Source: Deltaproteobacteria bacterium
GTDB lineage: Bacteria > Desulfobacterota > Deferrimicrobia > Deferrimicrobiales > Deferrimicrobiaceae
Length of the DNA stretch: 64,000 nucleotides
Direction: 5' to 3'
Assembly (NCBI GenBank): GCA_016218975.1
Contig: JACRCO010000097.1
Span: 1 to 64,000 of the forward strand
The notes under the pieces were generated by a model that ran no database searches, was not told the origin of the DNA, and was given only the letters and a program-made list of their open reading frames with translations. Below are positions 1-64,000 of this stretch, one piece after another (positions within the stretch are counted from its first letter, which is position 1; every line of letters starts with the position of its first letter). The position numbers and the translations under genes were made by a program.

Positions 1-142
1 AAGCCCGAACCGCCGTCGTCTTCCCCGTCCCCTTCTCGCCACGGATCAGGACACCGCCGATCGAAGGGTCCACCGCGTTCGCGAGAAGGCCCTTCTTCAG
101 AAGCTCCTGGCCCACCATCGCGCTGAACGGAAACAGCCTCAT
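1..142 (-). CDS. Magnesium-chelatase-type AAA+ ATPase (ChlI/BchI-like), N-terminal fragment
   Basis: The reverse strand encodes 47 residues beginning [12 protein letters not shown] and reaching a Walker A loop, GEKGTGKT, before the window ends. The FPFSA-VGQ opening followed by [13 protein letters not shown] is typical of the ATPase (I-type) subunit of magnesium chelatase and related cobaltochelatase-like AAA+ proteins. The family inserts a metal into a tetrapyrrole, or acts as a MoxR-like remodelling ATPase. The ATG at 142 is preceded by GGGTGAG on the coding strand, a fair ribosome-binding site. Only the first fragment is visible, so I cannot tell a true chelatase subunit from a ChlI-like paralogue. 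The chain continues leftward beyond the window. Confidence 0.75.
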
Positions 143-243
143 AATCTCACCCTTTAAACTTGGATGGCGGAAAATGGGGAAAAGTGACGTCGCCCTTCGG
201 AAAGGAACGCCGGCATCCGAATCATTCTACAACGGAAGGCAAG

Positions 244-293
244 CCTTATCCCGCCGCCTCGCTACGAACCATGGTGAGAAAAGCGGGTTAAGG
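244..293. repeat. Imperfect hairpin at the 3' end of the anti-sigma gene, carrying the catggtgagaaa motif
   Basis: Arms at 244-254 (CCTTATCCCGC) and 283-293 (GCGGGTTAAGG) pair at 10 of 11 positions around a 28-nt loop. The loop contains CATGGTGAGAAA (270-281), which also occurs in the intergenic repeat at 58334-58377. The right arm overlaps the stop codon of the anti-sigma gene, so the structure would form at the end of that transcript. There is no T-run, so it is not a classical terminator. It may be a diverged member of the dispersed repeat family or only a weak 3'-end structure. Confidence 0.4.
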
Positions 294-797
294 AAGCGTG
301 GGGGGTTCCCCAGGGGGAAGCGCTTCGATGAATCCTGCGATGTGTTCCTCTATTTCAGGAGACAGCTCGGTCATCACCGCCGTCTTCTTTTCACCGTCGA
401 TGCCCTTCAGGAATGCGCCGCACATTTCGCACCGGTCGTGGTGTGTCCGGAACAGCACCGCCATGGTAGGGGAAAGACGGTCTGCGGCGTAGGCCCGCAG
501 CAACGTTTCCACCTGCTCGCGTCGTTCCCTGGCCGCCCGTTCGACGTATTTCCCGATATCCAGGTTGTGCTCGCGGACTTTCTCCAGTATGAACGCCTTC
601 AGGCGGTAACGGACTTCCTCGGGAATCTCCTCGGGACGGATCTGCCGGCAAAGGATGCGCGTCGTGTCGTAGGTGCGCAGGAAATTCATGCAAGGTTCGC
701 ATAGCTCGAGGTGGCGGGAAAATTCCTGCCGCAAGTGCTCTTCCATCGTACCTTCCAGGTAGTCGCCCAGCAGGTACACCAGTTCTTTGCAGTTCAT
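288..797 (-). CDS. Anti-sigma factor with two zinc-binding HxxxCxxC motifs
   Basis: This 169-residue protein starts with an ATG overlapping the stop of the upstream sigma gene by 4 nt (ATGA), so the two are probably translationally coupled. Residues 29-36 form the HxxxCxxC (ZAS) motif of zf-HC2 anti-sigma factors (H29, C33, C36). Unusually, a second identical spacing occurs at H119, C123, C126. No clear transmembrane helix is visible between or after them, so it is predicted cytoplasmic. Expected role: bind and hold the neighbouring ECF sigma factor inactive until a signal, often redox or envelope stress, releases it. Domain assignment rests on the motif and on operon context; the signal is unknown. 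Confidence 0.8.
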
Positions 798-1405
798 CGC
801 CGCTCCGTCTTCCCTTCCCTGAGATATACGGAAAGTCTTTCCCTCAGATACAGCCTTGCACGGTGGAGGCGGGACTTCACGGCGGGAACCGTCAGGCCGA
901 GGATCTGCGCCGTCTCCTCGTTGGACATCCCCTCCATGTCGCTCAACACGAAGACCACGCGGTACTTCTCGGAGAGGTCCTCCGTGAATCGCTGGATCAC
1001 CTGTCCCAGCTCCTTTTCCAGCGCCCGCCGTTCGACTTCCTTGCTCCAGTCGTCGATCAGGCTGGCATGCATGCCGTCCTCGGTGAACACCGGCATGAAA
1101 TCCTCGATGGCCACCGTATCGGAACGGCGCTTTCCCCGGAGCCGCATGAGGCACGTGTTCACGCAGATCCGGTACATCCACGAATAGAGGGCCGAGTTCC
1201 CCTTAAAAGTGTGCGCCTTGCGGACCACCGTCAGGAAGACGTCCTGAACGGCTTCTTCTGCATCGCTGTCGTTCTTCAGGATGGACATCGCAAGGCTGTA
1301 GATACGGCCGTGGTACCGGTCGAACAGGGTTTCCGCAGCCTCTGGCGTGCCCTTGCGAAGCCCTTCCAGAAGAACGTTATCGTCGGCCACCCGTTCCGCG
1401 GGCAT
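794..1405 (-). CDS. ECF (sigma-70 family, region 2 + region 4) sigma factor
   Basis: A 203-residue RpoE-like ECF sigma factor. Region 2 lies roughly at residues 20-90 (LFDRYHGRIYSLA, DAEEAVQDVFLTVVRK, YSWMYRICVNTCL). Region 4 lies at about 135-195 (LSEKYRVVFVLSDMEGMSNEETAQILGLTVPAVKSRLHRAR), a helix-turn-helix that reads the -35 element. The ATG at 1405 is preceded by GAGGAG at a 6-nt spacing. The stop overlaps the start of the anti-sigma gene, giving a standard sigma/anti-sigma pair. It is strikingly similar to the second sigma factor at 1901-2662, including the linker phrases DGMHA and EVERR, which points to a local duplication. Target promoters are not evident from the sequence. Confidence 0.92.
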   Translation of the reverse strand: MPAERVADDNVLLEGLRKGTPEAAETLFDRYHGRIYSLAMSILKNDSDAEEAVQDVFLTVVRKAHTFKGNSALYSWMYRICVNTCLMRLRGKRRSDTVAIEDFMPVFTEDGMHASLIDDWSKEVERRALEKELGQVIQRFTEDLSEKYRVVFVLSDMEGMSNEETAQILGLTVPAVKSRLHRARLYLRERLSVYLREGKTERR

Positions 1406-1617
1406 CGATCGCTCCTCGTTAGATTCGCCCGGCGATTACGGGTTTCGCCCCGGCGAACCGAAAAACAAGAATTACCACGAAATTCCGGACCGGCGCAAGG
1501 AGTGCAGGCAAATTTTCCATTGAGCGGCTTTCCCCTTGGCGCGAGGATGCGCTTCCCCTTATATTTAATGAAGGACCAACGGCTTCGACCGGCACGAAAC
1601 GACAGAAAGGATCGAAA

Positions 1618-1779
1618 ATGGGGAGACGCCTTTTCCTTGCCGCGCTTCTCGCCGCCGGGGCGGCGACATTTCTTTTTGCGGTCCTCCGGAAGCGGCAGGA
1701 GGAGTCCCCGGCGACCCCGTACTCCCGTCCCGAGGGAGGAGAAAGGGAGGGCGATTTCGAGCTTTTCATAGGCTCCTGA
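1618..1779 (+). CDS. Small single-pass membrane peptide (53 residues), hypothetical
   Basis: An ATG at 1618, with AAAGGA upstream, opens a 53-codon frame ending TGA at 1777-1779. The peptide has a positively charged start (MGRRLF), a hydrophobic stretch from about residue 5 to 22 (LAALLAAGAATFLFAVL), then KRQEE and a Pro/Gly/Glu-rich hydrophilic tail. That is the layout of a small membrane-anchored protein with an N-terminal anchor. It sits alone on the forward strand between two leftward sigma genes. I recognise no family. Coding potential rests on the start site and the membrane pattern only. Confidence 0.45.
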   Translation: MGRRLFLAALLAAGAATFLFAVLRKRQEESPATPYSRPEGGEREGDFELFIGS

Positions 1780-1807
1780 TAACGCACCGATATGAAGTTG
1801 ATGAGGG

Positions 1808-1842
1808 GACGGCCCTGCGGTGCCCGCGCCGGCAGGGCCGTC
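1808..1842. terminator. Strong GC hairpin between convergent genes, terminator-like
   Basis: A perfect 11-bp stem (GACGGCCCTGC at 1808-1818, GCAGGGCCGTC at 1832-1842) closes a 13-nt loop. It lies in the 121-nt gap between the small forward gene ending at 1779 and the leftward sigma gene ending at 1901. There is no T-run on either side, so a role as a transcription end or mRNA 3'-stabilising structure is inferred from position and stem strength. Confidence 0.4.
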
Positions 1843-1900
1843 GATGCACCGTCCGAGGGGTGGGCGAGACGGCGCATTTCTGTTTCCTTGGATCCCGGTC

Positions 1901-2662
1901 TTACGAAGTTCCTTCCCGCAGGTACCTGCCCAACCTTTCCCTCAGGAACAACCTCGTGCGATGAAGGCGGGACTTCACCGCGGGGATCGAAAGTTCCATG
2001 ATCCGGGCCGTTTCCTCGTACGAGAATCCCTGTACATCGCACAGGACGAACACCGAGCGGTACTTTTCGGGGAGAGTGTCCATGTATTTCTCTATCATCA
2101 TCCCCAGTTCCTTCTGCAGCATCCGCCGCTCGACTTCCCTGCTCCAGTCCCCCGCGGGATTGGCATGCATCCCATCCTTCGTGAAGACGGGAAGGAACTC
2201 CTCGATCGGGACGGTGCCGTTCCTCCGCTGCCTCCTGACCCGCATCAGGCAGGTGTTGACGCAGATCCTGTAAATCCAGGAATAAAGAGCGGATTGGCCC
2301 CGGAACAGATCGGCCTTCCGGACCACCGTCAGGAATACGTCCTGCGCGGCTTCCTCCGCGTCGGCGTCGTTTTTCAGTATCGACTTCGCGAGGCTGTAGA
2401 CCTTGGCATGATACCGGCTGAACAATTCTTCGACCGCGGCGGGGGTTCCCCGGCGGATCTCTTCGAGAAGAACCGCTTCCTCACGGCGGGAATCGGTACC
2501 GGCGACCTTTGCGGATACGACATCCCTGCCTTCCGGCATTCGCGCATATTCCAGGGTGGCGGTCTTTACGCCTTTTCCCTTATCCGCAAGGGGAATTTCA
2601 TTCAATGGAAATCGGAGCTCCCCGGCTCGAAATCCATCGCGATGGACAGCTTCTCCCCCCAT
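1901..2662 (-). CDS. ECF sigma factor, paralogue of the one at 794-1405
   Basis: Full ECF architecture: region 2 with LFSRYHAKVYSLAKSILK and DAEEAAQDVFLTVVRK, then region 4 with LPEKYRSVFVLCDVQGFSYEE and IPAVKSRLHRTRLFL. The frame from 2662 gives 253 residues. The ATG at 2662 has GAGAGG six nt upstream, but the first 41 residues lack similarity to the paralogue, and the ATG at 2539 (MPEGRD) would give a start aligned with the other sigma factor. No anti-sigma gene follows it, unlike its paralogue. It lies 60 nt downstream of the receiver gene at 2723-3187 on the same strand, so that protein may be part of its control. Confidence 0.9.
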   Translation of the reverse strand: MGGEAVHRDGFRAGELRFPLNEIPLADKGKGVKTATLEYARMPEGRDVVSAKVAGTDSRREEAVLLEEIRRGTPAAVEELFSRYHAKVYSLAKSILKNDADAEEAAQDVFLTVVRKADLFRGQSALYSWIYRICVNTCLMRVRRQRRNGTVPIEEFLPVFTKDGMHANPAGDWSREVERRMLQKELGMMIEKYMDTLPEKYRSVFVLCDVQGFSYEETARIMELSIPAVKSRLHRTRLFLRERLGRYLREGTS

Positions 2663-2722
2663 CCTCGACCTCTCTTTCCCATGCGATTCATTACCGCAGT
2701 TCGCCCGGAAGGCGAATCGTCT

Positions 2723-3187
2723 TCAATCGGCGTTATCTTCGCGGGCAGCCGGGTCCTTGATCAGCGCCTCGAGGGAGGCTTCCAGTTTCTGGATCGTCAA
2801 CGGTTTCGGGATGAAATCGCGGACTCCCATCCTTATGGCCTCTTCCCGCAACCCGTCGCTGGGGTACGCCGTAATCAGTATCGTTACGGTGTCCTGTTGA
2901 TATGGGCGCACCTTCCGCAGAAGCGTAAGGCCGTCGAGGTCCGGCAGCCAGTAGTCGCAGATGATTATGTCGGCCCGGTCCTTCGTTAGCGCATCAACCG
3001 CGGCCGCGCCGTTTTCGAAACTTTCGAGAACGCACCCGTGGTAACGGAAATACATCCGCAGTCCGTTCTGGATCCAGGGGTCGTCTTCTATAAGGACGAT
3101 TTTCATGTTTTTCAGCTTCTCGTATATGCTCATGCCCGGTTTGCGCCTGGGTTCGTTTCCGCTCTGTTCGTTGGAAGTGAATGACAT
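2723..3187 (-). CDS. Stand-alone response regulator receiver protein (CheY-like)
   Basis: A 154-residue protein with a single receiver domain from about residue 28 to 145. Visible catalytic residues are the acidic cluster E34-D35-D36, the phospho-acceptor D78 in IICDYWLPDLDG, T106 and K128 (PKP). There is no output domain. Such proteins pass phosphate or change partner binding in phosphorelays. The start at 3187 is tentative: the first 27 residues are polar and unlike the family, and M28 (MKIVLIEDD) would give a minimal receiver. It is upstream of the second sigma gene on the same strand, which suggests a functional link, but no partner kinase adjoins it directly. Confidence 0.88.
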   Translation of the reverse strand: MSFTSNEQSGNEPRRKPGMSIYEKLKNMKIVLIEDDPWIQNGLRMYFRYHGCVLESFENGAAAVDALTKDRADIIICDYWLPDLDGLTLLRKVRPYQQDTVTILITAYPSDGLREEAIRMGVRDFIPKPLTIQKLEASLEALIKDPAAREDNAD

Positions 3188-3358
3188 GTCCCTGTATCCG
3201 CAAGGGGCATGCCATGGAGGTGTAAATTTATCTATTCTTATAAAACCGGCAGGTTATAGGTATTTTTCCACAATCCGGACGTTGCCGCCGGCGTGAATAT
3301 ATCGAGAAATTGCGAAAAGGAATTCGAAAAAACCAGAAACCGGATGTGCTAAAGAGCA

Positions 3359-4744
3359 CTAAACCTTCAATTTCTTCTTTCTGTATCGAAAAGTGTGATG
3401 ATTGATGTTCAGCAGCACCGCCGCCTTGCTCTCGTTCCCGCCGGTCCGTTGAAGCGCCTCCTCGATGTAGCGTTTCTCGATCGATTCCTGGACAGAGGTC
3501 AGGTCTATCCCCTCGGGAGGGATTTCCGGGAAAGTCCTGTCTTCCGGCGCCTGCTTCATTTCACGTCCATCGTCCGAGGCGTCGAGACCGATTTCCCGGG
3601 CTGCGAGTACCTCTCCCGTGCCGATAAGCGCTCCGCGCTCGATGATGTTCCTCAACTCGCGGACGTTGCCCCTCCAACGATGACTTTTCAGCGCCGCTTC
3701 GGCGTCGGGGGAAAACCCCGTGTATCGCTTGCCGAACTTGCGGCTGAACTCGAGAAGAAAATAGCGCGCAAGGGGAACGATGTCCTCGGGACGGTCGTTC
3801 AGCGACGGCACCTCCACCATCGCCACTGCAAGCCGGTAGTACAGGTCTTCGCGGAAGAGCCCTTTCTCGATCATCGCACCGAGATCCTTGTTCGTAGCGG
3901 ACACCACCCTTGTCCGTACATTGTGAACCCGGGTTCCACCCACCCGGTAGAATTCCCCCTCCTCGAGGAACCGAAGAAGTTTCGCCTGCGCTTCCATGCT
4001 CATGTCCCCCACCTCGTCGAGGAACAATGTGCCGCCGGCGGCATGCTCCACCAGCCCCTTCTTGCCCGCCGCGCTCGCGCCGCTGAACGCCCCTTTCTCG
4101 TAACCGAACAATTCGCTCTCGATCAGCTCCTTCGGGATTGCGGCGCAGTTTACGCTCACGAACGGGCCCTTGAAATTCGGGCTCCGGTAGTGGATGGCGC
4201 TTGCGATCAGCTCCTTCCCGGTGCCGGTTTCCCCCCGGATCAGGATCGGTGTGTCGGGGCTTTTCGCCAGTGTCTTCACGAGGTCCATGACGTCCTGGAT
4301 CGTCTCGCTTTTGCCTATGAATCCGGGGAGGTTATCCCTTAAGGCGCTTTCCTGAAGATTCCGGATCTCCTTTTTAAGCCGTACGGTCTCCAGCGCGTTC
4401 TCGATGCTGACTTCGAGCGTATCCACCTGGAGGGGCTTGACGATGTAATCGTACGCCCCGTTCTTCATCGCGGTGACGACGCTCTTGACGTCGTCGTAAG
4501 CGGTTATCACGACCACCTGCGCTTCCGGGCAGATCGTCTTGATCTCGCGCAACGCGTCGAGCCCGCTCATGACTGGAAGGCCGAGATCGAGGAGTATGAG
4601 ATCGGGAGAGGATTTCTTGACAGCCGCCAGCGCCTCTTCCGCAGAGGGGAAAGTCTTTGTCCGGTATTTACCTTTTAAAATATGGGTCAGCCCGGACCGG
4701 ATCGTTTCCTCGTCGTCGACGATATAGACCGAATAGGCGATCAA
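3359..4744 (-). CDS. NtrC-family sigma-54-dependent response regulator
   Basis: 461 residues in the order receiver (1-120), AAA+ sigma-54 interaction domain (about 140-370) and C-terminal Fis-type helix-turn-helix (about 420-461). Visible residues: D10-D11, phospho-acceptor D53, T81, K103; Walker A GETGTGKE at 171-178; Walker B around 238-245 (FLDEV). The sigma-54-contacting loop reads GAFSGA at 218-223, with Ser in place of the usual Thr. The best start is TTG at 4744, overlapping the stop of the upstream kinase (TTGA), since the receiver begins immediately with AYSVYIVDDEE. It is the last gene of the leftward signalling operon and is presumably phosphorylated by one or both kinases encoded there. 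Confidence 0.93.
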   Translation of the reverse strand: MIAYSVYIVDDEETIRSGLTHILKGKYRTKTFPSAEEALAAVKKSSPDLILLDLGLPVMSGLDALREIKTICPEAQVVVITAYDDVKSVVTAMKNGAYDYIVKPLQVDTLEVSIENALETVRLKKEIRNLQESALRDNLPGFIGKSETIQDVMDLVKTLAKSPDTPILIRGETGTGKELIASAIHYRSPNFKGPFVSVNCAAIPKELIESELFGYEKGAFSGASAAGKKGLVEHAAGGTLFLDEVGDMSMEAQAKLLRFLEEGEFYRVGGTRVHNVRTRVVSATNKDLGAMIEKGLFREDLYYRLAVAMVEVPSLNDRPEDIVPLARYFLLEFSRKFGKRYTGFSPDAEAALKSHRWRGNVRELRNIIERGALIGTGEVLAAREIGLDASDDGREMKQAPEDRTFPEIPPEGIDLTSVQESIEKRYIEEALQRTGGNESKAAVLLNINHHTFRYRKKKLKV

Positions 4745-6582
4745 GCGACTACCTCGCCTTCCCCGGCGGGAATCTCGATCCGGAACTCGGCCCCGCCCAG
4801 CGGGCCGGCGGCGACCGACAGAGTTCCGCCATGGTCCCCGATCACGCGACGGCAGAAACTCAATCCTATCCCGTACCCGTCCTTCCGCGTTGTATAGAAC
4901 GGGGCGAAGATCTTGTCGCGTACCGCCTGCGGCACCCCCGGGCCGGAGTCGGCCACACGGATGACGATCTTCCCGTTCTCGACGACGGAAGAGATCTCTA
5001 TGGTCTTCGGCGCCGCGGCGTTTTCCATGGCCTGCGCCGCGTTCGATATCATGTTGACGAGAACCTGTGCGATAAGCTGATGGTCGGCCCGGCAACGCGG
5101 ATGGTCCTTCGGCAAGGAACGGACGAGCGTAATCCCGATCTTGCGAAGATGCGTCGACGTGAAGTCGATCGCCTCCTCTATCGCAAGGTTGATGTCTATG
5201 GCTTCCATGCGCGGAGCACGGGTTTGGGTAAAACCCATGACCTTCTTTATCACATCCTCGATCCGGGAGGAGGCCGAATGAAGCTGTTCCATGATCCGTC
5301 GGATCGCCTCCTTCCTCTCCTCATCCTGCAACTCGGGGGCCTCCTGAACCTCCTCCAGCGCCGACAGGTAAATGTTTATCCCGGACAGGGGGTTCCGGAT
5401 CTCGTGAGCGATGCCCGCCGCAATCTGCCCCAGGGACGCCATCTTCTCCTGGGCCATGAGCTGGAGCTCCATCTCCTTCCGGCCGGTTATGTCCACCATG
5501 CTCAAAAGGGTGCAATTTTCGCCACTGTATACCAGCGGGATGGCCCGAAGATGGACCCAGCGCATCTCCGTCCCTTCCACGGACTTCCCGTACGGGAAAA
5601 ATCGAAGGTCCGTCTCGAGCGACCCGGTGCCTCCCACCGATACCGCTTCGCATAGCCTTGCGAACCTCCCCGAGTCCTCGGGGTGGACGTCCCTGAATTC
5701 ACGAAGGTCGAATTCTTCCGGGATCGACCCGAAGAGACGCCGCTGCTCCGGGTTGATGAACAGAACCCGTCTGTCCCTGACAAGGGACACGCCCACGGGA
5801 GAGTTCTCTATCAGCGTGCGGAAACGAGTCTCGCTCTCGTGCAGCGACACGGTTGTTTCCTTCAGCTTCCCGGTCATTAGATCGAAAGACGCCGACAGCG
5901 CGCCGATCTCGTCTTCGGACGAAATTCCGATCCTGTGATCGAAGTTTCCGCTCCCGACGATCCCCGCGCCGTTCCGCAGCCTTTCAAGCGACCCCGTCAG
6001 TTTATTAGTCATGCCGAGGAGCAACGTAGTGCAAACAACCACGGCGGCAGCCAGCAACACGATGACAAGGTAAGAGATCCGCCGCTGGCCGGCAATGATT
6101 TCCTCGCTCATCAGGATGGTCAGGCGGGATGCGTCGGCCTTGGCGGCGCGGGACCGGATGAGCACCTGGCCAAGGAGCCGCCGCTCGGCCTCCTCAATCA
6201 GGCGGGCGTCACCGGCGGAACCGTGGAACTCGCGGTTGGAAACCAGCTTCAGGAACAGGACCTTTATCGTCTCCGTGTTCCTGGCAATGCCTTCCACGAA
6301 CTGCCGCCGGCGCCGGTCTTCGAAAGTCAATCCGGCTATAAGATTTTTCGTTTCCTCGTGTTTGATGAAGAACTGCCGGACCGGCCTCTCCTCGTGGTAA
6401 AGGATATAGGTGCGGACCAGGCCGTTCAGCTCGCTCAACTCGTTGCTGATCCGGTATGCGACGATCTCCTTATTCTCCAGCGAATTTATGGACCTGTATG
6501 AGGAGAACATGCCTGCTGCCGTCACCAGCGCCATCAGCGCGGGGATAAGAGACGCCATTGCGAGCTTTGTCGATATCCTCAT
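4741..6582 (-). CDS. Membrane-bound sensor histidine kinase (periplasmic domain-HAMP-PAS-HisKA-HATPase)
   Basis: 613 residues. Membrane helices at about 7-28 and 169-191 enclose an all-helical periplasmic domain of about 140 residues. A HAMP linker follows (about 192-244), then PAS (250-370), the H-box with H393 in AGIAHEIRNP, and an ATPase domain with N-box (NMISNAAQA), G1 (DSGPGV) and G2 (GYGIGLSFCRRV). From PAS to the C-terminus it closely resembles the kinase at 7608-11249, also at DNA level, indicating duplication. It lies between the binding-protein gene (9-nt gap upstream) and the NtrC gene (4-nt overlap downstream). The cognate regulator is therefore very likely the adjacent NtrC protein. 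Confidence 0.92.
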   Translation of the reverse strand: MRISTKLAMASLIPALMALVTAAGMFSSYRSINSLENKEIVAYRISNELSELNGLVRTYILYHEERPVRQFFIKHEETKNLIAGLTFEDRRRRQFVEGIARNTETIKVLFLKLVSNREFHGSAGDARLIEEAERRLLGQVLIRSRAAKADASRLTILMSEEIIAGQRRISYLVIVLLAAAVVVCTTLLLGMTNKLTGSLERLRNGAGIVGSGNFDHRIGISSEDEIGALSASFDLMTGKLKETTVSLHESETRFRTLIENSPVGVSLVRDRRVLFINPEQRRLFGSIPEEFDLREFRDVHPEDSGRFARLCEAVSVGGTGSLETDLRFFPYGKSVEGTEMRWVHLRAIPLVYSGENCTLLSMVDITGRKEMELQLMAQEKMASLGQIAAGIAHEIRNPLSGINIYLSALEEVQEAPELQDEERKEAIRRIMEQLHSASSRIEDVIKKVMGFTQTRAPRMEAIDINLAIEEAIDFTSTHLRKIGITLVRSLPKDHPRCRADHQLIAQVLVNMISNAAQAMENAAAPKTIEISSVVENGKIVIRVADSGPGVPQAVRDKIFAPFYTTRKDGYGIGLSFCRRVIGDHGGTLSVAAGPLGGAEFRIEIPAGEGEVVA

Positions 6583-6591
6583 GGCGTGCCC

Positions 6592-7611
6592 TTATTTCCC
6601 CACGATGAGAACGGCCTCGGGCCGGACCGCCCGGAGCCCCTTCGCGTCGATGTGATCGAGGAAATTCGGGGCTTTCCCCGCGCCGCCGGTCCCCTTGCGA
6701 TTCATCCACCTGGCCTGGTCTTCCAGGTAACTCAGAAGGGTCTGGTCGAGCTGCAAGGTGAACTCCATGTCCGTCCATTCCATCCCGAAGTCGCTCATGC
6801 TCATCCCGCAACATTTCACGGCGATGGCCATGGCCTCCTCCGGCCGTTCGTCGATCAGCCGGTTGGCCTTGAGTATCGCCCGCAGGAACCTGGCGATCAT
6901 GTCGGGATCCCGCCCGGAGAGCTCCATGGAAGTCACGACGTTCCACGTCATCGTGTAGAGCCCCGGCTCGTGAAGAACGACGCCGTTGCTTCCGAGCTTC
7001 TCCCGGAGGATTGTCGTTTGGGGCGGCCATGTGCTGACGGCGTCGACCTCCCCGTCCAGCAGCGACCGGACCACCTGTTCCGGGGCAAGATCCACGATCC
7101 GGACTTTCCCCGGATCGACACTGGAAGTCGTCAGGTATATATCGAGAAAAAAGTCAGCGGCTGTCCACGCGACGCGGCCGACCTTTTTCCCCTTGAGGTC
7201 TCCGGGCTTCGATATCCCCCTGTCCTTTCTTGCGACGATCAGCATCCCCCGCTCTACCTCGGCGACGGTTGCGATCACCGCAAGCCGCTTCCCTTCGAGC
7301 GCAGCCCGGGCGATGGGCGTTTCCGTTGAAGTCGCGATGTCCGCCTTACCCGAAAGGACGGCGTTTATCCCCAAGTGGCCCGATAGGTAGGAATCGAGGG
7401 TCGCATCAAGTCCCTCTTCGCGGAAATACCCCTTTTCCTGCGCGATGTATAACGCGACGGATGCGGGCCATGGAGTTACGGCGATGGTGATTTTTTTCAT
7501 TCCTGCCGGTCCGGTGCGCGCGGGGCCCCGGTCGCAGCCGGTGGCGAAGGACGCAACCGCAAGGAGCAGGAGGGACGCCGCAATATGCGCCGAACCTGAT
7601 ATCCCTCTCAT
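6592..7611 (-). CDS. NMT1/SsuA-like periplasmic substrate-binding lipoprotein
   Basis: 339 residues. The N-terminus has a hydrophobic signal ending in an ATGC lipobox (C26), so the protein should be lipid-anchored and extracytoplasmic. The mature part begins KKITIAVTPWPASVALYIAQEKGYFREEGLD, the signature opening of NMT1/THI5/SsuA-type binding proteins for ABC importers of organic S or N compounds, thiamine precursors and similar ligands. The ATG at 7611 overlaps the stop of the upstream kinase (ATGA). No permease or ATPase gene is nearby; instead it is sandwiched between two histidine kinases. I infer that it presents a ligand to one of the sensors rather than feeding a transporter. The ligand cannot be read from the sequence. 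Confidence 0.85.
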   Translation of the reverse strand: MRGISGSAHIAASLLLLAVASFATGCDRGPARTGPAGMKKITIAVTPWPASVALYIAQEKGYFREEGLDATLDSYLSGHLGINAVLSGKADIATSTETPIARAALEGKRLAVIATVAEVERGMLIVARKDRGISKPGDLKGKKVGRVAWTAADFFLDIYLTTSSVDPGKVRIVDLAPEQVVRSLLDGEVDAVSTWPPQTTILREKLGSNGVVLHEPGLYTMTWNVVTSMELSGRDPDMIARFLRAILKANRLIDERPEEAMAIAVKCCGMSMSDFGMEWTDMEFTLQLDQTLLSYLEDQARWMNRKGTGGAGKAPNFLDHIDAKGLRAVRPEAVLIVGK

Positions 7612-10600
7612 ACCTGCGCATTTCGTGGTTCGACGGGTATCTCGATCCGGAACTCGGCCCCGCCCAGGCGGCTGCGGCCGACCTGCAGAGCCCCCCCGTG
7701 GTCCTCGATCACGCGGCGGCAGAAACTTAAACCTATCCCGTACCCGTCCTTGCGCGTTGTGTAGAACGGGTCGAATATCCTGTCGCGTATCTCCTGCGGC
7801 ACCCCCGGCCCGGAGTCTGCCACCCGGATTACTATTCTCCCGTCCTCCGGAATGGTGGAAACTTCGATGATTTTCGAAGCCGCGTTCTCCATAGCCTGCG
7901 CAGCATTGGCGATCAGGTTCATCACGACTTGAGCGATGAGGTCCGGGTCCGCCGGGCACTTCGGAAGCGGAACGATTGCGGTCCTGTCCAGCACGATCCC
8001 GCTCTTGCGCAACGTCAGGGCGGTGAAATCGACGGCGCTCTCGACGGCGACGCTCAAATCCACCTGCTCCTTCCGGGGAGAGGACGGACGGACGAAATCC
8101 ATGATCTTCCTTATGACGGATTCTATCCTGTGAGAGGCGGACTGGATCTGAAGGACCACCTCCCCAGCCTCCTCCCTTGCCTGGGTTTCAATGCAATCCG
8201 CCTCCAGCAGGATCTTCCCGAGCGCCGAGAGGTATATGTTGATCCCGGAGAGGGGGCTTCGGATCTCGTGGGCGATCCCCGCGGCGACATGGCCCAGGGA
8301 AGCCAATTTCTCGCGGATAACGAACTGGCGCTCCATCTCCTTCAGCCGGGTGATGTCCACCATGATCGTGAGGAATGCTACGTCGCCGTACGCCCCGATC
8401 GGGGTGGCGCGGCAATGCACCCATCGCATATCGGCGTACTCTGTCGATCCGCCGAACGGGTAAAAACGAAGATCCAGGGTCGGCGGTTTCCGTTCTCCAG
8501 ATAGGACCGCGTTGCAGAACTCCTCGAACATCTTCCTGTCTTCCGGGTGGATGTCGGGAAATTCCCGCAAGGCGTAATTCTCCGGAATGCCGCCGAACAG
8601 CCTTTCCTGTTCGGGATTCATGTAGCCGATCCTTCCGTTCCGGAGGATGAAGATGCCGACGGGCGACTCCGTAACCAGGGAGCGGAACAACTCCTCGCTC
8701 CTCTCAAGATCCGCCTCCGCCCTCTTTCTCTCCGTGACGTCGACGAGGCAGAAGATCAGCGCGCTCACCTTGCCGGCGGGGTCCGTGATCGGGAGAAGGC
8801 TCCAGTCCCAGTAGGTCACCCCCCACTCGGGATGATCCGGGAACTCGAACGGCTTGGCGACGACATTGAACGGCACGCCGGTTTCCACGACCTTCCTGAA
8901 GATCGCCTCGTTTTCAGCGTGTGGATAGAGATCGAAATGGTTCTTCCCGGGGAAGAACTCCGGGGGATAGCCGCATCCGTCCGCGTATGCCTTGTTGACC
9001 CGGATGAAGTTGAATTCCGGGTCCAAATACACGACGCAAAGGTGAATGTTCGAGAAAATATTTTCCAGCAGCGCCATGGATTCCCGGAGCGCCTCTTCCG
9101 TCTTCAGGCGGTACTCGAGCTCCGCCCGCAGCCGGTCGGCGAGAACGGAAAGTTCCGCCGTGCGCTCGGCCACCCGCGTTTCCAGCGCCTCCTTCGCCGC
9201 CTTCAATTCGACTTCCGCTTTCTTGCGCGAGGTGATGTCGCGCATGTAGAGGCGGGCGATCCGCGAGGCGGGAAAGAGGGAGACGTTTCCGGCGAAAGTC
9301 ATGTCCTTGACGGTCACTTCGTGGTGGATAACCGTTTCGCCGATGCCATCCTGACCGCTTGTGATGACGTCCAGGCCGGGAGGGAGAAACACGGCGGCAT
9401 CGCCTATCTCCATCCCGAGTTTTTTCAGTGTCTTTTCGGTCGCCGGATTGAAATAGACGACCTTCCCCGAATAATCCATTTCGAGGACGGGATTCGGATT
9501 CAATTCCGGGAACGAGGCAAGATGCCGGATATGCTCTTCCACACGTTTACGATCCGTGATGTCCCGCATGATTCCGGTAAAAAAAACCTTCTCCCCGGCT
9601 TTCCAGCTCGCCACCGACAGTTCGACGGGAAATTCCCCGCCGCCTTTATGAAGTCCCGTCATCTCGAGGGTCTTTCCGAATATATGGGATTCTCCGTCGG
9701 CGGCCGCCCGGCCCATTCCGTGTTCATGCGCTTCCCGCAGGCGCGGAGGGATGATGGTGGACAGCGGTCTTCCGGTTATCTCATCCGCCGCGTAACCGAA
9801 CATCTTCTCCGCTCCCTCGTTCCACAGGGCGATGGCGCCGTTCCCGTCGACGGTCACGATCGCGTCGTTCGCAGTCTGCGCAACGGACCGGAACCGCTCC
9901 TCGCTCTCCTCAAGCGATTCGAGCATCCTGGCGTTCAACAGGGCGATCGCCGCCAGCTCTCCGAACGCGGATGCCATCCTGGAATCCCCCTCCGTGAACC
10001 CCCCCGGCTTGTTGGCAAGGCCGATAAGGCCCACCACCTTCTTTTCGATCAGCAGCGGGGCGAACATGACGTTTTCCAAATGAGCATGTCCTTCGGGAAG
10101 GAACCTGGTCCACTCGCTGCGGGAGAAATCGTTGTCGAAAACCGTCGTTCCGGCGCGGAAAGCCTCCCCGCGAAGCCCCCGTATCGGCATGGGCAACGAA
10201 GGATCGACCGTGCAGGAGAGCCCGCCTGAATCAAGGAACGCTATTTCATTCTCCGTCCCGTCCTTCGACAGCAGGGCAACGTAGCCCGCGGCGGCGCCGA
10301 CCAGTTCCTTGCAGGAGAGGAATATGGACCGCGCGGTATCCTCGAATCCGCGTTGCGCCAGGACCGATCGCGCACCTTCAAGGAGCGCGGCAAGCTCCGC
10401 CTGGCGGATTTCCAATTCCTGCTTGGTATCAAGCAGCATTTTCTCCGCAAACTTGCGATCCTCGAGCTCCTGCCGCAGCCTTATGCCCAGCTCGTGCTTT
10501 CGGACGAGGTCGGTTGCGACGACCGCCCGATATATCAGGTAGAAGGAAAGGATCTCAAGGTAATGACCGGCCAGATTGGTCAATCCGTAAACGTCGGTGT

Positions 10601-11249
10601 ACAGGGTAAGCAGAAGCTCGGTTCCGGTTGCGGCGACGATGGAAGCGACGAGGAGCTGCAGAACTTCGGGGTCGATCCGGCCCTTTTTCTTCGCGAGAAA
10701 TGCGATCGAGGCGAGGAAGACGCCGGAGATAACGTATTCGCTGATTATTTTGAACGGCGTCAGTCCGCTCCCCTCGACGAAACAATCCGGGAAGATCCCC
10801 CATGAGAAGATCGAAGCGACCAGGAAGGCGGCGACCGAGGCAAACGATGCTAAAACCAGTCTATGGTTCAGGCGTTTTCCGATGAATGCAGGAGCCGCCA
10901 AAAAGGTAAAGGCCATGAGATACCGCATGGCGATCCAAAGTTGTGTCGGCAGGTTCGCGCCGTACCCCGGAAACACCCCCATGCCCTTGTAGGACAACAG
11001 GTGGAGGAGGTCAATGAACGCGAAAAACAGTGAACCGATTCCGAGAAACAGGAAATATCCGGATTCGGAATCGCGCCGTGTGTGCCAGGAGACCATGAAG
11101 ACGGTCCCGGCGACGGAAACGCTGAACAGCTCCGCAAAACTGTGGAAGAGAAGATAACTGTATCGGCTGGAAAGGAAGAGGCCGATGAAAACGAGAGTCC
11201 CTATGATGACGTGATGGCGTTTCGGAAGAGAAGAAGGCTTCCGTTCCAT
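7608..11249 (-). CDS. Large multi-sensor histidine kinase (MASE3-GAF-4xPAS-HisKA-HATPase)
   Basis: 1213 residues. Residues about 8-235 are a multi-pass membrane module resembling MASE3 (HHVIIGTLVFIGLFLSSRYS, then MAFTFLAAP and ISEYVISGVFLASIAF). A coiled segment leads to a GAF domain (about 295-440), followed by PAS domains near 450-570, 575-690, 735-860 and 865-985, with a coiled coil at about 690-730. The H-box has H994 (AGIAHEIRSP), and the ATPase domain carries NLIANAAQA, DSGPGV and GYGIGLSFCRRV. AGGAGG lies just before the ATG, with an 18-bp-stem-bearing leader above it. It heads the operon with the binding lipoprotein, second kinase and NtrC. No C-terminal receiver is present, so it should signal directly to a separate regulator. 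Confidence 0.92.
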   Translation of the reverse strand: MERKPSSLPKRHHVIIGTLVFIGLFLSSRYSYLLFHSFAELFSVSVAGTVFMVSWHTRRDSESGYFLFLGIGSLFFAFIDLLHLLSYKGMGVFPGYGANLPTQLWIAMRYLMAFTFLAAPAFIGKRLNHRLVLASFASVAAFLVASIFSWGIFPDCFVEGSGLTPFKIISEYVISGVFLASIAFLAKKKGRIDPEVLQLLVASIVAATGTELLLTLYTDVYGLTNLAGHYLEILSFYLIYRAVVATDLVRKHELGIRLRQELEDRKFAEKMLLDTKQELEIRQAELAALLEGARSVLAQRGFEDTARSIFLSCKELVGAAAGYVALLSKDGTENEIAFLDSGGLSCTVDPSLPMPIRGLRGEAFRAGTTVFDNDFSRSEWTRFLPEGHAHLENVMFAPLLIEKKVVGLIGLANKPGGFTEGDSRMASAFGELAAIALLNARMLESLEESEERFRSVAQTANDAIVTVDGNGAIALWNEGAEKMFGYAADEITGRPLSTIIPPRLREAHEHGMGRAAADGESHIFGKTLEMTGLHKGGGEFPVELSVASWKAGEKVFFTGIMRDITDRKRVEEHIRHLASFPELNPNPVLEMDYSGKVVYFNPATEKTLKKLGMEIGDAAVFLPPGLDVITSGQDGIGETVIHHEVTVKDMTFAGNVSLFPASRIARLYMRDITSRKKAEVELKAAKEALETRVAERTAELSVLADRLRAELEYRLKTEEALRESMALLENIFSNIHLCVVYLDPEFNFIRVNKAYADGCGYPPEFFPGKNHFDLYPHAENEAIFRKVVETGVPFNVVAKPFEFPDHPEWGVTYWDWSLLPITDPAGKVSALIFCLVDVTERKRAEADLERSEELFRSLVTESPVGIFILRNGRIGYMNPEQERLFGGIPENYALREFPDIHPEDRKMFEEFCNAVLSGERKPPTLDLRFYPFGGSTEYADMRWVHCRATPIGAYGDVAFLTIMVDITRLKEMERQFVIREKLASLGHVAAGIAHEIRSPLSGINIYLSALGKILLEADCIETQAREEAGEVVLQIQSASHRIESVIRKIMDFVRPSSPRKEQVDLSVAVESAVDFTALTLRKSGIVLDRTAIVPLPKCPADPDLIAQVVMNLIANAAQAMENAASKIIEVSTIPEDGRIVIRVADSGPGVPQEIRDRIFDPFYTTRKDGYGIGLSFCRRVIEDHGGALQVGRSRLGGAEFRIEIPVEPRNAQV

Positions 11250-11262
11250 CCCCCCTCCTATC

Positions 11263-11288
11263 CGCCGCCGGTAACGTCGCCGGCGGCG
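11263..11288 (-). promoter_or_regulatory. Hairpin in the 5' leader of the multi-sensor kinase mRNA
   Basis: A perfect 9-bp stem (CGCCGCCGG at 11263-11271, CCGGCGGCG at 11280-11288) with an 8-nt loop lies directly upstream of the AGGAGG ribosome-binding site of the kinase starting at 11249. Its position could affect translation initiation, but nothing in the sequence proves a regulatory role. The rest of the 245-nt gap (11250-11494) holds no other gene that I can support; a second small hairpin, GTCTC/GAGAC, with the catggtgaga motif is at 11445-11463. Confidence 0.35.
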
Positions 11289-11494
11289 ATGCGCGCAACC
11301 TGCCCGTGTGCCATCGTGCTTCGCGAGGGTCCGTTTTTACTATGTTTTTCCATTTGCAGCGCTAAGACTTTGAATTTTATCATCCTGCGGCATCGCATTC
11401 CCTTTCTTTTTTCGGGCCGGAGAGAATCCGGCGGCTGCGGCTGCGTCTCCAACATGGTGAGACACGCGAATGAATCGGATGAGGAAAATGCATC

Positions 11495-12232
11495 ATGGCG
11501 CCAATAAATTTCCCCCAGCGCGATGAATCCGCGGATGACCGTAACGTAACGAAACTTCCCCCCCGCCCCTCCTCCCTGGAGGGACGCACGCTCGGCGATT
11601 ACACCATTTCCGTTAAAGACGAGAAACCCTTGCGCCGGATCGGCTGGACCGGGTTCCGCCTATTCCTTCAACGCCCGGACAGCCGTCATTGCACCGGCCC
11701 GGTGATCGAGGGGATCCACAGCTCCGGAGGCAAGGGGGTGAAGCCGTGGCTGGACATCGAATATCGGGAAGACGTGGATTTTTCCGAGGGGGAAGCGACA
11801 CGAGAGGGGATCTCCCTTCGCCGCCTCGGGCTGGACGCGGATCTGTTCGGCACCCTGGAGAGGCTGATCCCGCCCGGAGGGCACATCATGGTTTCCTACG
11901 AAACGGATGGAGCGATCCACCGGGAAACCCTGCGCCTCCTTGACGCAGGCGTCCCTCCTGCCGCGACCCCGATGGGCTTCCTTCTTTTCCGGTCGGGGTT
12001 CACGCTCGTCAAGAACTGGTACCTGGCCGAGGGGGGGCACGAAGGACCGCGCAAACTGTGGGGGGAAAAGGCGCCTGACACGGAATGGGAGGCGACATTC
12101 CGGCAAAGGACGGAGCGACAGGTACGGGAGTTTCTTGCGCGGACCACCGGCCACGGTTCCGCCGAACTTGACGAAGAAGCCCGAATTCGGGCGGAAGCGA
12201 TTTTAGCGTTCTCCGGACGTGGCAACCCTTAA
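11495..12232 (+). CDS. Conserved hypothetical protein (possibly DUF1122-like)
   Basis: 245 residues, soluble, with no signal peptide or membrane helix. Recognisable blocks are YTISVKDEKP, GPVIEGIHSSGGKG-KPWLDIEY, a stretch about an optimum of GGHIMVSYETD, and RLLDAGVPPAATPMGFLLFRSGF-LVKNWY, followed by a charged helical tail. The combination resembles uncharacterised DUF1122-type proteins as I remember them, but I cannot confirm the family without a search. The ATG at 11495 has GAGGAA about 10 nt upstream. It is a single gene, divergent from the kinase operon and followed by an intergenic repeat. No function is assigned. Confidence 0.75.
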   Translation: MAPINFPQRDESADDRNVTKLPPRPSSLEGRTLGDYTISVKDEKPLRRIGWTGFRLFLQRPDSRHCTGPVIEGIHSSGGKGVKPWLDIEYREDVDFSEGEATREGISLRRLGLDADLFGTLERLIPPGGHIMVSYETDGAIHRETLRLLDAGVPPAATPMGFLLFRSGFTLVKNWYLAEGGHEGPRKLWGEKAPDTEWEATFRQRTERQVREFLARTTGHGSAELDEEARIRAEAILAFSGRGNP

Positions 12233-12271
12233 ATGTAACGTCCTTTGCATCCTCCTTCCCCCGAACCGCAA

Positions 12272-12354
12272 TTCTCACCATGATTCATTGTATTGCGGCT
12301 TGCTGCCATGGACGGACCTGTATCCGCCGCAGTAGCGGATGCATGGTAAAAATG
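12272..12354. repeat. Intergenic structured repeat, two inverted units (copies L and A)
   Basis: The right unit (12306-12354) shares 17 exact bases (GTATCCGCCGCAGTAGC, 12320-12336) plus the following GCATGGT and AAATGG with the unit at 58334-58377. It can fold into an outer CCATG/CATGG stem (12306-12310 with 12342-12346) around an inner ATCCGC/GCGGAT stem (12322-12327 with 12335-12340). The left unit (12272-12310), read on the other strand, matches the same element: TTCTCACCATG, TTC, TGCGGC and GCCATG appear in order. The two units thus face each other around a GCCATGG centre, like paired REP/BIME elements. It fills much of the 210-nt gap between two forward genes. Confidence 0.6.
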
Positions 12355-12442
12355 GGGGCAAGTCCTGCGTATTCAATAAAGATTTCTGCGGCCGTTTCCG
12401 AAATCCTAATTGTCCGAGGGGTTCGGCGGCAGGAGGCAGGCG

Positions 12443-13168
12443 ATTTTCGATTTTGCCACATTCCGTATGAGCGAAATGATCGAATGCGGTTCCGCGATCC
12501 GCGGTATGGGCGCGGGTGCCGGCAGTATGGAGGAGGCGGCGGGGCGTATCGTTCGATATTTGCACGAGAATTTCGGAGACCGGCGTACCGGTGCACAGTC
12601 CTGCGCACTCGTGCGGCTTTACAGGACGTGCCCGTACGGAGAGCTGGACGGTGAACTCAAGTATTTCGCGCGACGCCTTGGCGGTGGTGCTGAAATATCC
12701 CCCGAAACCAAATGCCTGACGTTACTTGCGACGGCGGGGGACCGGTCCGAATGGAACTCCCGCGAAAGTTCCGAGGGACACAAGGCCGTTCCTTTGCCGA
12801 GCGCCAAAGTCGTCTCGCAGGCCCCTATGATCTCGCAGCTCATCGTCCAGTTCGGCCTCGATATCGGTGACGTGGTTAGACCCGATCCGGCGGTTCTCCT
12901 TGAACTGGAACAGAAAACCTTCAACGTCTTCCACGTCGAAGAAGCCGCCGGAAGCCCATACGTCCCCGCGCAACAGGACTTCGTAGTGAAATTCGGGATC
13001 AGGTCGGTCCTCGGGTTCGGAGGAATGCTGCCCGACGGGAATCTGTTCGCTATCATCATGTTCTCCAGGACCGTCGTTCCGCGGGAAAAGACGGACATGT
13101 TCAAGACCTTGTCCTTGAGCGCGAAGATCGCCTTGCTGCCGTTCGCCGGCGGAACGGTTTTCGCCTGA
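12443..13168 (+). CDS. GAF-like sensory protein, partner of the GGDEF-EAL protein downstream
   Basis: About 241 residues, soluble. The sequence carries RMSEMIECG near the start, EEAAGRIVRYLHENF, ALVRLYRT-PYGELD, KCLTLLATAGDRSEWNSR, a central QKTFNVFHVEEA-GSPYVPAQ, and SVLGFGGMLPDGNLFAIIMFSR near the end. I know this pattern as a GAF-like N-terminal sensory module in deltaproteobacterial PAS/GGDEF proteins. Start choice: AGGAGG at 12431-12436 is six nt before ATT at 12443, in frame; the first ATG is 12467 with no ribosome-binding site, and TTG at 12410 is also in frame. The stop (TGA) overlaps the ATG of the next gene (TGATG), so the two products are probably co-translated and cooperate. Confidence 0.8.
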   Translation: MFDFATFRMSEMIECGSAIRGMGAGAGSMEEAAGRIVRYLHENFGDRRTGAQSCALVRLYRTCPYGELDGELKYFARRLGGGAEISPETKCLTLLATAGDRSEWNSRESSEGHKAVPLPSAKVVSQAPMISQLIVQFGLDIGDVVRPDPAVLLELEQKTFNVFHVEEAAGSPYVPAQQDFVVKFGIRSVLGFGGMLPDGNLFAIIMFSRTVVPREKTDMFKTLSLSAKIALLPFAGGTVFA

Positions 13169-15393
13169 TGAGGAGAGGCGCCGCAAAAGCTCCGGTGAAT
13201 AGTGGCGTTCGGACGATCTCCGAAGTCTGGAAACTGAAATCGCACGTTGCCGGGCTGGAAGAGCTTCTCAAGACGTTCGAGCAGGCTTCCCTGGAGCAGG
13301 CCCGCAGCCTGGAGTTCAAGAACATAATCCTCGAAACGCAGCAGGAAGCCTCGATAGACGGCATCCTGATCGTCGACGAAAACGGCGTCGTGATATCGCA
13401 TAACAGGCGATTCGCGGAGATGTGGGGCTTTCCGCCGGAGTCGCTCCTTCACAGGAACCATGCCGAGGCGATGCGACCGATTCTGGGAAAGCTGGGCGAC
13501 CCGGAAGGCTTCGTCGCGAGACTCGGGCACCTCTACGAGCGCAGGGAGGAAAGTGGCCGCGACATGATCCCGCTTGCGGACGGCCGGCTGTTCGACCGGT
13601 ACACTTCCCCCATGATGGGACCCGACGGAACGTATTACGGAAGGGTCTGGTACCTCCGGGACGTGACCGAGCAAGCCATGGCGGACAAATCGTTGAGGAA
13701 ACTGTCCGTCGCCGTGGAAGAGTCCTCCGACTGGGTCCTCGTGACCGGACGGGACGGCAGGATCGAGTACGCGAACAGGGCCGTGGAAACGATGTCCGGA
13801 TACCGGAAAGAGGATCTCTTGGGGCGGACGCCCGGAATCTTCAGGTCCGGCAGGCACGACGAATCCTTTTACAAGGAAATGTGGGAGACGATCCTTTCCG
13901 GCCGGACATTCAGAGGGATAATTTCCAACAGGAGGAAGGACGGGGAGCTGTTCGAGGTTTTCCATACGATTACCCCTCTCAAGGACGGCAAGGGAGAGAT
14001 AACGAATTTCATCTCCATGGCGAAGGACGTTACGCAGCAGAAAATCCTCGAGGAGAGGATCCACCGCCTCGCTTATTACGACGACCTGACAGGATTGCCG
14101 AACCGCGTATTGCATGCGCAGATGATGGCAAGGACGATAGAAATCGCCAGGCGGCACAAACAGAAATTCGCCCTGCTTTACATGGACCTCGACAATTTCA
14201 AGCGGATCAACGAAACTTTCGGGCACACCGCCGGCGACATGCTTCTGAAATCGGTCTCGCAAAAGCTGTCGAGCTTACTCCGCAGCAGCGATTACGTCGC
14301 CCGTTGCGGGGAAGAGAACGTCGATGAAATCCTGTGCAGGCCGGGCGGTGACGAGTTCCTGGTTCTGCTGCACAACGTATGCGAGGCGCAGGATGCCGCC
14401 AGGGTAGCCCGCCGCATTCTCGCGGAATTGTCCGCTCCATGGGACGTGAGCGGCAGGGAAGTTTTCATTACCGCCAGCATCGGCATATCGCTTTACCCGG
14501 CAGACGGGGAGACCGTGGACAACCTCCTGAAAAACGCGGATGCCGCCATGTACCATGCCAAGGCGGAAGGCAGAAACAACTACCAGTTCTACTCGCAATC
14601 CCTCAACGCTTCGGTGCTGGAGCTGCTGACGCTCGAAAGCGAGATCCGAAAGGGGATGGAACGGGGCGAGTTCACTTTGTATTACCAGCCGAGGCTCGAC
14701 GCAACGACCAGATCGATAACCGGCATGGAAGCGCTGATCCGCTGGAACCATCCCGAAAAGGGCCTTCTTTTTCCCGGGAAGTTCATCTCCGCCGCAGAGA
14801 ACAGCGGCCTTATCGTCCCGATGGCGGAATTCTCGCTCCGCGCCGCTTGCGCGCAGCTTAAGACATGGCTGGATGAAGGCCTGAAACCCATCACCGTTGC
14901 GGTAAACGTATCAGGACGCCAGTTCGATCAAAGGAACCTTGTCGAGGTCGTGGACGGCGTATTGCGGGACACGGGGCTCCCCCCCCGGCATCTTGAGCTT
15001 GAGATAACCGAGAGCACGATCATGCGGAATCCCGAGGACGCCGTCCGAACATTGCTTTCCATGAAGGAGAGGGGGATCGGGATCGCTGTCGATGATTTCG
15101 GGACAGGGTATTCGTCGCTGAACTATCTGAAGCGCCTGCCTTTGGATTACCTGAAAATCGACCAGTCCTTCGTCGCGAACCTTCCGTCGAGCCGAAGCGA
15201 CGGGGCAATCGTCCGGGCCACCATCGCCATGGCGCACAGCCTGAACCTGAAAGTCATCGCGGAGGGGGTTGAGACGGAGGAGCAGATGGCCTTCCTCTGC
15301 GAGCACGGTTGCGACGAAATCCAGGGGTTCCTCTTCAGCAGGGCAGTGCCGCCCGAGGAATTCCCGGAACTCCTTGTGAAAGAATCGCTTTAG
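13168..15393 (+). CDS. PAS-PAS-GGDEF-EAL cyclic-di-GMP signalling protein
   Basis: 741 residues, cytoplasmic, with no membrane helix. A short coiled start precedes PAS domains at about 60-170 and 185-290, then GGDEF with its motif at residues 393-397 and EAL with E521-A522-L523. EAL catalytic elements are all present: EALIRW, NVSGRQF, ELEITEST, DDFGTGYSSL (D642-D643) and VIAEGVETEEQ. The GGDEF motif is intact, but about 12 extra residues (EENVDEILC region) sit just before it, where most family members read VAR-LGGDEF. No RxxD inhibitory site is visible there. It may be bifunctional, making or degrading c-di-GMP. It is translationally coupled to the GAF-like protein upstream, a likely sensory input. 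Confidence 0.93.
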   Translation: MRRGAAKAPVNSGVRTISEVWKLKSHVAGLEELLKTFEQASLEQARSLEFKNIILETQQEASIDGILIVDENGVVISHNRRFAEMWGFPPESLLHRNHAEAMRPILGKLGDPEGFVARLGHLYERREESGRDMIPLADGRLFDRYTSPMMGPDGTYYGRVWYLRDVTEQAMADKSLRKLSVAVEESSDWVLVTGRDGRIEYANRAVETMSGYRKEDLLGRTPGIFRSGRHDESFYKEMWETILSGRTFRGIISNRRKDGELFEVFHTITPLKDGKGEITNFISMAKDVTQQKILEERIHRLAYYDDLTGLPNRVLHAQMMARTIEIARRHKQKFALLYMDLDNFKRINETFGHTAGDMLLKSVSQKLSSLLRSSDYVARCGEENVDEILCRPGGDEFLVLLHNVCEAQDAARVARRILAELSAPWDVSGREVFITASIGISLYPADGETVDNLLKNADAAMYHAKAEGRNNYQFYSQSLNASVLELLTLESEIRKGMERGEFTLYYQPRLDATTRSITGMEALIRWNHPEKGLLFPGKFISAAENSGLIVPMAEFSLRAACAQLKTWLDEGLKPITVAVNVSGRQFDQRNLVEVVDGVLRDTGLPPRHLELEITESTIMRNPEDAVRTLLSMKERGIGIAVDDFGTGYSSLNYLKRLPLDYLKIDQSFVANLPSSRSDGAIVRATIAMAHSLNLKVIAEGVETEEQMAFLCEHGCDEIQGFLFSRAVPPEEFPELLVKESL

Positions 15394-15405
15394 TCTTGAC
15401 GGCGC

Positions 15406-17235
15406 TCACTCCACGGTGACGCTCTTGGCGAGGTTCCTCGGCTGGTCCACGTCCGTGCCTTTCAGCACCGCCATGTGGTAGGCAAGGAGCTGGAGCGGGA
15501 CGACTTCGAGGATCGGACGGGCGAATCGGCTGCACTGCGGCATGTAAAGGATGTCTTCCGCTTTCCCCGCAAGTTGCGAGTCCCCATCCGTGCCCAATGC
15601 TATCACGCGCCCGCCCCGGGTGCGGGCCTCTTCCAGGTTGGACAGGGTCTTTTCGTAGGATTCCCCCTGCGCGCAGAGAACGAGCACCGGCATCCGCTCG
15701 TCGATCAGGGCGATAGGCCCGTGCTTCATCTCGCCCGCGGGGTACCCTTCCGCGTGTATGTAGGAGATCTCCTTGAGTTTCAGCGCCCCTTCCAGCGCAA
15801 TCGGGTAGGAGATGCCGCGGCCAAGATAGAGGAAGTCCCGCGCATCCTTGTACTTCCGCGCGATCCCGGCGATGCAGGACTCGTTTTTCAGTACTTCCTC
15901 GATCTTCTTCGGCAGTTCGCTCAGATCGAGGAGATGGGCCGCGACTTCATTTTTTGAGAGCATCCCCCGCGCCGCCGCAAGATGCAGCGCGAGGAGATAC
16001 AGCGCGGCGAGCTGCGTCGTGAACGCTTTCGTTGAGGCCACGCCGATCTCGGGCCCCGCGTGCGTGTAGATGACGCCGTCCGACTCACGTGCGATCGTCG
16101 ACGAGACCACGTTGCAGATGGAGATCGCGATCGCCCCCTTCCCCTTCGCTTCGCGCAAGCCCGCAAGCGTGTCGGCCGTTTCTCCGGACTGGGAAATGGG
16201 AATGCAAAGGGTGTCCTTCCCGACCACCGGGTCGCGATACCGGTATTCCGATCCGAGGTCCACCTCGACCGGGAGGCGCGCAAGCCCCTCGATCATGAAT
16301 TTGCCGACGAGTCCGGCATGCCAGGACGTGCCGCAAGCCACGATGACCACCTTCTCCAGGCGGCGTAGCAGATCGTCGGGCAGCGGCAGGGTCTCGAAAA
16401 ATACTTCTCCCGAGTCCGGCAGCATCCGGCCTGCCAGCGTGTCCATGATCCCCCTCGGCTGTTCGTGTATCTCCTTTAGCATGAAGTGGCGGTACCCGCC
16501 CTTCTCCGCCATTACAGGTGACCAGTCGATGTGCTGCGGATTGCGGACCCGCGGGTTCCCGTCGAAATCGGTGACCCTGGCCCCGTCCAGCCCCGCGACG
16601 ATCATCTCGCCGTCCTCGAGAAAGAGGACCTCGCGCGTGTGGGACAACAGTGGCGGCAGGTCGGAAGCAAGGAAGGTCTCGCCGTTCCCGACGCCGACAA
16701 CCATGGGGCAGTTAAGCCGCGCGCCGACGAGCGTCCCCGGCTCCTTGCCCGAAATCGCCAGGAATGCAAATGAGCCGCGGAGCTGCGATGTGGCGCGCTG
16801 AACGGCGCCTTCAAGAGAAAAACCCGCGGAGATGTATTCATCGAGGAGATGGGCTATCACCTCCGTGTCCGTCTCGGAGTCGAAATGCCTCCCCTTCGCC
16901 TGGAGGCTGCTTTTCAGGGCCTGGTGGTTTTCGATGATCCCGTTGTGGACGACGGCCACGTTCCCGGACAGGTGCGGATGCGCGTTTATGTCCGATGGGC
17001 GGCCGTGGGTGGCCCAGCGCGTGTGCCCGATGCCGCAGGTCCCCTCGACCGGCTCCTTTCCGACCAGTTCCACAAGGCGCGCGAGCTTGCCTTCGCTTTT
17101 TCGGATGGCGATCCCTCCGCTGTCCTGCACGGCGATGCCGGCCGAGTCGTATCCCCGGTACTCCAGTTTCCCGAGGCCGTCGAGGAGGGCCTTGACGCAT
17201 TGTTTAGGGCCGGTGTATCCGACGATGCCGCACAT
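15406..17235 (-). CDS. glmS: Glutamine--fructose-6-phosphate aminotransferase (isomerizing)
   Basis: 609 residues, full length. The start is the ATG at 17235, overlapping the TAA of glmU (TAATG), because the mature enzyme must begin with the catalytic Cys (MCGIVGY). The N-terminal glutaminase domain has LEYRGYDSAG, HTRWATHG and HNGIIEN; two SIS sugar-isomerase domains follow, with CGTSWHAG and SQSGETADT in the first and the conserved C-terminal SVTVE. It converts fructose-6-P and Gln to glucosamine-6-P in the cytoplasm, the first committed step to UDP-GlcNAc for peptidoglycan and LPS. No glmS ribozyme leader is possible here since glmU is immediately upstream. Confidence 0.97.
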   Translation of the reverse strand: MCGIVGYTGPKQCVKALLDGLGKLEYRGYDSAGIAVQDSGGIAIRKSEGKLARLVELVGKEPVEGTCGIGHTRWATHGRPSDINAHPHLSGNVAVVHNGIIENHQALKSSLQAKGRHFDSETDTEVIAHLLDEYISAGFSLEGAVQRATSQLRGSFAFLAISGKEPGTLVGARLNCPMVVGVGNGETFLASDLPPLLSHTREVLFLEDGEMIVAGLDGARVTDFDGNPRVRNPQHIDWSPVMAEKGGYRHFMLKEIHEQPRGIMDTLAGRMLPDSGEVFFETLPLPDDLLRRLEKVVIVACGTSWHAGLVGKFMIEGLARLPVEVDLGSEYRYRDPVVGKDTLCIPISQSGETADTLAGLREAKGKGAIAISICNVVSSTIARESDGVIYTHAGPEIGVASTKAFTTQLAALYLLALHLAAARGMLSKNEVAAHLLDLSELPKKIEEVLKNESCIAGIARKYKDARDFLYLGRGISYPIALEGALKLKEISYIHAEGYPAGEMKHGPIALIDERMPVLVLCAQGESYEKTLSNLEEARTRGGRVIALGTDGDSQLAGKAEDILYMPQCSRFARPILEVVPLQLLAYHMAVLKGTDVDQPRNLAKSVTVE

Positions 17236-18665
17236 TACTTCGGTACCTCCGAGGGAAGCTTCGGGATCTTCAATCCCGCTTTTTTCAACAGCTCGGGCTT
17301 CTTTCGCGTCACCCAATCCTCCAGGATCCTCTGCTCCGCCCGCGACAGGGCAAGCGAGTACGGGGGGACGTCTTTCGTTATCGTCGCGCCCGCTCCTATC
17401 AGCGCCCCCTTGCCTATTGTGACAGGGGCGACGAACTGCGTATCGCTTCCGACGAACACCCCGTCGCCGATGACCGTCGTGTGCTTGGCGATCCCGTCGT
17501 AGTTGCAGGTGATCGTCCCGGCGCCGATGTTAACCTTCTTCCCCACAAGGGAGTCCCCGACGTAAGCCAGGTGGTTCGCCTTGGACCCCTTCCCGAAACG
17601 GCTCTTCTTCACCTCGACGAAGTTGCCGATGTGCGCCCCTTCCCCGATGTCGGCTTCCGGGCGAAGACGGGCGAACGGACCGACTATCGCCCCTTTGCGT
17701 ACGCGCGCCCCGGTGAGGACCGAGTACGGCAGCAGGTGCGCGCCGTCGTCCACCCTGCTGTTCTCAATCACGCAACCCGCCTGTATCCTGACGCCCCGCC
17801 CGATCCTTGTCGAGCCGGCGAGCGCGACATTGGGCTCTATCGTCGTATCGGCGCCCACGGAAACTTCCGGCTCCACGTAAGTCCGCCCCGGATCTACGAA
17901 CGTCACTCCTGCGGCAAGCAGCGCTTCGACCTTCGCCCGCAGTAGTATCGCCGTCGCCTCGGCAAGCTCCCTCCGGGAGTTTATCCCCCGCACTTCATCC
18001 GGATTTCCGGCCACGACCGGCACTACGATCTTGCCCTCCTCGAGCGCCTGCACCACCAGGTCCGTCAGATAGAATTCCCGCTGTGCATTCACGTCGGTCA
18101 GGCGCGGAAGGTTCCGCGCAAGGAAGGCGCGATCGAAGACATATGTGCCTGAGTTCACTTCCCTGATCTTCTTCACCGGGGAGTCGGCATCCCGCTCCTC
18201 TACTATCCGCGCGACATTTCCTTCCGGGCTTCGAACGATTCGGCCGTACCCCGCCGGATCGGGGAGGATCCCCGTCAGCACGGCGGCAGCCGCCTTTTTC
18301 TTCCGCCTCGCAGCAATAAGGGCCCGGAGCGTTTTCGGCCGGATGAGGGGCGCGTCTCCACAGAGCACGACGACCTCCTTCACCCCCGGGGAGACGGCCG
18401 AGAGGCCCACCCGGGCGGCATCCCCTGTCCCGAGCTGGCGTTCCTGCACGACCGACTTGCCGCCGAACCGGTCCACCGTCTTCATCACGACATCTTTCGC
18501 ATGGCCCAGGACAAAAACTATTTCCGGAATGCCGGCCTTCGCCGCCGCGGACGCCACGTGCCACAGGATCGGCTGTCCCAGCACGTGGTGGGCGACCTTG
18601 GGAAGAGCGGATTTCATCCGTTTTCCCATCCCCGCCGCCAGAACGATCGCGGAAACCTCATTCAT
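17235..18665 (-). CDS. glmU: Bifunctional N-acetylglucosamine-1-phosphate uridyltransferase / glucosamine-1-phosphate acetyltransferase
   Basis: 476 residues. The N-terminal nucleotidyltransferase domain opens with IVLAAGMGKRMKSALPK, followed by CGDAPLI and GYGRIVR; the C-terminal part is a left-handed beta-helix of hexapeptide repeats (IGRGVRI, KGAIVGPFARLRPEADIG, NIGAGTITCNYDG). It acetylates GlcN-1-P and then uridylates it to UDP-GlcNAc. It precedes and overlaps glmS by one base, so the two-gene operon encodes both ends of the cytoplasmic route. Length matches the family (about 450-480). Confidence 0.97.
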   Translation of the reverse strand: MNEVSAIVLAAGMGKRMKSALPKVAHHVLGQPILWHVASAAAKAGIPEIVFVLGHAKDVVMKTVDRFGGKSVVQERQLGTGDAARVGLSAVSPGVKEVVVLCGDAPLIRPKTLRALIAARRKKKAAAAVLTGILPDPAGYGRIVRSPEGNVARIVEERDADSPVKKIREVNSGTYVFDRAFLARNLPRLTDVNAQREFYLTDLVVQALEEGKIVVPVVAGNPDEVRGINSRRELAEATAILLRAKVEALLAAGVTFVDPGRTYVEPEVSVGADTTIEPNVALAGSTRIGRGVRIQAGCVIENSRVDDGAHLLPYSVLTGARVRKGAIVGPFARLRPEADIGEGAHIGNFVEVKKSRFGKGSKANHLAYVGDSLVGKKVNIGAGTITCNYDGIAKHTTVIGDGVFVGSDTQFVAPVTIGKGALIGAGATITKDVPPYSLALSRAEQRILEDWVTRKKPELLKKAGLKIPKLPSEVPK

Positions 18666-18739
18666 CGACCTGCCCCTTTACGGGATGATAAAATGCCTTG
18701 AACCGGTATCCTCCTGAGTTTACCGGTTTTTATCGGGGA

Positions 18740-19285
18740 ATGGGAATGGTGAATGGCGAAGACATGAAAGTGCTTCTGGACCGGATCGAGACGGACATCG
18801 CCGAGGTCAAACGCCAGTACGACCTCTTTTTCCAGGGCGTACGCCGCCAGGAGCCGTCCGAGACGCGCCGGGAGGTGGAGGAAACAGTGCGCCGGATGGG
18901 GCAGCGCAGGATCAGCAACAGCAACGACCAGTTCCGGTTCAACAATCTGCAGAGCCGATTCTACTCTTATTCCAACCTATGGATACGCACCGTCCGGGAC
19001 CTGGAGGAAGGACGGCTGGTGCGCGACCGGTCCGGCCTCCTCTTGCGCGTCCATGCGGCAACTAGGACACCGGTCGACCCCGCCCATCTCGAAAAAATCC
19101 TCCGCGAGCTGCTTGCGGCCCGCAGGGCATGCGGCCTTCCCGCCGAAGATGCCGACATCGCCCTGGCGCGGGAAACGCTTTTAACGCGCGCCAGGGAACT
19201 TGCGGAAAAAGCCGGAGGCAGAATAGTGGAATTCCGGGTGAGCGTGGAGGAGGGGAAACCGAAGGTGAAAGCGGTCCTGCACTGA
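18740..19285 (+). CDS. Conserved hypothetical protein, likely MXAN_5187 C-terminal-domain family
   Basis: About 181 residues, highly charged, mostly helical. The segment KVLLDRIETDIAEVKRQYDLFFQGVRRQEP, then RRISNSNDQFRFNNLQSRFYSYSNLW, matches what I remember of a myxobacterial/deltaproteobacterial family named after MXAN_5187. The C-terminus ends in a short beta-rich block (GGRIVEFRVSVEEGKPKVKAVLH). In-frame starts exist at TTG 18698 and ATG 18740, 18746 and 18764; 18740 is chosen as the first ATG, but no ribosome-binding site is decisive. It is divergent from glmU and convergent with the next gene. Function unknown. Confidence 0.72.
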   Translation: MGMVNGEDMKVLLDRIETDIAEVKRQYDLFFQGVRRQEPSETRREVEETVRRMGQRRISNSNDQFRFNNLQSRFYSYSNLWIRTVRDLEEGRLVRDRSGLLLRVHAATRTPVDPAHLEKILRELLAARRACGLPAEDADIALARETLLTRARELAEKAGGRIVEFRVSVEEGKPKVKAVLH

Positions 19286-19308
19286 CGAAGCAGGCCTGTA
19301 ATATCGCA

Positions 19309-20430
19309 TCAACTTCCCTTATCTCCCGGACCGTAGAAGATCCTGTAGATCGCTCCCGCATGGTCGTCCGACACCAGAAGAGAGCCGTCGGGCATCTGCT
19401 GCACATCCACCGGGCGGCCCCACGCCTTGCCTCCCGTAAGCCACCCTTCCGCGAATATTTCGTAACTTTCGGCACGGTTCCCCGAAAGCGTGACGAGCGT
19501 GACCCGGTACCCGATAGGCGTCGAACGGTTCCAGGAGCCGTGCTCAGCGATGAAGATGCCGTTCCGATATCTTTCCGGGAACATCGATCCTGTATAGAAC
19601 CTCATTCCGAGAGATGCGACGTGCGGACCAAGCTCTCTTTCAGGCGGGGTGAAAACATGCCCCGCTCCCTTCGTTCCGAAGTCGGGATCGGAAATGCTTT
19701 TCCCGTGGCGGTAGGGGAACCCGAAATGGAGCCCCTTCCGCGGAGCGCGATTAAGTTCGTCCGGAGGGCGATCGTCTCCCAGCCAGTCCCGCCCGTTGTC
19801 CGTGAACCATAGCTCTTTCGTCGCCGGGTGCCAGTCGAATCCCACCGTGTTCCGGACGCCGGATGCGAACAGCTCGAGCCCCGTCCCGTCTGGTTTCATC
19901 CTGTGGATCGCGGCGTACCTTGGATCCTTCCGCTCGCAGGCATTGCACGGAGCGCCGACGGGGACATACAGCATCCCGTCAGGACCGAAGCGGATGAATT
20001 TCCATCCGTGGTGCGTATCGGACGGTAACGCATCGCTTACGACCGCAGGTTTCCCGGGATTTTCAAGCCGCGATTCGATGCCGTCGAATCGCAGGACCCG
20101 GTTGATCTCGGCTACATAGAGGTTCCCGTCGCGGAAGGCGACGCCGTTAGGCATATTGAGCCCGCTCGCGATGACGATCGCCCTGCGTTTCCCGTCCGGT
20201 CCGGGCGCAGCGGGAATCGCGTACACACGGTCCTTGCGCGTCCCGACGAAAAGAGTCCCCTTCTCGCCGAGGGCCATGGAGCGTGCGCCGGGCACATCGC
20301 CCTCGTAGACCTCGATCCTGAAGCCTTCGGGGAGCCGGATCGCATTCAGATTCGCATCGGCCCGGCATCCCGGCGCGGCGGTGAGAATCCACGCGATAAC
20401 GGCGGCTATCGAAAGGAACCGGGAATACAT
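19309..20430 (-). CDS. Secreted PQQ-type sorbosone dehydrogenase-like (beta-propeller) protein
   Basis: 373 residues with an N-terminal export signal (MYSRFLSIAAVIAWILTAAPGC); the Cys may be lipidated. The mature part follows the glucose/sorbosone dehydrogenase propeller: LPEGFRIEVYEGDVPGARSMALG, GLNMPNGVAFRDGNLYVAE, HHGWKFIRFGPDGMLYVPVGAPCN, GVRNTVGFDWHPATKELWFTDNGRDWLGDDRPPDELN, and AEHGSWNRSTPIGYRV. Family members oxidise sugars with PQQ in the periplasm, but many bacterial members have no proven substrate. The ATG at 20430 has no strong ribosome-binding site. An open frame continues upstream into the repeat island but is not similar to any protein start. Confidence 0.88.
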   Translation of the reverse strand: MYSRFLSIAAVIAWILTAAPGCRADANLNAIRLPEGFRIEVYEGDVPGARSMALGEKGTLFVGTRKDRVYAIPAAPGPDGKRRAIVIASGLNMPNGVAFRDGNLYVAEINRVLRFDGIESRLENPGKPAVVSDALPSDTHHGWKFIRFGPDGMLYVPVGAPCNACERKDPRYAAIHRMKPDGTGLELFASGVRNTVGFDWHPATKELWFTDNGRDWLGDDRPPDELNRAPRKGLHFGFPYRHGKSISDPDFGTKGAGHVFTPPERELGPHVASLGMRFYTGSMFPERYRNGIFIAEHGSWNRSTPIGYRVTLVTLSGNRAESYEIFAEGWLTGGKAWGRPVDVQQMPDGSLLVSDDHAGAIYRIFYGPGDKGS

Positions 20431-20475
20431 GGAAATAGGATTGCGGGAAGGAGAAACCTGTTTCCGGAAAAAACG

Positions 20476-20706
20476 GCCTGCGGGGATGCAGTGGATCTCG
20501 AATGCCGGTATCTGTTTACTGTGCGGCGGCCGCCCTCCAGGGATCCGTTCCCGAAGAGACCGAGCATAGAGAGGTCCAATGCGCCCCGCCAGGCGAGGCG
20601 CCCGTCTGAAGCGTACCACGTGGTACGGTGAAGGAGGGCAACGAAGCCTGCGGGGATGCAGTGGATCTCGAATGCCGGTATCTGAGGGAATGGATCCCTG
20701 GAGGGC
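20476..20706. repeat. Repeat island between the sorbosone-dehydrogenase-like gene and atpC
   Basis: Two identical 39-nt direct repeats, beginning GCCTGCGGGGATGCAGTGGA, occupy 20476-20514 and 20646-20684. A 20-nt inverted repeat (GCCCTCCAGGGATCCGTTCC at 20532-20551, and 20687-20706) pairs at 19 of 20 positions. Between them are a near-perfect 21-nt palindrome at 20581-20601 (GCGCC-C-CGCC-A-GGCG-A-GGCGC) and a perfect 16-nt palindrome at 20612-20627. I see no gene in this 279-nt gap (20431-20709). The arrangement resembles a collapsed or composite palindromic repeat rather than a known insertion sequence; there is no transposase remnant. Confidence 0.8.
20612..20627. other. Perfect 16-bp palindrome resembling a diverged parS site
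   Basis: CGTACCACGTGGTACG is its own reverse complement. It shares the CCACGTGG core and 12 of 16 positions with the parS site at 29618-29633. It is inside the repeat island next to atpC, about 9 kb from that site. Binding by ParB is possible but unproven, because outer positions 4 and 13 differ from the consensus. Confidence 0.4.
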
Positions 20707-20709
20707 GGA

Positions 20710-21111
20710 TTACTCCGCGGCGGACATCCGGACGATCGCCCGCCGAAGGGCGGCATGGGCTTTCCGGTACGTGTCCTCGTCCAGCGTGATTTCCTTAAGC
20801 ATGGCCTCGGCCCGTTCGTGCGCACGCCGGGCGCGCTCCAAATCGATTTCCTCGGCCCTCTCCGCCGTGTCGGCCAGCACTACCACCTTCTCCGGCTCCA
20901 CTTCGGCGAACCCGCCGCCCAGTGCGATTTTCTTCACCACGTTCCCCTTGCGATAGCTCAGGATCCCTATGTTGAGGATCGCGAGGTAGTACGTGTGCTC
21001 CGGGAGGACGCCGAATTCCCCCTCGAAGCCGGGGGCGATCACCTCGTCCACGTCGTCCGAGATGAGTATGCGTTCGGGGGTGACCAGTTCCAGTTTGATC
21101 GTCGAAGCCAT
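20710..21111 (-). CDS. atpC: F1Fo ATP synthase subunit epsilon
   Basis: 133 residues. The N-terminal beta-sandwich is clear (IKLELVTPERILISDDVDEVIAPGFEGEFGVLPEH) and ends in the two-helix domain (EEIDLERARRAHERAEAMLKEI). Epsilon is part of the central stalk and limits ATP hydrolysis. It is the last gene of the leftward F1 operon, 67 nt after atpD. Its stop is followed within a few bases by the inverted-repeat arm of the repeat island, which may serve as the transcript end. Confidence 0.95.
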   Translation of the reverse strand: MASTIKLELVTPERILISDDVDEVIAPGFEGEFGVLPEHTYYLAILNIGILSYRKGNVVKKIALGGGFAEVEPEKVVVLADTAERAEEIDLERARRAHERAEAMLKEITLDEDTYRKAHAALRRAIVRMSAAE

Positions 21112-21178
21112 CCGTTACCTTCCCCTGCCGTCCTGCGAAACGGGCTTTGTTTCTTCGTTTCCCTGCGAAGCGGGGGCG

Positions 21179-22624
<1,446 letters not shown>

Positions 22625-23503
22625 CTATCCCTTGAGCGCTTCCGCCCCGCCGATGATCTCCATCAACTCCTTCGTGATGGTGGCCTGCCGCGCGCGGTTC
22701 ATCTGGAGCGTGAGCCGCGCGATCATGTCCACCGCGTTGTTCGTCGCCGAGTCCATCGCGGACATCCGGGCTCCGTGCTCTCCCGCCACCGACTCCAGGA
22801 GCACCCGGAAAAGCTGGGTCTCCACGTACTTCGGCAGCAGTGCGGCGAGGATCTCCTTCTGCGAGGGTTCATACAGGAAGTCGATGTCGCTCCCTGCCGC
22901 CTGCTTTTCAGTCCCTCCCCGCTCGACGGAGATGGGGAAGAGCCGTTCGAACCGGATCACCTGGGAGATGGCCGACCGGAACTCGTTGAACGCCACCTGG
23001 ACCTCGTCGAACTCCCCATCGAGGAAGCCCCCCACGAGATCCTTCGCGAGCGTGCCGGCATGCGCGTACGAAAGGGACCCCAGAACGCCGAGATACTCCT
23101 TGCACGGGGAAACGCCGCGCCTGCGGAGGAACTCCCGGGCCTTGCGCCCCACAACGAAGACCGAAATCTCTTCGTATTTCTCCCGGTTGGCCACGAGGAA
23201 ACGGTACGTTGCGCGCAGCAGGTTCGAGTTGAACCCCCCGCACAACCCGCGGTCCGTGGTGACGACGAGTAGCGCCAGCTTTTTCGTTTCCCGCGCCGCC
23301 AGGAGCGGATGCGCATCCTCCCCCACGCGGGCGGCCAGCGCCTGAACGACCTCGCGCATCTTCCTTGCATACGGCCTTGCGGCGACGATGGCGTCCTGGG
23401 CGCGCTTCAGCTTCGCCGCCGACACCATCTTCATCGCCTTGGTGATCTGCTGCGTGCTCTTTACGCTTCCGATCCGTTTGCGGATCGCGCGGAGGTTCGC
23501 CAT
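22625..23503 (-). CDS. atpG: F1Fo ATP synthase subunit gamma
   Basis: 292 residues, full length for the rotor shaft. The conserved N-terminal coiled coil is NLRAIRKRIGSVKSTQQITKAMKMVSAAKLKRA, the middle has TDRGLCGGFNSNL, and the C-terminal helix reads ATNNAVDMIARLTLQMNRARQATITKELMEIIGGAEAL. Gamma couples proton flow in Fo to catalysis in the alpha3-beta3 head. It lies between atpA (33-nt gap) and atpD (36-nt gap) in the standard order. Confidence 0.97.
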   Translation of the reverse strand: MANLRAIRKRIGSVKSTQQITKAMKMVSAAKLKRAQDAIVAARPYARKMREVVQALAARVGEDAHPLLAARETKKLALLVVTTDRGLCGGFNSNLLRATYRFLVANREKYEEISVFVVGRKAREFLRRRGVSPCKEYLGVLGSLSYAHAGTLAKDLVGGFLDGEFDEVQVAFNEFRSAISQVIRFERLFPISVERGGTEKQAAGSDIDFLYEPSQKEILAALLPKYVETQLFRVLLESVAGEHGARMSAMDSATNNAVDMIARLTLQMNRARQATITKELMEIIGGAEALKG

Positions 23504-23536
23504 CGTTTCCCCGTAGCCCCTTTGGCCGGTGTCCCG

Positions 23537-25045
<1,509 letters not shown>

Positions 25046-25055
25046 GGCGACTGCC

Positions 25056-25598
25056 TCACCCCTTCCGTAGGTTTTCCCGGATCTGGGACAATTGTGTTTT
25101 GACGCTTCCGTCGTAGACCGTGGAGCCCACCTTCACCACCATTCCGCCCAGCACGGCGGGGTCGAGCTTCTCTTCCAGTTCGATACGCTTCCCCGTCTGC
25201 CGTTCCAGCACGCTCTTGAGGAAATCCCGCTGCGTGCCCGGTAGAGGGGCCGCGGAGACGACCTCGACGCGCTCGATCCCTTCCAGTTCCTCCACCAGGT
25301 GGCGGAGCTCGGAGAGAATCTGCCGAAGCGCGCTCATCCGGCCCTTCTCGATGAGAAGGCGCAGGAAGTTCGCCGTATCCGGCAGGAACCCCTCACCGGA
25401 AACGGCGGCGTCCAGGGCTGCGAGCTTGTCGCGGCCGTTTATGTGGGAAGCTTCAAGCGCCTCGCGGAGAGCGGGGACCTCGGAAAGAAGGGCGGCGAAC
25501 CGGTCCACTTCTCCGAGGACGCGGCGCACCTGCCGCTCCTCCCGCCCGATGTCCAGCAGCGCGCGGGCGTACCGTTTCGCCAGGCCGCTGCCGATCAA
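25056..25598 (-). CDS. atpH: F1Fo ATP synthase subunit delta
   Basis: 180 residues. The helical N-terminal bundle ([35 protein letters not shown]) and the C-terminal block ([36 protein letters not shown]) are diagnostic. Delta (OSCP) ties the peripheral stalk to the F1 head. The start codon overlaps the end of atpF by 4 nt (ATGA), indicating coupled translation. Confidence 0.96.
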
Positions 25599-26161
25599 CG
25601 CACGACCTCACGGATCTTTTCTATGTTCTCCCTCACGAGCCGCTCCTGGTCCTCCGGAGTCATCGCCTTCCGGACAATCTCCTCCGCCGCGCCGGTGGCG
25701 AGGGCGGCCGCCTCGCGGCGCAGCTCCTCGCGGGCCTTCTTCACTTCCTGGTCCGCCGAGAACTGCGCCTGGACCCGGACCCGCTCGATTTCGGCCTGCG
25801 CCGCGGCGTGAATGCGCAGCGCTTCATCATCTGCCTCGGCCTCCATCTTCCGGTTCATCTCCGCTATCTCGCCGGCGAGTCCCGCCACCCGCGTCTCGAT
25901 GGCGGCGAGTTTCGCGGCTGCCTCTTCCCTTGCCCGCGATGCGTCCTCGATCGACTTGCGCAGCATCTCGCTCCTCTCCTTGAGGAACGAGGAAAGCGGT
26001 TTCTTGAGGAAGTAGACGAGCGCCCCGACGAGGATCGCGAAGTTTACGAACTGCTTGACGATGTCTCCCCAGGGGATGCCGCCGTGATGGCCGCCCGCGG
26101 CTTCGGATGCGAAGGCGGCGGCGGCGAACGCAAGGAACGCAGCGGAAAGGACCGGAATCAT
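25595..26161 (-). CDS. atpF: F1Fo ATP synthase subunit b
   Basis: 188 residues. The start is the ATG at 26161, overlapping the TGA of the b' gene (ATGA). An N-terminal Ala-rich hydrophobic run (residues 1-17, signal-like) is followed by the true b membrane helix (VKQFVNFAILVGALVYFLKKPL, about 32-53) and a long charged coiled coil. This is the peripheral stalk. The signal-like first segment suggests either processing of the N-terminus or an extra hydrophobic start; subunit c in this genome has a similar extension. Together with the next gene upstream, it forms a b/b' heterodimer. Confidence 0.93.
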   Translation of the reverse strand: MIPVLSAAFLAFAAAAFASEAAGGHHGGIPWGDIVKQFVNFAILVGALVYFLKKPLSSFLKERSEMLRKSIEDASRAREEAAAKLAAIETRVAGLAGEIAEMNRKMEAEADDEALRIHAAAQAEIERVRVQAQFSADQEVKKAREELRREAAALATGAAEEIVRKAMTPEDQERLVRENIEKIREVVR

Positions 26162-26613
26162 GCCACCGGCCTTCCAAGCACTTTTGCGGCGATCTCCACG
26201 GCAAGGAGGGATACTTCGGCCTGGAGAGCTTTCGATGTCTCGGCTTTCTCCGCGTCGATCCGGGATTTCATATCCTCGACCTTGCTGTTGCACTCCTCCA
26301 GAACTCCTTCGATCCGCTTCCGTTCCGCGCGGCCCGATTCCTCCATTTTCCTGCGTTTCGAGGCGAGGGCGTCTGCGGACGCTTTCTTAAGGGAGTCCTC
26401 GTAACGCGCCGTCTTCGCCTCGGCGTCGGAAAGCAGCCCTTTCGATTCCTCCACCGGAAGGATCGTGCGGCGCTCCCGCTCCTTGAACGTCGCGAGGATC
26501 GGGCGGATCAGCGTGGCGGAAAGGATGAACACAAGGACCACGACGAGCGCCATCTGGAGAAAAGCCAGCTGGCTGATCTCGAGCGTCTGGAGAATTTTTC
26601 CAACAAGCTCCAT
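26158..26613 (-). CDS. atpF: F1Fo ATP synthase subunit b' (second b-type subunit)
   Basis: 151 residues from the ATG at 26613 (MELVGKILQTLEISQLAFLQ). The membrane helix at about 17-38 (FLQMALVVVLVFILSATLIRPI) is followed by a long charged coiled coil ending in LLAVEIAAKVLGRPVA. It is a shorter b-type peripheral stalk subunit, first in the F1 operon, with atpF overlapping it. The upstream frame to TTG at 26640 is open but adds only residues unlike the family. Two different b subunits in tandem are common in deltaproteobacteria. Confidence 0.9.
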   Translation of the reverse strand: MELVGKILQTLEISQLAFLQMALVVVLVFILSATLIRPILATFKERERRTILPVEESKGLLSDAEAKTARYEDSLKKASADALASKRRKMEESGRAERKRIEGVLEECNSKVEDMKSRIDAEKAETSKALQAEVSLLAVEIAAKVLGRPVA

Positions 26614-26679
26614 GAGTCCCGTACCCCCCGGGGTTCCCAAACAGGCAAGCGGTCGGCTGGAAATACTTGAAACGGGAAA

Positions 26680-26708
26680 TTGGTATCACGCAGGGGAAGG
26701 CGTGTCAA
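26680..26708 (-). promoter_or_regulatory. Putative sigma-70 promoter of the atpF'FHAGDC operon
   Basis: On the reverse strand, TTGACA (26708-26703) is separated by 17 nt from TACCAA (26685-26680), a weak -10. Transcription would start near 26673, giving a leader of about 60 nt before the b' start codon. The exact -35 hexamer and spacing support it; the -10 is poor. Confidence 0.5.
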
Positions 26709-26826
26709 GAGTAAAACGGGAATGAAGAACGGGGAAGGTCCCGAGTTCTCTTATCATCCTTTACATGATTGTCGGATATTCAGGATGCTTTTCGGCCAAA
26801 GAGAGCCCTCGTTCAGGACCGTCCCT

Positions 26827-26870
26827 AAAAAAGCAAGGGCGCCGGAGGTGACTCCGACGCCCTCGTTTTT
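26827..26870. terminator. Bidirectional rho-independent terminator
   Basis: Stem GGGCGCCGGAG (26837-26847) with CTCCGACGCCC (26852-26862), one mismatch and a 4-nt loop. T-runs follow on both strands (TCGTTTTT on the forward strand; TTGCTTTTTT on the reverse). It ends the small lipoprotein transcript at 26927-27103 and insulates the ATP synthase promoter downstream. Confidence 0.85.
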
Positions 26871-26926
26871 CATCTCTCCCTCCGGATGACCGGAAGGGCA
26901 CTCCGCTAAAGCTTGCCTTGCGGAGG

Positions 26927-27103
26927 TTACTTCTTCGGCGCCTCGGCAGGCGCGGGCGGCTTGGCCGCGTTGTCAGCCGGGGCCGCAGGTGCCGCGGGCG
27001 GGGCCGGCGGAGGCGGAGGCGGCTCTTTCTTTTCCGCACAGGCGGAGAGGCCGATCGTTGCCGCAAGCAACAGCGCGAAGAACAATGCCCAATACTTACG
27101 CAT
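26927..27103 (-). CDS. Small Pro/Ala-rich lipoprotein
   Basis: 58 residues. The signal MRKYWALFFALLLAATIGLS leads to a lipobox LSAC (Cys22), then AEKKE and a tail composed almost entirely of Pro and Ala (six consecutive Pro, then alternating A/P with DNAAK). AAGGAG lies 10 nt before the ATG at 27103. The mature protein would be an extended, unstructured, lipid-anchored peptide. It resembles small low-complexity lipoproteins found in many proteobacteria. It has its own strong terminator, and no function can be assigned. Confidence 0.75.
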   Translation of the reverse strand: MRKYWALFFALLLAATIGLSACAEKKEPPPPPPAPPAAPAAPADNAAKPPAPAEAPKK

Positions 27104-27230
27104 TTTCTTGTCACTCCTTTCCCATCGAGGATTTATCCGTTACCGGATATCGGATTTTGGGTTACTTATGCGGCGAAATATAGCACATGCAAAACGCTAT
27201 GCAATCTTTTTTTTTCATGCCCCTACGCGA

Positions 27231-28088
27231 TTAACGGCCGCCGAATAAAAGCTCGCACAGGCGCAGGAACTCCCCGTCGGAGAAGTAAGCTACCTCGATA
27301 ACGCCTTTTTTCTGCGTACCGCGAATCCTCACCTTGGTCCCGCCCCGGCGAGACAGTTTTTCTTCGAGGTCCCGGAGATGAGGATCATGACGCGCCGTTT
27401 TCCGCACGTGCCTTCTTTTCCCGGCGTTCTTGCAGAGTTCCTCCACTTCCCGTACGGACAGGCCCTTGCGCACCGCAGTCGCAAAGATTTCGAGGATTTT
27501 CTCCGGGGGAGCGGCAAGCAGCGCCCGCGCATGTCCGCCGGACAATTTTCCCTCCACGACCGCTTGCTTGACCTGCGCAGGGAGCTTGAGGAGCCGCATC
27601 GTGTTCGCGACCGTGACCCGGTCCTTCCCCACCCGCCTGGAGATATCTTCCTGGGAAAGGGAAAATTCGTGCGCAAGGCGGTGAAACCCTTCCGCAAGTT
27701 CGATCGCGTTCAGGTCCGCCCGCTGGACGTTCTCCACTATCGTCGCCTCGAGCGCTTCCCGGTCGGAGAGTTTCCGCACGACCGCGGGAACGGTTTCGAG
27801 GCCTGCCGCCTGGGCGGCGCGCAAACGCCGCTCGCCCGCCACCAGTTCGTACCCGCCGGCGGTCTGGCGGACGAGAAGCGGCTGGAGGACCCCTTTCTCC
27901 CGGAGGGAATCCACCAGTTCGCGCAGATCGTCCGGCGAAAAGGTCCTCCTGGGCTGGAAGGGGCTGGTGCGGATCTGGTCCACCGGAATCCTCAGGAATT
28001 CCGTATCGCGCTCCGCAGGGCCGGGCAAGAGCGCGGAGAGCCCCCTTCCCAGAACTTTCTTTTTCAGCGGGTCGGGCTTTCGTTCCAT
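27231..28088 (-). CDS. parB: Chromosome partitioning protein ParB
   Basis: 285 residues. The N-terminal CTP/arginine motif region reads VAGERRLRAAQAAG, preceded by PFQPRRTFSPDDLRELVDSLREKGVLQPLLVR, and the central helix-turn-helix is LSQEDISRRVGKDRVTVANTMRLLKLP. ParB binds parS, spreads as a CTP-dependent clamp and positions the origin with ParA. Two parS sequences lie 1.5 and 3.5 kb away (29618 and 31611). It overlaps the end of parA by 25 nt. Confidence 0.96.
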   Translation of the reverse strand: MERKPDPLKKKVLGRGLSALLPGPAERDTEFLRIPVDQIRTSPFQPRRTFSPDDLRELVDSLREKGVLQPLLVRQTAGGYELVAGERRLRAAQAAGLETVPAVVRKLSDREALEATIVENVQRADLNAIELAEGFHRLAHEFSLSQEDISRRVGKDRVTVANTMRLLKLPAQVKQAVVEGKLSGGHARALLAAPPEKILEIFATAVRKGLSVREVEELCKNAGKRRHVRKTARHDPHLRDLEEKLSRRGGTKVRIRGTQKKGVIEVAYFSDGEFLRLCELLFGGR

Positions 28089-28864
28089 CGGCTCACCATC
28101 TCTTTCGCCAGCTCGAGATAGCTCTGCGCCCCGCGGGAGCTCACGGCGTACAGCAGGGCCGGCTTCCCGAACGAGGGAGATTCGGACAGGCGCACGTTGC
28201 GGTGTATAACTGTTTGATATACTTGATCTTTTAGGTTATCGCGGGCCTCCGCGGCAACCTGGTGGGAAAGGTTGTTCCTGGCGTCGAACATGGTGAGGAC
28301 CACTCCCTCCACTTTCAGGCCCGGATTCGCGCCCTCCCGGATCATGGTTATGGTCCGGTACAGGCTGGTCAGCCCTTCGAGCGCGTAATATTCGCATTGA
28401 AGGGGGATAAGGACCGTGCGGGCGGCGCACAGCGCGTTCAAGGTGAGCATCCCCAACGATGGCGGACAGTCGATGATTATCACTTCGAAGTCGTCCTTCG
28501 CGGGGCGAAGCGCGTCCGCCAGCCGGCTTTCCCGGCGGGAAAGGGAGATCAGCTCGATCTCCGCGCCGATAAGGTCCGCCGAGGAGGGGACCAGGTGAAG
28601 ATACGGGATTGCCGTCGCGCGAATCGCTTCCTGTATGGGAATTTCGCCGAGAAGTACGCGGTAGATGTCATTTCCGGAATCCTGCCCCGGGGTCACGCCC
28701 ACTCCCGACGTCGCGTTGGCCTGCGGATCGAAGTCGACCAGCAGCGTCTTCTTCTCCATAACAGCGAGGGAGGCCGAAAGGTTTACGGCCGTTGTGGTCT
28801 TCCCCACCCCCCCCTTCTGGTTCGCAACGGCGATGATACGGTCCAACGACGGTCCTTTCGGCAT
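28064..28864 (-). CDS. parA: Chromosome partitioning ATPase ParA (Soj)
   Basis: 266 residues with the deviant Walker A motif KGGVGKTT (residues about 17-24), LLVDFDPQANAT, and the Walker B stretch EVIIIDCPPSLGMLT. It is a nucleoid-binding ATPase that moves ParB-parS complexes apart. The start at 28864 (MPKGPSLDRIIAVANQ) matches the family. It lies 72 nt after rsmG in the usual mnmE-mnmG-rsmG-parA-parB order of the origin region. Confidence 0.97.
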   Translation of the reverse strand: MPKGPSLDRIIAVANQKGGVGKTTTAVNLSASLAVMEKKTLLVDFDPQANATSGVGVTPGQDSGNDIYRVLLGEIPIQEAIRATAIPYLHLVPSSADLIGAEIELISLSRRESRLADALRPAKDDFEVIIIDCPPSLGMLTLNALCAARTVLIPLQCEYYALEGLTSLYRTITMIREGANPGLKVEGVVLTMFDARNNLSHQVAAEARDNLKDQVYQTVIHRNVRLSESPSFGKPALLYAVSSRGAQSYLELAKEMVSRWNESPTR

Positions 28865-28936
28865 ATCCGGGATATATCGCGGAAATAAGTTACCTTTGTA
28901 CCACGCGGCGGGAGGCCCGCGCCAATAAAAACCGTG

Positions 28937-29608
28937 TCACTTTGCGCGGACCTCCCGGATTTCGCGCGAGCCCATTCCCCGCGGGAGCGCGAACCGCTCG
29001 CGCCTGCCGTACGCCGCGCCCGGCGGCAGCATATCTTCCCCGCCGGACTCCCCCCCCGCGTCGTCCGTCCCGCCTTCCCCCTTCCCGGGCCCGGTCATCA
29101 ACAGGAGCCTCCCTCCCGGAGAAAGGTATGGGACGAGAAGGCGCGCCGCTTCGAGGGGCGGAAGCGTGGCCCGCGTGACGATCTGCTCGAACAGGCCGAT
29201 CGGCAGAACCGACCCGGGCACCAACCTCCCCCGGACCACTTCGGCGTTGCGGAGACCCAGCATCGCGCACGCATGGGAAAGGAACGCGCATTTTTTAGCG
29301 GACGATTCCAGCATGACCACCCGCGCCTCCGGGAGCACGATCGCCAGGGGTATGCCGGGATAGCCCGCACCGGACCCGAAATCCAGCGTCCTTCCGGTGA
29401 ACGGGGAAAAAGCCAGGAGAAGGAGTGAATCGAGAATGTGCTTTACCGCCACTTCCCGAGGGGCGGTTATCGCCGTCAGCCGGACAGCACGGTTCCAGCG
29501 CAGCATCTCCCCGGCATGGCGGACGAGCTTCGCCGCCGCATCCTCCGGTACCGCGATTCCGGCTCCGGCAAGGAGCTCCGACAGCTCCTTATCGCCAAGC
29601 GCCGTCAT
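28937..29608 (-). CDS. rsmG: 16S rRNA (guanine-N7)-methyltransferase RsmG
   Basis: 223 residues from the ATG at 29608 (MTALGDKELSELLAGAG). The SAM-binding core is visible (LDFGSGAGYPGIPLAIVLPEARVVMLES, then KCAFL). It methylates G527 of 16S rRNA. A start further up would run through the parS palindrome and is rejected. The last 50 residues (EGGTDDAGGESGG, then PRGMGSREIREVRAK) are longer and more Gly-rich than usual. Located between mnmG and parA, as in many genomes. Confidence 0.94.
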   Translation of the reverse strand: MTALGDKELSELLAGAGIAVPEDAAAKLVRHAGEMLRWNRAVRLTAITAPREVAVKHILDSLLLLAFSPFTGRTLDFGSGAGYPGIPLAIVLPEARVVMLESSAKKCAFLSHACAMLGLRNAEVVRGRLVPGSVLPIGLFEQIVTRATLPPLEAARLLVPYLSPGGRLLLMTGPGKGEGGTDDAGGESGGEDMLPPGAAYGRRERFALPRGMGSREIREVRAK

Positions 29609-29617
29609 CCGGCGGTA

Positions 29618-29633
29618 TGTTCCACGTGGAACA
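29618..29633. other. parS centromere site (perfect palindrome)
   Basis: TGTTCCACGTGGAACA is a perfect 16-bp palindrome equal to the known parS variant bound by ParB. It lies 9 nt upstream of the rsmG start codon and about 7 kb from dnaA, the expected position near the origin. Confidence 0.93.
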
Positions 29634-29695
29634 TTCGGTTTAAACTTTGGATTCGTAAAGGAAATTATCGAGCCGAACACCGTTTTCCGCCACCG

Positions 29696-31600
29696 CTACT
29701 CCACCTTGGGAGGCGCCGGCGCAACACCCCGCTTCAGCGCCACGAGCAGGAGCGCCACCGCCGCGGGGGTCACCCCCGGGATGCGCTGCGCCTGCCCGAT
29801 CGATCCCGGCCGGACCCGGACGAGCTTGTCCCTTACCTCCGCGGACAGGCCGTATACCGACTCGAAGGAAAATCCCGATGGAAATTGCATGTCCTCGTAT
29901 TTCTTGAGCTTCCTGGCCTCTTCCTCCTGCCTGCGGATGTACCCTTCGTACTTGACGGTCAACTCCGCCTGCTCCGCCGCCCCCGGTTCCGCCAGGGCGA
30001 AGTCCCCGTCGCAGGAAATCAGCATCGCCGCCGTCACTTCCGGCCGGCGCAAAAGCTCGGTGTAGGAGATACCCGGCCGGACCGCCCCTCCCCCCGCTTC
30101 CTCCACCACCCGGCAGACCGGGTGGCCCGGAGTCACCCGCGTTTCCTCCAGCCGCCGCAGGAATGCGGACAGCCCTTCGCGTCTTCGGTGGAATTCCCTG
30201 TACCGTTCCTCGGGCAGCAGCCCCGCGCGGTACCCGATTCCCGAAAGGCGAAGGTCCGCGTTGTCCTCCCGGAGCAGCAGCCGGTACTCGGCCCGCGAGG
30301 TGAACATCCGGTACGGCTCCTGGGCGCCCTTTGTGACCAGATCGTCTATCAGAACGCCGATGTACGCGTCCGCCCGTCCAAGAATCACGGGGGGCTCGCC
30401 CTTGACCTTCCGCGCCGCGTTGATCCCGGCGAGAATCCCCTGCGCCGCGGCTTCCTCGTACCCGCTGGTGCCGTTTATCTGCCCGGCATGAAAGAGATTT
30501 TCCACGGCCTTGGTTTCCAGGGACGGCCTCAGCTGGACGGGGTCGACGAAATCGTACTCGATGGCGTACCCGGGCCGCACGATCTCCACCTGCTCCAGTC
30601 CCGGGATCGTCCGCAGCATCCTGACCTGGATGTCGTAGGGCAGGCTCGTAGACACCCCGTTGGGATAATACTCGGCGGTGCGAAGCCCTTCCGGCTCGAG
30701 GAAGACCTGGTGACGCTCCTTTTCAGCGAAACGCACCACCTTGTCCTCGATGGAAGGACAGTAGCGGGGGCCGATCCCCTTGATCACGCCGGAATAAAGC
30801 GGAGAACGGGAAAGGCCCGAACGTATCGCCTCGTGCGTCGCCCCGTTGGTCCAGGTCATGTAGCAAGGGACCTGCGGCCTGGCCAACTTCTTGTTTCCGA
30901 AGGAAAATGGGACCGGGTCCGCATCCCCTTCCTGCCGGACGGTCCGGGAAAAATCGATGGTCTTTCCGTCGAGCCGCGGGGTGGTTCCGGTTTTCAGCCT
31001 CCCGACCGTAAGCCCAAGCTCCCGGAGGGAATCGGAGAGCTTCATCGCGGGGAAGTCTCCGGCTCGGCCCGCCGGGAAATTGACCAGCCCGATGTGCACG
31101 AGCCCTTTCAGGAACGTGCCGGTGCACAGGACGACGGTCCTCCCCCTGAAGCGGACCCCCAGGTTCGTCTCCACTCCGACGGCCTTACCCCCCTCCGCGA
31201 GCACGGCGTCGACCATGGCCTGCTTGACGTCGAGACCGTAGACGCTTTCAAGCGTCCGCTTCATCCGCAGGCGATAGAGCTGCTTGTCCGCCTGCGCCCG
31301 CGAGGAGCGGACAGCCGGGCCCTTGCTGGTGTTGAGCTGCCGGAACTGTATCCCCGTCGCGTCGATGTTCCGGGCCATCTCACCGCCGAGAGCGTCGATT
31401 TCCCGGACCAGGTGCCCTTTGGCAAGCCCCCCGATCGCCGGGTTGCAGGACATGAGGCCGATCGCGTCCGCATTGATCGTGAGCAGCAGCGTTCGGCGGC
31501 CCATACGCGCCGCTGCCAGGGCCGCCTCGCATCCGGCATGACCTCCGCCGACGACCACCACATCGTACTCGACGGGATAATCGTATTTGAAACCGGTCAT
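29696..31600 (-). CDS. mnmG: tRNA uridine-5-carboxymethylaminomethyl modification enzyme MnmG (GidA)
   Basis: 634 residues, full length. The FAD-binding N-terminus reads VVVVGGGHAGCEAA; further blocks are CNPAIGGLAKGHLVREIDALGG, RLKTGTTPRLDG, the conserved Cys-containing KPYRMFTSRAEYRL-type segment (EPYRMFTSRAEYRLLLR) and a C-terminal helical domain. With MnmE it installs the cmnm5 group at the wobble U34 of several tRNAs. The order mnmE-mnmG-rsmG places both partners in one leftward transcript. Confidence 0.97.
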   Translation of the reverse strand: MTGFKYDYPVEYDVVVVGGGHAGCEAALAAARMGRRTLLLTINADAIGLMSCNPAIGGLAKGHLVREIDALGGEMARNIDATGIQFRQLNTSKGPAVRSSRAQADKQLYRLRMKRTLESVYGLDVKQAMVDAVLAEGGKAVGVETNLGVRFRGRTVVLCTGTFLKGLVHIGLVNFPAGRAGDFPAMKLSDSLRELGLTVGRLKTGTTPRLDGKTIDFSRTVRQEGDADPVPFSFGNKKLARPQVPCYMTWTNGATHEAIRSGLSRSPLYSGVIKGIGPRYCPSIEDKVVRFAEKERHQVFLEPEGLRTAEYYPNGVSTSLPYDIQVRMLRTIPGLEQVEIVRPGYAIEYDFVDPVQLRPSLETKAVENLFHAGQINGTSGYEEAAAQGILAGINAARKVKGEPPVILGRADAYIGVLIDDLVTKGAQEPYRMFTSRAEYRLLLREDNADLRLSGIGYRAGLLPEERYREFHRRREGLSAFLRRLEETRVTPGHPVCRVVEEAGGGAVRPGISYTELLRRPEVTAAMLISCDGDFALAEPGAAEQAELTVKYEGYIRRQEEEARKLKKYEDMQFPSGFSFESVYGLSAEVRDKLVRVRPGSIGQAQRIPGVTPAAVALLLVALKRGVAPAPPKVE

Positions 31601-31610
31601 TTAACCCCCA

Positions 31611-31626
31611 TGTTCCACGTGGAACG
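31611..31626. other. Second parS site, one mismatch
   Basis: TGTTCCACGTGGAACG differs from the perfect palindrome at 29618 only in the last base. It sits 10 nt upstream of the mnmG start codon, a placement almost identical to that of the first site relative to rsmG. Confidence 0.82.
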
Positions 31627-31662
31627 TTTTCACGAAGCGCCGCCCCCCTGCCCGTTCCGGTT

Positions 31663-33045
31663 TCACTTTCCGATGCAGAAGGACCCGAAGATGGCGGCAA
31701 GAACCTCCTCCGGCGCGACCTCCCCGGTGATCTCGGAGAGCGCCAGGGCCGCCTCCCGGACGTCCGCTGCGGGAAATTCCATCGAAAGCCCCTCCCCCGC
31801 CGCAGCCTCCGCCCTTTCGAGCGCAGACACCGCCCTCCTGGCGGCGTCCACGTGCCGCAACCGCGTCATCGGCGCCTCGTGGATGATATCACTCTCCGCA
31901 GGCGCAAGCTCGCGCCTCATCGCGGCAAGAAGCCCTTCCATCCCTTCCCCCGTCTTCGCGGAGACGGTGAGAGTCCCCTTCATCCCCTGCCCGGAAAAGC
32001 CTTCTCCCGCCTCCAAACGAGGCAGGTCGCACTTGTTCAGCAGCAGGAAGTGCGGGCGACCTGCGACTTCCGCATAGGCCTGGCGGTCCCCTTCGTGCGC
32101 GGGCCGGCTGCCGTCCAGGAGAAACAGCGCAAGGTCCGCCACGGCGAGTATTTCCCTGCTCCTGCGCACCCCCTCCCGCTCCACGGGATCGTCCGTATCC
32201 CTCAGGCCCGCGGTGTCTATCAGCCGGACCGGGATTCCCCCAAGGGACAGTTCCCCGGACAGGTAGTCCCTCGTGGTTCCAGGGACCTCGGTGACGATCG
32301 CCCTCTCTTCCCCCAGCAGGCGGTTGAGCAGCCTGGACTTCCCCACGTTGGCCACGCCGCAAATCGCGACGACCGCCCCGTCACGCAGGAGATGTCCAAG
32401 TTCATAGGAAGCAAGGTAACGTAAAATGTCCGATTTGATTTCCGATACCCGTTCTATAAGTTGCAACCCGGTTAAAGGCCGGATGTCTTCTTCGTCGGAG
32501 AAATCGATGGAAGCCTCCAGCAGGACCAGCAGGGAAAGCACCCTCTCCCGCATGAGTCCCACCGCGTCCCGGATCCCCCCTTTCATCTGCCGAAGCGCAG
32601 CCCGCGCCGATGCCTTCGTCCTCGCAAGGATGAGGTCGCACAGCCCTTCCGCCTGCGTGAGGTCCATCTTCCCGTTTTCGAAGGCGCGGCGGGAGAATTC
32701 CCCCGGCTCCGCCGGCCTCGCGCCCAGGGAGCATGCCGCCTCCGCGGCTTCCGCAACGATCAGGGGATTTCCGTGCAGGTGGATTTCGACTACGTCTTCC
32801 CCGGTGAAGCTGTTGGGCTCGGGGAAGTGGACGACAAGCCCCGAGTCGATCTCCTCTCCGGCGGCGTTGCGTATGGCGCAACGGGACAGCGTTCGAGCGG
32901 GATGGTCGTCCGGAAGGGCGCCCGTAAGGCGGCGGGAAATGGAAAACGCGTCAGGCCCCGAGATGCGGAGGATGGAAACCGACCCGGGGCCCGGGGGGGT
33001 CGCCGGGGCGACTATCGTCGCATCGTGGCCACGCCTGGCCCGCAT
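31663..33045 (-). CDS. mnmE: tRNA modification GTPase MnmE (TrmE)
   Basis: 460 residues. The N-terminal formyl-THF-binding domain begins TIVAPATPPGPGSVSILRISG. The inserted G domain has G1 GVANVGKS, G2-region PGTTRD, G3 DTAGL and G4 NKCD. The protein ends in CIGK, whose Cys is the family hallmark. It works with MnmG on tRNA wobble uridines. It starts 12 nt after yidC. The ribosome-binding site at 33045 is weak, but the family start aligns here. Confidence 0.97.
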   Translation of the reverse strand: MRARRGHDATIVAPATPPGPGSVSILRISGPDAFSISRRLTGALPDDHPARTLSRCAIRNAAGEEIDSGLVVHFPEPNSFTGEDVVEIHLHGNPLIVAEAAEAACSLGARPAEPGEFSRRAFENGKMDLTQAEGLCDLILARTKASARAALRQMKGGIRDAVGLMRERVLSLLVLLEASIDFSDEEDIRPLTGLQLIERVSEIKSDILRYLASYELGHLLRDGAVVAICGVANVGKSRLLNRLLGEERAIVTEVPGTTRDYLSGELSLGGIPVRLIDTAGLRDTDDPVEREGVRRSREILAVADLALFLLDGSRPAHEGDRQAYAEVAGRPHFLLLNKCDLPRLEAGEGFSGQGMKGTLTVSAKTGEGMEGLLAAMRRELAPAESDIIHEAPMTRLRHVDAARRAVSALERAEAAAGEGLSMEFPAADVREAALALSEITGEVAPEEVLAAIFGSFCIGK

Positions 33046-33057
33046 TTTCCACGCATG

Positions 33058-34731
33058 TTATGCGGCAGCCGCCTTGGCTGCCTTTTCCTGGGCGTTGTGG
33101 ATCAACTGCTGCCCGATGCTAAGTACATTGTTGGCAAGCCAGTAGATGACGAGCCCGGTCGGGAAGCTCCAGAACATAAAGGTGAAAACGACCGGCATGA
33201 GCAGCATGATCTTCTGCTGGTTCGGATCGCCTGCCGCCGGGGTCAGCTTCTGCTGGTAGAACATTGAGATTCCCATAAGCAGCGGCAGCAGACGGATCGG
33301 GATCATGTATCCCGCAACGGGGATATCCCACAGGTGCTCCGGGGCGGAGAGATCATTGATCCACAGGAAGAACGGGGAGTGGCGCAGTTCGATCGTCACC
33401 AGCAGCCCCTTGTAAAGTGCGATGAAGACCGGGATCTGGAGCAGCATCGGCAGGCAGCCGGAGAGGGGGTTGATCTTGTAGGTCTTGTAAAGCTGCATGG
33501 TTTCCTGGTTCAGCTGCTGCGCGTTGTCCTTGTACTTCTCCCGGAGCTTGGCGATGATCGGCTGGAGGTCCTGCATTTTCTTCATGGAGGCCATCGACTT
33601 CTTTGTTAGCGGGAAGAAGAGTATTTTTATCAGGATCGTCAGGATGATGATGTCGATCCCGTAGTTCCTGGTCACCTTGTTGCTGGCCTTCATCATCCAG
33701 ACGAGCGGCTTGGCGACTATGGAGAACCATCCGTAATCAACGAGGTCGTCCAGGCCTTTCCCCGTCTCCTTCAGAAGATCGTACAGCTTCGGCCCCGCAA
33801 ACATCCTCGCCTGCCACCGGACGGTATCCCCGGGGGCAAGGGAAACGGGGGCGTCCACCACCGACATTCGGATGCCGTTTTCGCCGACCAGCGCGATGTT
33901 CTCGAGCGTCCACGTTTTGTCCGGCAGCAGGATGATCCCGAAATACTTCGAGTCGGCCGCCGCCCACGTTACCTGGTACTTTTCGACCTTCCCCTTGCCG
34001 ATCGTCTTCAGGTCGAGCTGTTCTGCTCCTCCCTTGGTCTCGACGACCGCACCGGTGAAGGTATAGGAGTCGGCCGCGAGCTCCCCCCTGAAATCCTGAG
34101 ATATCTGGAACCCCGGCTTGAACCGGACCGTTTCCCGGGAGCCGTTGGTGACCTGTGCGCGGACTTCGAAATCGTACTTGTCACCGGAAAACAGGTACTC
34201 CCGGACGATCCTGGCCCCGCCTGCCGATTCCCAGGCAAGCTGTACGATCTTCTTTTCTCCCGGGGAAACGTTGACGGTATCGGGCGAGTTCGAAGCGAAT
34301 ACCGGCAAGGAAGGGAAGACCGGCTGGCTTTCTTCGAGAGCAAGCTCCGCCGGCAGGGGATGCGTCGCGCCGGAACCGATGATCTCAAGCGGTTTCCCCG
34401 CCGGCCCGGGAACATCCTTGTGGCCCTTCAACAGGAAGGACTTGAGCCCGCCTCCCTCGGTGGTGATCGTCGCCGTATAGAGAGGCGTGGATACCACGAT
34501 TCCCCGTACGGGATGGGACGTCCTTGGGCTTATGCCCCCCGAAACGGCCTGGACCGGTGCCTGCGCGCCTGCGGGTGCGGGTGCGGCCTGGGGAGCCGCG
34601 TTATCGGTTTTCTGCGCCGTCCCCTGGGTTCCCGGAGCACCCGGGCCCTTGGGCTGGGGTGCGAACATGTATTGATAGATTAGCAGCACGGCGACCGACA
34701 GCACGATCGCCAGGATCATCCTTCGTTCCAT
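33058..34731 (-). CDS. yidC: Membrane protein insertase YidC
   Basis: 557 residues. TM1 is at the N-terminus (MILAIVLSVAVLLIYQYMF), followed by a Pro/Ala-rich linker and a large periplasmic beta domain (about 70-330), then the conserved insertase core of five helices with KITRNYGIDIIILTILIKILFFPLTKKSMASMKKMQ-type features and CLPMLLQIPVFIALYKGL. It inserts small membrane proteins, including subunit c of the ATP synthase encoded here. Member of the rpmH-rnpA-yidD-yidC-mnmE cluster. Confidence 0.96.
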   Translation of the reverse strand: MERRMILAIVLSVAVLLIYQYMFAPQPKGPGAPGTQGTAQKTDNAAPQAAPAPAGAQAPVQAVSGGISPRTSHPVRGIVVSTPLYTATITTEGGGLKSFLLKGHKDVPGPAGKPLEIIGSGATHPLPAELALEESQPVFPSLPVFASNSPDTVNVSPGEKKIVQLAWESAGGARIVREYLFSGDKYDFEVRAQVTNGSRETVRFKPGFQISQDFRGELAADSYTFTGAVVETKGGAEQLDLKTIGKGKVEKYQVTWAAADSKYFGIILLPDKTWTLENIALVGENGIRMSVVDAPVSLAPGDTVRWQARMFAGPKLYDLLKETGKGLDDLVDYGWFSIVAKPLVWMMKASNKVTRNYGIDIIILTILIKILFFPLTKKSMASMKKMQDLQPIIAKLREKYKDNAQQLNQETMQLYKTYKINPLSGCLPMLLQIPVFIALYKGLLVTIELRHSPFFLWINDLSAPEHLWDIPVAGYMIPIRLLPLLMGISMFYQQKLTPAAGDPNQQKIMLLMPVVFTFMFWSFPTGLVIYWLANNVLSIGQQLIHNAQEKAAKAAAA

Positions 34732-34743
34732 CGTACCCTCTTC

Positions 34744-34974
34744 CTAAATAAGCCGGATTTTCCGCGGCTCATCCACGCCGCCGGGGTTGAACGGGTGGCA
34801 GCGCAGGATCCTCCACAACCCGTCAAGCACACCTAAAATACACCCGTTCTCACGGATAGAGCCCATCATGTACTCGGAGCAACTCGGGTAGAACCTGCAA
34901 TGTTCTCCAAGGAGTGGAGAGATCGCCCTCTTGTAACCCTTCAGGGCGCCGATGAGGAGATCGCCTGGGCGCAT
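34744..34974 (-). CDS. yidD: Membrane protein insertion efficiency factor YidD
   Basis: 76 residues from the ATG at 34974 (MRPGDLLIGALKGYKRAISP), 5 nt after rnpA. The core CRFYPSCSEYM with its two Cys and the later CHPFNPGGVDEP is diagnostic. It is a small, basic, membrane-associated protein that assists YidC. A GTG at 34995 would extend the start into rnpA and is less likely given family length. Confidence 0.92.
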   Translation of the reverse strand: MRPGDLLIGALKGYKRAISPLLGEHCRFYPSCSEYMMGSIRENGCILGVLDGLWRILRCHPFNPGGVDEPRKIRLI

Positions 34975-34979
34975 TGTCC

Positions 34980-35336
34980 TTACTTCGGCCCCCACCGCCG
35001 GCGGATCGCCGGAAGAAGCTCCCCGGTGACGGATGCCAGACCCGGCAGGGGAGGGGCTTTCTTCACCGTGATTGCCGTGCGGCTTCCGCGGGGGAATACG
35101 CTTTTATGATGCCGGTAAAACTCCCGCAAGACCCGCTTGACCCGGTTCCGCGCGACCGCCCGTCCGGCTCGCTTCCCGACGGAGATCCCGACTTTTACGG
35201 CATCCCCCCCCAGGAAATCGCGGTAGACGTTGAAATGCGGGGTGGAGGCGCGTTCCCCCTTTCGCACCACCTCCCGGTACTCACGGTCGGTGCGCAGCCT
35301 CTCTTCCCGATAATACCGGAAATTGCCCTGCGCCAT
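34980..35336 (-). CDS. rnpA: Ribonuclease P protein component
   Basis: 118 residues. The RNA-binding signature RAVARNRVKRVLREFYR and the N-terminal LRTDREYREVVRKGERAS are clear; KVGISVGKRAG precedes the RNR motif. It helps the catalytic RNA remove 5' leaders from pre-tRNAs. It lies 25 nt downstream of rpmH, the universal arrangement. Confidence 0.96.
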   Translation of the reverse strand: MAQGNFRYYREERLRTDREYREVVRKGERASTPHFNVYRDFLGGDAVKVGISVGKRAGRAVARNRVKRVLREFYRHHKSVFPRGSRTAITVKKAPPLPGLASVTGELLPAIRRRWGPK

Positions 35337-35361
35337 GCCTTCGGGGACCGCTAAGCCGATA

Positions 35362-35514
35362 TCACTTCTTGCCGCTTATCGTCACGGAGAGACGCTTGCG
35401 CCCTTTCGCACGGCGGCGGGAGAGGACCGCCCTTCCCGCCGGCGTGGACATGCGCTTGCGAAATCCATGGGTGCGTTTCCGCCGAAGATTGTGCGGCTGG
35501 TAGGTGCGTTTCAT
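35362..35514 (-). CDS. rpmH: 50S ribosomal protein L34
   Basis: A 50-residue frame from the ATG at 35514 to TGA at 35362-35364. The protein is [20 protein letters not shown], then [20 protein letters not shown], and ends [10 protein letters not shown]: the complete, highly basic L34. GGAAGGAG lies upstream of the start. It is the first gene of the leftward origin cluster. Confidence 0.97.
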
Positions 35515-35560
35515 CCCTTCTGCTCCTTCCTGGAAACGGGAAAAACATTGCGAACTGGTT

Positions 35561-35590
35561 ACTTTATCCCCATCTTTCCGGGCATGTCAA
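35561..35590 (-). promoter_or_regulatory. Putative promoter of the rpmH-rnpA-yidD-yidC cluster
   Basis: Reverse strand TTGACA (35590-35585), an 18-nt spacer and TAAAGT (35566-35561). The same stretch read forward offers ATGTCA (35584-35589), a 17-nt spacer and TATGAT (35607-35612) for the gene at 35628, so the two -35 elements would overlap. Confidence 0.55.
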
Positions 35591-35627
35591 TCTCATTTTA
35601 CCCGTTTATGATACACTTCCCGGCGTC

Positions 35628-36542
35628 ATGGACCGCAAGAGCTCGCTGAGATATTCGTTGCGGCGCCTCCTCGCTTTTCCGCTGTTGCGCGCGGATGGAA
35701 AGCGGGAAAGCCCGTCTCCGTCGGAAAGCGAGCTGCTTTTCGAACTTTCGGGGGAAAATCCCGGAAACCTGCTGTTCGGCCGCTACGACGAGGATAGCTT
35801 GCGGAACCGGCTTGCCCGGGCAGGCATTCTCGATGGGCTTGGCCGCCGCGGATATCCGGACCCGCTCATCGTGCTGGAGTGCGAAGAATCCGCAGACCAG
35901 CGTATGTCGATTTTCGCCGGAGAGGCATCCCGGGAGCGCCTCCTCCTCGAGGCGCGATTCGAGCTTTGCCGCTTCCGCCTGCGGAAGGCCGTGGGGCCCT
36001 TCGAGGAAGGAGCGACCTTCCGCATGATGACGATCCACTGGCTCTCCCTTTCCGACCCGGACCGGCCGTTTTCGCCCAATCGCCCGCGGCTTCCGGGGCA
36101 GCAACGTCCGGGACTCGGCCTCATGCCGCAGAGCCTGGCGCTGTTGAAGGTCTTTGCAAGGGAGCTCTCAATCGACGGCGTGCTCGACGTACCCGATCAT
36201 TTTCACACCGCGCTTTTCTATTCCCGCGCATTCCGGTTCCTGGAGCCGGAGCGGGAGGGCCGCTTCCTGGCGATCGCGCGCGACCTGAAAGGGGTCCCGC
36301 TCGCGCTTGCGTCCGAGGCGATCGAGACCGGCTGCATGATCGACGTTCACACCGGGGAACCGCTCCCGTGGGAGCCTGCGGAACAGGTGATGCCTGTGCG
36401 AGGGGGGCTGCGCCGATATCTTCGGTCCGACGACTACCGGAGCCTGCGGGATGAGGCTTTTTCCGCCTCTCGCATCGCGATCGATTGGGACCTTTACCGC
36501 TCCCGTATCGCCGAACGGGGAGCGTCAGGAAATTATCCTTGA
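35628..36542 (+). CDS. Hypothetical protein between rpmH and dnaA
   Basis: 304 residues, soluble, rich in Arg, Leu and Phe. Visible blocks are LRYSLRRLLAFPLLRADGKRESP, RMMTIHWLSLSDPDRPFSPNRPRLPGQQRPGLGLM (an apparently ordered core), VFARELSIDGVLDVPDHFHTALFYSRAFRFL and MPVRGGLRRYLRSDDYRSLRDEAF. The PGQQRPGLG-LM block recalls proteins acting on acylated or sugar-nucleotide substrates, but I cannot name a family. It has no obvious ribosome-binding site, and its predicted promoter leaves a leader of only about 9 nt. It occupies the place between rpmH and dnaA that usually holds only oriC. Confidence 0.75.
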   Translation: MDRKSSLRYSLRRLLAFPLLRADGKRESPSPSESELLFELSGENPGNLLFGRYDEDSLRNRLARAGILDGLGRRGYPDPLIVLECEESADQRMSIFAGEASRERLLLEARFELCRFRLRKAVGPFEEGATFRMMTIHWLSLSDPDRPFSPNRPRLPGQQRPGLGLMPQSLALLKVFARELSIDGVLDVPDHFHTALFYSRAFRFLEPEREGRFLAIARDLKGVPLALASEAIETGCMIDVHTGEPLPWEPAEQVMPVRGGLRRYLRSDDYRSLRDEAFSASRIAIDWDLYRSRIAERGASGNYP

Positions 36543-36652
36543 TTCCGCTTTTCGGCGTGTGGTACCCTTCCTTCGCCCTGCATTCCGGGGGAGGGCCAAA
36601 TGCAGATATGCCGCTTGGATCTTCCGACCGCGCGGATTCCTTGGCGAACCAC

Positions 36653-36716
36653 CGTATTTTATTTGCAAGCCATTGATATTAAACAGAAATAATTTTATCC
36701 ACACCTGTGAATAACC
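36653..36716. other. oriC candidate: AT-rich stretch with two inverted DnaA boxes
   Basis: The 276-nt gap before dnaA holds a markedly AT-rich segment (36653-36700) next to TTATCCACA (36695-36703, consensus DnaA box) and TGTGAATAA (36706-36714, the complement of TTATTCACA). The two boxes face each other two nt apart. Gene orientation switches here and parS sites lie nearby. Only two strong boxes are visible, so the full origin may also use weaker boxes in this gap or in the 184-nt gap after dnaA. Confidence 0.65.
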
Positions 36717-36818
36717 GTGTTAGCAACTTTCGCATCAGAAGGACCTTAAGGCGTTAAGAATGAACGCTTTTCCCGTCGACTTTCCGCGCTCGATCGTCAA
36801 TTTTCCGGACATCCGACC

Positions 36819-38168
36819 ATGAGCGCCAGGGGCTGGGAAAGGATCCTTTTGAGCCTCAAGGAGAGGCTCGGAAACGACCCCGGATACGAGACGTGGATCC
36901 GGCCGCTGCGATACGTCTCCCGGGAAGGCTCCCTGCTTCTTCTTGCGGCGCCGCACCAGTTCTTCAAGCAGTGGGTCGACGAAAATTACTTCCCCCAGAT
37001 CGAAGAGGCCGCACGCAGGGAACTCGGAAACGACACTTCCGTAGAAATCGTCGTGGGAGGGGAGGAGGACATCGATGCGGGCCAGGCGGCGACCGACCCT
37101 TCCTCCGATTTCCCTCACGCGGAGGTTCATACCCGGCAAAAGACACGGAACGGCGCGCTGAACCCGCGTTACAACTTCGAGTTATTCGTCGTAGGCGCGG
37201 GAAACCAGTTCGCACAGGCGGCCGCCTACGCAGTGGCGACCGACCCGGCAAAGAACTACAACCCTCTTTTCCTTTACGGCGGCGTGGGGCTCGGAAAAAC
37301 GCACCTGCTGCACGCGATAGGAAACCTTGTCTTCGAGCGGAACCACCGGCTGAAAGTCTGCTACATCACGGCGGAGAAGTTCACCAACGAGCTGATCTAC
37401 AGCCTCCGCACGAACCAGATGTCGAACTTCAAGGAGAAGTATCGAAACGTCGACATGATTCTCATGGACGACGTCCAGTTCATCGCCGGCAAGCCGCGCA
37501 CGCAGGAGGAGTTCTTCCACACCTTCAACGACCTCTACTCCTCCCGCAAGCAGATCGTGGTGTCCAGCGACAAGTTCCCGAAGGAGATCCCGGATCTCGA
37601 GGAGCGGATACAGTCCCGCTTCGAGTGGGGGCTGGTGGCGGACATCCAGGCGCCCGACATGGAAACCCGCATCGCGATCCTGAACCGGAAGGCCGAGTCG
37701 GAGCAGATCCCGCTGCCGCAGGACGTGTCGCACTTCCTTGCCACGGTGATCAAGACCAATATTCGCGAACTCGAGGGTTCGCTGATAAGGATCGGTGCGC
37801 ACGCCTCCCTTACGAAGCGGGAGATCAACCTTGACCTCGCCCGCGAGGTTCTGGCGCGGCTCATCGAGCCGGCGGAGAAGGTCATCTCTCCGGACACCAT
37901 CCTGAAAGCGGTCGCCGACCACTACAGCATCAAGGTTTCCGATCTTCGTTCGGAGCGGAAGCACAAGGTGGTGGCTCTTCCGAGACAGGTCGCCATGTTT
38001 CTGATGCGCGGGATGACCCGATGCTCGTTTCCGGACATAGGGCTTCGGTTCGGCGGCCGGGACCATACCACGGTCATGTACGCCGTAAAAAAGATAGAAA
38101 ATAGATCCAAGGAAGATGTATCTTTGAGAAACACGATCGAGTCCCTCCGCAAACAACTCGAGGGATAA
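36819..38168 (+). CDS. dnaA: Chromosomal replication initiator protein DnaA
   Basis: 449 residues with all domains: N-terminal DnaB-interaction domain (WERILLSLKERLG-YETWI), linker, AAA+ domain (NPLFLYGGVGLGKTHLLHAIGN, Walker A at about 154-161; MDDVQFIAGK), and the C-terminal DNA-binding domain with the signature GRDHTTVMYAVKKIE. It binds the DnaA boxes immediately upstream and opens the origin. The rightward transcription continues to dnaN, gyrB and gyrA. Confidence 0.98.
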   Translation: MSARGWERILLSLKERLGNDPGYETWIRPLRYVSREGSLLLLAAPHQFFKQWVDENYFPQIEEAARRELGNDTSVEIVVGGEEDIDAGQAATDPSSDFPHAEVHTRQKTRNGALNPRYNFELFVVGAGNQFAQAAAYAVATDPAKNYNPLFLYGGVGLGKTHLLHAIGNLVFERNHRLKVCYITAEKFTNELIYSLRTNQMSNFKEKYRNVDMILMDDVQFIAGKPRTQEEFFHTFNDLYSSRKQIVVSSDKFPKEIPDLEERIQSRFEWGLVADIQAPDMETRIAILNRKAESEQIPLPQDVSHFLATVIKTNIRELEGSLIRIGAHASLTKREINLDLAREVLARLIEPAEKVISPDTILKAVADHYSIKVSDLRSERKHKVVALPRQVAMFLMRGMTRCSFPDIGLRFGGRDHTTVMYAVKKIENRSKEDVSLRNTIESLRKQLEG

Positions 38169-38352
38169 ACCTGTGGACACGAAAGGGGAGAACGGTTTTT
38201 CCGCAAGTCGCTCACAGCGATGCGACAACTTCTCCGCAGGCTCCGGCCGTCGGATCTCCCGGCCGCTCCTTCGTTTCCGAGCTTCTTCCACAATTCCACA
38301 ACGACTATTACGACTACGGTCTTTTTAGATTTTCAGAAAGAAGAGGATAGAC

Positions 38353-39474
38353 ATGAACTTCACTGTGGATCGTGACCAGCTCATCGGCATGCTGACGCGC
38401 GTGCAGGGAGTCGCGGAACGCCGGCACACGATGCCGGTGCTTTCCCACACGTTGCTCGCGGTCGGGAAATCCGAAGCTACGTTCGTGGCGTCGGACCTTG
38501 AGATCGTGGTGCGATGCGTTCAGCCCGTGGAGGCGAAGGATACGGGGTCGGTGGCCGTTCCGGCGAAGAAGTTTTTCGACATCGCCAAGGTGCTGCCGAA
38601 GGGCCAGGTTTCAATCGCCGGCAAGGAAGGTAACTGCATGGATATCTCGGCGGGAAGGGGACATTTCCGTCTTGCGGGGCTGCCCAGCACGGAGTTTCCG
38701 GAGATGCCGGAAAAGCCGAAGGCCGCCGCGGTCCCGGTGGATTCCGAAGTATTCAGAAAATCGGTTGATCGCGTTGCACCGTTCACCTCGATGGACGAGA
38801 CGAGGTATCACATGGCCGGCATCCTGCTGGAGAAACAGGATGCGGAAGAAAAGAAACTCCTTCGGATGGTGGCCACGGACGGTCACAGGCTGGCGCTGGC
38901 GGACGGCGATGTTCCGAACATCGATGCTCTGCTGGGAGAAAGGCAGGCGCTGGTGCCGAAGAAAGGACTGATGGAAATCCGCAAGCTCGCGGAGGGCGGC
39001 CCCGGCTCGATAAGCCTGTCGATGTCCGAGAAGTTTCTTTACGCGGGAAAGGGAGACACGGAGCTTTGGGTGCGGCTGCTGGACGCCGAATTTCCGCCAT
39101 ACCGGCAGGTAATGCCGAAGGACAACCAGATGGTGGCGCGCATTCCCCGCGAGGAATTCACGGAAGCGCTGCGCCGCGTCCTCGTCATGGCGCCGGAAAA
39201 AGTCCACAGCGTCAAGCTGTCGTTCTCGGGAAAGCAGCTGGAGATGTCGACCGCCGGCCCGGAGCACGGCGAGGCAAGCGATCTGCTTGGCGTGGATTAC
39301 AGCGGCCCGCCGCTCAAGATCGGGTTCAACGGAAAGTATCTTCTGGATGCCTTCGCAGGGATTTCCGAACAGACAGCGAAGATGGAAATGAAGGACGAAG
39401 TATCCCAGGTCATCGTGCGCCCGGATGAAGACAAGGGATTTCTGGCTATCATCATGCCTATGAGGATATTTTAA
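38353..39474 (+). CDS. dnaN: DNA polymerase III subunit beta (sliding clamp)
   Basis: 373 residues, the usual length for the three-fold repeated clamp monomer. It starts MNFTVDRDQLIGMLTRVQGVAERR and ends with FLAIIMPMRIF, where M-P-M/L-R marks the partner-binding pocket. AGAAGAGG lies upstream of the ATG. It is 184 nt after dnaA. The next gene is gyrB, not recF. Confidence 0.98.
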   Translation: MNFTVDRDQLIGMLTRVQGVAERRHTMPVLSHTLLAVGKSEATFVASDLEIVVRCVQPVEAKDTGSVAVPAKKFFDIAKVLPKGQVSIAGKEGNCMDISAGRGHFRLAGLPSTEFPEMPEKPKAAAVPVDSEVFRKSVDRVAPFTSMDETRYHMAGILLEKQDAEEKKLLRMVATDGHRLALADGDVPNIDALLGERQALVPKKGLMEIRKLAEGGPGSISLSMSEKFLYAGKGDTELWVRLLDAEFPPYRQVMPKDNQMVARIPREEFTEALRRVLVMAPEKVHSVKLSFSGKQLEMSTAGPEHGEASDLLGVDYSGPPLKIGFNGKYLLDAFAGISEQTAKMEMKDEVSQVIVRPDEDKGFLAIIMPMRIF

Positions 39475-39614
39475 GCGCCGTAAGGTTGGAAGTGTTTTTC
39501 CGGGACAGGCCGGCAGTTGTCGTGAGGGTAGTCGTTGTGCGCGTATTCCACCGGGAAAACGCCCCCGTTTACTGACGAATTAACCCCGCCGCGGCATCAT
39601 CTGTAATATAATAA

Positions 39615-42101
<2,487 letters not shown>

Positions 42102-42125
42102 TCCGGCACAGGAGTGTCATAGCCG

Positions 42126-44558
42126 ATGGATCTGTTTAGCAGACCGGCGCAGCGTCGCACCGTACAGGACGAGATGCAGCAGAGCTACCTCGATTACGCG
42201 ATGAGCGTGATCGTGGGGCGGGCGCTGCCCGACGTGCGCGACGGCCTCAAGCCCGTCCAGCGGCGCATCCTGTACGCGATGTACGAGCTGGGCAACGAGT
42301 ACGGCAAGCCGTACAAGAAGTCCGCGCGCGTCGTCGGAGACGTCATAGGTAAATACCACCCCCACGGCGATACCGCCGTTTACGACGCCCTCGTGCGGAT
42401 GGTGCAGGACTTCTCCCTCCGCTATCCGCTCATCGACGGCCAGGGGAACTTCGGCTCGGTGGACGGGGACTCGGCCGCCGCGATGCGGTACACCGAGGTC
42501 CGGATGGCGAAGATTACCGCCGAGCTCCTCTCCGACCTCGACAAGGAGACGGTCGAGACGGTCCCCAACTACGACGGTTCGCTCTCCGAACCGCGCGTCC
42601 TGCCCGCCCGCATCCCCAACCTGCTCGTGAACGGCTCCGCGGGGATCGCCGTCGGGATGGCCACCTCCATCCCGCCGCACAACCTGGGCGAAGTGCTCGA
42701 CGCGCTCGCTGCCCTCATCGCCAACCCGGAGATCACGGTCGACGAGCTGATGGAATTCGTCCCTGCGCCGGACTTCCCCACGGGCGGCATCCTCTACGGG
42801 CTGGAAGGGGTGCGCGACGCCTACCGGACGGGCCGCGGCAGCGTCCAGATCCGCGCCCGCGCCTTCATCGAGAAGATGAAGAAGGGGGACCGCGAGGCGA
42901 TCGTCATCACCGAGATTCCCTACCAGGTGAACAAGGCGCGGATGATCGAGAAGATCGCCGATCTGGCCCGGGAGAAACAGATCGAGGAGATCTCCGACAT
43001 CCGGGATGAGTCGGACCGCGACGGCATGCGGGTCGTCGTTGAGCTTAAAAAAGACGCAGTCGCCGAAGTGGTCCTCAACAACCTCTACAAGCAGACGCAG
43101 ATGCAGACCTCCTTCGGGGTGCAGTTGCTGGCGATCGTCCAGAACCAGCCGCGCACGCTGAACCTCAAGCAGACGCTCGAGGAGTTCCTGGCGTACCGCA
43201 AGGAAGTCGTGACGAAGCGGACGCTGTTCCTGTTGCGGAAGGCCGAGGCGCGGGCCCACATACTGGAGGGCTACAAGATAGCGCTTGAGAACCTCGATGC
43301 GGTTATCAAGCTCATCCGCGCGTCGAAGGATCCCAGGACGGCCAGGGACGGCCTGATGTCGAAGTTCGGCCTGACGGAGATCCAGGCGCAGGCGATCCTC
43401 GACATGCGGCTGCAGCGGCTGACCGGCCTGGAAAGGGAGAAGATCCTCGAGGAGCTGAAGGACGTAAAGGCGGAGATCACGCGCCTGAAGAAAATCCTCG
43501 CCGAGGAGAAGGAGCTGCTTCGCGTCATCGGGGAGGAGTTCCGGCAGATCCGGGAAGCTTACGCCGACGGGCGGCGCTCGCAGATCGTCCGGGAGACGAA
43601 GGACATACGGCTCGAGGACCTGATCGTCGACGAGGAGATGGTCGTCACCGTTTCGCACACGGGCTACATCAAGAGGAACCCGATCAGCCTCTACCGGACG
43701 CAGCGCCGCGGAGGCCGCGGCAAGGTGGGGATGGGGACCAAGGAAGAGGATTTCGTCGAAAGCGTATTCATCGCCTCCATGCACTCATACATCCTGTTCT
43801 TTTCCAACACGGGGAAGCTGTACTGGCTGAAGGTCCACGAACTGCCGGAGGCCAGCCGCGCCGCCAAGGGGCGCGCCATCGTGAACCTGCTGTCGTTGTC
43901 GCCGGGGGAATCGACCCCGACGGTCCTCCCCGTCAAGGAGTTCGTGGCGGGGAAATACGTGGTGACGGCGACGGCGCAGGGGGTAATCAAGAAGACGGAG
44001 CTCATGGAGTACTCCCGGCCGCGGGCGGGCGGGATCATCGCGATGGGGCTTAACGAGGGGGACCAGCTGATCGCCACTGCGATCACTTCGGGGCAGGACG
44101 AGATCTTTCTTTCCACGCGGCACGGGATGTCGATCCGGTTCCACGAGGGGGACGTCCGCTCCATGGGACGGGCAGCCGTAGGGGTCCGCGGGATCGACCT
44201 GGAAGAAGGCGACGCGGTCGTAGGCATGGAAATCCTGCGTCCCCAGGGGACGCTCCTCACGGCGACGGAGAACGGGTTCGGCAAGCGCACCGCCATAGAG
44301 GAATACCGTGTCCAGTCCCGGGGCGGGAAGGGGCTCATTACCCTCAAGGTCACAGAGAAGACCGGCGCGATCGTCGGAGTGGCACAGGTCTCCGAAGGCG
44401 ACGACGTGATGCTGGTCACCGACTCCGGCAAGATCATCCGGATGGCCGTCGACGAAATCCGCGTCATCGGGCGGAATACCCAGGGGGTGCGCCTGATCGG
44501 ATTGCAGGAGAACGAGCGCGTCGCGTCGCTCGCCCGGCTGGCGGAGAAGGAGGAGTAA
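42126..44558 (+). CDS. gyrA: DNA gyrase subunit A
   Basis: 810 residues. The breakage-rejoining domain has [30 protein letters not shown], the quinolone-region sequence [15 protein letters not shown] and the catalytic Tyr in [10 protein letters not shown]. The C-terminal part is a beta-pinwheel with the GyrA-box [11 protein letters not shown] (gyrase rather than Topo IV). In the drug-contact region the residues read GDTAVYDAL, where E. coli has GDSAVYDTI. It lies 24 nt after gyrB. Confidence 0.97.
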
Positions 44559-44650
44559 GGCCGCGGCGTGCCTCCTATCCAAAATATGGCTGCATTCGGC
44601 CCTCGATGCCACGCCCTATTTTTGACAGGAGACACGCCGCGGCCCGCGCG

Positions 44651-45436
44651 GTGAAAAGACTGTGCGCCGTTATCCTGCTCTGCCTCGGGCTTCTGGCCCT
44701 TGCCGGGTGCACGGATCCGGCGAGGGAGCGGTTCGAAGCGGCGGAGAAGGCGCTGCTGGAGCAGAAGATGGAGACCGCGCTTTCGGGCTACCGGTCGATC
44801 CCGAAGGAATACCCCCAGTCCCGGCATGCACCCACCGCGCTGTTGCGGCAGGGGGAGCTGTTCGGGACCTACTACCGGAACTATCCGGCTGCGCTCGAAG
44901 CCTACGAGTCTCTCGTCTTCAATTACCCGCGGGCGTCCGAGGCGCCGCAGGCGCTGCTCCGGCGGGGCGAGATCCACCTCCTTCATTTCCTCGACCACGC
45001 CGCGGCGGCGGAAGAGCTGGAGATGATCCGGAAGCTGCACCCGCGGTTCGGACGGATGGACGAGGTTCTGCTCCTCCTGGCGAAAGCGTACGAAGGCGCT
45101 TCCGACCGGCCGCGGGAGTTCGCGGCGCTTTCCGAGCTGGTCGAGAAATTCCCCGAGTCCTCGCGGGCGGCGGAGGGCCGATGGATGCTGGCGTTCGCGC
45201 TGCTGGCCGAAGGGAAGTTCCTGGAGGCCGACCGGGAGTTCCGGAAGCTGTCCTACCTTGCGACTGACCGTAGAGGCATCGCGCGGGCGCGCTGGGGGAT
45301 GGCGCAATCGCTCGAAGGGCTGGGCCGTCTGTCGGAGGCGGTGGAGCAGTACGAGGCGATCCGGAACGACTGGGAAGACCCCTCGTACGTTGCCGAGAAG
45401 ATCGACCGCCTGAAACGCCGCATGAAGGTGCGTTAG
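44651..45436 (+). CDS. Outer-membrane-type lipoprotein with TPR repeats (BamD/YbgF-like)
   Basis: About 261 residues from the GTG at 44651. The signal VKRLCAVILLCLGLLALAGC ends in a clear LAGC lipobox. The mature region is all-helical with successive TPR-like pairs: RFEAAEKALLEQKMETALSGYRSIPKEYPQSRHAPTALLRQGEL, YPAALEAYESLVFNYPRASEAPQALLRRGEI, AAEELEMIRKLHPRFG, FAALSELVEKFPESSRAAEGRWMLA and LGRLSEAVEQYEAI. The pattern matches BamD/YbgF-like assembly lipoproteins. An ATG at 44606 would add a charged 15-residue lead and is less fitting. It precedes gpsA by 22 nt. Confidence 0.82.
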   Translation: MKRLCAVILLCLGLLALAGCTDPARERFEAAEKALLEQKMETALSGYRSIPKEYPQSRHAPTALLRQGELFGTYYRNYPAALEAYESLVFNYPRASEAPQALLRRGEIHLLHFLDHAAAAEELEMIRKLHPRFGRMDEVLLLLAKAYEGASDRPREFAALSELVEKFPESSRAAEGRWMLAFALLAEGKFLEADREFRKLSYLATDRRGIARARWGMAQSLEGLGRLSEAVEQYEAIRNDWEDPSYVAEKIDRLKRRMKVR

Positions 45437-45458
45437 CATGACGGGAGGAGGGACCGGC

Positions 45459-46487
45459 ATGATGGAGGTCGGGAAGGCCCGGGTCGCGGTCGTCGGCGGC
45501 GGGTCGTGGGGGACGGCCTTCGCCGCGATGCTTTCGGCGCGAAGCAGGGATGTCTCGCTCTGGGTGCGCGAGAAGGAAGTATGCGACGGAATCAGCGAGT
45601 CGGGGGAGAACCGGACGTTCCTCCCCGGGATAAAACTCCCGCCGTCTCTCCGCCCGACGACGGACCTTCGGGAGGCGGTCTCCGGCAGGGAGATCGTTGC
45701 GATGGCTGTCCCCTCGCAATACCTGCGTGCGGTCGCAAGGGAAATCGCCGGATGCATCGAGCCGGGGGCAACCGTCGTTTCGCTGGCCAAGGGGGTGGAA
45801 AACGGGACGCTTATGAGGATGACGGAGGTCCTTGCGGAGGAACTTCCCGACGCGTCGCCGCGGCTTGCGGTCCTCTCGGGCCCCACCTTCTCGCGCGAAG
45901 TCGCCGAAGGGAAGCCCACCGGCGCCACGGTGGCCTCCCGCGACGCTTCGGTGGCCGCTTTCCTCCAGGCCGTTTTTTCGGGGGGCCGGTTCCGGGTGTA
46001 CGCGGAAACCGACGTGGTGGGGATCGAGATCGGCGGCGCTCTCAAAAACATCATGGCCATCGCCGCCGGGATGTGCGACGGCCTGGGGTTCGGGCATAAC
46101 GCACGCTCCCTTCTCATCTCCCGCGGGCTGGCGGAAATCTCCCGACTGGGCGTCCACCTGGGGGCCGACCCGCAGACGTTCGCGGGGCTTGCCGGGTTGG
46201 GCGACCTTGTGCTGACCTGCACCGGCGACCTATCCCGGAACCGGACCGTGGGCTTGCGCATCGGACGGGGAGAGGGGATCTCCGAAATACTCGCAGGGAT
46301 GAAGATGGTAGCGGAAGGGGTGGAAACCGCCCGGGCCGCCATGGACCTCTCCCGGCGCACGGGAGTGCCGATGCCGATATCCGAGCAGGTTTACCTCATC
46401 CTGCACGAAGGGAAGGACGTCAAATCCGCGGTGGACAGGCTTTTCGCGCGTGCGCTGCGGCAGGAAAGGGACGGGCAAGGGGCATGA
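45459..46487 (+). CDS. gpsA: Glycerol-3-phosphate dehydrogenase [NAD(P)+]
   Basis: 342 residues. The ATG at 45459 follows AGGAGG at a 7-nt spacing; an ATG at 45438 is in frame but lacks this site. The Rossmann motif [12 protein letters not shown], then [23 protein letters not shown] and [29 protein letters not shown] identify the enzyme. It reduces dihydroxyacetone phosphate to sn-glycerol-3-P for phospholipid synthesis. It overlaps nadA by 4 nt. Confidence 0.96.
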
Positions 46488-47407
46488 GGGAACAAGCGGC
46501 GTTGAAGAAGGAGATCCGGGGGCTTCTGGTCCGGCGGAAAGCGGTGCTCCTGGCGCACAACTATCAACGCGACGAGATCCAGGAGATCGCCGACATAACG
46601 GGAGACTCGCTCGGATTGAGCCGGGAGGCGGCGAAGTCCGATGCGGAGGTGATCGTATTCTGCGGCGTCCACTTCATGGCGGAGAGCGCGGCTATCCTTT
46701 CACCGCAAAAGACGGTCCTCCTTCCCCGAATGGAAGCGGGCTGCCCGATGGCCGACATGATCACGGCGGACGACCTGAACGCCTGGCGCGCGCAGCACCC
46801 CGGCGCCGTCGTCGTAACCTACGTGAATTCCTCGGCGGAGGTCAAGGCCGTATCCGACATCTGCTGCACCTCCGGGAACGCCGTCAACGTCGTCCGGTCG
46901 ATCCCGCAGGACAAGGAAGTATTCATGGTGCCCGACCGGAACCTGGCGCAGTACGTGGCGAAGATTTCCGGGCGGCGGATTTCATGGTGGGACGGCTACT
47001 GCCCGACTCATGAGCGGGTAACCGTGGAGGATATCGGGAAGGCCCGCGATGCCCATCCCGGCGCCCTGCTGATCGTCCACCCGGAGTGCCGTCCGGAAGT
47101 CGTGGCGATGGCCGACGCCGTGAAGTCCACCGCAGGAATGTATTCCTTCTGCCGCGGGGACGGGGCGAAGGAGTTCATTGTCGGGACGGAGATGGGGATC
47201 CTGTACCGTCTCCGGAAGGAGAACCCGGAGAAAAAGTTCCACCTGGCCTCGAGGGCGCTCATCTGTCCGAACATGAAACTGACCACGCTGGAGGACGTAA
47301 AGGACGCACTGGAGACGCTTTCCCCCGTGGTGACCGTGCCGGGAGATATCCGGGAGAAGGCACATGCCGCCCTGGAGGCGATGCTGCGCGTTCCGCGCGA
47401 CGCCTGA
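46484..47407 (+). CDS. nadA: Quinolinate synthase A
   Basis: 307 residues. Three duplicated fold domains are typical, and the three [4Fe-4S] cysteine motifs are in AGCPMAD, HPECR and [33 protein letters not shown] opens the catalytic core. It condenses iminoaspartate with dihydroxyacetone phosphate in de novo NAD synthesis. It starts in the overlapping ATGA of gpsA. No nadB or nadC is in the window. Confidence 0.96.
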
Positions 47408-47418
47408 ACCGTATACGG

Positions 47419-50400
47419 ATGCCTTCCTCTACACCGGCCCTTTCATTCGAGCACATCGCGCGCGCCTTCGAGACGCAGGCCCGTCCCTGCCTGCAGGTCC
47501 TGCGCGTACCGGCCGGGCTTCGTTCGTTCCTCGTATCGCGATGGTTCCTGAGGAGCAACCGCTCCGTCCTTCTCCTTGCTCCGACGGCGGCCGAGGCGGA
47601 AGAAACCCTCCGGGAGATCTCCGCGTATGCGGGGCCGGGCTGCGTGTTTCTTTTCCCCTCCTCCGAAGTCGCGCCGTACGAGTCGATGCCTCCCTACGCC
47701 CCCGCGGTCCACGACCGGATGCGGGCGCTCGACCGCCTTGCGGCGGGCGATCCCGCCGTCGTTATTTCTTCCGTGGAGGCGGCGGTGGAGAAGACGCTTC
47801 CCCGGGAGGTGTTCCTGCGTGCCGTTCGGCGGGTGGCGCCGGGAGACGATATCGACGTCGCGGAGTTCTCCCGCCGTCTTTCCGAGGCGGGGTATGCGAG
47901 GCTCCCTTCGACCGCTGAGGCGGGCGACTATTCCGTCCGGGGAGGGATCGTCGAGGTGTACAGCCCCGCCCATCCGCTGCCCGCGAGGCTCACGCTGGAC
48001 GGCGACCGGGTCGAATCGATCCGCTGGTTCGATCCCGTAACCCAGAGGACCCTGCCGCGGGGCGGGGAAGGGAAGACGGAAGAAGAGGCGCTCGTCGTCC
48101 TCCCCTGTTCCCAGGTGATCACCCGTCCGGAATACCTGTCCTCGGCCGCTGCGTCAGTCGGCGCGTCCGCCGGGCATGCGCTGAGGCAGGGGATCCGTTA
48201 TCACGGGATCGAGGCGGTCCTTCCGCTTCTGTACGGGCGCGCCTCCTCTCTCTTCGATTACCTCCCGGAAGGGACGCCGATCGCCGCCGTCGATTCCGTC
48301 GCCTGCGGCGCGCAGGCAAGACGGTCTTTCGCCGAAGCGGAGGAGAATTACCTGCTTTCGGGCCGGGAAAGCGGCCTGCCGCCTCCCGCTGATTGTTTCG
48401 CGACGCCGGAAGAGTTCCTCGGGGCGCTCCAGGCCAGGCCGGTTCTCTCCTTCGATTCGATCGAGGCGGCCCCGTTCGGGCGAACGGATTTCGTCCGCGG
48501 GGAGATCGACGCCAGGGGAAACGAGGACATCCGGCGGAGCACGGTGCAGTCCACGGGCGAGGGGCTTCTTTATCCCCTGGCCGCGGAGGCCAAGGAGTGG
48601 TGGAAGCGGGGGGACCGCTTCGCGGTTACTTCGCTGACCCCTTCCCAGGCCGATCGGATGGAGGAGCTGCTGGGCAGATACGCGCTTCCCCTGGCGAAGG
48701 CCGAAACGCTTGCGGAGGCGCTTTCGGGAGGGCGGGGGATCGCGCTCTGCCGTTCCGAGGTGACGCGGGGGTTCCGGTTCCCGGAACTGCGCGTTGCGCT
48801 GGTCACCGAGGCGGAAATCTTCGGCGAGAAGGCGCGCGCGCGGAAGGCGCGCAGGGAGACGGCGGCGCCGGCGGAAGAGTTCTCGCTCCGGGAGATCCGC
48901 GTGAACGATCTCGCGGTCCACGCCGATCACGGTGTCGGGGTATACCGGGGGCTTTTGCGTCGCTCGGCGGGTGGAGTGGAGGGGGATTTTCTCGTACTGG
49001 AGTACGCGGGAGGGGACAGGCTCTTCGTCCCCGTCGAGAAGATGTCCCGCGTGCAGCGCTACATCGCTTCCGAGGAGGCGAAGCCGCGGCTTGCCAAGCT
49101 GGGCGGGACGGCATGGCAGCGGGCGAAGCAGCGGGTGCGGGACTCCCTCCTGGAAATGGCGCAGGACCTGATCGCGATCCAGGCGAAGCGGCAGCTCGCC
49201 GCCCGCCCCGCGTTCGGCGCACCCGACGAGATCTACCGGGAGTTCGAGGCATCCTTCGACCACGAGGAAACGCCCGACCAGCAGCGGGTGATACGCGAAG
49301 TCACCGGAGACCTTTCCTCCTCCCGCCCGATGGACCGCCTTGTCTGCGGGGACGTGGGATACGGCAAGACGGAAGTCGCGATCCGCGCCGCGTTCAAGGT
49401 CGCGCAGGAGGGCCGGCAGACCGCAGTCCTTGTGCCAACGACGGTCCTCGCCGAGCAGCACTGCCATACGTTCCGCCGGCGCCTTTCCGCCTATCCGATA
49501 CGCGTGGAGAACCTTTCCCGCTTCCGCTCGAAGGCCGAACAGGCGAACGTGTTGAAGGAGATGGCCCGGGGGAATGTGGACATCGTCATCGGGACACACC
49601 GCCTTCTCCAGAAGGACGTCGCCTTCAAGGACCTCGCGCTCGTGATCATCGACGAGGAACAGCGGTTCGGCGTGACGCACAAGGAGAAGATGAAGCGGCT
49701 GCGCGCGTCGGTGGACGTCCTGACGCTTTCCGCCACCCCCATTCCCCGGACGCTTCACATGGCGTTTTCCGGCATCCGCGACATCAGCATCATCGCGACG
49801 CCGCCGGAGGACCGCCTCTCCATTCGAACCTTCGTTCTTCCCTTCGCAGGGGAGACGGTACGGGAAGCCGTGGACCGGGAGATCCGGCGCGGGGGGCAGG
49901 TCTTCTTCGTCCACAACCGCGTTCAGACTCTCCCGGAGATGGAGCGGTTCCTGAGGGAAATCCTGCCGGGGGTCAAAATCGGCGTCGCCCACGGGCAGAT
50001 GGAGGAGGAGGAGCTGGCGTTGGCGATGGACGACTTCGCATCGCGCCGCGTGGACCTTCTTCTGTGCTCGGCCATAATCGAGTCGGGGCTGGACATCCCC
50101 AACGCCAACACGATCCTCGTAAACGACGCGCACAGGTTCGGGCTCGCCCAGCTCTACCAGCTCCGCGGCCGTGTAGGCCGCGACCGGCACCGCGCCTATG
50201 CTTACTTCCTGGTGCCCAAGGATGTTACGACCACGAAGGAAGCCGCTCAGCGCCTGGCCGTGCTCGAAGAGCTGACGGAGCTCGGATCCGGGTTCAAGAT
50301 CGCATCCCACGACCTTGAAATCCGCGGGGCGGGGAACCTGCTGGGAAAGGACCAGTCGGGACAGATCCACCAGGTGGGATACGAGATGTACACCCAGCTC

Positions 50401-50898
50401 CTGTCGGAGGCCATGGCGGAGCTTTCCGGGAAAGCAGCCGCCACGGAAGAAGAGCCGGAGCTCGATCTCGGGATTCCCGCTTTTCTTCCAGACGACTACA
50501 TCCCCGAGGCGGGGATGCGGCTCGATTTCTACAGGAAGCTGGCGATGGCGAGGACGGAAGATGCGGTAGATGAGCTGGAACTCGAGCTTCTGGACAGGTT
50601 CGGCCGGCTGCCGGTTCCGGCGAGCGCCCTTTGCGACCTGTCGCGTATCAGGGTCCGGATGCGCGAATTGGGAGTACGTGAGATCAAGCGTGGGAACGGG
50701 TCTATCTTTTTGTCGCTTTCCGACCGTTCGGAAGTCGACCGCAGCCTCATGGTGCGCTGGGTGACGAAGGAGCGGAAGAATTTCCACTTCGCCCACGGAG
50801 AGGTCCTCGCGATGAGAATCCCCGGCGCAGGGCCGGAAGACGTACTTGCCGCCGCCAAAAACCTGTTGAACCGATTTATACCGGGGCGTAGCATATGA
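47419..50898 (+). CDS. mfd: Transcription-repair coupling factor Mfd
   Basis: 1159 residues in the known order: UvrB-like N-terminal domains (about 1-330), a RNA-polymerase-interaction (CarD-like) module with LAVHADHGVGVYRGLLRR and FVPVEKMSRVQRY, RecG-like translocase motor with Walker A GDVGYGKT at 644-651 and IIDEEQRFGV, helicase C-terminal domain (SGLDIPNANTILVNDAH, QLRGRVGR) and the TRCF terminal domain. It removes RNA polymerase stalled at lesions and recruits UvrA, encoded six genes downstream. The start at 47419 is 11 nt after nadA; the ribosome-binding site is weak. Confidence 0.97.
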   Translation: MPSSTPALSFEHIARAFETQARPCLQVLRVPAGLRSFLVSRWFLRSNRSVLLLAPTAAEAEETLREISAYAGPGCVFLFPSSEVAPYESMPPYAPAVHDRMRALDRLAAGDPAVVISSVEAAVEKTLPREVFLRAVRRVAPGDDIDVAEFSRRLSEAGYARLPSTAEAGDYSVRGGIVEVYSPAHPLPARLTLDGDRVESIRWFDPVTQRTLPRGGEGKTEEEALVVLPCSQVITRPEYLSSAAASVGASAGHALRQGIRYHGIEAVLPLLYGRASSLFDYLPEGTPIAAVDSVACGAQARRSFAEAEENYLLSGRESGLPPPADCFATPEEFLGALQARPVLSFDSIEAAPFGRTDFVRGEIDARGNEDIRRSTVQSTGEGLLYPLAAEAKEWWKRGDRFAVTSLTPSQADRMEELLGRYALPLAKAETLAEALSGGRGIALCRSEVTRGFRFPELRVALVTEAEIFGEKARARKARRETAAPAEEFSLREIRVNDLAVHADHGVGVYRGLLRRSAGGVEGDFLVLEYAGGDRLFVPVEKMSRVQRYIASEEAKPRLAKLGGTAWQRAKQRVRDSLLEMAQDLIAIQAKRQLAARPAFGAPDEIYREFEASFDHEETPDQQRVIREVTGDLSSSRPMDRLVCGDVGYGKTEVAIRAAFKVAQEGRQTAVLVPTTVLAEQHCHTFRRRLSAYPIRVENLSRFRSKAEQANVLKEMARGNVDIVIGTHRLLQKDVAFKDLALVIIDEEQRFGVTHKEKMKRLRASVDVLTLSATPIPRTLHMAFSGIRDISIIATPPEDRLSIRTFVLPFAGETVREAVDREIRRGGQVFFVHNRVQTLPEMERFLREILPGVKIGVAHGQMEEEELALAMDDFASRRVDLLLCSAIIESGLDIPNANTILVNDAHRFGLAQLYQLRGRVGRDRHRAYAYFLVPKDVTTTKEAAQRLAVLEELTELGSGFKIASHDLEIRGAGNLLGKDQSGQIHQVGYEMYTQLLSEAMAELSGKAAATEEEPELDLGIPAFLPDDYIPEAGMRLDFYRKLAMARTEDAVDELELELLDRFGRLPVPASALCDLSRIRVRMRELGVREIKRGNGSIFLSLSDRSEVDRSLMVRWVTKERKNFHFAHGEVLAMRIPGAGPEDVLAAAKNLLNRFIPGRSI

Positions 50899-50957
50899 TG
50901 TTTCCGAAATGCATCCGAAAACCACAGCAACCTGACCAGCGGGAAGGAGGCCGGCGC

Positions 50958-51899
50958 ATGCGCAAGTTATCCGTGGTGCTGCTCGTGGGGACGATCCCGT
51001 TCCTGTGGGCCTGCAGCGGAATCGAGAAGGGGAAGACGGACAGGATTCTCGCCACGGTCAACGGCCAGCCGATAACCGAGGCGACCCTGGAAGAAGAGGC
51101 GAAGTCCCTTCCCCCCTATGTCCGGCCGATCCTGGAAACCCCGCAGGGCAGGGCGCAGTTCCTTGAAAGCCTGATAACCCGGGACCTGCTCATGCAGGAA
51201 GCGCTTCGCCGCGGGTTCGATCGCAAGGAGGAGGTCCGCGAGCGGCTGAACATGGCGCGCAGGTCGATACTCCTGGAAGCGCTCCTTAAAGACGTTACGG
51301 AGAAGGCGCCGGGCCTGTCCGACGACGCGCTGCGCAAATTCTACGAAGCGAACGTGGATAGTTTCCGCGTCGGCGATCGGGTGCGGGTAAGCCATGTTCT
51401 CTTCAAGGACCGCGCGCAGGCCGAGGCGATGGCCCGGCAGTCCAGGTCCGGCACGCCGTTCGAGGAGTTGATGAAACAGGCGTCGAAGGAGGGCGGCGTA
51501 ACGGCGGACCTGGGGTTCATCGAGCGCGGGAAGTTCGACAAGACGTTCGAAGCCGCGGCGTTCGCGGCGCCCACCGGGTCGGTTGCCGGACCCGTCCGGA
51601 CATCCTACGGATACCACCTGATCCAGGTGGGGGAGAAGAAGCCCGCCGGGCTCCAGCCCTTCGAGGAGGTCAAGGGGCAGATCGCGGCCGACCTGCGGGA
51701 GCAGGCGCAGCGCGACGCGTTCGAGACGCTCCTTGCGCAGGTAAAGCAGAAGGCGAAGGTCCAGGTCGTGGGCGCTCCCGCAGGGGAACCGCCCCCGCCT
51801 CCGGGGGCTCCGGCCCCGCAGCCCGGACCGGCGGACAAGCCGGCGGGCCGTGAGCAGGCTCCGGCCGGGGGGCCGGTTTCGCCGCACGGGGGGCGCTGA
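50958..51899 (+). CDS. Parvulin-type peptidyl-prolyl isomerase lipoprotein (PpiC/SurA-like)
   Basis: 313 residues. GGAAGGAGG precedes the ATG at 50958. The signal MRKLSVVLLVGTIPFLWAC ends in a lipobox (Cys19). A SurA-like N-terminal chaperone region (VNGQPITEATLEEEAKSL-PYVRPILETPQGR) is followed by one canonical parvulin domain (VRVSHVLFKDRAQAEAMARQ, TADLGFIERGKFDKTFEAAAFAAPTGSVAGPVRTSYGYHLIQV). A Pro/Ala/Gly-rich tail of about 40 residues follows. Likely a membrane-anchored folding factor for exported proteins. It is the first of three SurA-like genes in a row. Confidence 0.9.
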   Translation: MRKLSVVLLVGTIPFLWACSGIEKGKTDRILATVNGQPITEATLEEEAKSLPPYVRPILETPQGRAQFLESLITRDLLMQEALRRGFDRKEEVRERLNMARRSILLEALLKDVTEKAPGLSDDALRKFYEANVDSFRVGDRVRVSHVLFKDRAQAEAMARQSRSGTPFEELMKQASKEGGVTADLGFIERGKFDKTFEAAAFAAPTGSVAGPVRTSYGYHLIQVGEKKPAGLQPFEEVKGQIAADLREQAQRDAFETLLAQVKQKAKVQVVGAPAGEPPPPPGAPAPQPGPADKPAGREQAPAGGPVSPHGGR

Positions 51900-51926
51900 T
51901 CGCGTCGTATCCCGGCATGCCGAGAA

Positions 51927-52919
51927 ATGCTGGCTAACGTCACGTCCAGGATGGCCCTTGCCGCCGCGCTGGCGGCCCTTCTTATTTCCTGCTCGCGGGA
52001 CCCGGCGCCGCGTTCCGATGCGGACGTCGTCGTGGCCCAGGTCGACGGGGCTCCCATCTCACTGAAAGACTTGAAGAACGAGATCGCCGCGCAGAGGGGG
52101 CTTGCACCCGCCGCCGATTCCGGGGGCGCCGCCCCCTCCATTTCAACGAAAAGCGCAGGGCGCAGGGAGGCGCAGGAAGCATTGCGGCTCCTCATCGAAC
52201 GGTCGGTCGTTCTTGCCGAGGGGGAGCGTCTCGGGATAGCCGTTTCAGGCGCCGAGGTGGAAAAGGAAGTCGAACGGTTCCGTGCCGACTTTCCTCCCGG
52301 CGGACTGGAGAAGGCGATTATCCAGACGGGGAGGGATATGGAATCGTGGCGGAGAGAACTCGCCCGCTCTCTTCTTTATCGGAAGTCCGCGGCGGCCATA
52401 GCCGACTCCCGCGCGTCGGTGACCCGGGAGGAAGTCGAGCAGGTTTTCCGCCGCCGGGAAAGGGAATTTTCCCGTCCCGAACGGATCCGGGTGCGCCAGT
52501 TCCTGTTCGATTCCGAGGAAAACGCCCGAACCGCACGGGGTAAGATATTGGAAGGCGAGGGCCCTGATAAGGTCGTAGAGCGTTTTTCCTCCGGAGATGT
52601 CCGTCCCACGGCTGCCGACCTTGGGGAAGTCACCCGGGAAGACCTTCCCGAGGAAATCGCCGCGGAGCTTTTCTCGCTGAATGAGGGCGGCGTGAGCGGA
52701 ATCGTTCCGAGGGAGGGAAGCTACAGCCTGTTCGTGGTGGTCCGTAAAGAGCCCGCCCACGCGCTTTCCCTTGCCGCGGCCGCGCCGGAAATCCGCGAGG
52801 GGCTGCTGCGCAGCCGCAGGGAGGACGCGTTCCGGTCATGGCTGCGGGCGAAGGTCGGCAAGGCGGACATCCGGGTCCAGGAAACGCTGCTCGACCGGAT
52901 GACAGAGGGGGGAAAATGA
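51927..52919 (+). CDS. SurA-like periplasmic chaperone lipoprotein with diverged parvulin domain
   Basis: 330 residues, with a signal ending in LLISC (lipoprotein). The N-terminal helical chaperone domain is recognisable (VVVAQVDGAPISLKDLKNEIAAQ, then EALRLLIERSVVLAEGERLGI). The later RIRVRQFLFDSEENARTARGKI through LGEVTREDLPEEIAAELFSLNEGGVSGIVPREGSYSLFVVVRK has the layout of a parvulin domain, but several conserved positions differ (QFLF where the family has HIL). It may retain only chaperone activity. It overlaps the next gene by 4 nt (ATGA). Confidence 0.82.
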   Translation: MLANVTSRMALAAALAALLISCSRDPAPRSDADVVVAQVDGAPISLKDLKNEIAAQRGLAPAADSGGAAPSISTKSAGRREAQEALRLLIERSVVLAEGERLGIAVSGAEVEKEVERFRADFPPGGLEKAIIQTGRDMESWRRELARSLLYRKSAAAIADSRASVTREEVEQVFRRREREFSRPERIRVRQFLFDSEENARTARGKILEGEGPDKVVERFSSGDVRPTAADLGEVTREDLPEEIAAELFSLNEGGVSGIVPREGSYSLFVVVRKEPAHALSLAAAAPEIREGLLRSRREDAFRSWLRAKVGKADIRVQETLLDRMTEGGK

Positions 52920-53893
52920 AAAAAATGCGGTTACCGGCGATCCTGCTCTTCTGCATCCTTGCGGCGGCGCAGGCGATCCCGGCCCAGGCAAGGGTCGTCG
53001 ACGGCGTAGTTGCCGTTGTTGACGACGATCCGATCACTTTTTCCGAGGTCCGCGATGCGGCGGCCGAGGGGCTCGGCATCCCGGTCGGCGACGCAGACCT
53101 GTACCTGCGGGAAGAGAAGGACACCCGGCGGATACTCCACTGGATCGAGACGCTCGTGGAGTCGGTCCTGCTCCACAAGGAGCTGAAGAAGCTCGGGCAG
53201 GACATCCAGGAGCCGGACATCAACCGGGCGGTGGAATCCGTCCGAAGGAACAACAACCTTTCGGAGGCGGATTTCAAGGAGGCGCTCGTCCGTGAGGGGA
53301 TCTCCCTGGAAGGATACCGGAGGCGCCTGCGGTGGCAGATGGAACGCGGCGCGATCGTCCGCGCGAAGAAGCTGAAGGACGTCACCGTGACGGACGAGGA
53401 AGTCAAGATTTACTACAAGGAGAACGCGGAGCGGTTCCGCGAGGGGGGGGAAGTCCGGCTCATGACCCTTTATCTCCCGCTTCCGCCCGAGGATGCGGGA
53501 CCCGACCGCGTTGTCCGCCTGCGTATCGCCGCGCAGCAGGCGAATGAATATGTCCGGGCCGGCAGGGCGCTTTCCGACGTGTCGGAGCTGATTTCGAAGA
53601 CCCTTCCCGGAACGTCGGTCCTTACGTCGAATTTCGTGAAAACCTCCGACCTGCTCCCGGAGATCCAGAAGGAGATCAGGCGCCTGCGCACATTCGAGAC
53701 CTCCCCTACGTTCTTCATGGAGAACGGAGCATACCTGGTCCACGTGAAGGAACGGCAGGGCGGAACGCTGCCCGAATTTTCGAACCTGAAGGACGCGCTG
53801 GCAGAGGAAATCGCCGACCGGCGGAGCGAGAAGGCGTACGCCGACATCCTGGCGGAACTGAAAAAAACCGCTTCGATCGACATCCGGCTGTAA
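52916..53893 (+). CDS. surA: SurA-family periplasmic chaperone
   Basis: 325 residues. A cleavable signal (MKKMRLPAILLFCILAAAQAIPAQA) precedes VVDGVVAVVDDDPITFSEV, the classic SurA N-terminal opening, and a long helical chaperone region to about residue 165. The following region lacks an intact parvulin active-site pattern (it has RLMTLYLPLP and LTSNFVKTSDLLPEIQKEI), so isomerase activity is doubtful. It starts in the ATGA overlap of the preceding paralogue. It presumably acts on outer-membrane proteins in the periplasm. The symbol follows the N-terminal domain and order; experimental function is not known. Confidence 0.82.
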   Translation: MKKMRLPAILLFCILAAAQAIPAQARVVDGVVAVVDDDPITFSEVRDAAAEGLGIPVGDADLYLREEKDTRRILHWIETLVESVLLHKELKKLGQDIQEPDINRAVESVRRNNNLSEADFKEALVREGISLEGYRRRLRWQMERGAIVRAKKLKDVTVTDEEVKIYYKENAERFREGGEVRLMTLYLPLPPEDAGPDRVVRLRIAAQQANEYVRAGRALSDVSELISKTLPGTSVLTSNFVKTSDLLPEIQKEIRRLRTFETSPTFFMENGAYLVHVKERQGGTLPEFSNLKDALAEEIADRRSEKAYADILAELKKTASIDIRL

Positions 53894-53904
53894 GGCGGAA
53901 GGAC

Positions 53905-54888
53905 ATGCTTCCGCGCATCGCCGTGACGATGGGAGACCCGGCCGGCATCGGACCGGAGATCGTCGTCATGGCGCACACTATCCCGGATATTTTCTCGGTC
54001 TGCATTCCTGTGGTGTACGGGGACCCGGAGGTTATTCGCCGCGCCGCCGCCGTAATCGGAGCGTCCGTCGAGATCGTCCCTGCGGACGAGGCTCCCGCTC
54101 CGGGAAGGATAGCCGTGCTGTCCCTTTCCGCTCTATCCCTCGAGGAGGTTCCTTTCGGAAAACGGACCGCCGCCGGGTCCCGGGCGATGGCGGACTACAT
54201 CCGCGCGGCCGCGGTTGACGTCCTTGCGGCGCGGGCCGACGCTGTCGTAACCTGCCCCATCACGAAGGAGGGACTGAAACTCGCAGGCGTGCGGCACCCG
54301 GGGCATACGGAGTACCTCGCCGAACTGTGCGGAGGGGCGGAGGTGGTCATGATGCTCGCAGGGGACCGGCTGCGCGTGGCGCTCGCGACCATCCACGTAT
54401 CGCTGCGCCGGGCGCTGGAACTTCTTTCACCCCGGATCATCGAAAAAACGATACGGATCACCGACTCCTTCTTCCGTAAATACATGGGTGCGGGCTCTCC
54501 CCGGATCGCCGTGGCGGGAGTAAATCCCCATGCCGGAGAGGGGGGGCTGTTCGGAGACGAGGAGGCAACGTTGGTTGCTCCGGCGGTCGCCGCATGCGCA
54601 GCCGACGGAATCCTTGCTACCGGCCCGTATCCGCCGGACACGGTGTTCCATCGCGCCTGGAAAGGGGAATTCGACGTCGTGGTGGCGATGACGCACGACC
54701 ATGGACTGATACCATTGAAGCTCGTCCATTTCGAGGACGGGGTCAACGTGACCATGGGTCTCCCCATCATACGCACCTCGGTGGACCACGGAACCGCATA
54801 CGACATCGCGGGGAAGGGGATCGCAAGCCCCGCGAGCCTGCTTGCCGCGATCCGGATGGCCGCGGAGATGGCGAAGGCGAAAAGGTAG
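53905..54888 (+). CDS. pdxA: 4-hydroxythreonine-4-phosphate dehydrogenase
   Basis: 327 residues. RIAVTMGDPAGIGPEIVVMA, TCPITKEGLKLAG, the metal-binding GHTEYLAELCG and AGVNPHAGEGGLFGDEE are diagnostic of PdxA. It takes part in the deoxyxylulose-independent-name DXP-dependent route to pyridoxal phosphate. It follows surA by 11 nt, an arrangement (surA-pdxA) also seen in enterobacteria, and precedes uvrA by 6 nt. Confidence 0.96.
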   Translation: MLPRIAVTMGDPAGIGPEIVVMAHTIPDIFSVCIPVVYGDPEVIRRAAAVIGASVEIVPADEAPAPGRIAVLSLSALSLEEVPFGKRTAAGSRAMADYIRAAAVDVLAARADAVVTCPITKEGLKLAGVRHPGHTEYLAELCGGAEVVMMLAGDRLRVALATIHVSLRRALELLSPRIIEKTIRITDSFFRKYMGAGSPRIAVAGVNPHAGEGGLFGDEEATLVAPAVAACAADGILATGPYPPDTVFHRAWKGEFDVVVAMTHDHGLIPLKLVHFEDGVNVTMGLPIIRTSVDHGTAYDIAGKGIASPASLLAAIRMAAEMAKAKR

Positions 54889-54894
54889 GCGGCC

Positions 54895-57759
54895 GTGGCT
54901 CTCGACCGGATCGTCGTGCGCGGCGCGCGCGAGCACAACCTGAAGAACGTCGACGTGGAGATCCCGCGCGACCGCCTGGTAGTCATCACCGGCGTATCCG
55001 GCTCGGGCAAGTCCTCCCTCGCCTTCGACACGATCTACGCGGAGGGGCAGCGCAGGTACGTGGAGTCGCTGTCGGCGTACGCGCGCCAGTTCCTGGAGCA
55101 GATGGAGAAGCCCGACGTCGACGTGATCGAAGGGCTATCCCCCGCCATTTCCATCGAGCAGAAGCAGGTCAGCAAGAACCCCCGTTCCACCGTGGGCACC
55201 GTCACCGAAATATACGACTACCTGAGGCTGTTGTACTCATCGATCGGAACGGTGCACTGCCCGTCCTGCGGCAAGGAGATCCGGAGGCAAACGGTTACGC
55301 AGATCGTGGACGCCGTCATGGGGATGGGAGAGGGGGAAAAGATCCAGGTACTGTCCCCGGTCGTCCGCGGAAGGAAAGGGGAGTATCGAAAGGAGCTCGC
55401 GAAATTCGTCAAGGACGGCTTCACCCGGGCGATCGTCGACGGCGCGCCGAGGGACCTCGAGGAGGATATCGCCCTCGACAGGAACCGGAAGCACGACATC
55501 GACGTGGTGGTGGACCGTATACGCATCTCCCCCGCTTCGCAGGGGCGGCTCGCCGACTCCGTGGCGCTCGCACTTTCCCTTTCGGGCGGGCTGGTCCGCA
55601 TCGCGGACTCCAGGGGCAAGGGCGCTCTCTACAGCGAAAAGTTCGCATGCACCGACTGCGCCGTCAGCATCCCCGAAATCGCGCCGCGGCTATTCTCCTT
55701 CAACAGCCCGCACGGCGCCTGCCCCGAATGCGACGGTCTCGGCAGCACGATCTATTTCGACCCCGACCTAGTCGTCCCCGACCCGGAAAAAAGCATCCGC
55801 GAGGGTGCGATCGACCCGTGGAAGAAGCGAACGACGATCTATTACTACCAGATGCTGGAAACGCTCTCGAAACATTTCGGATTCTCCCTGCACACCCCCT
55901 ACGGGAAGCTTCCCGCACGGGCGAAGGAGATCCTCATGCACGGGTCGAACGAGCCGGTGCGGTTTTTCCTCGAAGAGGGAGACCGGCGCCACTTCTTCAC
56001 CCGGCCGTTCGAGGGGGTTATCGGGAACCTGGAGCGCCGCTTCCGGGAAACCGGCTCGGAGGATATCCGCGACGAGCTGGCGCGGTACATGAACAACCGG
56101 CCGTGCCGTTCCTGCGGCGGGGCACGCCTTAAAAAAGAGGCCCTCTGCGTCAGGGTCGGAGGCCTGTCCATTTACGATCTGACGAAGCTCTCCGTCAAGG
56201 ATGCGAAGGAATTCTTCAAGGCGCTCACCCTCACCCGGAAGGAGGAGCAGATCGGGTCGCGGATCCTGAAGGAGATCCGGTCCCGGCTTTCGTTCCTGCG
56301 AAACGTCGGGCTTTCCTATCTATCCCTGGACCGCGCCTCCGGCACCCTGTCCGGCGGGGAAGGGCAGAGGATCCGGCTGGCGACGCAGATCGGGTCGCAG
56401 CTCATGGGGGTGCTCTACATACTCGACGAGCCCTCGATCGGGCTGCACCAGCGGGATAACCGCAAGCTTCTCCTCACCTTGAAGGACCTTCGGGACCTGG
56501 GGAACACGGTGCTCGTCGTGGAGCACGACGAAGAGACGATCCGCTCCGCGGATTACGTGATCGACATGGGGCCCGGCGCGGGTGAGCACGGCGGGGCGGT
56601 GGTGGCGTCGGGGCCGCCGGAGGAGATCGTGGGGAACGGGGCGTCCCTCACGGGGCAGTACCTTTCGGGGAGGAAACGGATCGACGTGCCGCGGACCCGC
56701 AGGCGCCCGAACGGGAATTTCCTTGCCGTTTCCGGATGCCGTGCAAACAATCTGAAGAACATAGACGTCTCGTTCCCGCTCGGCGTGATCACCTGCGTCA
56801 CCGGCGTCTCCGGCTCCGGCAAGTCGACGCTCGTCCTCGACACCCTCTACCGGGCGCTCGCCCAGAAGATATTCGGTTCCCGCGAGCGGCCGGGCGCCCA
56901 CAACGCGCTTTCCGGCATCCACCTGGTGGACAAGGTCATCAACATCGATCAATCGCCCATCGGGAGAACTCCGCGGTCGAACCCCGCCACATATTCCGGC
57001 GCCTTCACTCCCATCCGCGACCTGTTCGCCATGCTCCCGGAGAGCAAGACGCGCGGGTACCGTCCCGGCCGCTACTCCTTCAACGTCAAAGGGGGAAGGT
57101 GCGAGGCTTGCGAGGGGGACGGCATCCTTAAAATCGAGATGCACTTCATGCCGGACGTCTACGTCACCTGCGAGGAGTGCGGCGGGAAGCGATACAACCG
57201 CGAGACGCTGGAGATCGCCTACAAGGGGAAAACCATCGCAGACGTGCTCGACATGACCGTCGACCAGGCGCTGGAATTCCTCTCGAACATCCCGCCGATC
57301 CGCGGCAAGCTTTCCACCCTGTCGCGGGTGGGGCTCGGATACATCCGCCTGGGGCAACCGGCCACGACCCTTTCCGGGGGCGAAGCGCAGCGAGTGAAGC
57401 TTGCCCGCGAGCTCTCCAAGAGGGCCACGGGAAAGACCGTATATCTTTTGGACGAGCCCACCACGGGGCTTCACTTCGACGACATCAGGAAGCTTCTTTC
57501 GGTTCTTCAGATGTTCGCCGAGGCGGGGAACACGGTCATAATCATCGAGCACAACCTTGACGTCATCAAGACGGCCGACCACGTGATAGACCTCGGCCCC
57601 GAAGGCGGCGACCTCGGCGGGGAGGTCGTCGCCTGCGGAACGCCGGAGGAGATCGCACGGAATCCGCGCTCCGCAACGGGGAGCTTCCTGAAAAAGGTGT
57701 TGAACGGGGGAAAGAACCCGCCGTACGAGGAAATCAGCGGGGTTGCGGGGAGCGGGTAA
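54895..57759 (+). CDS. uvrA: Excinuclease ABC subunit A
   Basis: 954 residues, GTG start at 54895. Two ABC modules are visible: Walker [15 protein letters not shown] and [14 protein letters not shown], and signature [24 protein letters not shown], with Zn-binding [16 protein letters not shown] and [14 protein letters not shown] modules. It scans DNA for helix-distorting damage and loads UvrB; Mfd upstream delivers it to stalled polymerase. The C-terminus overlaps the end of the convergent gene by 26 nt. Confidence 0.97.
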
Positions 57760-58264
57760 GGGTCTTCAACATCTCCTGGCCGAACAGGAACCGGACTTCC
57801 TTCCGCACGGAATCGGTTATCGGATGGGTCCGGTTCTTCGCTTTCATGCACCAGAGCGACTTCATCTCTTCATCCACGGTGAGCGTCCCCTCGGAGAGGA
57901 CCAGCGGGAACATTACGCAGAATCTCGGCTTGAAGCGCCATTCGTGGAGCCCCGCCTCGATTGCGCCTTTCTGCAGGGCGCAGCCGTGGTTCGGATGGAA
58001 AAAAGCGCAGGCGTCGCCGACCACCACGGTTTCCACGGCCATGCCGCTCGGGCAGTCGGTATCGGGCTCTGTCCTGCCGAACCAGCTGGAAGGATCTGCG
58101 GCCTCAGGACGTACGTACGGCAGGAACAGGTCGCGGTTCGAGAGAATATTCCTCATCTCCGCCGTATCGGCCCATACGCCGAAACGGCAGCAGCGGCTCC
58201 GGCACTGCTCGAGGCGGCAGGTCTCGGGAAATTTCGCGCGGAATATCAGCGGGTCGATTTTCAT
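57734..58264 (-). CDS. Cysteine-cluster protein (YkgJ/DUF3109-like)
   Basis: 176 residues, soluble. A Cys-rich N-terminus ([15 protein letters not shown]) and further Cys in [41 protein letters not shown] are arranged like the metal- or FeS-binding cysteine-cluster proteins of the YkgJ/DUF3109 type. The block CALQ-GAIEAGL is common to them. Role unknown; many are thought to bind zinc or iron-sulphur. It is convergent with uvrA and alone in its transcription unit. Confidence 0.78.
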
Positions 58265-58333
58265 ACGGTTCTTTTTAATGAGAATGTAAAATTATACACA
58301 TTCTACGGTAACCTGCAAATCGTCGCCATCAGG

Positions 58334-58377
58334 CATGGCCGTATCCGCCGCAGTAGCAGAAGCATGGTGAGAAATGG
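58334..58377. repeat. Intergenic structured repeat, single unit (copy B)
   Basis: The unit shares GTATCCGCCGCAGTAGC (58341-58357) and, after two changed bases, GCATGGT-A-AAATGG with copy A at 12306-12354. The inner stem seen in copy A is broken here. The 10-mer CATGGTGAGA at 58363-58372 recurs at 270, 11453 and, inverted, 12273. It sits in the 121-nt gap between the cysteine-cluster gene and the tautomerase gene. Confidence 0.6.
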
Positions 58378-58385
58378 CGGCCAGG

Positions 58386-58589
58386 TCACTGCCCGCGCTT
58401 GCGCCGCACCGTGACGGTCTCTCCGGCGATCCCCCAGTTGTCGGTTTCCACCTCGTCGATCGTCACGACCGTGGTCGCCGGATTTTTCCCGAGCGTTTCC
58501 TTCAGGAGCCGCGTTACTCCCTCGATAAGCCGCGCCTTCTGCTCCGCCGTCGCCCCTTCCCGCGTTATCCGGATATTCACGTAAGGCAT
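58386..58589 (-). CDS. 4-oxalocrotonate tautomerase-family protein
   Basis: 67 residues. After removal of Met the N-terminus is the catalytic Pro (MPYVNIRIT), followed by EQKARLIEGVTRLLKETLGK and TTVVTIDEVETDNWGIAG. This matches the small single-domain tautomerases, which isomerise 2-hydroxymuconate-type enols, but many members have unknown substrates. GGGAGGTGG lies upstream of the ATG. No catabolic genes adjoin it. The C-terminus TVRRKRGQ is more basic than usual. Confidence 0.9.
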   Translation of the reverse strand: MPYVNIRITREGATAEQKARLIEGVTRLLKETLGKNPATTVVTIDEVETDNWGIAGETVTVRRKRGQ

Positions 58590-58656
58590 CTCGCCACCTC
58601 CCGCGCCATTAGGATGCAGAAAAAATCAAATCATACCATCAGGCTACGCACGCCTC

Positions 58657-58834
58657 ACGGGGTACCCCTCGCGGGGGACGCCTTGCCCGCCCGTCCATGG
58701 CCGTGCTGCGGCTCGCGAGCTCCTCGCTCGCTGCCATGGAGGGCAGCGTGCCGCGAGCGCATGGAGGCGCAGGAGCGGCCCGCCCTCCCTGGCTCCCGCT
58801 TCGTCGCTCGACGCCCCCGCGAGGGGCACCCCGT
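58657..58834. repeat. 178-bp non-coding element bounded by 21-bp inverted repeats
   Basis: Outer arms ACGGGGTACCCCTCGCGGGGG (58657-58677; 21 nt, shown as key ends ACGGGG and CGGGGG) and 58814-58834 pair at 20 of 21 positions. The interior is extremely GC-rich and holds further partial inverted repeats around CTCGCGAGC and CCATGG. No protein frame in it looks real. Nothing marks a transposase or target duplication. It may be a MITE-like or palindromic repeat element, or a very stable RNA structure. The whole gap 58590-58984 (395 nt) holds this element and the terminator at 58902-58937, and nothing else that I can support. Confidence 0.6.
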
Positions 58835-58901
58835 ATCGGCGGCTTGCCCGCTGTCCAAGAATGACTAATGCTGCATCCTTAAAGCGGAGGGTCGGTGGCA
58901 C

Positions 58902-58937
58902 AAAGAAAAAGGGCGGGGGCTCCCGGACCCCGCCCTT
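58902..58937 (-). terminator. Rho-independent terminator of the large lipoprotein gene
   Basis: On the reverse strand, AAGGGCGGGG (58937-58928) pairs perfectly with CCCCGCCCTT (58918-58909) across a 9-nt loop, followed by TTTTTCTTT. It lies 47 nt after the stop of the leftward gene at 58985. Confidence 0.88.
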
Positions 58938-58984
58938 CATTGGGGCAGCCGCCGCAGATGGCGGCTGCGGTTAAGATCGACGTT

Positions 58985-61396
58985 CTACTGCAACACGCCT
59001 CCGACCACCGCGGGCGCGCCGGTGACCGCGGGCTCGGCACCGATCGCGTCCGCGCCTGTGGTCGGGTCCGTCCACTCGGAGAGAGTGGGCAGGGTCAATG
59101 CGGCGTAAGGAGTGACGTCAAGGCTTGCGCATCCGCCCGGCGCCACCATCATGCGCTGCTCCTTCTCCAGGGCTTTCACGTAAAACGTGACGCCGCTCGC
59201 GGTCATCGCGCTTCCGTCAGGAATCGTGAACTCGGGGACCCAGCGGATCGAGGAGCCGGGCCCTCCCTGCGAGCAGTCCGCGGCCGATCCGGTATCCATG
59301 TCGACGCATGTGCCGGGGATGCCGTGTAAATCCCCGTAGCCGCTGTATTCGAGGTAGAACTTCGAGTTCAGGTATCTGCCCGCCTCGAGATGCGTATACG
59401 AAAGCTGAAGCGGAGGATCGAATTCAAGGAACGTTCCGCCCGATTGCAGCCCGACATACTGGTTCCAGTTGTTGGGCCCGGTCTCCCATGTGTAGTAGAC
59501 GGACAGGTTGCTGCGTGCCTGCCACGCGCATGTAGTGTTGCCGGTGTTGTCCCAGCCGCATGCGAGCTGGGACAGGTTGGACGACGACGGGTCGAACAGC
59601 GGCCCCGTCATAAGGCCCCATGGGAAGGAACTGCTGGAAGAAGAGGAAACCACCGCGCTTCCTCCGTCAAGAAGCAGCAGGGTGCTCGAGTTGAAGGTAT
59701 AGGAGGCGTATGAAGCCGAGCCCGGCGCGGTCTGCTGGAAAGCGGAGGTATCCTTGAACGGATTCTGCCCGCCCAGGCTTGCGGCATCAGGGCAGTTTTC
59801 GAAACAGGCCAGCGTTGACGGGATCGTTTCAGTTGGGCTCACGACGACTTCCGTGTACGAAATGACCTCGGTGGCGTTGTCCGCCGCGCAGGCGAACGTG
59901 TTGTTCGGCGGCTCGCCCGACGGCGTGCATCCCTGGAGCTTGATCTGGACGCTGCCGCCCAGCGCCTGCGACCAGAAGAAAAGCTCGGGATACCGCAGCG
60001 CATTAATGTTGATGTCGACCGGGGTCATGTCCACCCAGGTGTAGTTGTTCTGCCTGTCCAGGTAGGCGGTCTTCGAGAATTTCGTGCCGTCCCAGAGGAC
60101 GCGGAACTGGTTGTCGGTGCCTGATGCCTGATCGAACTCGTTCATATCGAGCGGGATGTTCACGATGTCGCCGAGCGCAAGGGTCTTCCGGGTGTTCTTC
60201 TTCAGCTTGCCCCCCGCCACGAGGACCTGGTAAGCCGTTTCCGTGCCGCCGCCGGGGCCGAAGGTCTGCTTGTAGACCGTTTCCCCGTTCACGAGCGTCA
60301 CGTTGTCCTGGAACCAGGGGCCCCAATAGCCGATCCAGCCGCGGTAATCCTGTCCGCTCCGGGACAGGCGGACCGGGAACCCGGATTCGCGGGTGACCCT
60401 GGCGCCGTCGCTGTCATAAACCCCGTATCTCCATGCGGAGGAGTCGAAATTCTTCCGGTCCAGGCAGACGGTATCCCCGCCCACCCGCAGGAAATTGTTG
60501 TCGTTGAAGGCGATGGAGAATGATTTCGTCTGCGTGCCCTGGGGGGAGACGGACTGGGTATAGATCTTGCCCCCTCCATCCGCCGCGGAGTTGCGATCTA
60601 TCGCGACCTTCTCGGTGAATGTCATCGCCCCTTCAGGCCCGGTGAACCCGCCTAAGTCGAAAAATTTCAGTACTACTTTTCCGGTGCCGGTGTCCAATTC
60701 GGATTTCAGTACACCCTTGAACATTTCAGTGGTCTGCTCGACTCCGCCGGCGACGGGAAAAGCCTTGAAGTTGATCGTAAAAAGCCCATACGGGTTGTTG
60801 TCGCTTACGCCTTGGGTGATAACCGCTCTTGCGTAAATCACTTTCTCCGGTTCATGCTCGCTGGAGGGTTCGTGTATCCACGCTTTAACGATCTGGGGAG
60901 CGGTGTTGTCGGCGCGTGATGACACAACCGTCCACATCTCGTAACTTGGCATGTTCGCTCCCGAGGACTGGTTGGCCGACTGCTGGCCTCCCGCCGAAGC
61001 GGAATCGCGCCCCTTGCACTGGTTCGTGTCGACCTGCGCCTTGTAGGCCCCCTGGTTCAGCATCGAGCCGTAACGGGTCTGCCCAAGCATGCATAGAATC
61101 TCGTTCACGGTGTCGAATGCCTCGACCGAGCGCTCCTCCACGTAGACGTTGGCCCGGTCCGTAAAATAATCCGAAGTAGAGGGAATGGGAGGAGGGGACC
61201 GCCTTGCCGCCGCTCGTGCCGGTGAACTTCCTCCGCCGGATTGCGCGTCTACGACGCTGACCTTTTCGGCGACTGTCAGCGCGCTTGCCTCTCCTGTGCC
61301 GCCGCCCGCGCCTGCCGCTCCTCCTCCCCCGCCGCAGGAGGCCAGTAACACGGCGGAAACGAGAAGAAATGCCAGGGACCCACTGAATTTTCTCAT
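58985..61396 (-). CDS. Large exported lipoprotein, function unknown
   Basis: 803 residues. The signal MRKFSGSLAFLLVSAVLLAS ends at a Cys followed by five Gly (ASCGGGGG), a typical lipobox plus flexible linker. The mature chain is rich in Thr, Ser, Gly, Asn and Trp, with at least ten Cys spread along it, a run of seven Ser, and repeated beta-strand-like blocks such as GWIGYWGPWFQDNVTLVNGETVYKQTFGPGGG. No catalytic motif or heme site (CxxCH) is visible. It would be an outer-surface or periplasmic beta-rich protein. A promoter was not confidently found in the 187-nt gap above it; a terminator follows it. I do not recognise the family. Confidence 0.8.
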   Translation of the reverse strand: MRKFSGSLAFLLVSAVLLASCGGGGGAAGAGGGTGEASALTVAEKVSVVDAQSGGGSSPARAAARRSPPPIPSTSDYFTDRANVYVEERSVEAFDTVNEILCMLGQTRYGSMLNQGAYKAQVDTNQCKGRDSASAGGQQSANQSSGANMPSYEMWTVVSSRADNTAPQIVKAWIHEPSSEHEPEKVIYARAVITQGVSDNNPYGLFTINFKAFPVAGGVEQTTEMFKGVLKSELDTGTGKVVLKFFDLGGFTGPEGAMTFTEKVAIDRNSAADGGGKIYTQSVSPQGTQTKSFSIAFNDNNFLRVGGDTVCLDRKNFDSSAWRYGVYDSDGARVTRESGFPVRLSRSGQDYRGWIGYWGPWFQDNVTLVNGETVYKQTFGPGGGTETAYQVLVAGGKLKKNTRKTLALGDIVNIPLDMNEFDQASGTDNQFRVLWDGTKFSKTAYLDRQNNYTWVDMTPVDININALRYPELFFWSQALGGSVQIKLQGCTPSGEPPNNTFACAADNATEVISYTEVVVSPTETIPSTLACFENCPDAASLGGQNPFKDTSAFQQTAPGSASYASYTFNSSTLLLLDGGSAVVSSSSSSSFPWGLMTGPLFDPSSSNLSQLACGWDNTGNTTCAWQARSNLSVYYTWETGPNNWNQYVGLQSGGTFLEFDPPLQLSYTHLEAGRYLNSKFYLEYSGYGDLHGIPGTCVDMDTGSAADCSQGGPGSSIRWVPEFTIPDGSAMTASGVTFYVKALEKEQRMMVAPGGCASLDVTPYAALTLPTLSEWTDPTTGADAIGAEPAVTGAPAVVGGVLQ

Positions 61397-61517
61397 CTTC
61401 CTCCTCCTTCCTTTTTCGTCTGAGCGGCCGCAATTGAACGCGGCCGCAAAAGCGATTAATTCTTCTTAACGGAGGGGAAAGTGGAGGAGTTCAGTCAAAA
61501 TCGCCAAAAATTTGACG

Positions 61518-61550
61518 GGAAAAAGAAAGGGCTCCCGAAGGAGCCCTTTC
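61518..61550 (-). terminator. Rho-independent terminator of the atpZ-I-B-E operon
   Basis: Reverse strand: GAAAGGGCTCC (61550-61540), loop TTCG, GGAGCCCTTTC (61535-61525), a perfect 11-bp stem, then TTTTTCCC. It is 33 nt after the atpE stop. Confidence 0.9.
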
Positions 61551-61583
61551 GAAGTCGAGAACTGCTGTCCCGGTCGTCGCGGT

Positions 61584-61919
61584 TTAGAGCTTCCCCACGA
61601 GGATGAACGCGATGACAAGGGTGTAGATGACCAGGGACTCGATCAGCGCGAGACCGACGATCATCGGGATGAAGATCTTGTTCTGGGCGGAAGGATTGCG
61701 CGCGATTCCCTCCAGCCCGGCGGCGATGGCCTTGCCCTGGCCGAGCGCTCCGCCGAAGGATGCGATCGCTATGCCGAATCCGGCTGCCAACGCGATGAAG
61801 GTCTTTACGTTGCTCCCGCCCGCTGCGGCGGCAGCACCTTCTTCAGCGGCGAAGGCGACGGAGGCCGCTGCCACGACAAGCAGGGCCAGCAGAAAAGAAA
61901 TGGTGATTCTGCGGAACAT
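61584..61919 (-). CDS. atpE: F1Fo ATP synthase subunit c
   Basis: 111 residues from the ATG at 61919. A signal-like start (MFRRITISFLLALLVVAAASVAFA) and a short Ala/Gly linker precede the two-helix c subunit (FIALAAGFGIAIASFGGALGQG and IFIPMIVGLALIESLVIYTLVIAFILVGKL), joined by the polar loop RNP. E94 is the ion-binding carboxylate. Q61, S95 and Y99 occupy the positions of residues that bind or shape the Na+ site in sodium enzymes; the neighbouring Thr is Leu. The extra leader makes it longer than the usual 75-90 residues. It is the last gene of the Fo operon. Confidence 0.93.
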   Translation of the reverse strand: MFRRITISFLLALLVVAAASVAFAAEEGAAAAAGGSNVKTFIALAAGFGIAIASFGGALGQGKAIAAGLEGIARNPSAQNKIFIPMIVGLALIESLVIYTLVIAFILVGKL

Positions 61920-62005
61920 CGGGTGTCCCCCTTTCGGATTATGAAATCCCGCCGGGCGGATTTTCGTCCCCCGGCGCGGTTGATGCCCTTGCCCGTTTCT
62001 GCTCT

Positions 62006-62767
62006 TTAGTGTTCCTCGGCGTGCACCACCGCGCCCGAGATGTAGATCATCGAGAGCACCGTGAAGATGAACGCCTGCATGAACGAGACGAAAACGCCTA
62101 ACCCCATGAAAAGGGACGGCACCGCCCATCCCACGAACGCCAGCGCCATGAACCCGCCTACGACGGCGTGGTCGCCGGTGATGTTCCCCATGAGACGGAG
62201 GGAGAGGGAAAGCGGCCGTGCGAGGTGGGAGATGATCTCGATCGGCAGCATGATCGGCGCCAGCCACCAGACCGGCCCGAGGAAATGCTTGAAGTAGGGG
62301 AGCCCGTTTTCAACCACTCCGAAGATGTGCGTGGAAAGGAAGATGACGACTGCCAGGCCGACGGTGATGTTCATCTTCTGGGTCGGCGGAAGCAGCCCCG
62401 GAATGAGCCCCATCAGGTTCATGAACAGGATGAAGACGAAGCAGGTCGCAAGGAGCGGCATGTACTTCTTCGCATGGTGCCCCAGGATGTCCTCTCCGAT
62501 GCTCGTGAGGAACCCCAGGATCAGCTCGAAGAAATTGCGGAAGGTCAGGCGCGGTTCAGGGACTACCATCTCTTCGGGTTTCTTGCTCCCGACTACGAGA
62601 AAGCTCAAGACCGCGAGGAGACCGGCCACGAACAGCGCCGCGTATACGTAGTAGTACTGCTTCCCTCCGGGCAGGGCCATGAAGAAGGAAAACCCGTGCT
62701 CCTCTGCGGCCATCGCAGTCGCCGGCATGCACATCAACGCCGCGATTCCCGTCAGCCATCTGCGCAT
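62006..62767 (-). CDS. atpB: F1Fo ATP synthase subunit a
   Basis: 253 residues with a signal-like N-terminus (MRRWLTGIAALMCMPATAMAAEEHG). The core contains LMGLIPGLLPPTQKMNITVGLA and IEIISHLARPLSLSLRLMGNITGDHAVVG, where the second Arg of the ARPLSLSLRL helix is the essential residue for ion transfer to subunit c. It ends with YISGAVVHAEEH. It lies 86 nt before atpE and 15 nt after atpI. Confidence 0.96.
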   Translation of the reverse strand: MRRWLTGIAALMCMPATAMAAEEHGFSFFMALPGGKQYYYVYAALFVAGLLAVLSFLVVGSKKPEEMVVPEPRLTFRNFFELILGFLTSIGEDILGHHAKKYMPLLATCFVFILFMNLMGLIPGLLPPTQKMNITVGLAVVIFLSTHIFGVVENGLPYFKHFLGPVWWLAPIMLPIEIISHLARPLSLSLRLMGNITGDHAVVGGFMALAFVGWAVPSLFMGLGVFVSFMQAFIFTVLSMIYISGAVVHAEEH

Positions 62768-62782
62768 CGTTATTACCCCTCC

Positions 62783-63226
62783 TTACCCTGTCTTCTGTCC
62801 CACCGCCCTGGTCAGACCTTCGAGGAGGATCCCCAGGAAGAGGCAGGACAGGCCCAGCAGAAATCCAAGCGCGTCGAACCACCCGGAACGGATGACGAGA
62901 TAAACGACCGCCACCAGCCCGAGGAATTTCAGCACGTACTGGACGACGAACTCTTTACGGATCGGCCCGCCCCCGGGAAGCGCCTTTTCAAGGATCTTCC
63001 GTATGAGAAAGAAGTTCCCGTAGGCGATCGCTGCGCCGCACACGGCGCCCGGGAGCATCCCGAAACGCCCCGCGACGGCGATTCCGCCCAGGATCAATCC
63101 TGCGGAAAGGAGGATCTTCCTCTCCGCGGATCGAAGAGACGGGCCATCCGTTCCGTCCTTGCCCGCCCGGTGATCGCTGCCCGCCGGCGGATCCGTTTCG
63201 GCTCCGCCGGGAGCCTCACTTGCCAC
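62783..63226 (-). CDS. atpI: ATP synthase-associated membrane protein AtpI-like (subunit I)
   Basis: 147 residues from the GTG at 63226, overlapping the end of atpZ by 11 nt. After a hydrophilic, variable 45-residue start (ASEAPGGAETDPPAGSDHRAGKDG) come four hydrophobic helices (LLSAGLILGGIAVAGRFGMLPGAVCGAAIAYGNFFLI, FLGLVAVVYLVIRSGWF, LGFLLGLSCLFLGILLEGL). Position between atpZ and atpB identifies it as the AtpI-type protein that helps Fo assembly and c-ring formation. The N-terminal start is not certain. Confidence 0.82.
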   Translation of the reverse strand: MASEAPGGAETDPPAGSDHRAGKDGTDGPSLRSAERKILLSAGLILGGIAVAGRFGMLPGAVCGAAIAYGNFFLIRKILEKALPGGGPIRKEFVVQYVLKFLGLVAVVYLVIRSGWFDALGFLLGLSCLFLGILLEGLTRAVGQKTG

Positions 63227-63485
63227 CGGGCTTCCTCTTCTTCTCTTCGATCTTTTCCAGGTCTTTTTCCGACCGGACCGCGGACCGGTAGAGGCTCCGC
63301 ACGCCTGCCGCGAAACCGAACCCGAGCCACAAGATCGTAAGCCAGGGGCTGGTTCCGAGCCACTTGTCCAGGTAATACCCGACCGCCAAACCGACAACGA
63401 CCGAGATGGCCATTTCCAGGCCGAGGGCGCTGTACCTGCCCAGCTCCCGGAATAGTTCCCTGCGGTCCTGCTTGTTATCGGCCAC
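63216..63485 (-). CDS. atpZ: AtpZ/AtpI-type F1Fo ATPase accessory membrane protein
   Basis: 89 residues, GTG start at 63485. A charged N-terminus (ADNKQDRRELFRELGRYSALG) and two membrane helices (LEMAISVVVGLAVGYYLDKWLG and PWLTILWLGFGFAAGVRSLY) with a charged tail match the AtpZ family. These small proteins assist Fo assembly and ion handling. It is the first gene of the operon atpZ-I-B-E, 49 nt after hemL. Confidence 0.87.
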   Translation of the reverse strand: MADNKQDRRELFRELGRYSALGLEMAISVVVGLAVGYYLDKWLGTSPWLTILWLGFGFAAGVRSLYRSAVRSEKDLEKIEEKKRKPGGK

Positions 63486-63534
63486 GGTGTAAACCCATGT
63501 CTCCTACCACACAATACGAGACGCAGTCAATCGG

Positions 63535-64000
63535 TCATTTTCTCCTGTCGCTCCCGTCCGTCCGTGGCCTCCGCGACATGCTGCCATCCATGGCAGCAAC
63601 GGCATTCCGCGCGGCGTCGATGGTACGGTCCAGGTCCTTGCGGGTATGGGCAAGTGAGACGAAGCCCGCCTCGAATTGGGACGGGGCGATGTACACGCCG
63701 TTAGACAGCATCCCGTGGAAATATTTCGCGTACGCCGCGGTGTCGCTGCGCCTGGCGGTAGCGTAATCCACCACGGGGCCTTCCTGGAAAAAGACGGTCG
63801 ACATGGAGCCTACCCTGTTGGTCCACGACTTGACTCCGGACTTGTCGAAGACGCCGTAAAGGCCTTCGGCCAGGTAATCGGCTTTTTCTCCGAGCTTGCG
63901 ATACGTCCCCTTTTGCGACAGCTCGGTGAGGCACGCGATCCCCGCTGCCACCGCAAGGGGATTGCCGGACAGGGTACCCGCCTGGTATACGGGGCCTACC
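63535..64000 (-). CDS. hemL: Glutamate-1-semialdehyde 2,1-aminomutase, C-terminal fragment
   Basis: The visible 154 residues start at the window edge with VGPVYQAGTLSGNPLAVAAGIACL, a signature of HemL just after the PLP-lysine region, and continue through TYRKLGEKADYLAEGL, RVGSMSTVFFQEGPVVDY and FEAGFVSLAHTRKDLDRTIDAARNAV to a basic tail. It converts glutamate-1-semialdehyde to 5-aminolevulinate for haem synthesis. The catalytic lysine lies outside the window. It is directly upstream of the Fo operon on the same strand. Confidence 0.95.
   Translation of the reverse strand, partial: VGPVYQAGTLSGNPLAVAAGIACLTELSQKGTYRKLGEKADYLAEGLYGVFDKSGVKSWTNRVGSMSTVFFQEGPVVDYATARRSDTAAYAKYFHGMLSNGVYIAPSQFEAGFVSLAHTRKDLDRTIDAARNAVAAMDGSMSRRPRTDGSDRRK

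Follow-up and report, generated by a model that had tools for sequence, protein, structure and literature searches.

Short intergenic repeats of a Deferrimicrobiaceae genome as probable remnants of a non-autonomous IS1380-type transposon family

Introduction

What is the origin of the short, structured repeats that recur in unrelated gaps between genes of this contig? The window (the whole stretch of 64,000 nucleotides analysed here, from a deltaproteobacterium of the Deferrimicrobiaceae) had been read from its letters alone as holding a family of REP/BIME-like or small RNA elements. We propose with high confidence, judging from the sequence of their ends and target, that what remains in these gaps derives from a family of non-autonomous transposons (MITEs) of the IS1380 type. 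A repeat that had been anonymous can thereby be assigned to a transposon family for which an enzyme type, a target and a test can be named.

Three copies of one element in the window

The window has two exact occurrences of the 17-mer GTATCCGCCGCAGTAGC, one at 12320 and one at 58341, and the matching flanks that were first noticed around it are real, with the similarity extending over 44 bp at 86% identity (BLAST within the window, E 1e-7). The 10-mer CATGGTGAGA is found at 270, 11453 and 58363 on the plus strand and at 12273 on the minus strand. The clear copies of the element number three, all of them intergenic by codon-usage gene calls. The best family match, originally listed as a weaker relative, is a single left arm at 243–294 on the minus strand (the arm itself spanning about 247–290), flanked by TTAT and TTAA and having one mismatch to the 23-bp arm consensus CCCGCATTTCTCACCATGGTTCG at 265–287; the TTA at 288–290 serves as stop codon for gene 288–797 on the minus strand. 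The second copy is degraded and two-armed, aligning to the covariance model at 12265–12359 (E 0.18 when taken alone). Its left terminal arm (ACCGCAATTCTCACCATGATTCATTGTATTGCGGC, 12265–12299, plus strand) has four mismatches to the arm consensus and its right terminal arm (CCTGTATCCGCCGCAGTAGCGGATGCATGGTAAAAATGGGGG, 12318–12359, plus strand) was placed by this alignment and by the 44-bp match at 86% to the 58.3-kb copy. The inversion reported at 12272–12310 is thus genuine, yet what was taken for a separate second copy is the opposite terminal arm (12265–12299) of a single degraded element whose end lies near 12358. The third copy is a right arm at 58334–58384 on the plus strand (the arm itself 58334–58380; CATGGCCGTATCCGCCGCAGTAGCAGAAGCATGGTGAGAAATGGCGG, then CCAG), supported by the same 44-bp match and by the arm-consensus search.

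A fourth stretch at 11438–11468 on the plus strand (CGTCTCCAACATGGTGAGA) is a doubtful decayed remnant, having only CGTCTCCA and CATGGTGAGA in common with the left arm and giving no covariance-model match in the window scan; the common motifs of the relative suggested at 11445–11463 are confirmed, its membership of the family is doubtful. The nested stems described for one copy (copy A) are present (fold z −2.2), but the inner ATCCGC/GCGGAT stem is not a conserved fold, because its bases are private to copy A and copy B has AGCAGAAGC instead.

The top match in the window to covariance model R1, by structure rather than by sequence, is a separate long imperfect hairpin of 167 nt at 20536–20702. 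It overlaps a 36-bp direct repeat, TGCGGGGATGCAGTGGATCTCGAATGCCGGTATCTG, with copies at 20479–20514 and 20648–20684, the 30-bp core of which has only these two occurrences in the genome and no Rfam match.

The full-length element and its spread

A search of the 2.95-Mb draft genome to which the window belongs brought up many more copies, and the outline of the element was read from their flanks. The full element is about 176 bp long (CCCGCATTTCTCACCANGGTTCG...AGAAGCNTGGTGAGAAATGCGGG, or, with longer termini, CCCGCATTTCTCACCATGGTTCGTCGCGAGGCGGTGGAGACGGG ... CCCGTATCCGCCGCCGCAGCAGAAGCATGGTGAGAAATGCGGG), forms an imperfect palindrome over its whole length, contains no transposase gene and is bounded by 4-bp YTAR duplications. 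Copies range from 53 to 307 bp, 176 bp being the commonest form. The terminal inverted repeats extend over 16 bp or more, the 16-bp ends reading CCCGCATTTCTCACCA (also given as CCCGCATTTCTCACC), and their outermost CCC..GGG pairs are invariant in 25 copies.

The left-arm consensus has 60 matches in the genome at up to three mismatches, against none for its reversed control, and BLAST with the consensus gives 68 matches, so that the dispersed, structured intergenic family foreseen from the window does have additional copies genome-wide. Chance similarity in GC-rich gaps might be invoked since the 10-mer matches alone are weak; it is refuted by this 60 to 0 ratio and by the empty sites described below, and its probability is practically nil. 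Across the taxonomic family, consensus BLAST finds matches in 17 of 24 genomes and 9 of 11 genera. In an even sample of the phylum the exact end with its target is present in 10 of 395 genomes, all but one of which lie within the taxonomic family.

Units at the two extremes of length have features of their own. In the copies of 228–307 bp (L004, L007, L014, L025 and L085) a hairpin, CGCTCCCGCCATCCATGGCTCCCGCGGCACTTGTCCATCCATGGACG, is inserted within the right half; it is apparently a further element or a hairpin expansion. Very small units of 29–50 bp, CCCGCGTATCTCACCACGGTTCGTGCGGG being one example, are found at L094, L132, L128 and L051 and have YTAR-like sequence flanking one side or both; they are shorter than expected for a working DDE transposon, and would be either deletion products or minimal mobile hairpins.

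Target duplications, empty sites and placement

Among 25 paired copies in this genome the 4-bp flanks are identical in 11 and differ by one base in 11 more, and 32 of the 50 flanks are YTAR, mostly TTAA, CTAG and TTAG. Clean duplications are missing at the flanks of several copies; the flank composition in 57 further copies is again C/T, T, A, G/A. Some of the duplicated flanks (TTAG/TTAG, TAAA/TAAA) are not palindromic and therefore represent true duplication. Empty sites point the same way: at L003, L010 and L015 the joined flanks align to sequence of the congeners G003 or G001 that lacks the element. Of the window's own copies, that at 243–290 is absent from the homologous place in G001 and that at 58.3 kb is absent from three congeners, where unrelated sequence fills the interval.

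Nearly all copies (44 of 45) are intergenic, compared to 44% expected from the distribution of YTAR sites; genic insertions have therefore been purged, and the intergenic placement is the outcome of purifying selection. A functional preference for stop codons was considered and rejected, as the frequency of exact abutment, 14 of 44 copies, equals the share that stops make up of the permitted YTAR sites (in the window 10 of 36, or 28%). The same figures bear on the proposal that the repeats are cis-acting regulatory RNAs or terminators conserved at particular genes. The strong hairpin and the position of several copies just 3′ of genes would fit such a role, but the genes next to the copies differ, orthologous places lack them, stops are abutted as often as YTAR sites predict and there is no orientation bias relative to neighbouring genes (13 vs 11), which makes this explanation very unlikely.

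The duplications also bear on the reading of the repeats as REP/BIME elements that would be mobilised by a RAYT. REP/BIME elements with their RAYT make no target duplication and use a 5′ GTAG-type tetranucleotide guide; here YTAR duplications are found on both sides. The repeats do look REP-like, being short palindromes between genes that occur as single arms or in pairs, and a search for a RAYT gene, as the original prediction advised, finds one Y1_Tnp gene in the genome. This sole Y1/RAYT-like gene is, however, located on an 18.5-kb contig (C20) without any copy of the family, is flanked by an unrelated repeat, GGGACGTTCTTAAAAA, and the termini of our element are those of a transposon with YTAR duplications, empty sites in congeners and IS1380-family ends. 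The REP/RAYT reading is thus already contradicted, and we consider it extremely improbable. The Y1 gene itself (L070, G000:C20, at 2139–2459, in a 322-aa frame) lies between copies of AACAGGGACGTTCTTAAAAA, one further copy of which is found just inside a MITE arm at L033; gene and repeat may constitute the real REP/RAYT pair of this genome.

IS1380 partners and the proposed mechanism

Which transposase would recognise these ends? A search of the genomes of the taxonomic family with profile PF13701 revealed in G021 an intact IS1380 transposase frame of 487 aa (PF13701 E 1.9e-153, NF033539 E 1.4e-118). It is bounded by CTAG followed by CCCGGATTTCTCACCGG on one side and by CCGGTGAGAAATCCGGG followed by CTAA on the other, 1745 bp apart, with one mismatch to our element in the terminal 15 bp. 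Only the terminal 15–17 bp are common to the autonomous IS and the MITE, the interiors being different. The end with its target, YTARCCCGCATTTCTCACCA, is found in at least 119 stretches of public genomes from many phyla, Acanthopleuribacter pedis and Tamilnaduibacter salinus being among the carriers, and 8 of 16 genomes carrying the end have IS1380 genes. Similar boundaries are seen in a gammaproteobacterial IS1380 (L225) with a CTAG duplication on both sides and ends CCTGGATTTCTCACCG, and in an internally deleted IS1380 of 974 bp (L235, in the MITE-bearing genome G150) with ends CCCGCATATCTCACCA and CCCGCATCGCTCACCA and CTAG on both sides. A relative in Sinorhizobium NGR234 (60% identity) has TTAG on both sides and one end well kept. 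Named plasmid members of IS1380 have only 23–33% identity to the nearest transposases. Since the ends of our element and its YTAR target match those of IS1380 elements, the repeats are very probably IS1380-type MITEs.

The profile search found no intact IS1380 gene in this genome or its three congeners, and therefore the copies look orphaned; they may indeed be so, or the IS may have been lost in an assembly gap. Other DDE genes of the genome (on C15, C50 and C61) were considered as partners and dismissed, having no matching ends. The ORFs inside 85 unpaired element ends contain no convincing transposase, and the one IS110-type gene among them was judged unrelated.

The most likely mechanism is as follows. 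An IS1380-family DDE transposase, supplied in trans, would recognise the 16-bp ends and insert the ~176-bp palindrome at YTAR (CTAG, TTAA, TTAG), duplicating 4 bp; that an IS1380 enzyme does the moving is very probable. Insertions would persist almost only between genes, often right at a TAA or TAG stop, where they could survive because the YTAR duplication restores the stop codon. Later internal deletions, favoured by the palindrome, would then reduce copies to the short hairpins and lone arms that the window contains. YTAR together with CCCGCATTTCTCACCA provides an annotation anchor for many draft genomes, in which these palindromes are often found at contig ends.

Fold and strand bias

The consensus hairpin derived from 25 full copies has 63 pairs, with 98.3% of cells able to pair. 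The absence of compensatory changes had been named in advance as evidence against a structured family; such changes on both sides are present in 15 of the 63 pairs, compared to 2.8 in shuffles, and position 17/160 is C-G, U-A, G-C and A-U in different copies. When 82 copies are scored against the Watson-Crick-only consensus pairing, G-U cells outnumber A-C cells by 176:43, and columns with at least three such cells by 15:3 (two-sided binomial 0.008, for copies that share ancestry). The same strand is lower in fold energy in 82 of 82 copies. Strand-symmetric causes predict equal numbers of G-U and A-C cells, and so the excess of G-U hints at selection on one folded strand, suggesting a constraint acting on it.

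The element would in that case still be mobile, while selection would in addition maintain its long hairpin in single-stranded form (RNA or ssDNA), for spread, stability or the host. The double changes, the G-U excess and the uniform strand difference speak for this addition, as do the cross-phylum counts given below. On the other side, the copies are related, so the counts are not independent and the shuffle controls ignore ancestry; inherited internal-loop bases alone could generate a consistent strand difference; hairpin-templated correction at quasi-palindromes is another possible source of double changes; and there is no orientation bias towards neighbouring genes. The element has no Rfam match either: Rfam 15 gives no match at or above the gathering score in the window and nothing relevant for the full copies. 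We therefore regard selection on the single strand as a tentative addition, less likely than not.

Relatives in other phyla

Relatives 174–189 bp long that have these ends, are flanked by YTAR and can be aligned in their interiors are found in MAGs named Gammaproteobacteria, Myxococcales, Holophagae/Acidobacteriota/Thermoanaerobaculales, Gemmatimonadetes (Gemmatimonadota), Neomarinimicrobiota and Fermentibacteria, where for single cases contamination of the MAG bin is possible. Interior motifs are shared, for example TTCGTAGCGAG near base 20, GGCGTA...TACGTYGAG at the tip and CGCAGYAGA near the 3′ arm. Identity to these relatives exceeds that to copies with shuffled interiors in most cases, not in all, and often by a modest margin. 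In an alignment of 21 sequences (A2, mean column identity 63%) double changes occur in 36 of 51 stem pairs, involving 173 cells vs 60.9 in shuffles, and the score of 0.469 compares with 0.180 in shuffles, slid pairings reaching no more than 0.105. Sequences were oriented by their resemblance to the family of the window rather than by energy, and the strand so chosen is the more stable one in 21 of 21 sequences overall and in 14 of 14 outside the taxonomic family.

With such a cross-phylum, strand-biased fold the repeats might still have a small RNA role, as raised by the original prediction. It may be that all these mobile hairpins belong to one ancient family that borrowed IS1380 transposases and so reached six or more bacterial phyla, its length staying close to ~176 nt, its strand-specific fold and internal-loop motifs being conserved, and its folded single strand (RNA or ssDNA) being under selection; on balance we are inclined to doubt it. 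MITEs are usually lineage-bound and short-lived. Retention of length, fold and motifs across phyla would be unusual for a MITE and would raise the question of what the hairpin strand does.

The lengths of end pairs from other genomes peak at 170–179 bp (14 pairs), with a second peak at 240–249 bp (13). Another MITE type, about 240 bp long, combines the same CCCGCATTTCTCACCA ends and YTAR target with a different interior and is found at L121, L123, L129, L130, L164, L165 and other loci, in Gammaproteobacteria and Acidobacteria MAGs.

Comparison with known systems

Our literature search for IS1380 MITEs, for the terminal sequence or for such a cross-phylum hairpin found nothing directly relevant, and the nearest descriptions concern other repeats. 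In Geobacter bemidjiensis, palindromic 'multicopy nucleotide sequences' were reported with no mechanism given (PMC2996986); like ours they are intergenic and deltaproteobacterial, a likeness of description and not of sequence. The Chunjie MITE of Geobacter uraniireducens (235 bp, with 38 copies of 178–235 bp plus 57 partial ones; PMC10969869) is also deltaproteobacterial and intergenic, with terminal repeats and many partial copies, the comparison again being by description and not by the sequence of the ends. Coxiella burnetii has, in 78 copies of ~190 bp, QMITE2 (PMC10969869), a long hairpin MITE whose truncated copies look REP-like, as do the copies in the window, but it has 7–9 bp duplications and 23–29 bp ends.

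REP/BIME elements with a RAYT resemble the repeats as short intergenic palindromes, single or paired, and differ in that here the ends are of the DDE type with duplications and no RAYT is linked. There is also likeness to the IS1380 family (for example ISEcp1, IS1247, ISBdi2; NF033539 / PF13701), with which the element has in common the ends CCCGSATTTCTCACC and the YTAR duplication, matching the IS1380s of G021 and of MAGs from other phyla; the MITE differs from these autonomous elements in carrying no transposase gene and in sharing with them just the terminal 15–17 bp.
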